Translations under genes and position numbers: made by a program | Assembly: GCA_005887925.1 (NCBI GenBank) | Contig: VBLP01000113.1 | Span: 10,372-44,769, forward strand | Origin: Deltaproteobacteria bacterium | GTDB taxonomy: Bacteria; Myxococcota_A; Polyangia; Haliangiales; Haliangiaceae | Direction of reading: 5' to 3' | DNA length: 34,398 bases | The notes under the pieces: generated by a model | Told to the model about the DNA's origin: nothing | Seen by the model: only the letters and a program-made list of their open reading frames with translations | The model's database searches: none | Part shown: piece by piece, positions 1 through 34,398 of the stretch | Layout of the letters: each line of letters starts with the position of its first letter | Numbering within the stretch: position 1 is the first letter of the stretch

Positions 1-72
1 GGAGCTGTCCTGGAAGTCGCCGGCGCATCCGGGCCGGCGTGGGTGGAAGCTGTTCAGACCAGGGGAATCGCC

Positions 73-1041
73 ATGATGTTGAGTGACCAGCCCGAGATCG
101 TGACCGTGGTGGCCAGTCCACCGCCGGGCACGAGTGGGCCAACTGACAATAATTTCATCGACGCGGCGCTGCAGACGCTGGCAACGAAGAACGCGTCCGC
201 CAACCGCGTCGTACGGGCGGCGAGCGTCCGCGACCTCGACATCGAGCTTGGCAAGATCCTGACCGATCACTTCAAGGGCGCGATCCGGCTCCAGATCATC
301 GGCCACAGCATCTCCGGCATGCTGTCGCTGGGCGCATCGTGGATCCCCGATGCCGAGATGGTGACGCGCGCGTTCAAGTTTCCTCACTACGTGCTCGATA
401 CCAACCCGTCGTCGCTCGGCCTGATCGCCAAGTACGCCGGCAAGATCTCCGAGGTCATGCTGGTCGGCTGCAACGTGGGGTCAGCGTCGTCGTTCGGGTA
501 CGCGGTCAACGGCCGGACGCTGACCTACACGCTCGCCGAGCTCCTGCGCTGCACGGTGCGCGGCGCCGACGACGTCGTGGCGCCGGACGAGTTCGACGCG
601 CGCGGCTGGTACGCGCCGGGCGAGCATCGCCGGCGGCCCAAGGGCTGGCGCTGGGCCGAGTCGATGCCGCCGGTATGGACCGAGCTCGGCGTCGATCCCG
701 TACGCGGCGGCCGGCTCAAGACCACACAGTCGTTCGAGCTGCGCGCGATCACGCGCTCGCTGCTGCCGATGTTCGATGTCGGCGCGCCGCGCGAGGCCAG
801 GCGCCCGATCCGCATCAGCTGCAAGTACATCGCGACCGAGCCGCCGCAATCGGCGCTGCCCGAGCTGCACGTCGAGACCGATCGCGGGCCGGCGGAGCTT
901 TTGTGCGGCGGCCGCTACCTGCGCTGGGGCGACACCTCGTATGTCGTCGATCAGACGCCGCAGCTGTCGGCGGCGCTGATCGATCTCCTGTGGCGCGCCG
1001 ACCATGACGCGCCGGTCTCGCTCGCGAGCGGCGAGCGCTGA
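73..1041 (+). CDS. DUF4347/caspase-fold-like protein
   Basis: The protein has 322 residues and no signal peptide. The middle resembles the caspase-like DUF4347/CHAT fold. A hydrophobic strand ends in IIGHS-x-SG (His78), followed by LSLG. About 55 residues later comes EVMLVGCNVGS (Cys133), then a region rich in 'TLAELL'. This His/Cys spacing matches the putative dyad of the fold, but no activity is proven. The C-terminal half (residues about 210-310) is unrecognised. I chose the ATG at 73 because AGGGGA lies just upstream. An in-frame GTG at 43 would add ten residues and has no better ribosome site. It converges with the next gene, leaving three bases between the two stop codons. An uncharacterised peptidase-like or scaffold protein is possible. 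Confidence 0.75.
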   Translation: MMLSDQPEIVTVVASPPPGTSGPTDNNFIDAALQTLATKNASANRVVRAASVRDLDIELGKILTDHFKGAIRLQIIGHSISGMLSLGASWIPDAEMVTRAFKFPHYVLDTNPSSLGLIAKYAGKISEVMLVGCNVGSASSFGYAVNGRTLTYTLAELLRCTVRGADDVVAPDEFDARGWYAPGEHRRRPKGWRWAESMPPVWTELGVDPVRGGRLKTTQSFELRAITRSLLPMFDVGAPREARRPIRISCKYIATEPPQSALPELHVETDRGPAELLCGGRYLRWGDTSYVVDQTPQLSAALIDLLWRADHDAPVSLASGER

Positions 1042-1044
1042 CCG

Positions 1045-1827
1045 TCAGCTGCGCGCTTCGCGCGGATCCGACAGCTCGGCGACCGCCTGCGGCGTGACAT
1101 GGAACGCGTTGACGCCGTCCTGGGTCAGCGACAGCGCGATCGGCGCGCCCGGCACGCTGTAGCGGATGTGCTGCACCGCCGCCGCCAGCTCGCCGTCGAG
1201 CACGTCGACCTCACCGGATACCGCCTCATCGATCGACGGCGACCCCTCGACCACGATCCGCGTCGGCCAGATCTTGACCGGCGCCGCGCCCGGCGCGACG
1301 CGCAGCCGCCGCGCGCCGGTCTCGGTCAGCTGCACGTCGACGAAGTCCGCGCCGGTCCATACCAGGTCCTGCCCCTCGGCCGCGTCGGGGCCGAGCAGCT
1401 CGAGATGGAAGAACGCAGCCTGGTCGCGGACGTGGCCCTCGATCCGGATGCTCCGCGGCACCACGCTGAGCCGGGTCAGCGGCGGGCTGGGCGTCGCCGC
1501 ACAGTCCGGCCACTTGAACACGGCCTGGTCGGCGCCGTAGATCCGGAAGCCGTCGACCGTCGTCGTCTTCCAGCCGTTGCGCGACAGGAAGATCGGCCCG
1601 GTCGCCCCGGGTACCAGCGCGACCGGCGCCGGCGCGCCCTTGATCGGCGTCGCGTACACCTCGGTCAGCGGCACCGTGAAATCTCGCAGCAGATTGTCAT
1701 TCGGGTGGCCCGACATACCGCTGCTACGTGCCGCAAACGTCACCGTCGTCTCGTCGACCGCCTTGATGGTCACCGACGCCACCATGCCAAAGTTGCAGTC
1801 CCCGCCTGTCGTAGTGGTCATACCCAC
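1045..1827 (-). CDS. Hypothetical protein downstream of the FHA activator
   Basis: The protein has about 260 residues and matches no family I recognise. It has no signal peptide or membrane segment. The N-terminus is Thr/Gly-rich, and the rest alternates short hydrophobic strands with Pro/Gly turns, which suggests a mostly beta protein. GTG at 1827 is preferred: AAGGA lies eight bases upstream, inside the end of the activator gene, and only one base separates the two genes. ATG at 1821 (start MTTTTGG) is the alternative. The tight spacing implies translation coupled to the FHA activator at 1829-3137, so this protein may be its partner or target. That role is inference. Confidence 0.65.
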   Translation of the reverse strand: MGMTTTTGGDCNFGMVASVTIKAVDETTVTFAARSSGMSGHPNDNLLRDFTVPLTEVYATPIKGAPAPVALVPGATGPIFLSRNGWKTTTVDGFRIYGADQAVFKWPDCAATPSPPLTRLSVVPRSIRIEGHVRDQAAFFHLELLGPDAAEGQDLVWTGADFVDVQLTETGARRLRVAPGAAPVKIWPTRIVVEGSPSIDEAVSGEVDVLDGELAAAVQHIRYSVPGAPIALSLTQDGVNAFHVTPQAVAELSDPREARS

Positions 1828-1828
1828 G

Positions 1829-3137
<1,309 letters not shown>

Positions 3138-3463
3138 CAGGCTTCCCAAGCGGGTGGTAGGCGCCGAGGGCTCAGCGTTCCCGAAGACGTCCGGCCGGCG
3201 GTCCTGCCGTCACCGAAGCTGCCCTGGCATGCCAACATCGTCTGGATCCACGCTCGCACATGTGCCGCCCATGAGCATCGCGCCCCATGCACGATGAGAG
3301 ATGTGTGTAACACAGGTGGGCCGCGCCGCGAGCGATCCCGGACACGCTGGCGGCGCCCGGCCGGTCGCCGCGGTGACTGCGCCGGTGCGCACGGCCTCCG
3401 TTATCTCACGCGGGGGCGGGGAGCCACGATCCGGCTGTCAGGAATGCTACGGTTCTCCTGCAC
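3138..3463. other. Divergent intergenic region
   Basis: This 326-base gap separates the minus-strand FHA activator from plus-strand glmU. It must hold both promoters if the genes are not read from elsewhere. I see no convincing -35/-10 pair, no -24/-12 element, no small gene with a ribosome site and no terminator. Confidence 0.4.
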
Positions 3464-4722
<1,259 letters not shown>

Positions 4723-4727
4723 CGGCG

Positions 4728-5738
4728 ATGCGCCGGGTGCTCGCTGGCCTCGTCGCGCTCGCCGCGAGCGCGTGCAAGCCGCGGCATGCCGCGGTCGAGG
4801 ACGCGCCGCCGGCCCGAGACGCCGCGCCGCACGCGGGGGCCCGCGACGCCGCCGCGATCGATGCCGCGGATGCGTGGGCCGAGCTCGCGGCGTTCCCCGC
4901 GGTCGATCCGGTCCGCGTGATCGCGCTGCCGGCGCGGCCCGACGTGCCGCGCTTCGATGTCGGCGGCCCGGTGCACCCGGCCCGCCGGGCTGCACGTCGC
5001 GCCGCCGCTGGCGACCGCCGACGCCGTGATCCTGATCGCGGACTGCACCGGCCCGGCCGACGTGCCCGACACGCTGCTCGGCTGCATGCGCGTGGTGACC
5101 CCGTCCGGCATCGATCAGAGCTACGCGGCGATCCACGGCAAGCGGGTCGATGCGTTCGCCGCCGCGGCCGGCCCGCAGGACGTCTGGCTCGAGGGCGACC
5201 GGGTCCGCTGGCGGCGCGGCGATCAGGCCGTGTCGATCGATCTGATGACGGGGGTCGCGACGCCGGCCGGCGCGGCCCCGCCGCCGCTGCATGTGGTCCA
5301 TCGCACGCACGCGTGGGACATCACGCGGACCGACGAGCACATCATCGCGCGCGAGCGCGGAAAGATCGCCTGGCAGACCCGGCGCGCGTACACGGCCGTG
5401 CTCGGCGCGGTGTACCTCGCCGACTTCGTCCCGATGATCCGGATCGCCAGCATCGGCCCCTTCGGCGGGCGCTCGGAGCTCGACCTGCTCGACCTCGACG
5501 CGACCGGCTCGGCTCGCTGCGCCACGACTTCGTCGTCGGCTACGCCGCCAACGCGCTGCTGATGTATGTCCACCGTCTGCCCGAGATCCCCCGAGCCGAT
5601 CCGGTCGGCCTCGCGGTCGCGCCGGACGCGGTGCTGGTATTTCACGACGGCGACACGTTCACAGTGCTGCCCGAGCTGTCGGCGCCTCCTACGGCGCCGG
5701 GCACACCGCGCGCTCCGTCGAAAAATCCGACACCGTAA
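4728..5738 (+). pseudogene. Secreted lipoprotein-like gene with two frame changes
   Basis: The gene starts five bases after glmU. The N-terminus MRRVLAGLVALAASAC is a lipoprotein signal with lipobox ASAC, followed by an Ala/Asp/Pro-rich stretch. This frame runs to about 4985 (DVGGPVHP). Coding then continues in the next frame from about 4990 to 5515 (GLHVAPPLATADAVIL to LDLLDLDATG), and returns to the first frame for 5515-5738 (LRHDFVVGYAANALLMYVHR to the stop). The middle part has a regular alternation of strands, such as VDAFAAAAGPQDVWLEGDRVRW, which suggests a beta-propeller-like or WD/PQQ-like periplasmic protein. I do not recognise the family. The two breaks fit the run of small deletions seen in nearby genes. 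Confidence 0.6.
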
Positions 5739-5808
5739 GCCGTCGAGATCACGCGCGTTGCGCTGGTACGGCGGCTGCTCTAGCCGGCGGTCACAAGGAG
5801 TGACGCCA

Positions 5809-6732
5809 ATGTTCAAGAGCCTTCTCGCTGCCACCTGTACCCTGAGCCTCGTCAGCTGCGTCAAGCAGGACGAGGGCCAGCCCAACATCGATCACGCGCT
5901 GCCGACCGCCGATCAGGTCTCGATCAAGCTGCCGCAGAGCTCGGCGCGCACGCTCGACGCGCTCGCCGTCGGCCAGACCGCGGTCTACTACGTCGCCACC
6001 CGCGACGTGACCCGGATGTTCAACGGCGGCGCCGAGTGGGTGCTGGTGCTGATCCACGCGATCGTCCAGACGCCGCCGACCTCGGTCAACGGCAACGTCT
6101 ACACCTGGGGCCCGGGCAGCAAGCCGCTCGAGCCCGCCGACTACAAGCTCGACGTCACGGCCAAGGCCGACGGCACCTTCACCTACCAGCTCTCGGGCCG
6201 CTCGAAGACCCAGGCCAACGCCAAGTTCGAGGTCGTGATCGACGGCAGCGCCGACCCGCGCGCCGGAGACGACAAGGGCAGCGGCGAGTTCCTGATCGAC
6301 TTCGACGCCAGCCGGCGCGTCAACCCGATCGATGCCGGCGACGCCAAGGGCTCGGTCGACGTCCGCTACGATCTCGCCAGGCGCCACCTCGACCTCACCG
6401 TCATGGCCCCCGACGGCGGCGCGCTCGACTACGCGTACAACCAGGCCGCCGACGGCGGCGGCGACATGACGTTCGACCTCAGCCTCAACGCCGGCGGCAC
6501 CCCGGCCCTCGAGACCCTGACCCTGCGCTCGCGCTGGCTCAACACCGGCGCCGGCCGCGCCGACGCCCGGGTCGCCGGCGGCGACCTCGGCCAGCTCCAG
6601 ATCACCGCGTCCGAGTGCTGGAACACGATGTTCGCGCGCGTGTTCTACAAGGACTCGAACAACTTCGCAGCAACCGAGGGCGCCGAGTCGGCATGTGCGT
6701 TCGTCTCCGCCGACCTCCCGCTCCCGCACTGA
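5809..6732 (+). CDS. Putative outer-membrane lipoprotein
   Basis: The protein has 307 residues. The N-terminus MFKSLLAATCTLSLVSC is a lipoprotein signal with lipobox LVSC (Cys17). The mature part is rich in beta strands and Asp/Gly (DGTFTYQLSGRSK, GSGEFLIDFDASR, GGGDMTFDLSLNAGG), with two late cysteines around SECW and ESACAF. No known domain is recognised. AAGGAG eight bases before the ATG fixes the start. The preceding 70 bases hold no gene. It stands between another lipoprotein gene and an SCP2 gene, and nothing in this context assigns a job. Confidence 0.85.
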   Translation: MFKSLLAATCTLSLVSCVKQDEGQPNIDHALPTADQVSIKLPQSSARTLDALAVGQTAVYYVATRDVTRMFNGGAEWVLVLIHAIVQTPPTSVNGNVYTWGPGSKPLEPADYKLDVTAKADGTFTYQLSGRSKTQANAKFEVVIDGSADPRAGDDKGSGEFLIDFDASRRVNPIDAGDAKGSVDVRYDLARRHLDLTVMAPDGGALDYAYNQAADGGGDMTFDLSLNAGGTPALETLTLRSRWLNTGAGRADARVAGGDLGQLQITASECWNTMFARVFYKDSNNFAATEGAESACAFVSADLPLPH

Positions 6733-6769
6733 GCGCCGCCGCAAAGCCCGATGGGGCCGCCGTTTTCGG

Positions 6770-6785
6770 CAGTCAGCGTTGACTG
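6770..6785. repeat. Small inverted repeat upstream of the SCP2 gene
   Basis: CAGTCA-GCGT-TGACTG is a perfect 6-bp stem with a four-base loop, 39 bases before the SCP2 start and 37 bases after the lipoprotein stop. TTT lies a few bases 5' and AAA directly 3', so the stem could be extended with a bulge. There is no T-run on the plus strand, so a factor-independent terminator is not well supported; an operator is possible. Confidence 0.35.
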
Positions 6786-6824
6786 AAACCTTCGCCCGCG
6801 GTAACACGCCGGCGGAGGACTCAC

Positions 6825-7183
6825 ATGGCTACGTTGCCCAAGGACGCGCAGGAACTGTTCGATAACCTGGTGCCGGAAGGCCTCAAGCAGCATCCGGACA
6901 AGGCGCGCGAGCTCAACGCCATCTACTGCTTCAAGATCGCCGGCGACGGCAGCGGCCAGGGCGGCGAGTGGACGGTCGACTGCACCGCCAACCCACCGAC
7001 CTGCATCCGGGGCAACAGCGGCAACGCGCAGTGCACCGTCGAGGTCTCCAACGAGGACTTCAACACCATGCTCGGCGATCCGAACGCCGGCATGCAGCTC
7101 TACTTCCAGGGCAAGCTCCGCGTATCCGGCGATCCGATGCTGGCGATGAAGCTCCAGCAGCTGTTCGAGCTCGCCCGTCCGGC

Positions 7184-7187
<4 letters not shown>
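6825..7187 (+). CDS. SCP2 sterol-binding domain protein
   Basis: The protein has 120 residues, about the size of a single SCP2 (sterol carrier protein 2) domain, and no signal peptide. Family-like features are the N-terminal helix ([24 protein letters not shown]), the strand pair around GEWTVDC, the motif [41 protein letters not shown], and the C-terminal helix. SCP2 domains bind fatty acyl-CoA or sterols in a hydrophobic tunnel. GGAGG six bases before the ATG fixes the start. Its stop overlaps the start of the CoA-transferase gene (ATGA), which supports a joint role in acyl-CoA or steroid side-chain metabolism. Confidence 0.9.
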
Positions 7188-8328
<1,141 letters not shown>

Positions 8329-8330
8329 CG

Positions 8331-9713
8331 CTACAGCGACGCGGCGATCACGAAGCCGATCGGCAGCGCGGTCGGGCCGCCGACCTTGCTGTAGGCGGAG
8401 CCGGGCGACCTGGTCGCGGTCACGTAGTCGGTGCCGCTCTGGTAGAGGTACAGCGGCAGCTCGCCGGGGCCGTCCACCTCGATCAGCCAGCCTTCGAAGT
8501 CGGCATCCTTGTCGTAGCTGTAGCCGGACAGCATGCCGTCGGGGCCGAGCACCGAGTCGCCGGTCATCGCGTTGCGCTGCCGGAAGGCCCGGATCACGCA
8601 GTTGCAGCTGGCGAACACGCCGGTCAGGTTGCGCAGCAGGTAGCCCTCGTTCGACAGCGGCGGCGCATCGAAGCCCACCGGCGGCACGGTCTTGCGAGGC
8701 GCCGCCGACTTGTCGACGACGTAGCCGTGCACGGTGGTCAGCGTGTCGCCGCTGGGGCTCGACCAGCGACGCAGCGCGAGGTCCATGGTCTTGGACCCGT
8801 TCTTCAGGTTGCGACTGTTCAGATCGAGGTGGGCGTCCTCGCAGAACCGCGCGTTCGGATCGACGCGCGGATCCGGCACCTCGCCGTGGCACAGGCCGCC
8901 GGGCGCGTAGTTGTTCCAGCGCAGCTTGCTGAGGCACAGGACCAGCTGGCGCGGCGCCCACGCGGCCTCGAAGAAGTACTGATCGGGCGGCGGCGGCACC
9001 GGCGGATAGCTCGCCGGCACGGGCTGCAGCGCGGTCACCCCGGTGTCCGGTGGCTCGGCGCCCGGGATGAAGTCGCGGACCAGGATCGGCGTCTTCTCGC
9101 GCGTGTGAGGCTCGCCGTCCATGCAGTAGTTCGCCATCGCCATCTGCGTGCACGCCTGGTTGAGGTCCCACAGCAGCGCGCCCGGGCCGACCATGCCGGT
9201 GGTCTCGGGGATGTAGTCCCAGGCCTCGCACTTGGCAGCCTTGCCGCTCTCCTGGCAAGCGAAGGTGACCATCGTCCCCAGGTCGTGCAGGCCGGTGGTC
9301 GTCCATTCGCCCTGCATCGCGATCGCGTACAGGCTCTGCGATGCGTCGCAGTACGGCTGCCAGTTGCCCGCGGCGTCGCGATAGCTCAGTTCGTAGCCGG
9401 CGATGGTGATGTCCTCGGTCCGGATCGCGCTGGCGCTCGGCGGCGAGGCGGGCAGCACCAGCCCGCGGGTGACCGGCACCGGACCGGCGGTGTTGCGCAG
9501 GATCAGCGTCTGACGGTCCACGCCGATCGCCAGGCCCACCGGCGCCACGACGGAGATGTGCTTGCCGCCGGTCGCCAGGCCGTCGGCGATGTTGCCGAGC
9601 AGGAACCGCCCTTGCTCCTCCTCCCCGGCGAGCTGCAGGACCGGTGGGTCGATGACCGGGTTGGTTGCCTGCGCACACCCCATGATCAGACTCGCAACGA
9701 CCAGATGTCTCAT
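8331..9713 (-). CDS. ADYC-domain-like lipoprotein
   Basis: The protein has 460 residues. The N-terminus MRHLVVASLIMGCAQ gives a lipoprotein signal with lipobox IMGC. The mature protein contains cysteine-rich extracellular features. CTQMAMANYCMDGEPHTR matches the conserved (A)(D/N)YC-x-DG-x-PHT core of the ADYC domain found mainly in Myxococcota, preceded by a 'WDLNQAC' stretch. A late CNCVIRAFR motif and DKDADFEGWLIEVDG follow. Several paired Cys suggest disulfides at the cell surface. Its function is not known for the family. The start is the ATG at 9713, 94 bases after the kinase stop at 9808, so it may be the last gene of the activator-kinase transcript. It converges with the CoA-transferase gene, two bases apart. 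Confidence 0.8.
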   Translation of the reverse strand: MRHLVVASLIMGCAQATNPVIDPPVLQLAGEEEQGRFLLGNIADGLATGGKHISVVAPVGLAIGVDRQTLILRNTAGPVPVTRGLVLPASPPSASAIRTEDITIAGYELSYRDAAGNWQPYCDASQSLYAIAMQGEWTTTGLHDLGTMVTFACQESGKAAKCEAWDYIPETTGMVGPGALLWDLNQACTQMAMANYCMDGEPHTREKTPILVRDFIPGAEPPDTGVTALQPVPASYPPVPPPPDQYFFEAAWAPRQLVLCLSKLRWNNYAPGGLCHGEVPDPRVDPNARFCEDAHLDLNSRNLKNGSKTMDLALRRWSSPSGDTLTTVHGYVVDKSAAPRKTVPPVGFDAPPLSNEGYLLRNLTGVFASCNCVIRAFRQRNAMTGDSVLGPDGMLSGYSYDKDADFEGWLIEVDGPGELPLYLYQSGTDYVTATRSPGSAYSKVGGPTALPIGFVIAASL

Positions 9714-9807
9714 GGTGCCGGACGCTCCACGCGCCGTGCCAGCGGGGTGCGGAGCACCGACGCGTGGTTGCACGCCGGCGCCGCACGCGCCGCCGGTGCG
9801 CGCCGAT

Positions 9808-12800
9808 TCAGCGCGCCGGCCCGGCGCCGGCACAGACCCGGAGGCCGATCCGGACGTTGCGCTGGGTGGGCTCGGCGACGCTGCGGTTGCTCGCCGTCGC
9901 GGTCACGGCGCCCTGGTACCAGCTGCCGCCCTTGAGCCACGGCTGGCCGGCCGGGCCGCGGATCAGCTCGAAGGCGTTGCCGGCCATGTCGGCGATGCCG
10001 AACGGGCTGTCCGACGCCGGGTGGGAGCCGACCTCGTCGGGGCCGTAGCCGCCGGGCTGCCGGCCGTAGGTGGCATCGATGTTCGCCGCGCCGGGCGCGA
10101 GCGTGTCGCCGGTCGGAAACGCGCGGCCATCGGCGCCGCGCGCCGCGCGCTCCCACTCGGCGCTGGTGCACGGCCGCGCACCCGGGACGCGACCGCTGGT
10201 GTCGAGCCAGGCCAGGTACGCGAGCGCGTCCTGCCACGATACGCCGGACACCGGCAGGCGCTCCCAGCGCACGGTCCGGTGGCCGGCGCGGGCCGGGTAG
10301 GTCAGCATCGGCCCGGTCGAGCGGATCGCAGCGCCCGACGGCTGTAGCGTCAGCGCGAAGCCGCCCGCCTGGTCCTCGAGCGTCACGGTCGGGCTCGCCG
10401 GCGTGCGGATCGCGCGCTCGGCGGCCGGCAGCGCGCGGAGGTACTCGATCCAGTCCGCGAACGTCACCTCGGTCCGCGCGATCAGGTAGGCGCCGGTCGC
10501 GACCTCGTGCAGCGGCTGCGCGTACAGGAAGTCGCGCCGCACGTCGTCGTCGCGATCGCTGCCGTAGAGGAACGTCCCCGGCGGGATGTAGACCAAGCCG
10601 GCCGGCACATCGCGCGCGGCCGGCAGCGCGAGCGAGCGGACCCGCCGGACGCCGGGCTCGATCACGACCGGATCGCGGACCGTCGTATCCGGGGCGCGGG
10701 CGACGACGACGTACGATCCGGGCGCGAGGGCGACCTCGAGGTGGCCGCCGGCTTCCTCGGCGATCGGCGCGCGATCGAAGCCGCCGGCGATGGTGTCGCC
10801 CGGCGCCGCGCGGCGCCGGTGGACCGCGAGGTGCACGGCGCGCGGCGCGTCGACGACGAGGTGGCCCGCCGCCAGCCACGGCCGCGGCCCGCCGGGATCG
10901 TAGGCGGCGAGCCGCTGCGCCAGCGCGTCGAAGCGCTCGCGCTCGCGCTCGCGGCGGGCGAGCGCGGCGTGGGCGGTGAGCACGCGGATCATCGCGTCGC
11001 GCACGGTGTCGCTGTCGGCGCGCGCGGCCATGAGCTCGGCCTCGGCGGCGTCGTACGCGGCGTGCGCCTGCTGGCTCGGCCGCCGCGCCTCGTCCCACCG
11101 GGCTTCGCCGGCGTCGTCGCGGCGCGCGTCGAAGCTCGCCAGCGCCTGCGCGCGGAGCCGTGCCGCATCGTCGGCCAGCGTGTCGGCGCGCCGGCGCAGC
11201 TGCTCGGCCGCCGCCACCCGCGCCGCGATCTCGCGCTCGTGCGCGCGCACCGCCGCGATCCGGACCGCAGCCCAGATCGCGAGGGCGATCACGGGCAGCG
11301 CGAGCACGGCCGCGACCCGCCGCGCGCGCTGCCGGCGCCACCCCCGGTGCGACGCGGCGACGAACGCGCGCTCGTGCGCGGTCAGCTCCGGCAGGTCGCG
11401 CGCCTCCTCGAGCTGGCGGCGGTTCCACAGAAGGTCGCCGCGGCGATCGCAGCGCTGCCACTCCGCGGCGGCCGCGACCAGCCGCTGATGAACGGCGTGC
11501 CGGCCGGCGGCGTCGTCGAGCCAGTCGCGCAGCGTGCCCCAGCTCGTGATCAGCGCATCGTGCGTCAGCTCGCAGGCGGGCGCTCCCTCGAGGGTGTCGC
11601 GCACCACCACGAGGCGGCCGCGCACCAGCGCCTCGAGCACCGCGGGCGACGCACCGGCCTCGACCAGCTCGTCGCGGCCGCACACCGCGCGCGTGTGCTG
11701 CGGCGTGACCAGCCGGAGCAGGACGCTGCGCGCCGCGGCGCGCTCGACCGCTCCGAGCTCGAGCAGCACGGTGTCGGCGCGACGGGCGAGCGCACCAGCG
11801 ACGCCGCCGAGCGCGTCGAGCGACGCCCGCGTGATCAGGCCGCGCGCGCGATCGCGGGCCTGCCACAGCTCGGCCAGCGCGAACGCAAGGAGCGGCAGCG
11901 CGCCCGGCTCGGCTGCCCCGGTGTCGACCAGCGCGTCGATCATCGCCTCGGACTCGAACGCGATGCCGGTCGCGCGCGCCGGCCCGACGACCGCCTCGCG
12001 CAGATCGGGCCGCGACAGCACGCGCAAGAGGTGCAGCCCGCGGGTCATCGCCGGGGCGAGCCCGGCGACGTCGGCGAGCGCGGCGACCCGGGTCAGGAAG
12101 TCGCCGCGCACCGCGCACAGCGCCTTGAGTCCCGGCGCGTCGTCGCCGATCGCGGCGAGCGCCTCGGCGGCCCGCGCCGCCTGGTCGGGATCCGCGACCG
12201 TGATCAGCTCCTCGAGCTGATCGACCACGATCACCAGGCCCTCGCCGTCGGGCGGGCGCGCCCCGCGTACCAGCGCCGCGGTCGGCTCGGCGTCGCGCGC
12301 CGCCGGGATCCCGAGCGCGTGGCGCAGCGCGTCCCACGGCCGCCGCCCCGGCACGACGCCGGCCGCGCGCCAGCGCCGGTGGTCCCCGAGCGCGCCGGCG
12401 ACCACCGCGGGCACCACGCCGGCGTGGCACACCGACGACTTGCCGATCCCCGAGTCGCCGGCCACGACCAGGAGCGCCTCGGTGCGGAACCGATCGACCA
12501 GCAGGTCGACGTCGCCGCCGCGCCCGAAGAACAGCCCGCGGTGCTCGGCCGCGAACGCGCGCAGGCCGCGATACGGATTGCCCTCGGGAATCGCCGGCGA
12601 GCCGACCACCGCCGCCTCGAGCGCGTGCGCGACCTCGGCCGCCGACGCCGGCCGTGCCGCGGGATCGCGGGACAGGCAGCGCATCACCACGCGCGCTACC
12701 TCCGGCGGCAGCCTCGGCGCGAGCTCCTCGACCGGCCGCGCCTGGCCGCCGAGCACCGCGCGCTCGAGCTCGGCGAGGTCGGTCTCGGGATACGGCGCGA

Positions 12801-13584
12801 TCCCCGCGGCGAGCTCGTACAGCAGCGCGCCCAGCGAGTACAGGTCGCTGCGCACCGTCGCGGGCTCGCCGCGCCAGAGCTCGGGCGCGGTGTAGCGCGG
12901 CGTGCCGAGCACCGCGCCGGGCACGGTCAGCGACGCCGGAACCGGCCCTCCGGCGACGGGAGCGTCGCCGTCCGGATCGGCGGTGGGATCGATCGCGAGG
13001 CTGCCCGGCCCCGAGACCGGCTGCGGCGCGAAGCTCATCCGATCGCGCGTCACGGTTGCGTCGGTCGAGTCGCGCGCGGGCGTGTTCGGCGCGCGCTGCC
13101 AGGCGCGGTCGGGCTCGCGGCGCGTCAGCTTCGCCAGCCCGAAGTCCAGCAGCCGCGCCGTGCCGTGCTCGTCGAGCATGACGTTCGCCGGCTTGATGTC
13201 GCGATGCAGGATACCGCGGCGGTGCGCCGCCTCGAGCCCGCGCGCGATGCCGATCGCGATCGCGGCGATCCCCGGCGCCGGCACCGGCCGCGCCACCCGG
13301 TCGAGGCTCTGGCCGCGGATCAGCTCCTGGACCAGGAACGGCCGGCCCGACGCCGTCGTTCCGACGCGGTAGATCCCGACGACGTTGGGATGCGACAGCC
13401 GCGCGATCGCGCGCGCCTCGGTCAGGAACCGCTCGCGGCTCGTGGCGTCGGGCGCCGGCGAGCCGATCAGCTTGATCGCGACCGGGCGGTCGAGCAGCGT
13501 GTCGTGTCCGACGTACAGCTCCCCCATGCCGCCGCGGCCGAGCGGGCGGACGATGCGGAACTCGTCGAGATCGGCCAGCGCCAT
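9808..13584 (-). CDS. Ser/Thr kinase - nSTAND ATPase - FGE/sulfatase-modifying fusion
   Basis: The protein has 1258 residues in one uninterrupted frame. An N-terminal protein kinase domain (about 8-325) has the Gly loop GRGGMG, Lys38, HRD with Asp129, DFG 147-149 and APE 233-235, and a long insert between DFG and APE. Next is an nSTAND-type P-loop NTPase (about 335-690): Walker A GDSGIGKSS at 376-384 and Walker B VIVVDQLEEL at 451-460. A membrane helix spans about 757-779, followed by a charged coiled coil (780-890). A PEGA-like stretch (905-985) leads to an FGE/SUMF1 domain (about 994-1255) with PPGTFLYGSD, ARTEVTFADW, GVSWQDALAYLAWL and the C-terminal NVRIGLRVC. The kinase and ATPase should be cytoplasmic and the FGE domain outside. 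The start follows the activator stop as TAG-C-ATG, with GGAG in front, so the two genes are coupled. Confidence 0.93.
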   Translation of the reverse strand: MALADLDEFRIVRPLGRGGMGELYVGHDTLLDRPVAIKLIGSPAPDATSRERFLTEARAIARLSHPNVVGIYRVGTTASGRPFLVQELIRGQSLDRVARPVPAPGIAAIAIGIARGLEAAHRRGILHRDIKPANVMLDEHGTARLLDFGLAKLTRREPDRAWQRAPNTPARDSTDATVTRDRMSFAPQPVSGPGSLAIDPTADPDGDAPVAGGPVPASLTVPGAVLGTPRYTAPELWRGEPATVRSDLYSLGALLYELAAGIAPYPETDLAELERAVLGGQARPVEELAPRLPPEVARVVMRCLSRDPAARPASAAEVAHALEAAVVGSPAIPEGNPYRGLRAFAAEHRGLFFGRGGDVDLLVDRFRTEALLVVAGDSGIGKSSVCHAGVVPAVVAGALGDHRRWRAAGVVPGRRPWDALRHALGIPAARDAEPTAALVRGARPPDGEGLVIVVDQLEELITVADPDQAARAAEALAAIGDDAPGLKALCAVRGDFLTRVAALADVAGLAPAMTRGLHLLRVLSRPDLREAVVGPARATGIAFESEAMIDALVDTGAAEPGALPLLAFALAELWQARDRARGLITRASLDALGGVAGALARRADTVLLELGAVERAAARSVLLRLVTPQHTRAVCGRDELVEAGASPAVLEALVRGRLVVVRDTLEGAPACELTHDALITSWGTLRDWLDDAAGRHAVHQRLVAAAAEWQRCDRRGDLLWNRRQLEEARDLPELTAHERAFVAASHRGWRRQRARRVAAVLALPVIALAIWAAVRIAAVRAHEREIAARVAAAEQLRRRADTLADDAARLRAQALASFDARRDDAGEARWDEARRPSQQAHAAYDAAEAELMAARADSDTVRDAMIRVLTAHAALARRERERERFDALAQRLAAYDPGGPRPWLAAGHLVVDAPRAVHLAVHRRRAAPGDTIAGGFDRAPIAEEAGGHLEVALAPGSYVVVARAPDTTVRDPVVIEPGVRRVRSLALPAARDVPAGLVYIPPGTFLYGSDRDDDVRRDFLYAQPLHEVATGAYLIARTEVTFADWIEYLRALPAAERAIRTPASPTVTLEDQAGGFALTLQPSGAAIRSTGPMLTYPARAGHRTVRWERLPVSGVSWQDALAYLAWLDTSGRVPGARPCTSAEWERAARGADGRAFPTGDTLAPGAANIDATYGRQPGGYGPDEVGSHPASDSPFGIADMAGNAFELIRGPAGQPWLKGGSWYQGAVTATASNRSVAEPTQRNVRIGLRVCAGAGPAR

Positions 13585-13585
13585 G

Positions 13586-15409
13586 CTATCTCCACTCGAT
13601 CGCGTCGATCGCGTAGCGCTTGAGCTTGGTCACGAACGTGCGCAGCGGCATCGCGATCAGCTCGGCGGCGCGGTTCTGGACACCGCCGGTGGCGGCCAGC
13701 GCCGCGACCATGCGCTCGCGCTCGAGCTCGCGCAGCTCGTCGTCGATCGGGCGGAACCGGCCGCCGTCCGGGGCGACGGCGGCGACCTGGGCCGAGCTGC
13801 GCGGTGTGGAGACCGGCGGCTCGGCGGGCCGGGGCAGATCGCGGACCAGCCGGGCCAGCGCCGGCGGCAGGTGCCAGACATCGACCTCGACTGCGATCTC
13901 GGGCGCCGCGGCGGCGGCGTACTCGAGGGTGTTCCGGAGCTCGCGCACGTTGCCCGGCCAGCGGTGCAGGAGCAGCGCCTGGGTCACCGCGATCGTCAGC
14001 GCCAGCGGCGGGCGGCCGAGCCGCGCGCACGCCGCCGCGAACAGGCGCTGGATCAGCACCGCGAGGTCGCGCGGGCGATCGCGCAGCGGCGGGATCACGA
14101 CCTGCGCCGCGGCGAGCCGGAAGAACAGGTCCTGGCGGAACCCGCCGGCGGCGATCTCGGCGGCGAGGTCGCGATTGGTCGCCGCGACGATCCGCACATC
14201 GATCGGGCGCGGCTTGACGTCGCCGACCCGCTGCAGCTCGCCGGCCTCGAGCACGCGCAAGAGCTTGGCCTGCACCGCCGGCGGCAGCTCGCCGACCTCG
14301 TCGAGGAACACGGTGCCGCCGTGGGCGAGCTCGAGCTGGCCGGGCTTGGCCGCCGCCGCGCCGGTGAACGCGCCGCGCTCGTGGCCGAACAGCTCGCTCT
14401 CGGCCAGCTGCTCGGGGATGCTCGCACAGTTGATCGAGACGAACGGGCCGCCGGCGCGCGGCGAGAACCGGTGCGCCGCCGCGGCGGCGAGCTCCTTGCC
14501 CACGCCGGTCTCGCCGAGGATCAGGATCGGCAGCGCGCTGCGCGCGAGCCGCCGCAAGAGCTCGTAGATCCCGATCATCGCCGGGTCGGCGACCAGGGCC
14601 TGTTGCCCGTCGAGATCGATCACGTGGACCGCATCGGCCGCGCATGCGACCGGCCGCGCGCTCGGCGACATCGCCGCCATCCGGGCGCACGAGAACAGCG
14701 TGTCGACATCGACGCCGTCGGCCGGCGACGCGGCGACGCCCGCGACGGTGTCGGCCAGCGCGCCGGTCAGCGCCCGCGCCAGCTCGGCGGCGTCCTCGGC
14801 GGTGCTCTCGGGCACGAGCACCGCGAGCTCCTGCTCGCCGAACAGCGCCGCCACGTCGATCAGCCGCAGCCGCTCGGCGAGCACGCCGGCGACCCGCGGC
14901 CGCACGAACGGCCGGTCCGAGCGCACCACCACGAGCGCCAGCTCGCGCCGGTAGCGCAGCGAGCGCTCGAGCTCCTCCTCGAACCGCCGCAGCAGGCACG
15001 CCGCGTCGAGCATGGCGCGCCCGCTCGCCGCGCGGCTCCGACGGTGCACGATCAGCACGGCGCTGCCGATGCCGACCACGTCGCCCGACGCCAGCAGCCG
15101 CGGCGCGGTCAGCCGCTGGCCGTTGAGCAGCGTGCCGTGGCGGCTGCCGAGGTCCTCGAGCCGGATCCCGTCGGGTACGACGAACAGCTGGGCGTGCGCG
15201 CGCGACACCAGCTCGTCCGACAGCCGCAGCCCGCACTCGGCGCTGCGCCCGATCACCAGCTCCCCCGAGGCCGGCAGCGGCACGGTCATCGCGCGCTCGC
15301 CCTCGATGCACAGCAGGTACGACAGCGGCTCGACGCGCGCGCCCGGCCACGGCTCGGCGGCGGACGGCGTGACGCTCACCGCCCCGTCGCGAGCTGGTTC
15401 GATGGTCAC
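13586..15409 (-). CDS. FHA - GGDEF-like - AAA+ sigma-54 activator
   Basis: The protein has 607 residues from GTG at 15409. The FHA domain (about 48-122) has VIGRS, LVSRAHA and GSRHGTLLNG, the complete phosphothreonine pocket. Residues about 135-255 have the helix-strand order of a degenerate GGDEF/nucleotide-cyclase fold, with FGEQELAVLVP where GG(D/E)EF would be, so it is probably catalytically dead. The AAA+ domain follows: Walker A GETGVGKE 299-306, intact GAFTGA 346-351, TVFLDEVGEL, and HRWPGNVREL. The C-terminus has a Fis-like helix-turn-helix (GVQNRAAELIAMPLRTFVTKLKRY). It should activate RNAP-sigma-54 promoters after sensing a phosphoprotein, most simply the kinase encoded one base downstream. 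An in-frame ATG at 15478 would add 23 residues; I prefer 15409 but neither start has a strong ribosome site. Confidence 0.9.
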   Translation of the reverse strand: MTIEPARDGAVSVTPSAAEPWPGARVEPLSYLLCIEGERAMTVPLPASGELVIGRSAECGLRLSDELVSRAHAQLFVVPDGIRLEDLGSRHGTLLNGQRLTAPRLLASGDVVGIGSAVLIVHRRSRAASGRAMLDAACLLRRFEEELERSLRYRRELALVVVRSDRPFVRPRVAGVLAERLRLIDVAALFGEQELAVLVPESTAEDAAELARALTGALADTVAGVAASPADGVDVDTLFSCARMAAMSPSARPVACAADAVHVIDLDGQQALVADPAMIGIYELLRRLARSALPILILGETGVGKELAAAAAHRFSPRAGGPFVSINCASIPEQLAESELFGHERGAFTGAAAAKPGQLELAHGGTVFLDEVGELPPAVQAKLLRVLEAGELQRVGDVKPRPIDVRIVAATNRDLAAEIAAGGFRQDLFFRLAAAQVVIPPLRDRPRDLAVLIQRLFAAACARLGRPPLALTIAVTQALLLHRWPGNVRELRNTLEYAAAAAPEIAVEVDVWHLPPALARLVRDLPRPAEPPVSTPRSSAQVAAVAPDGGRFRPIDDELRELERERMVAALAATGGVQNRAAELIAMPLRTFVTKLKRYAIDAIEWR

Positions 15410-15630
15410 GGTGCGAGCGTTAGCCACCCGCGTGCCAGGCCAACCCGGCGACATCGCTGGAGCCGCGCAGCGCGCCATTTCGGCATGCCGATCCGGCGCG
15501 CCGGCACCGCACGCCGCGGTCGGAGACTATGCGCGTCCCGGTCGCTACTTTCGGCGAAGCATGCGCCTCTCGCGCTGGCTCGGCTGGGACGGCTGCCGCG
15601 GTGCTGCCGCCGCGACGGCTCCCGGAGGCT

Positions 15631-17997
15631 CTACGTATCCGCGGCGAGAACAAGCTCACTGGCTTCAACGTCTTCGCGGACCGCGAGCCGCGGAAGATCG
15701 CTGTCGTGGATCCCCTGTAGATGAATTGCGGCGCACCCATGCTTGTACGCAACGGCAACCGACTCGCGGTCGCCGAGGGCACCGTAGAAGCCGATCGCGA
15801 AGCTCCGCGCCGCGTCGTCGCGGAGCTCGCCGCTCATCCCCACCACGCAGCCGACGTGCGGCAACAGCGCCCGGGCCTGCATCTCGCTGTAGCAGGCGGA
15901 CAGGACGACCAGCTTGACCGAGGCCCCCGCCGCGCTGAACGTCCTCTCGAGCGCCGCGGTCGAGACGAGCTGCGGGCGGTTATCGGGCCCCTGAAAGAAC
16001 AGACCGTGTCGTCGCTCGCTGCCAGCCTGACCGGTGGCGCCAGCGACATCGTGGCTCGGCGCCAGACTGGATCCGTGCACGCCAGGGGCGTCCTGGGCGC
16101 CGTGGCCGCTGAAGTGGACCACCGTCGGCCTGAGCTTGCGCAGCTCTCGGAGCAGGTCGAGCGGCTCGGTTGCCCACCGGGTCATGAGCGCGAAGCGGTC
16201 CCGAAAGCCGCTGCGCTCGAGCTCCGCCTGGATCGCGCGCACCTCTTGGTCGAGGGCTCGCCGATCGGTCCCGCTCGGATTGGCGGCCAGGAACAGGATG
16301 GTGTGCTTCGCGGTCGGCGGCCTCTGCGTAGCGGGCTCGATGTCCGGGGAGGAGGTGGGCTGCTTCCAGATGGACATGCAGATCACCGCGATCATCGCGG
16401 TAACAAAGGCCGAGCCAGCGCCGGAATCCAGATCGATCGCATGGGCGGCGACCACACCGGTGGCAAACGCGGTCGCCTCGGTGCTGGCCCGGGCGCGCTG
16501 CAGCAGCGCATCGATGAAGTGGGAGATCTGGTTCCACACACCGTCGGGATCGAAGGTGTGGCTTCCGGCCGTCGTTTGGATCGGCATCAGGCCCTCGAGA
16601 ACGCGTTCTTGTAGCTCCGCCAGCGAACACCCCTCCTCGCTGACATCGTGCAGACTGCGATACCATTCGAGGATCGACAGACGTAGTGCACGACTCGTCT
16701 TGTCTAAAGGCGGCACGTCGTTCATCAGATGTTCGAGGGTGTCCCTTAGCCGCGCGGCCTCGGTCGGACGGATGTGGATATCTGCCAGGAAAGCGCGTGC
16801 TTTGTCGTGCGTGGACACGTCTTGTCTCCCGTACAGGTGATCATTGGCGGCACTGGCCCGGCAGGAGTCAGGTCGGTGTGGATCCCGCGCCAGCTCTCCG
16901 TAGATCTCTTCCAGCATCACGGCCCGGACCAGAACGCGCGCGGTGGGAAAGGCCGGGGCCTCGGGTCCGAGAAACGCGAAAGGCCGGCCGAGGATATGGG
17001 TCGTCCGCAGGCCGGTGATCAACTCGTGAACGCCTCGGTACAGCCGGCCGCGCTGCGTGAGTCCACCGAGACCGAGCACGAGCATCGCCGGCGGGATCGC
17101 ACTGGCTTCGATGAGCCGGCGCGAATCACAGGTGCTCAGATCGACCTGACGTAGCCCATGGGAGGCTGATCCGCCCCTCAGCCGCTCCATGAGCTCCAAG
17201 CCGCGCACTTGCAACGACCGCTTCGAGCCGCGCACTTGCAACCACGCGCCGACCGGCTCGATGATGAACTCTCGACCCCGAAGAGCTGGTGCGTGTGCAA
17301 CCAGAATGACATCGCGCCGGGCGAATGCGGCGAGAGTCGCCGGGTCCCAGGGGTCGCCAGTGCGGCCCCAATGGAATGAAACGGCGAGAGCGGAGGCAGG
17401 GCTGTCACAGCGCGACACCAGATGTCCGAGCTCTCTCAGCTCGGCGCCCCACTGCGCTGCCGCATGGCGAGCCTCTTCATCGGCGTACGGACCGTCCATG
17501 GGCAAGGGCCCGGTGTCCATCACGACACCGAGAGTGAAATAGTCCGCCGGTGCGCCCCACAAGCGGCGCTCACCGTGCAACTGCGCGAGCGTCGTACCAT
17601 CGCGATCCCGAACCTCACGAAGCTGCCCCCGGGATCCAAGCATCGCCTTCAAGGCCCCGCGCAGTGCTTCCGGGGTGAGGGCGGTGGCACCGCCGAGCAG
17701 TAGCATCTCCGGGAGGTGTAGCCACTCGAGCCCGCGACCCGCTCGCATGGCGATGCTGGCGCCCCGGGCATACTGGTCGAAGCTGGGCCGAAAGAACTCT
17801 CGCGCGAGTGTCCACAGCTCGCACAGGGCATCGTGCAGGGCATCGCCTATCAGAAACTCACTGCGGTACGCGGCGGCCGCGAGGCGAAACCGATCAATGC
17901 CGACATCACCCATCTCGATGAACCGCGAGACCGGCGACTCGCCGATTTCTACGGACAGGATCTCGCACGAGCCTTCCACCGTTCGATCACCGAGCAT
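15631..17997 (-). CDS. CHAT-domain protein with a second CHAT-like box
   Basis: The protein has 788 residues. The C-terminal region (about 565-770) is a CHAT caspase-like peptidase: TILFLAANPSGTDRRALDQEV, then VVHFSGHG with His632, then KLVVLSACYS with Cys702. This is the CHAT type usually tied to bacterial conflict and effector-associated-domain systems. A second, more diverged pair lies in the N-terminal half: VILVAHAP with His235 and VDLSTCDS with Cys290, followed by a Gly/Leu-rich block and a GRLYRGVHELITGL helix, as in CHAT folds. Residues 395-505 are helical and 511-544 are hydrophobic, possibly a membrane segment. The start overlaps the end of the upstream secreted-protein gene by 11 bases, so the two are probably co-translated. 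Codon use looks less GC-biased than in the flanks, hinting at acquisition. Confidence 0.82.
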   Translation of the reverse strand: MLGDRTVEGSCEILSVEIGESPVSRFIEMGDVGIDRFRLAAAAYRSEFLIGDALHDALCELWTLAREFFRPSFDQYARGASIAMRAGRGLEWLHLPEMLLLGGATALTPEALRGALKAMLGSRGQLREVRDRDGTTLAQLHGERRLWGAPADYFTLGVVMDTGPLPMDGPYADEEARHAAAQWGAELRELGHLVSRCDSPASALAVSFHWGRTGDPWDPATLAAFARRDVILVAHAPALRGREFIIEPVGAWLQVRGSKRSLQVRGLELMERLRGGSASHGLRQVDLSTCDSRRLIEASAIPPAMLVLGLGGLTQRGRLYRGVHELITGLRTTHILGRPFAFLGPEAPAFPTARVLVRAVMLEEIYGELARDPHRPDSCRASAANDHLYGRQDVSTHDKARAFLADIHIRPTEAARLRDTLEHLMNDVPPLDKTSRALRLSILEWYRSLHDVSEEGCSLAELQERVLEGLMPIQTTAGSHTFDPDGVWNQISHFIDALLQRARASTEATAFATGVVAAHAIDLDSGAGSAFVTAMIAVICMSIWKQPTSSPDIEPATQRPPTAKHTILFLAANPSGTDRRALDQEVRAIQAELERSGFRDRFALMTRWATEPLDLLRELRKLRPTVVHFSGHGAQDAPGVHGSSLAPSHDVAGATGQAGSERRHGLFFQGPDNRPQLVSTAALERTFSAAGASVKLVVLSACYSEMQARALLPHVGCVVGMSGELRDDAARSFAIGFYGALGDRESVAVAYKHGCAAIHLQGIHDSDLPRLAVREDVEASELVLAADT
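17199..17242 (-). repeat. 27-base direct repeat inside the CHAT gene
   Basis: A 17-base sequence beginning AGCCGCGCACTT is present at 17199-17215 and again at 17226-17242, a 27-base period. In the protein it gives two copies of LQVRG separated by SKRS, between the two boxes of the N-terminal CHAT-like half. It keeps the frame and looks like a local slippage duplication. Confidence 0.7.
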
Positions 17998-18892
17998 GGC
18001 GGTGTTCGAGTATCATCGCGACCACGGCGGAGCTGGGAGCACGCGGTATCCACGTGACGCCGCCCCCGCGAACCCAGCCCACGAACTCACTCAGTTGGCC
18101 GCTCGCCGGGTGGGCGACGAGCAGCCACAGGCCGGAGGTGTCGGTATCGATCACATAGAGTTCGGTCCTGGGCGGAAGGCGGAGCTTGCGGGAGGTGAGG
18201 CGAGTCTTCTCCACGCCCGGCTGCCAATACACATGGACCTGGCTAGAGGTGCGCACGAGGACAGGTGCCTGCACGATGCGCTCATAGCCTCGACTACCGT
18301 TCGAAAATGGCATATCGAACAGGGCCCGGTGTGCTTCCCCGTAGTGATCTCGGAGCTCGAAACGGTCGTGTTTCACGTCGGCCAGCGCGGCGAGCCGCGA
18401 CCGCGCCTTACGCACGGCTCTATCGAATGCGGCATCGCGACGGCTCTTGTCGAGCTCCGGCGCCATCAGGGAAGCGAGGAACTCGCGGCCGGCAGTCGAG
18501 CTGATACGCAAGCGATGCCGAGCGGCGTCGATGGCGTCGATGGCGTGCTGGTCAGGGCGCGTGGTCTGCTTGTTGGACGCACCTTGGCGGCGCTTCATGA
18601 CGTGCGAACCGGGCCCACCATTGCGGTCCTTGTTGCGCCTATCCTTGGTGGGATCGTCGCGGCGGTCTGCTTCCGGCTGGGATTTCTCGCCTTCGGCGTG
18701 AGCGGCAGGGGCCTTGTGGGGGCGCCCACCACCGCCGGGGTGACCTGACTCGCCTTTGGGGTGACCGGACCCACCTTCGCCGTGACTGGACCCACCTTCG
18801 CCGCGACGGGACCCACCATAGGTGTGACCGGCGGAAACTAGCAGAGCGAGCCCCAGCAGGACGCTGGTTACATATCGAGAGCTACGGGCCAT
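17987..18892 (-). CDS. Secreted Gly/His-rich protein with SH3-like C-terminus
   Basis: The protein has 301 residues. MARSSRYVTSVLLGLALLVSAGHTYG is a clear Sec signal peptide, and AAGGAG seven bases upstream selects this ATG over upstream in-frame starts. Directly after cleavage comes a low-complexity segment of imperfect GEGGSxHP-type repeats (residues about 28-60), then a charged linker. A helical part (about 120-190) includes DKSRRDAAFDRAVRKARSRLAAL. The C-terminus has the strand pattern of a bacterial SH3-like domain (VLVRTSSQVHVYW, TELYVIDTDTSGLWLLVAHP, SEFVGWVRGGGVTW). It overlaps the CHAT gene by 11 bases. A periplasmic or envelope partner of the CHAT protein is a reasonable guess, but the family is unknown. 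Confidence 0.75.
   Translation of the reverse strand: MARSSRYVTSVLLGLALLVSAGHTYGGSRRGEGGSSHGEGGSGHPKGESGHPGGGGRPHKAPAAHAEGEKSQPEADRRDDPTKDRRNKDRNGGPGSHVMKRRQGASNKQTTRPDQHAIDAIDAARHRLRISSTAGREFLASLMAPELDKSRRDAAFDRAVRKARSRLAALADVKHDRFELRDHYGEAHRALFDMPFSNGSRGYERIVQAPVLVRTSSQVHVYWQPGVEKTRLTSRKLRLPPRTELYVIDTDTSGLWLLVAHPASGQLSEFVGWVRGGGVTWIPRAPSSAVVAMILEHRHAR
18736..18822 (-). repeat. Imperfect repeats encoding Gly/Ser/His-rich segment
   Basis: Short imperfect units built on GGACCCACCTTCGCCG and related sequences (plus-strand reading) recur about four times. They encode the GEGGSSH, GEGGSGHP, KGESGHP series just after the signal peptide of the secreted protein. Such tracts change length easily by slippage. 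Confidence 0.55.
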
Positions 18893-19454
18893 TCGACGTC
18901 TCCTTTCCTGGACTTTCATCGCCACCATGGCCGGGGTCGCCGAGTTCCGGGTCCTCCGATCGACCTTCCTGCAGAAGGGATGGCCGGCGTCGGCGTCGGG
19001 TGGTGATGGTGGCGTTCATGCTGCAGAGGGAATCCGGTTGACGATTGGCGGTGGTTGCTCATGCGCCCCCTCCGCAGAAGCCGGTGCTGCTCCTGAGGCG
19101 CCGCAAGGGGCACGACTCCGACAGCAAAGACCGGGCTACCGGCAATCCGCTAGCCCGCAAGGCCTCGTCCGCCACGGTGAGAACGCCCTGCGCCCGGTCG
19201 CGTAGTCCTCGTGCCGAGACGTCTGCGCGTCGGCTTGGCTCCGAGGTGGCGCGAAGTCCTATCACCGGACGAGTACGTCCATCCGCGGATCCGCGGATCC
19301 GTCGCCAGCCCGGCGCGGTCCCACACCGAACGCTTCACCATGAACCATGCTCCCGAGGAGTCGTCGCCGACTCAACCCGGTCCACACCGGCAGGCAACGC
19401 CGCCGTCTCTGTTGCCACGCCCCATTGTTTGTCCTACACGTAGGAAATCGCAAC
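18893..19454. other. 562-base divergent intergenic region with palindromes
   Basis: The gap lies between the secreted-protein/CHAT pair (minus) and the PD-(D/E)XK-like gene (plus) and should carry both promoters. The one clear structure is at 19281-19300: ATCCGCGGAT followed by CCGCGGATCC, which contains overlapping perfect palindromes. I see no convincing small gene with a ribosome site, and no tRNA. An open frame at 19045-19443 has codon use unlike a gene and no recognisable protein. Confidence 0.45.
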
Positions 19455-20291
19455 ATGCCCGGGACTCGCCCCTACATGACCGATACGGCGGTGGACACCG
19501 CGGTGGGCGTTGCGCTCGATCGCCTGTTCGAATCCGAGGGCGAGCTCCCGCCAGACGTCCACGAGCGTACGATCGCCGGGTTCTATGCTCGTCATCTGGA
19601 GCGCGTGTTACGCGAGCGGCGGAGCACCACCGCCGGACGCCGAAACAGCGGCTGGAGTGTGGATTGCGAGTACAATCGGCTTGGCCTCGACCCGAAGCGC
19701 GTCCCCGATCTCGATGTCATGTTCCGCGAGGTCGCGGCTGGCCTGGGCTGGCCGCCGGATGCCTTCACCGCAGGTGACACAGGACTCGTCGTACCGGACG
19801 TGGTCGTTCACCGCCGGCAGAGCGGGATCGGCGCTGGCAACCTCATCGTCTGTGAACTCAGGCGCATCACCGCGAGCAAGGAAGCGATCGCCGCGGATCT
19901 CGTCAAGCTCGCCGCGTGCCGCCTGCACATCAAGTACGAGCATGCGTTTCTGATCCTGCTGGGCGAGACGCGGGACGCTTGCGTCGTGCATCGCGCGAGC
20001 ACGGAGTTGCGAGACATCGTGTGGTACGTGCAACGGCTCGAGGAAGCAGCAGCCATCCGGCGATGGAAGAAGGGCCATGCGGCGGCCGCACAACGTCAAC
20101 GCAGCCTGCTGGCCGCAGAGGGGCCGCGTCCGGTGCTGGCGGTTGCCGAATTGCTGTCCGCGTTGAATGCGCTCTACGCCATGGGGATGTGGCCAGGGCC
20201 GCGTGATGCGCTCAGCGAACGGGGTGTTCAGCAGGTGAGACGCCGCTGGGCGCAGGTGCAACACCGTGCGAAGCAAGCCCGGACGAGGTGA
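19455..20291 (+). CDS. PD-(D/E)XK-nuclease-like protein, unusual Arg in the motif
   Basis: The protein has 278 residues and no signal peptide. It has the layout of an uncharacterised PD-(D/E)XK-like family: VDCEYNRLGLDPKR (Glu72), then a strand with VVPDVVVHRR (Asp115), then NLIVCELRR (Glu134, x, Arg136), then a helix with DLVKLAACR and a strand YEHAFLILLG. In active members the third motif residue is normally Lys (E-x-K); here it is Arg, so activity is uncertain. AGGA nine bases before the ATG at 19455 supports the start. The 3' end overlaps the nucleotidyltransferase gene by 26 bases, so the two form a pair. A restriction-like or toxin role is inference. Confidence 0.68.
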   Translation: MPGTRPYMTDTAVDTAVGVALDRLFESEGELPPDVHERTIAGFYARHLERVLRERRSTTAGRRNSGWSVDCEYNRLGLDPKRVPDLDVMFREVAAGLGWPPDAFTAGDTGLVVPDVVVHRRQSGIGAGNLIVCELRRITASKEAIAADLVKLAACRLHIKYEHAFLILLGETRDACVVHRASTELRDIVWYVQRLEEAAAIRRWKKGHAAAAQRQRSLLAAEGPRPVLAVAELLSALNALYAMGMWPGPRDALSERGVQQVRRRWAQVQHRAKQARTR

Positions 20292-20970
20292 GCTGCGGAT
20301 CCAGCGAGCGCTCGCAGCACTCGTGAGCGCCTTGGAGGGAGCGGATATACCGTGGATGGTGATCGGGGGTATCGCGATCATCGCACGCGGAGTTCGCCGG
20401 ATGACCACGGACATCGATGCTGTCGTTCAGGGCGACCGCATCGACGTGCCTGCGCTTCTCCATCTGCTGTCCAGGAAGCGCATCGTTCCGCGCATTGCCG
20501 ACGCCGAGGTATTCGTGCGCGAAAGCATGGTCCTGCTGCTCCGGCACGAGCCCACAGGGGTGAGCTTCGACGTTTCTTTGGCATGGACCGCCTTCGAACA
20601 CGATGCGATCGCGGCACGCACCAACGCAAAGTTCGGCTCCGTCGTGGCGCCGATGGCCCGGGCAGAGGACCTCGTGGTGTTCAAGGCGATGGCGGCGCGG
20701 CCGGTGGACATCGAGGACGCGTCTGCGCTGCTTCTCATGTACAAGGATATCGACCTGGGCCGGGTACGTCGGCGACTCGCGGAGCTCGCGGCGCTTGCGG
20801 ACGAACCGCTGCTGCTGGCCGGCCTGGAACAGGTGATCGAACGCTCGATGTCCACCACGCCGAGGTCCAAAACTCGGCCTCCGAAATCTCCACGGACGGC
20901 AGGTTCGGCGAAACGCCGCCCTCCGCGGCGGACCGGTACGACGACCAGGCGCAAGCGTACGTCCTCTTGA
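20266..20970 (+). CDS. AbiEii-like nucleotidyltransferase
   Basis: The protein has 234 residues from GTG at 20266. The nucleotidyltransferase core is clear: WMVIGG (Gly34, Gly35), then RRMTTDIDAVV with the metal-binding pair Asp49 and Asp51, then the third acidic strand VSFDVSL. A helix containing MARAEDLVVFKAMAARPVD follows, as in AbiEii/DUF6036-type proteins of type IV toxin-antitoxin and abortive-infection systems. The last 40 residues are a Lys/Arg/Ser/Thr-rich tail without fold, which could bind nucleic acid. It overlaps the PD-(D/E)XK-like gene by 26 bases and is probably translated with it. No HEPN or AbiEi partner is seen. The target (tRNA, protein or nucleotide) cannot be told. Confidence 0.75.
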   Translation: MRSKPGRGELRIQRALAALVSALEGADIPWMVIGGIAIIARGVRRMTTDIDAVVQGDRIDVPALLHLLSRKRIVPRIADAEVFVRESMVLLLRHEPTGVSFDVSLAWTAFEHDAIAARTNAKFGSVVAPMARAEDLVVFKAMAARPVDIEDASALLLMYKDIDLGRVRRRLAELAALADEPLLLAGLEQVIERSMSTTPRSKTRPPKSPRTAGSAKRRPPRRTGTTTRRKRTSS

Positions 20971-20999
20971 GCTCATCCCCTTCGAGGTTACCGCCGGCG

Positions 21000-23255
21000 C
21001 TACGCGCGCCCCGGCAGCGTGATGTGCCGGGTCCACAGCGCCGCCGCGATCCCGGCGGCGATCGCGGCGACCATGGCGAGCGCGAAGACCAGGCGCGCGC
21101 CGGGGAACAGCGACAGGAGCACAGTGTCGAGCTTGCGCGCCATGACGACGTCGCCGACGACCTGGTTGTCGAAGCCGCGGATCGGCTGGGCGAGCACGTG
21201 GTACTGCGCGCCGCCGGCGTAGGCCTCGGCGGTGCCGGCGGTCGCGGCGGCGACCTTGACCAGCGCGGGCGGCACGTCGCCGATCGCGGTGCCGTCGGGG
21301 GCGACGATCGAGAGCAGGGTGCGCTGGTCGAGCCGGATCTCGCCGAACATCCGCGCCGCGTCGACCTCCTCGATGAACGCGCTCGCGACCTCCTTGGTCT
21401 TGCCGGTGCCCAGGACCAGCGTCCGCGTGTAGAACAGGCCGAGGCCGCGCGGCGGGCTGGGGCCGAGCAGGCCGGTCGCGACCAGCGCGGGATCGTCGGT
21501 GCGCACCAGGCTGATCGTGCGGTCCTTCTGGGTCAGCGCGGACTTGACCCACGGCAGCTGGGTCAGGTCGCTGCGCGCGTGGCCGGGCGCGGCGCTCGAG
21601 TACATCATCCGGCCCTTCTTGTCGGCGACCGCGATCGTCGTCGGGTACTGCGTGCCCGCGAAGTCCTGGACCAGCGTCCAGTCCTGCGATGCCAGCTCGC
21701 TGTGGATGCGGTCGAAGTTGTCGGCGTCGCTCTGCGGATCGCCCAGGCCGAACTCGGCCTGGTCGCGGTTGCTCGAGACGTCGCGCATGACGCTGAGCGA
21801 GTAGACCTGGTTCGCGCTGGCGTCGAACCGCGCGGTGAGGCCGTCCCAGGCGCGGTTGGTCTGGCGGCCGGTCAGCGCGAACGACTCGCCGATCTCGGCG
21901 GTGACGCGATCGCGGACGACGAGATCGGCGACCAGGCCCAGGCCGAGGGCCGCGGCGACGGCGGTCGCGGCGATCGCGGTGCGCCGCCACGGCCGGGCGC
22001 GATCGCGGCCGAGCTCGCCGAGCAGGTGCTCCATGGTCGGGAACCGATCGCCCGGGCGCACCTCGAGGCCGCGCAGGACGATCGCGTGCAGCGCGCCCGA
22101 CACGCGCGAGCCGGGCGGCGGCGGCCGGACCACGCCCTCGCACACGCTGCGACCGAGGTCGTCGAAGGTCTTGCCCTCGAATGGCCGGCTGCCGTACAGC
22201 GCCTCGTACAGCGCGACGCAGAAGCTGAACTGATCGGTGCGCGGATCGATGTTGCCGCCGCGGAACTGCTCCGGCGCCATGTACGCCGGCGTGCCGAGCA
22301 CCGAGCCCGACGCGGTCAGATCGACGTCGCCGGACCCGCCGGACCCGAAGGACACGCCGGAGCTGAACAGCGCGCCGGACGCGCGGAACGACGACGAGGC
22401 CTGCGGTGAAGGCGGGCTGTCCCCCGGTCGGGCTGCCGCGAGGCCGAAGTCGGTGACGCGGATCCGGCCGTCGGCGCCGACCAGGCAGTTGTCGGGCTTG
22501 AAGTCGCGGTGGACGATGCCGGCGGCGTGCGCGGCGGCCAGGCCGCGGCCGGCCGCGATGTACGACTCGGCGATCTCGGCGACCGGGTGGTCCTGCTGCT
22601 GCCACAACCGGAGGCTCCCGCCCTGGACCAGCTCCATCGCGATGTAGGTGATGCCATCGGCGACCCCGACGTCGTAGACCGCCACGACGTTGGGGTGGTT
22701 GACCTGCGCCATCGAGCGCGCCTCGCGGACCAGGCGCTCGGTCAGCGCCTCGTCGGGGCGATGCAGCAGCTTGACCGCGACCTGGCGGCCGAGGCCGACG
22801 TCGTCCGCGCGGTACACCACGCCCATCGCGCCCGCGCCGAGCCGATCGCGGAGCGTGAAGCGGCCGAGCGTGCGGCCGGTCATGCTCGGCGTGACGATGC
22901 GCCGCGGCGCGAGCCGTCGCGATCCCGCCGCGGTGGCCGCGAGCGCGGGATCGCCGCTCGGGCGCGGCGGCACGCTGTCCTGGGTCTCGCCCAGGAAGGC
23001 CGCGTTGAACCCACCGGGATCGTCGGGGCCGGCGGGACTGCGCGGACTCGATGGACGGCCGTCGGCGTCGCGCAGCGTTGCCACCGCGGCATCGCGCGTC
23101 GCGTCGCGGGCCAGCAGCGAGAGCAGATCTCGGCAATCCGCACAGCCGTCGAGGTGCGCGATCGCGCGCGCGCGCGCCGCAGCATCGAGCGCGCCCGCCA
23201 TCAGGTCCTGCACGGCGTTGGCGTCGAGACACTCCACGCCTTCGCATTGTGACAC
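21000..23255 (-). CDS. Zinc-finger Ser/Thr kinase with extracytoplasmic sensor domain
   Basis: The protein has 751 residues from GTG at 23255 (GTG 23237 is possible). The N-terminus has an anti-sigma-type zinc finger: AIAHLDGCADCR, the H-x3-C-x2-C motif at His34, Cys38 and Cys41. The kinase domain (about 132-410) has GAGAMG, Lys162, HRD Asp251, DFG 269-271 and APE 327-329, so it looks active. A membrane helix spans 426-447. A region of about 270 residues follows with the features of a Cache-type sensor (long helix, SVMRDVSSNRDQAE, TTIAVADKKGRMMYSS, LSIVAPDGTAIGD). A second helix at about 722-741 closes the sensor. The sensor is therefore outside and both the finger and the kinase inside. It is divergent from a sigma-factor gene, which suggests that it controls that factor by binding, phosphorylation or both. 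Confidence 0.92.
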   Translation of the reverse strand: MSQCEGVECLDANAVQDLMAGALDAAARARAIAHLDGCADCRDLLSLLARDATRDAAVATLRDADGRPSSPRSPAGPDDPGGFNAAFLGETQDSVPPRPSGDPALAATAAGSRRLAPRRIVTPSMTGRTLGRFTLRDRLGAGAMGVVYRADDVGLGRQVAVKLLHRPDEALTERLVREARSMAQVNHPNVVAVYDVGVADGITYIAMELVQGGSLRLWQQQDHPVAEIAESYIAAGRGLAAAHAAGIVHRDFKPDNCLVGADGRIRVTDFGLAAARPGDSPPSPQASSSFRASGALFSSGVSFGSGGSGDVDLTASGSVLGTPAYMAPEQFRGGNIDPRTDQFSFCVALYEALYGSRPFEGKTFDDLGRSVCEGVVRPPPPGSRVSGALHAIVLRGLEVRPGDRFPTMEHLLGELGRDRARPWRRTAIAATAVAAALGLGLVADLVVRDRVTAEIGESFALTGRQTNRAWDGLTARFDASANQVYSLSVMRDVSSNRDQAEFGLGDPQSDADNFDRIHSELASQDWTLVQDFAGTQYPTTIAVADKKGRMMYSSAAPGHARSDLTQLPWVKSALTQKDRTISLVRTDDPALVATGLLGPSPPRGLGLFYTRTLVLGTGKTKEVASAFIEEVDAARMFGEIRLDQRTLLSIVAPDGTAIGDVPPALVKVAAATAGTAEAYAGGAQYHVLAQPIRGFDNQVVGDVVMARKLDTVLLSLFPGARLVFALAMVAAIAAGIAAALWTRHITLPGRA

Positions 23256-23275
23256 GAAGTTCCATGCCACAATGC
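23244..23275. promoter_or_regulatory. Inverted repeat between kinase and sigma-factor genes
   Basis: GCATTGTG (23244-23251) and CACAATGC (23268-23275) form a perfect 8-bp inverted repeat with a 16-base spacer. The right arm ends six bases before the sigma-factor ATG, and the left arm lies inside or just before the first codons of the kinase, depending on its start. The centre-to-centre distance of 24 bases is not an exact multiple of a helical turn. A dimeric regulator bound here would block both genes. An RNA hairpin over the sigma-factor start is an alternative. Confidence 0.6.
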
Positions 23276-23281
23276 ACAGCG

Positions 23282-24154
23282 ATGGATCCGGTCGACCGCC
23301 TGATCGCCGCGAGCGGCCTCCCGGCCGCGTCGCGCGCGGTGGTCGCGACGGCATGGCAGGCCATGCTCGATGCCGCGCAGGCCGCGTGGCCGGACATGCG
23401 GGTCGACCCCGCGCAGATCGTCGACTTCATCGCGCCGCGGCTCGCCGGCCCCGACCTCGCCGCCGCACTCGCCACCGCGCCCGCCGCCGACCTCGTGCTC
23501 GCCGCCGCGTGCACCGCGCAGGAGCCGACCGCGCATGCGGCGTTCGACGCCATCCTCGCCGAGGTCGACGCCGCCGGCGCCTCGACCCGCTCGCCCCAGG
23601 ACCTGATCGACGACGTCAAGCAGGTGCTCCGCGTCCAGCTCCTGGTGGTCAAGGACGGCAAGCCGCCCGGCATCGCCGGCTATCGCGGCAAGGGCCCGCT
23701 GCGCGGCTGGGTCCGCATCACCGCGACCCGCGAGCTGATCCGGCACCAGCGCAAGCGCGCCCGCGAGACCCCGAGCGAGCGGCCGCTCGACGAGGCGCTC
23801 GGCGACGCCGGCGACCCGCTGCTGTCGCAGCTCAAGGCCGAGTACCGCACCGAGTTCGCCACCGCGCTGCGCGAGGCGATCGTCGAGCTCGACGCCGAGG
23901 ACCGCACGCTCCTGCGCCAGCAGATCGTCGATCAGCTCTCGATCGACGAGATCGGCGCCGCGTTCGGTGTCCACCGCGCCACCGCCGCCCGCTGGCTGCA
24001 GCGCGCCCGCGGCGCCCTGGTCACCGTGACGCGCGGCCGGCTCGCCGCCCGGCTCAAGCTCCCCGTCGACGAGATCGACAGCGTGATCCGCCTCGTCCAG
24101 AGCCAGCTCGACGCCAGCGTGATCCGCTACCTCCGCGAAGGCGACGACGAATGA
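23282..24154 (+). CDS. RNA polymerase sigma factor, Myxococcales-type
   Basis: The protein has 290 residues and resembles the sigma-70 subfamily restricted to Myxococcales (the TIGR03001 type). The N-terminus DPVDRLIAASGL and the Ala-rich helices to residue about 85 are subfamily-specific. A region-2-like part includes LRVQLLVVKDGKPPGIAGYRGKGPLRGWVRITATRELIRHQRK. Region 4 has a DRTLLRQQIVDQLSIDEIGAAFGVHRATAARWLQRAR helix-turn-helix. It probably directs RNAP to a small regulon. The start is the ATG at 23282, seven bases after an inverted repeat shared with the divergent kinase gene. Control by that kinase is inferred from linkage; sigma factors governed by a linked kinase are known, for example EcfP/PknT of Vibrio. 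Its 3' end is tandemly duplicated. Confidence 0.92.
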   Translation: MDPVDRLIAASGLPAASRAVVATAWQAMLDAAQAAWPDMRVDPAQIVDFIAPRLAGPDLAAALATAPAADLVLAAACTAQEPTAHAAFDAILAEVDAAGASTRSPQDLIDDVKQVLRVQLLVVKDGKPPGIAGYRGKGPLRGWVRITATRELIRHQRKRARETPSERPLDEALGDAGDPLLSQLKAEYRTEFATALREAIVELDAEDRTLLRQQIVDQLSIDEIGAAFGVHRATAARWLQRARGALVTVTRGRLAARLKLPVDEIDSVIRLVQSQLDASVIRYLREGDDE

Positions 24155-24207
24155 CCGCGCGACGCGAGCGTGATCCGCTACCTCCGCGAAGGCGACGACG
24201 AATGACC
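24109..24207 (+). repeat. 51-base tandem duplication of the sigma-factor 3' end
   Basis: Bases 24109-24156 recur at 24160-24207 with one mismatch; the inner 41 bases (24116-24156 and 24167-24207) are identical. The unit of 51 bases is exactly 17 codons and includes the last 13 or so codons plus the stop. Read past the first TGA, the same frame would encode the same C-terminus again and stop at a second TGA. The second copy ends at the stop codon of the convergent cupredoxin gene. Confidence 0.9.
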
Positions 24208-24208
24208 A

Positions 24209-24868
24209 TCAGTGATAGACCTGGCCGCCGTCCTTGTACTTCTCGCCGTACTTGTTGAGGTGCGCCGGCTCGGGGCCGCGCACGATCTCGAGATCGATCA
24301 TGGCCTCGGCGCCCGACTTGACGGTGACGCTGGCGATCGCCGGCTTGGTCGCTCGCCGGGCATAGGCGTACACGGTCCAGTCGCCCGGCGGGACGCCGTC
24401 GATCGCGAACTTGCCGTCGGCGGCGGCCACCACGTGGCGCCGGTTGGGCAGGATGAGGATGGTCGCGGCCATCTCGGGGTGGATGTTGCAGTAGACGTCG
24501 ACCACGCCGGCCTCGGGGAACTGCTTCTCCTTGGTCTCGCCGCGCTTGAACGATCCGAGATCGAACTTGCGCGGCACCGACTGCGAGAACACGTTGTGGA
24601 GGAACGGATCGAGGTTGGGGAACGCGACCTTCTCGCCGACGGTGATCGCGACGAGGTCGGGGACGAACCTGCGGCCCTTCTGGGCGATGACCGTGACATT
24701 GTCGGTCGGCGGCTCGTTGAACCCGGTGACGTAGACGATCACGTCGGCGGCGCTGGCGGGCCCGCCGTCGGCCTCGAGGAACTTGACCGTGCCGACCACG
24801 CGGCCGCCGGGCTGGGCGGCGACGGGGCCTGCCAGGGCCACGGCCGCGGCGATCGCGAGCGCGCGCAT
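24209..24868 (-). CDS. Periplasmic cupredoxin-domain protein
   Basis: The protein has 219 residues. MRALAIAAAVALAGPVAAQ is a Sec signal peptide. The cupredoxin domain (about 45-140) carries plausible type-1 copper ligands: His in PFLHNVFS, then Cys, His and Met in VYCNIHPEMAATILIL. The C-terminal 70 residues, with GKFAIDGVPPGDWTVYAYARR, look like a carboxypeptidase-regulatory-like or SpaA-like beta sandwich. Such plastocyanin/methylamine-utilisation-like proteins carry electrons or bind copper in the periplasm. The ATG overlaps the stop of the upstream outer-membrane gene (TGATG), so they are coupled. The mature protein ends in a His residue after a Lys/Tyr/Gly-rich tail. Confidence 0.88.
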   Translation of the reverse strand: MRALAIAAAVALAGPVAAQPGGRVVGTVKFLEADGGPASAADVIVYVTGFNEPPTDNVTVIAQKGRRFVPDLVAITVGEKVAFPNLDPFLHNVFSQSVPRKFDLGSFKRGETKEKQFPEAGVVDVYCNIHPEMAATILILPNRRHVVAAADGKFAIDGVPPGDWTVYAYARRATKPAIASVTVKSGAEAMIDLEIVRGPEPAHLNKYGEKYKDGGQVYH

Positions 24869-25611
24869 CAGAACGCGATCCCCCACAGCACGCGCGGCGC
24901 GATCCGCACGTGGTACAGGCCGATGCCGAACATGCCGCTGATCCAGAACCGGCCGTGGCTCCACGACACGTCGGGGCCGGCGGTCGCCCAGCTCTCGACG
25001 ACCGAGTCGAGGCTGATCTCCGAGTAGACCTCCGCGCCGACGCGCAGCTCGCTGGTCGCGAGCATGCTGACCCCGGCGCTGGGCCGGAGCTCGACGTGGC
25101 GGCTGCCCGACGCGATGTCGCCGACGGCGCCGAGGTCGACGACCGCCTGCACCGCGCCCGCGTCGTACGAGGCGACGGCGTCGGCCTCGAGCCGCACCGA
25201 GTCGCGCGAGATGACGTCGCGCTTGACCGCGAGCCGGAGCAGCGGCACCAGCGGTGGTGCCTCGGCCGGATCCTGCGGCGCCATGCGGTAGCGCGCCTCG
25301 ATGCCGAACCGCTTGAACGTGAACGAGGTCCGCGTGGTGCCGTCCATCTGCTCGACCGCGGCCCAGTCGAGCTCGACCGGCAGCGCGAGCTCGAGCTGAT
25401 CGGTGACGCCGACCAGCGCGGCCCACGACACCCAGGTCTCCTTGGTCCGCGTGCCGTACTTGTCGTTCTCCTCCTGGATCCAGGTCTGGAGCTCGACGCC
25501 GCGCTCGGGCATCACCTCCGTGCCGAACAACCAGCCGTAATAGGTCCGGCCGGCGTGCGCGGCACGCGGAAACACACACGCGGCGATCAGGAGGGCCAGG
25601 GCGATACGCAC
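24868..25611 (-). CDS. Putative outer-membrane beta-barrel protein
   Basis: The protein has 247 residues from GTG at 25611. MRIALALLIAACVFPRAAHA is a signal peptide with an AHA cleavage site. The mature part alternates polar and hydrophobic residues in amphipathic strands (YGWLFGTEVMPERGVELQTWIQ, LELALPVELDW, RFGIEARYRM, LEADAVASYD, ELRVGAEVYSEI), ending in FWISGMFGIGLYHVRIAPRVLWGIAF with terminal Phe, as is typical for outer-membrane barrels. It is coupled by TGATG to the cupredoxin gene, so it may help place or export that protein or copper. This is inferred from neighbours only. The promoter should lie in the 39 bases shared with the divergent VOC gene. Confidence 0.8.
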   Translation of the reverse strand: MRIALALLIAACVFPRAAHAGRTYYGWLFGTEVMPERGVELQTWIQEENDKYGTRTKETWVSWAALVGVTDQLELALPVELDWAAVEQMDGTTRTSFTFKRFGIEARYRMAPQDPAEAPPLVPLLRLAVKRDVISRDSVRLEADAVASYDAGAVQAVVDLGAVGDIASGSRHVELRPSAGVSMLATSELRVGAEVYSEISLDSVVESWATAGPDVSWSHGRFWISGMFGIGLYHVRIAPRVLWGIAF

Positions 25612-25650
25612 GCGCGCATCCTACCCGCGGGCGGGGGTATCGTCGCGCCC

Positions 25651-26019
25651 ATGATCGATCACATCGGTATCCAGGTCACCGATCTCGACGCCAGCGTGGC
25701 GTTCTACACCCGCGCGCTCGCGCCCTTGGGCTACGCGCTGGTGATGCGCTGGGAGCAGTATGCGGGCTTCGGCGTTGCCGGCAAGCCCGACTTCTGGATC
25801 GGCGCCGGCAGGCCGGCTGACAAGATCCACGTCGCGTTCCGCGCCCGGGGCCGCGGCGAGGTGCGCGCGTTCCACGACGCGGCGATCGCCGCCGGCGGGA
25901 CCGACAACGGGCCGCCCGGGATCCGCGCGGTCTACCATCCGGACTACTACGGCGCCTTCGTCCTCGATCCCGACGGCCACAACGTCGAGGCGGTGTGTCA
26001 CGACGCGTACCTCGACTAG
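25651..26019 (+). CDS. VOC (glyoxalase/dioxygenase) family protein
   Basis: The protein has 122 residues, a single VOC unit. MIDHIGIQVTDLDASVAFYTRALAPLGY is the first beta-alpha-beta module with metal-ligand His4. KIHVAFRARGRGEVRAFHDAAIAAGG is the second module, and the end HPDYYGAFVLDPDGHNVEAVCH carries the typical GHN-x-E pair. It resembles small stand-alone VOC proteins of glyoxalase or bleomycin-resistance type; the substrate is unknown. The ATG at 25651 starts directly with the conserved fold. It is divergent from the outer-membrane gene with 39 bases between. Confidence 0.93.
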   Translation: MIDHIGIQVTDLDASVAFYTRALAPLGYALVMRWEQYAGFGVAGKPDFWIGAGRPADKIHVAFRARGRGEVRAFHDAAIAAGGTDNGPPGIRAVYHPDYYGAFVLDPDGHNVEAVCHDAYLD

Positions 26020-26126
26020 TGTGTCGGGCGCCCGGAGAACGACGCGCGAGACTCGCCGTGGGCCGAATCACCACCGACTCATGCGCGGACGGCGCGCTCC
26101 GACCCCATCCGCTCGCGGTCGCCCAC

Positions 26127-26189
26127 GGCTAGCGGGCGGCTAGCGGCAATGCCCGTCAGGCGCTACGTGATCGGCATGGCGGCTAGCGG
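26127..26189. repeat. Three copies of GGCTAGCGG
   Basis: GGCTAGCGG occurs at 26127-26135, 26138-26146 and 26181-26189, in the 173-base gap after the VOC gene and just past the selD stop. Each copy contains the palindrome GCTAGC. The unit is short and the meaning is unclear. Confidence 0.5.
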
Positions 26190-26192
26190 CTG

Positions 26193-27302
26193 CTACGCGA
26201 TCAGCTCGATCGGGCGCGGCGACAGCGGACACAGCTCGCCGATCGCGGCTGCGGTCAGGCCCTCGCTGCGCAGCGCCGCGGTGCAGGCCTCGGCGCGCTC
26301 GGCCGGGACGCACAGGAGGAGGCCGCCGCTGGTCTGGGCATCGCACGCCAGCGAGGCGAGCAGCTCGCGCTCGGCGTCGCCGGGGGCGGGCTCGGCGGTG
26401 AGCGGCGCGCCGTCGGACCACCGCACGAGATCGGCGACGAACGCCCGGTTGGCCTTGCTGCCGCCGGGGCACAGCTGATCGCGCAGGTGGCCCAGGGCGT
26501 CGGGCAGGATCGGCAGGCGCGCGAGCTCGATCCGCGCGCCGACCTGCGAGCCGCGCACGAGGTTGCGGAGGTGGCCGAGCAGGCCGAAGCCGGTGATGTC
26601 GGTCGCCGAGGTCACGCCGTGCGCGTGGCCGATCCGCGCGGCGCCCTGGTTGAGCGTGGTCATGGCGGCGATCGCCGCGGCCGTGGCGGCGGGGCTGGCG
26701 ACGCCCTTCTTGATCGCCTGTCCGATCACGCCCGTGCCGAGCGGCTTGGTCAGCACCAGGACCTGGCCCGGCCGCGCCGTGCGGTTGGACCACAGCGCGC
26801 TGGGCTCGACCTCGCCGGTGACCGACAGGCCGTACTTGAGCTCGGGGTCGCGCACCGAGTGGCCGCCGACGATCGCGACGCCGGCCCGAGCGCAGGTCCG
26901 CGTGCCGCCGGCGAGGATCGCGTCGAGCACGTCGAGCGGCAGCTGATCGTCGGGGAAGAACACCAGGCTGAGCGCGAACCGCGGCTCGCCGCCCATCGCC
27001 CAGACGTCCGACATCGCGTTGGCCGCGGCGATCGCGCCGAACGCCTCGGGGTCGTCGACCAGCGGCGCGATCACGTCGGCGGTGAGCACCAGGTCGCGGC
27101 CGGCCGTGCCGCGCACCACGGCGGCGTCGTCGGACAGCTCGTGATCGACGATGACATCGCGGCGCACGCCTCCCGCCGCGCCTGCCGGACCTGGAAGGTG
27201 CGCGAGGACCTGGGTCAGCTCACCGAGCCGAAGCTTGGCGGCTCAACCACCGCCGCGGGCATACTGCGTGAGGCGGATCGCGGCGCGGGCTTCGGGGGTC
27301 AT
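26193..27302 (-). CDS. selD: Selenophosphate synthetase, itself a selenoprotein (Sec20)
   Basis: SelD makes selenophosphate from selenide and ATP for selenocysteine synthesis. The protein has 369 residues from ATG at 27302, with TGA at 27243-27245 read as Sec20. The N-terminus IRLTQYARGGG-U-AAKLRLGELTQVL matches the family's catalytic motif with Cys or Sec and the essential Lys three residues later (Lys23). The rest is a complete SelD: LSDDAAVV, ADVIAPLVDDPEAFGAIAAANAMSDVWAMGG, GGHSVRDPELKYGLSVTGEV, TKPLGTGVI, SATDITGFGLLGHL, and DAQTSGGLL. Without Sec decoding the longest frame would begin at GTG 27167 and lack the catalytic end. A hairpin downstream of the TGA fits a bacterial SECIS. It lies 49 bases after the stop of a kinase gene on the same strand. 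Confidence 0.95.
27215..27245 (-). promoter_or_regulatory. Candidate bacterial SECIS element in selD
   Basis: On the selD strand the UGA (27245-27243) is followed after 18 bases by a GGU loop (27224-27222). The loop is closed by a 7-bp stem: UCGGCUC on the left (27231-27225) and GAGCUGA on the right (27221-27215), with one G-U pair. The distance of 18 bases from UGA to GGU is the same as in E. coli fdhF. SelB would bind this loop to insert selenocysteine. Confidence 0.85.
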
Positions 27303-27351
27303 GCCGGCATCTAAGCACGGCTCGCGGCGTTGGCCAGCGCGGCGCCGGCCC

Positions 27352-29516
<2,165 letters not shown>

Positions 29517-29520
<4 letters not shown>

Positions 29521-30005
29521 GGCGCGGCTCCGGCCGCGCGACCGCGCCGCTCCGTCGCGCCCTGCGAATTCGCGCGTGTCATTTCCGTCAATGCAAAGAT
29601 GCCGTAGAGCGGTGCAGTCCCGCCGCGCAACAATCGCACGTCGACCCTCCGGTCATCGTACAGCGCTACCACCACCAGAGCTTCCCCGCCACCGTCGGGT
29701 ACCGGCGCGAACGCGAGGTAAACCCGCAACGGCGCGCCGCTGAACGTGATCCCCGCCAGCACGTCGGCCTCGGCGCCGGCCAGCGATGTGATCGTCGTCT
29801 CGGGCAAGAGTCCCTCGACCGTCAGCTGCGCGGTCAGCCCGGTCCGCGCGTCGATCCCGTCGATCCTGAGCTGCGCGCTGCCGTCGGGGACGCCGAGCCG
29901 GAGCGCGGAACCCTCCCCGACGCGCTGGCCCTTCCACGTCCCGAGAAAGTCCCGCAGGTCGTTGCACGCGACGAGCGTCAGCAGCACGAGCGGTGCCCAG
30001 CGCAC
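29517..30005 (-). CDS. Small lipoprotein upstream of the kinase
   Basis: The protein has 162 residues. MRWAPLVLLTLVACND is a lipoprotein signal with lipobox LVAC (Cys14). The mature part has strands such as LGTWKGQRVGEGSALRLGV, AQLRIDGIDARTGLTAQLTVEG and APLRVYLAFAPVPDGGGEALVVVALYDDRRVDVRLLR, which resembles a small beta barrel or lipocalin-like fold, but no family is certain. The GTGA overlap with the kinase start indicates one transcript. The protein could be an envelope ligand or sensor for the kinase's outer domain, which is inference. It is divergent from the Omp85-like gene with 47 bases between. Confidence 0.8.
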
Positions 30006-30052
30006 GACTCACCGTAGCACCGCCGGCGAACCATGCGCTACGTTCCCGGAAG

Positions 30053-31621
30053 ATGAGGCGGCTCTCGTTCGCGCTGGTGGCGCTGGTCGTTGCGCGGCCG
30101 GTGTTCGCCCAGCCCGCGCCCGAGCCGCCGCAGCCGCAGCCCGCGCCCGAGCCGCCGCCGCCGCCGCAGGCACCGGCCCCCGAGCCGCTCGCGCCCAGCT
30201 CGCCCGACGACGCCGCCCCCGACGAGGTGCCGGCAGGGCCGCGCGCCGATCCCGACACCGTGCTCCACGAGGACAACGAGTTCGGCCCGCTGATCCTGAT
30301 CGAGCGGATCGACATCACCGGCAACACCGCGACGCAGACCGAGATCATCCAGCGCGCGCTGCCGATCAGCCCCGGCGACGTCCTGCACTCGAGCGACAAG
30401 CGGCTGCGCGAGGCGCGGTTCAAGATCCTCGCGCTCGGCTACTTCCGCGACGTCGGCCTGGCGATCCACAAGGGCAGCCAGCGCGGCCAGGTCGTCATCG
30501 AGGTCCACGTCGTCGAGCGCGGCACGCTGGTGCTGAACCGCCTGTGGTTCGGCACCACGTCGCTGTCGCCGTGGTGGGCCGGCGCGGACATCGGCGAGCG
30601 CAACCTGTACGGCCTCGGCCTGGGCGTCGGCGGCGGCTTCGTGTTCGCCCGCCACGGCGACTTCCCCGGCGCGCGCGACCAGTACGCCGCCGAGATCCGC
30701 ATCACCGACCCGTCGCTGCGCGGCAGCCGGTGGGGCGCGAGCTGGGCCGCGACCGTGGTCCACGGCAGCGAGCCGTACCGCGTGCCGTGCACGCCCGTCG
30801 ACGGCGACCCCAGCCCGACGTGCGCGTTCCCGTATCGCCGCGTCGGCGTGCGGATCGGCGCGACCTACAACATCAGCGCGCTGACCCGGCTGACCACCGG
30901 CCTGCGCATCGAGGCGATCGACGCCGCGCTGCCGGCGGTCCCGCTCGTGCAGCACCCCGACGGCTCGCTCACCACCGCCAACCTCCACCTCCTCCCCGGC
31001 GCCAGCCGCGTCGTCACCACCAGCTTCGGCTTCGACCGCGACACCCGGCCCGATCCGATCCTGCCGCACGCCGGTGATCGCATCGTCGCGTCCGCCGAGC
31101 TCGGCGGCACGCTGCTCGGCGGCAGCTACGACTTCGCGACGATCTTCGCCGGCTACGAGCACTACTGGCCCCTGCTCGGCGAGCGCCACGCGCTGGCGAT
31201 CAAGCTCGCCGGCGGCGTGGTCGTCGGCGACGCCCCCCGGTTCGACCGGATCTACATCGCCGACGTCGACCGCATGCTGACGCCGCGCGCGCTCGGCATG
31301 GTGCTGTCGACCTCGCCGCCGCTGTCGATCCTCGGGACCCGGGCCGACAAGCCCGCCTACGGCGACCTCGGCGGCAGCGCGACCGTCGAGTACGCGCTCC
31401 AGGTGTACCGCGGCAGCGGCAAGCAGCGGCTGTACGGCGCCGACGTGTTCGTCGCCGCCGGCGTGTGGGGGCTCGCCGAGCACGCCGAGCTGCGTGCGCG
31501 CACCACCGGCCTGGCCGCCGCGCTGCCGATCGACGTGTTCGCCGACGCCGGCCTGCGGATCGACACCGACATCGGCGTGTTCGAGCTCGCGATCGGCAAC
31601 GCGCTGGGACGGCTGCGATGA
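30053..31621 (+). CDS. Omp85/BamA-like outer-membrane protein with one POTRA
   Basis: The protein has 522 residues from ATG at 30053. MRRLSFALVALVVARPVFAQ is a signal peptide. A Pro/Glu/Ala-rich linker follows (20-75). One POTRA domain (about 80-160) has IERIDITGNTATQTEIIQRAL, GDVLHSSDKRLREARFKILALGYF and VVIEVHVVE. The rest is a beta barrel of the Omp85 surface-antigen type (NLYGLGLGVGGGFVFARHGDF, GVRIGATYNISALTRLTTGLRIE, TTSFGFDRDTRPDPILPHAGDRI), ending in a short strand. BamA has five POTRA domains, so this is a smaller relative and not the essential BamA. Upstream of the ATG is only a weak GGAAG. The stop overlaps the next start (ATGA). Confidence 0.88.
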   Translation: MRRLSFALVALVVARPVFAQPAPEPPQPQPAPEPPPPPQAPAPEPLAPSSPDDAAPDEVPAGPRADPDTVLHEDNEFGPLILIERIDITGNTATQTEIIQRALPISPGDVLHSSDKRLREARFKILALGYFRDVGLAIHKGSQRGQVVIEVHVVERGTLVLNRLWFGTTSLSPWWAGADIGERNLYGLGLGVGGGFVFARHGDFPGARDQYAAEIRITDPSLRGSRWGASWAATVVHGSEPYRVPCTPVDGDPSPTCAFPYRRVGVRIGATYNISALTRLTTGLRIEAIDAALPAVPLVQHPDGSLTTANLHLLPGASRVVTTSFGFDRDTRPDPILPHAGDRIVASAELGGTLLGGSYDFATIFAGYEHYWPLLGERHALAIKLAGGVVVGDAPRFDRIYIADVDRMLTPRALGMVLSTSPPLSILGTRADKPAYGDLGGSATVEYALQVYRGSGKQRLYGADVFVAAGVWGLAEHAELRARTTGLAAALPIDVFADAGLRIDTDIGVFELAIGNALGRLR

Positions 31622-32277
31622 CGCGTACGCTGCTCGGCGCGGCCGCGACCGTCGCGGCGGTGCTCGCGTTCGCCCGGCCGGCGCACGCCGACGACAAGCT
31701 CGACGTCCAGCGCATGCGGTTCGTCGAGCGCGGCGAGGAGCTCACCGTCTCGACCCTCCCGCCCGGCGGGATTGGCAAGCTGTTCGACGCCACCGCCTAC
31801 GAGGCGCTGTCGAGCGGCATCGCGTCCACCGTCGTGATCCGGATCCAGATCACGGCGCGCGACGCCAACGAGCCGGTCGCCGAGCAGCTGATCCAGCGCT
31901 CCGTCGTCTACGACGTGTGGGACGAGATCTACACGCTCCGGCTCGACGAGCCCGGCGGCTCGCGGACGTTCAAGGTCAAGTACCGCGCCGAGGCCCTCAA
32001 GTGGCTGACCGCGATCGACGACCTCCCCGTCGCGCGGACCCAGGTCCTGCCGCTCGAGCAGGTGTTCGTGCTCAAGATGGTCGTCGAGCTCAACCCCGTC
32101 TCCAGGGAGACCCTCGCCGAGGTCCGGCGCTGGCTCAGCCAGGGCACCGGCGGCGGGATCGACCGCGGCGGCGCCTTCTTCGGCTCGTTCGTGTCCGTGT
32201 TCTACAATCCCAAGATCGCCGATGCCGACCGCGTGCTGCGCCTCCGGTCGCAACCCTTCTACAGGCCCACCCCGTGA
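31618..32277 (+). CDS. DUF4390-like periplasmic protein
   Basis: The protein has 219 residues. MTRTLLGAAATVAAVLAFARPAHA is a signal peptide. The mature sequence has the pattern of DUF4390: AYEALSSGIASTVVIRIQI, a following RSVVYDVWDEIYTLRLDE strand pair, a helix around REALKWL-like ALKWLTAIDDLP, and LPLEQVFVLKMVVELNPVSRETL. The match is tentative. In Proteobacteria DUF4390 genes often lie beside ntrY, and here the next gene is an NtrY-like kinase. Both borders are four-base overlaps (ATGA in front, GTGA behind), so the three genes from 30053 form one operon. It may pass an envelope signal to the kinase, by inference. Confidence 0.7.
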   Translation: MTRTLLGAAATVAAVLAFARPAHADDKLDVQRMRFVERGEELTVSTLPPGGIGKLFDATAYEALSSGIASTVVIRIQITARDANEPVAEQLIQRSVVYDVWDEIYTLRLDEPGGSRTFKVKYRAEALKWLTAIDDLPVARTQVLPLEQVFVLKMVVELNPVSRETLAEVRRWLSQGTGGGIDRGGAFFGSFVSVFYNPKIADADRVLRLRSQPFYRPTP

Positions 32278-33764
32278 CCCACGAAAAGCGCCTGCCCCTC
32301 CAGCTCAAGCTCACGGCCACGCTCGTGCTGATCGTGATGACGCCGCTCGCCGCGTCGGCGTACCTCATCGATCAGCTCGGCAAGGCCGCCGCCAACGTCG
32401 CCGCCGGCGAGGCGTCGTCGCGGATCGCGACCATGGAGAAGGCGATCGACACCTATCGCGACATGGTCGACATCACCAAGCGCCTGCACGACGAGATCGC
32501 CACCCGGCTCGCGCAGCGCCCCGACTTCCTCCAGCTCGACCCCACCGTCAACCTCGCCCGCATCATCAACGACGAGCCGGGCCTGCGCGCGATCGCGCTG
32601 CTCCGCCCCGATGGCAGCGCCGCCGCCGAGGCCGAGCGTCCGTCGCCCGGACCGCAGTGGCGCGACAAGATCGTCGACCATCCCCTCGGCACCGGCGGCG
32701 CGACCTTGAAGCTCACGTTCACGGTGTCGGCGACCGTCAACGAGGACCTCGGCCGCCTCAAGCAATCGATCGACGCCGCCCGCACGTTCTCCCAGATCCG
32801 CACCGCGCTGCCCGAAAGCTACCGCACCGCGTTCCTCGTCCTGCTCGGCGTCGCCGGCCTCGCCGCCGCCGGCTTCGGCATGCGGGCGTCGTCGTTCCTG
32901 ACCCGGCGGATCGACGCCCTCGTGTCGACCGCGCGCAAGGTCTCCGACGGCCACCTCGACGCGCGGGTCGAGCTGCGCGGCCAGGACGAGCTCGCCGAGC
33001 TCGGCAGCGCGTTCAACACCATGCTCGACGATCTCGACCAGACCCGCACCCAGCTCGAGTACCTCCAGCGCATGGGCGTGTGGCAGGACGTCGCGCGGCG
33101 GCTCGCCCACGAGATCAAGAACCCGCTGACCCCGATCCAGCTCGCCGTCCAGCAGTGCGTGTCGTCGTACCGCGGCGACGAGGCGCGGTTCAGAAAGCTC
33201 CTGGTCGACACCGGCGAGATCGTCGAGGAGGAGATCGCCGGTCTGCGCCGCCTGGTCGACACGTTCCGCACCCTCGGCGCGCTGCCCAAGGTCGAGGCGG
33301 CCCCGATCGCGCTCGCCGAGGTCATCGACGAGCTCAAGCTCGATCCCACCGTCGCCGTGCACCTGACGCTCGCGCCGCCGGCCTCGCCGGTCACCGTGCG
33401 CGCCGACAAGCTGCTGCTCAAGCGCGTGCTCGCCAACCTGATCGAGAACGCGATCCACGCCGGCGAGGAGGCCGGCGCCACCGGCGACGTCGTGGTCGGC
33501 TGGGCCGCCGATCCTGCGCGCAACGTCGTCACCATCACGGTCGACGATCACGGCCACGGCGTTCCCGAGGCCAGCCGCGTCAAGATCTTCGAGCCCTACG
33601 TCACCACCAAGTCCACCGGCACCGGCCTCGGCCTCGCGATCGCCCGCAAGATCGCGATCGAGCACGGCGGCGACCTCGTGCTCGCCCCCGACCGCGCCCC
33701 CACCGGCGGCGCTCGCTTCGTGGTCTCGCTGCCCCTGCGCGGCCCCGACGCATCGCTGCCGTGA
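32274..33764 (+). CDS. NtrY-like sensor histidine kinase
   Basis: The protein has 496 residues from GTG at 32274. It has a membrane helix (about 12-33), a periplasmic domain of about 150 residues, a second helix (184-204), HAMP (205-258, VSDGHLDARVELRGQDELAELGSAFNTM), a HisKA domain with His279 in RRLAHEIKNPLTPIQL, and an HATPase domain with N box NLIENAIHAGEE, DDHGHGVP and GTGLGLAIARK. The WQDVARRLAHEIKNPLTPIQLA block is the hallmark of NtrY/GlrK-type kinases. It should autophosphorylate and signal to an NtrC/NtrX-type regulator. No response regulator lies next to it, so the partner is elsewhere or is one of the sigma-54 activators. It is coupled by GTGA to the DUF4390-like gene. Confidence 0.93.
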   Translation: MTHEKRLPLQLKLTATLVLIVMTPLAASAYLIDQLGKAAANVAAGEASSRIATMEKAIDTYRDMVDITKRLHDEIATRLAQRPDFLQLDPTVNLARIINDEPGLRAIALLRPDGSAAAEAERPSPGPQWRDKIVDHPLGTGGATLKLTFTVSATVNEDLGRLKQSIDAARTFSQIRTALPESYRTAFLVLLGVAGLAAAGFGMRASSFLTRRIDALVSTARKVSDGHLDARVELRGQDELAELGSAFNTMLDDLDQTRTQLEYLQRMGVWQDVARRLAHEIKNPLTPIQLAVQQCVSSYRGDEARFRKLLVDTGEIVEEEIAGLRRLVDTFRTLGALPKVEAAPIALAEVIDELKLDPTVAVHLTLAPPASPVTVRADKLLLKRVLANLIENAIHAGEEAGATGDVVVGWAADPARNVVTITVDDHGHGVPEASRVKIFEPYVTTKSTGTGLGLAIARKIAIEHGGDLVLAPDRAPTGGARFVVSLPLRGPDASLP

Positions 33765-33807
33765 GGCGCCGCTGCCGCCTCCGGCGCCGATCGCGGCACC
33801 AAGCTTA

Positions 33808-34257
33808 ATGATCACTCCGGATCCCGCCACCGCGGATCGCGCGCGATCCGTGATGTCCAGCCCGCCCGCCCGGCCGGCGCCGCCCGACCCCGACGCTCCG
33901 CTGTTCCATACCTGGAAGGTCGGCGACCACGTGCTCGGCGCCCGCGCGCTGATCTCCGAGGTCGACGCGGCCGAGTTCCGCGACCGCACCGTCGCCGTCA
34001 CCGCCACCGCTTACTCCTCTCCGTGGTCGGGCAGCTGCGGCGACGCGCGCCGCGAGCGCCAGCCCCGCACGCTCGCCGAGATCGCCGCCGCCCAGCACAT
34101 CGACGACCGCCGCGCCGCCGGCCTCGGCCTGCGCGAGCCGATCGTCGAGCACCAGCTGCTCTGCGTCACCAGCCGCACGCCCGCCCTCACCATCTACGTC
34201 GGCGGACCGCGCGCCGTCACCTGCTGGAGCGGCGTCTGCTACGTGCTCGGCCGGTAG
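33808..34257 (+). CDS. Small hypothetical protein
   Basis: The protein has 149 residues from ATG at 33808; ATG 33853 (MSSPPARPAP) is an alternative that removes a poorly conserved-looking tail. It has no signal peptide or membrane helix. The N-terminus is Pro/Ala-rich, then LFHTWKVGDHVLGARALI, SSPWSGSCGDAR and LLCVTSRTPALTIYVGG alternate with charged helical parts. The motif with W-K-V and SPW-x-G-x-C recalls lipocalin-like proteins, but I do not recognise a family. Three Cys lie at about residues 76, 119 and 140. It begins 43 bases after the kinase gene and may be read with it. Confidence 0.6.
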   Translation: MITPDPATADRARSVMSSPPARPAPPDPDAPLFHTWKVGDHVLGARALISEVDAAEFRDRTVAVTATAYSSPWSGSCGDARRERQPRTLAEIAAAQHIDDRRAAGLGLREPIVEHQLLCVTSRTPALTIYVGGPRAVTCWSGVCYVLGR

Positions 34258-34288
34258 GCTGAACCAGTTCTCTCCGGGCGCGGCGGCC

Positions 34289-34352
34289 GGGCGCGGCGGC
34301 GGCGGGAAGGCGCGGCGGGCGGGCGCGGCGGCGGCGGGAAGGCGCGGCGGGC
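34289..34352. repeat. 32-base GC-only tandem repeat at the window end
   Basis: Bases 34289-34320 are repeated exactly at 34321-34352 with no spacer, and a partial unit (GGGCGCGGCGG) is found at 34276-34286. Nearly every base is G or C, with G-rich runs on the plus strand. After it, the sequence continues with GCGG-type words (CTGGCGGGCGCGGCTGGCGG). The true copy number may be larger outside the window. Confidence 0.85.
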
Positions 34353-34398
34353 GGCCTCGCTTGACGCTGGCGGGCGCGGCTGGCGGTCTCGGCTGGCG

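Follow-up and report, generated by a model that had tools for sequence, protein, structure and literature searches.

A predicted selenocysteine-containing SelD in a draft Myxococcota genome, with SECIS-like hairpins at different positions among its relatives

Selenophosphate synthetases (SelD) that themselves contain selenocysteine (Sec) are long known and common, and the preliminary description of the DNA studied here had already remarked that some bacteria have them; they share one family, one position for Sec and a hairpin after the UGA, and are accompanied by SelA, SelB and tRNA-Sec. The cysteine form, for example that of E. coli (PDB 3u0o), is of the same family and has the same active-site column, with Cys in place of Sec and no need of a SECIS. 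The selD gene described here differs from the E. coli gene in having a Sec codon at that column, and it adds one further example of the Sec-containing form, from whose known members we found no substantial difference in the SelD itself. A model for the hairpin is the SECIS of E. coli fdhF, which lies directly after its UGA with GGU in the loop and a spacing about that of the selD examined here, as the preliminary description had it. It differs in its greater length and in a bulged U, and the selD hairpin competes with other folds in free RNA. That the Cys or Sec of SelD is catalytic is put as a general statement on SelD in PMC13188914, which also gives limits for bacterial SECIS elements (bSECIS): a stem of 4-16 bp, a loop of 3-9 nt, a G in the first two loop bases, a spacing of 16-37 nt and an energy of ≤−7.5 kcal/mol. 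PMC1794560 describes few changes from Sec to Cys, for the most part in FdhA and SelD, with three events for SelD in Table 1, and some converted genes keep remnant SECIS-like structures.

The region analysed, here called the window, is a stretch of 34,398 nt (assembly GCA_005887925.1, contig VBLP01000113.1, positions 10,372-44,769 of the forward strand). Its features of interest are as follows.

26193..27302, minus strand: selD, selenophosphate synthetase, 369 codons with the UGA read as Sec (TIGR00476, PF00586, PF02769, PDB 3u0o)
27300..27302, minus strand: ATG start of selD (the N-terminus MTPEA(K/R)AAIRLT or similar recurs in many same-family Sec-SelDs)
27243..27245, minus strand: UGA (Sec) codon 20, the active-site position (alignment to Cys-SelDs and relatives)
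27215..27231, minus strand: SECIS-like hairpin of 7 bp (27231-27225 with 27221-27215), −7.9 kcal/mol (bSECIS scan and synonymous-site conservation)
27222..27224, minus strand: apical loop GGU, 18 nt past the UGA

The reading frame runs on the minus strand from the ATG at 27302 through a single TGA (27245-27243) to a TAG (26195-26193), with the coordinates first proposed for a complete SelD, and a profile search with the full 369-residue product gave 325.5 bits against TIGR00476 (cut-off 125), which places it in SelD. Both the AIRS (PF00586) and AIRS_C (PF02769) domains were matched, and the best solved relative is E. coli SelD 3u0o (E 3.8e-62). The TGA is codon 20, in the context ...ARGGG-U-AAKLRLGEL..., and its claimed place at the Cys or Sec of SelD (GGG-U-AAK) is borne out by alignment, the column being Cys in E. 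coli SelD (3u0o, ...GAGCGCK...) and in Aquifex SelD (2yye). A UGA at the active-site Cys column is thus flanked by open frame on both sides, with 349 codons following it. Since the sole TGA of 369 codons falls on the one codon with known Sec in SelD and is shared by relatives, its position is beyond chance. We take the Cys or Sec at this column to be the catalytic residue of SelD. An ORF from GTG 27167, where automatic annotation had been expected to start and lose the site, is present, with 324 aa and no active-site loop, and still reaches 299.7 bits as SelD. The upstream neighbour of selD is a Ser/Thr protein kinase with a zinc ribbon (27352-29520, minus strand) with no evident link to selenium; a glyoxalase-superfamily protein (24910-26019, plus strand) and a HAMP histidine kinase (31494-33764, plus strand) are also present.

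The genome is a draft (12.2 Mb, 778 contigs, 81% complete), and tRNA-Sec, selB and a selA, which had all been predicted from the selD gene, are found in its assembly. The tRNA-Sec (anticodon TCA) scores 67.9 bits (cut-off 47) and is ≤91% identical to tRNA-Sec of relatives, and SelB (633 aa, 296 bits, cut-off 242.25) has the winged-helix domains PF09106 and PF09107 and is 73% identical over its length to SelB of a genome of the same genus, G003; a lack of selB or tRNA-Sec had been named as the finding that would speak against a selenoprotein, and both are present. SelA completes the set at 556.5 bits (cut-off 267.9) and may itself be foreign or acquired.

G000:C639 (L016 1024-2403, L188), on a 4.5-kb contig: SelA of the window's genome

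This SelA is divergent, with ≤52.5% identity to other family SelAs over >300 residues and 60.5% over a 233-residue piece only; for the other family SelAs of sufficient length for comparison the nearest relative lies at 60-80% identity in 24 of 24 cases. Because it is divergent and sits on a contig of 4.5 kb, the contig may be foreign or the gene may have been acquired or replaced. The SelA of G003, also of the window's genus (g1), is likewise unlike the rest of the genus, its nearest relative being that of G020 of genus g4 (60%), and it shares one 63.8-kb contig with its selD and tRNA-Sec; replacement of SelA within the genus is plausible. Within the 34,398-nt window an Rfam scan at gathering thresholds gave no matches and ARAGORN no tRNAs, so selC does not lie within the window. 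The selenouridine trait (mnmH/ybbB) was considered as a reason for SelD and set aside: mnmH had no match in the window's genome (81% complete), which leaves selenouridine as no evident reason for SelD here, and 4 of the 30 family genomes have mnmH over cut-off. Plasmid records were also set aside, 172 having a match, all at <60% identity.

Further selenoproteins had been expected in this organism, and one such gene was found, a SelW-like CxxU gene whose UGA falls on a redox site of the Cys type. It matches TIGR02174 (CXXU SelW/T/H) with one TGA at 37.5 bits (cut-off 34.2), reads MQVTIRYCTAUGYRPRAARVAAQL... with a CxxU motif and a PF10262 Rdx match, and is followed by a hairpin of 8 bp with its loop at +21 and −15.3 kcal/mol. 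SelW-like matches occur in 21 of the 30 family genomes (14 over cut-off), with one TGA in 20 of the 21; the remaining match is partial and the site falls outside it. Sixteen of the 20 TGA genes have a hairpin within the bSECIS limits and four fail, L207, L210, L215 and L223 having no conforming hairpin in a scan for uninterrupted stems. FdhA was rejected as the selenoprotein for whose sake the trait persists: the window's genome has two Fdh-alpha-like matches (E ≤1e-60), both lacking TGA and scoring under the family cut-off.

The active-site codon was then compared between relatives. A TIGR00476 search of 30 genomes of the family found SelD over cut-off in 27, and 26 readable active-site codons comprise 17 TGA, 8 TGC and 1 TGT and no other codon, the TGA thus being present in 16 family genomes besides the window's own. 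Genome G008 was left out of this count, its main piece beginning at a contig end, past the active site; it holds two differing SelD pieces (G008:C377, L185, and G008:C457, L040), one with TGA and the other starting after the site, possibly two copies or a mixed bin. Genus g1 (16 genomes) is split, with 8 TGA and 7 Cys among its readable codons. Among 50 named SelD loci of the genome collection 49 were readable, 22 with TGA and 27 with Cys, two Enhygromyxa salina strains carrying TGA; at least 11 (about 11) of these loci are from the same genomes as the family set, judged by identical sequence (e.g. L135, L030). A phylum-wide draw gave SelD at E ≤1e-40 in 244 of 377 genomes, and 89 of 150 among the matches listed have one in-frame TGA (a hand count, TGA anywhere in the gene). 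Given these and the family counts, Sec-SelD appears common in the phylum.

The decoding machinery accompanies TGA-SelD in most of the family. SelA is over cut-off in 15 of the 17 genomes with TGA-SelD (G002 has none, G019 a piece), tRNA-Sec is matched in 15 (not G002, G028) and SelB is over cut-off in 13 (not G005, G014, G019, G024); the genomes with gaps in the set are drafts of 59-96% listed completeness, and assembly gaps are the likely cause of the missing genes. The seven g1 genomes with Cys-SelD have the machinery too: all seven have SelA over cut-off and a tRNA-Sec, six have SelB over cut-off and the seventh pieces of it, and five have the SelW-like UGA gene. Such Cys-SelDs beside retained machinery fit what PMC1794560 says on Sec-to-Cys changes. 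We also built a SelD tree from 42 rows, 26 of the family and 16 from elsewhere, with the Sec column masked; it requires seven or more Sec/Cys changes (either direction counted), four or more of them imposed by well-supported branches. These comparisons suggest that Sec and Cys were exchanged several times in SelD of the family. G007, a g1 genome with the hairpin at +18, does not group with the other g1 rows, at a weakly supported fork; such a placement would be in keeping with g1 having had a Sec-SelD early on and lost it repeatedly.

Some family genomes depart from this pattern. G016 (genus g2) and G021 (g5) appear to have lost the Sec trait, with neither SelD nor SelB over cut-off and neither SelA nor tRNA-Sec matched; the FdhA match of G021 has no in-frame TGA. 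In G026 (g6, listed as 96% complete) tRNA-Sec and the SelW-like UGA gene are present, yet neither SelD nor SelB is over cut-off and SelA is unmatched, possibly through an assembly gap or partial decay. Two tRNA-Sec copies lie about 7 kb apart in G009 (G009:C163 3030-3125 and 10027-10122, L198) and are identical over a 99-nt run starting at the first base of the tRNA, which may reflect duplication at a site of integration; a mobile element between them was considered and rejected, with no integrase among the five ORFs scanned.

The hairpin after the UGA was found exactly as the preliminary description had it, a GGU loop 18 bases after the TGA closed by 7 bp, and at −7.9 kcal/mol it is within the bSECIS limits. 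With the same limits and uninterrupted stems only, conforming hairpins were found in 33 of 39 TGA-SelDs vs 4 of 36 Cys-SelDs (L040 and L140, whose site is not covered, and L044-L046, which have no SelD match by BLAST, are excluded), or 26 of 32 vs 4 of 30 when identical-looking rows (7 TGA, 6 Cys) are taken out. A further set of Myxococcota loci, 26 of 30 readable by motif, gave 4 of 6 TGA vs 0 of 20 Cys. From the window's sequence alone the hairpin would not stand above chance, as 37% of 300 synonymous shuffles of its selD hold an equally good one; the genus-wide comparison suggests that it does. In the eight same-genus Sec-SelDs the seven codons of the hairpin rank 20th of 355 gene windows in synonymous differences (lowest = most conserved), at 0.176 vs 0.357 overall, and codons +5, +6, +8 and +9 are identical in all eight, whereas in the seven same-genus Cys-SelDs the same codons are among the most variable (rank 347 of 360, 0.617 vs 0.430 overall). 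Within the genus a single compensatory change was seen, at the outermost pair, where relatives have C-G for the U-A of the window. Plain minimum-energy folding around the UGA was dropped as SECIS evidence, as it does not give the GGU hairpin. In the free 45-nt RNA of the window's selD the hairpin pairs have a probability of 0.0, other folds being preferred; once the first 12 nt, assumed to be covered by the ribosome, are dropped, the probability is 0.35-0.41 for the window and from 0.0 to 0.99 for seven same-genus relatives.

With the UGA at the Cys column, the machinery in the same genome and the hairpin downstream, selD almost certainly encodes a Sec-containing selenophosphate synthetase in which Sec would be inserted at UGA 20 through SelB and the hairpin; the observation made at first is confirmed and its interpretation supported. 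We nevertheless weighed three other readings. A true TGC or TGT could have been misread or misassembled as TGA, making the protein a Cys-SelD, for which one can cite the draft state of the genome and the Cys codons that 9 of the 26 readable SelDs of the family have here, but TGA stands at the same codon in 16 other, separately assembled genomes of the family, and the hairpin codons are synonymously conserved in the same-genus TGA set, not the Cys set, with the window's codons following the TGA pattern; we consider an error highly improbable. Hardly any more credence can be given to a selD that is decaying by nonsense mutation, or that yields only a truncated SelD started at GTG 27167: an in-frame start does follow the TGA and the 324 residues from it still score 299.7 bits, yet the lone stop falls on the single codon where Sec occurs in the family, all 349 codons after it are intact, the truncated form would be without the active-site loop, and N-terminus and UGA are kept in relatives.

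The third reading accepts a Sec-SelD and places its insertion signal in an alternative fold around the UGA rather than in the GGU hairpin. The free 45-nt RNA favours other folds in the window and in most of the seven same-genus relatives, the hairpin being dominant only in L029 and reaching 0.45 in L039. Part of the alternative fold, however, would be within mRNA that the ribosome covers, as a ribosome at the UGA is expected from its geometry to cover the stretch just past it. The position, loop and conserved codons of the GGU hairpin moreover fit the bSECIS model as published in PMC13188914, and we judge the alternative fold unlikely, though deserving of some weight.

On the preferred reading, that of Sec insertion directed by the GGU hairpin, SelB with Sec-tRNA-Sec would dock on the hairpin just downstream of a ribosome at UGA 20, and Sec would be inserted at codon 20 in place of termination. 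Sec20, in the Gly-rich N-terminal loop, would be the selenium-handling residue in the conversion of selenide and ATP to selenophosphate, from which SelA would form Sec-tRNA-Sec. We infer the insertion and the dependence on selenium, and take the part played by the residue from what is known of the family. As complete SelD would need Sec, which is true of any Sec-SelD, the enzyme would require its own product for its making, a positive, self-dependent loop, and it would also serve at least one further selenoprotein, the SelW-like one.

The position of the hairpin differs between genera. The best hairpin in the 17 TGA-SelDs of the family lies at +18 in 8 of 8 g1 genes, at +26 or +27 in 6 of 6 g6 genes and at +33 in 3 of 3 g4 genes, one of the three just missing the energy limit, and both Enhygromyxa SelDs have it at +26 or +27. 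The other two sites hold no hairpin of similar strength, except in L017 (+17, 5 bp, −5.8) and L147 (+33, 6 bp, −6.1). In g6 the +27 window is the one with synonymous conservation, moderately so (rank 53 of 349). Outside the family the loop is at +32 or +33 in L157, L165, L167, L170, L176, L178 and L182 (Acidobacteriota, Chloroflexota and Myxococcota being included), at +17 in L177, L179, L181 and L183, and at +20 in L155 and L164. With modest confidence we lean towards a SECIS of one gene that moved along the coding sequence (+33 in g4, +26-27 in g6 and Enhygromyxa, +18 in g1), each time with 6-7 bp, a G in the first two loop bases and different codons, together with repeated exchange of Sec and Cys, g1 Cys-SelDs that no longer conserve the hairpin codons, and retention of SelA, tRNA-Sec, mostly SelB and the SelW-like UGA gene. 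Both the movement and its order are suggested by the hairpin positions.

The differences in hairpin position and the exchange of Sec and Cys within one genus are the parts with some freshness. Our literature searches found no paper joining Kofleriaceae with selenocysteine, for Myxococcota selenoproteins read with UGA a single paper whose title concerns gut microbiota and heart disease, and, at the level of titles and abstracts, no mention of shifts of the SECIS along SelD, which is not to say that such shifts are unpublished. For this genome the result corrects the gene model, as a protein begun at the following in-frame start would be without its active-site loop, and it points to an organism that probably uses Sec and has two or more selenoprotein genes. 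Genus g1, with Sec- and Cys-SelD beside retained Sec machinery, offers a usable set for asking what makes SelD retain or give up its Sec and how a bacterial SECIS comes into being within a coding sequence. If the hairpin did move as proposed, SelD of this genus would offer a natural case for testing the gain, movement and loss of a SECIS inside a conserved protein.
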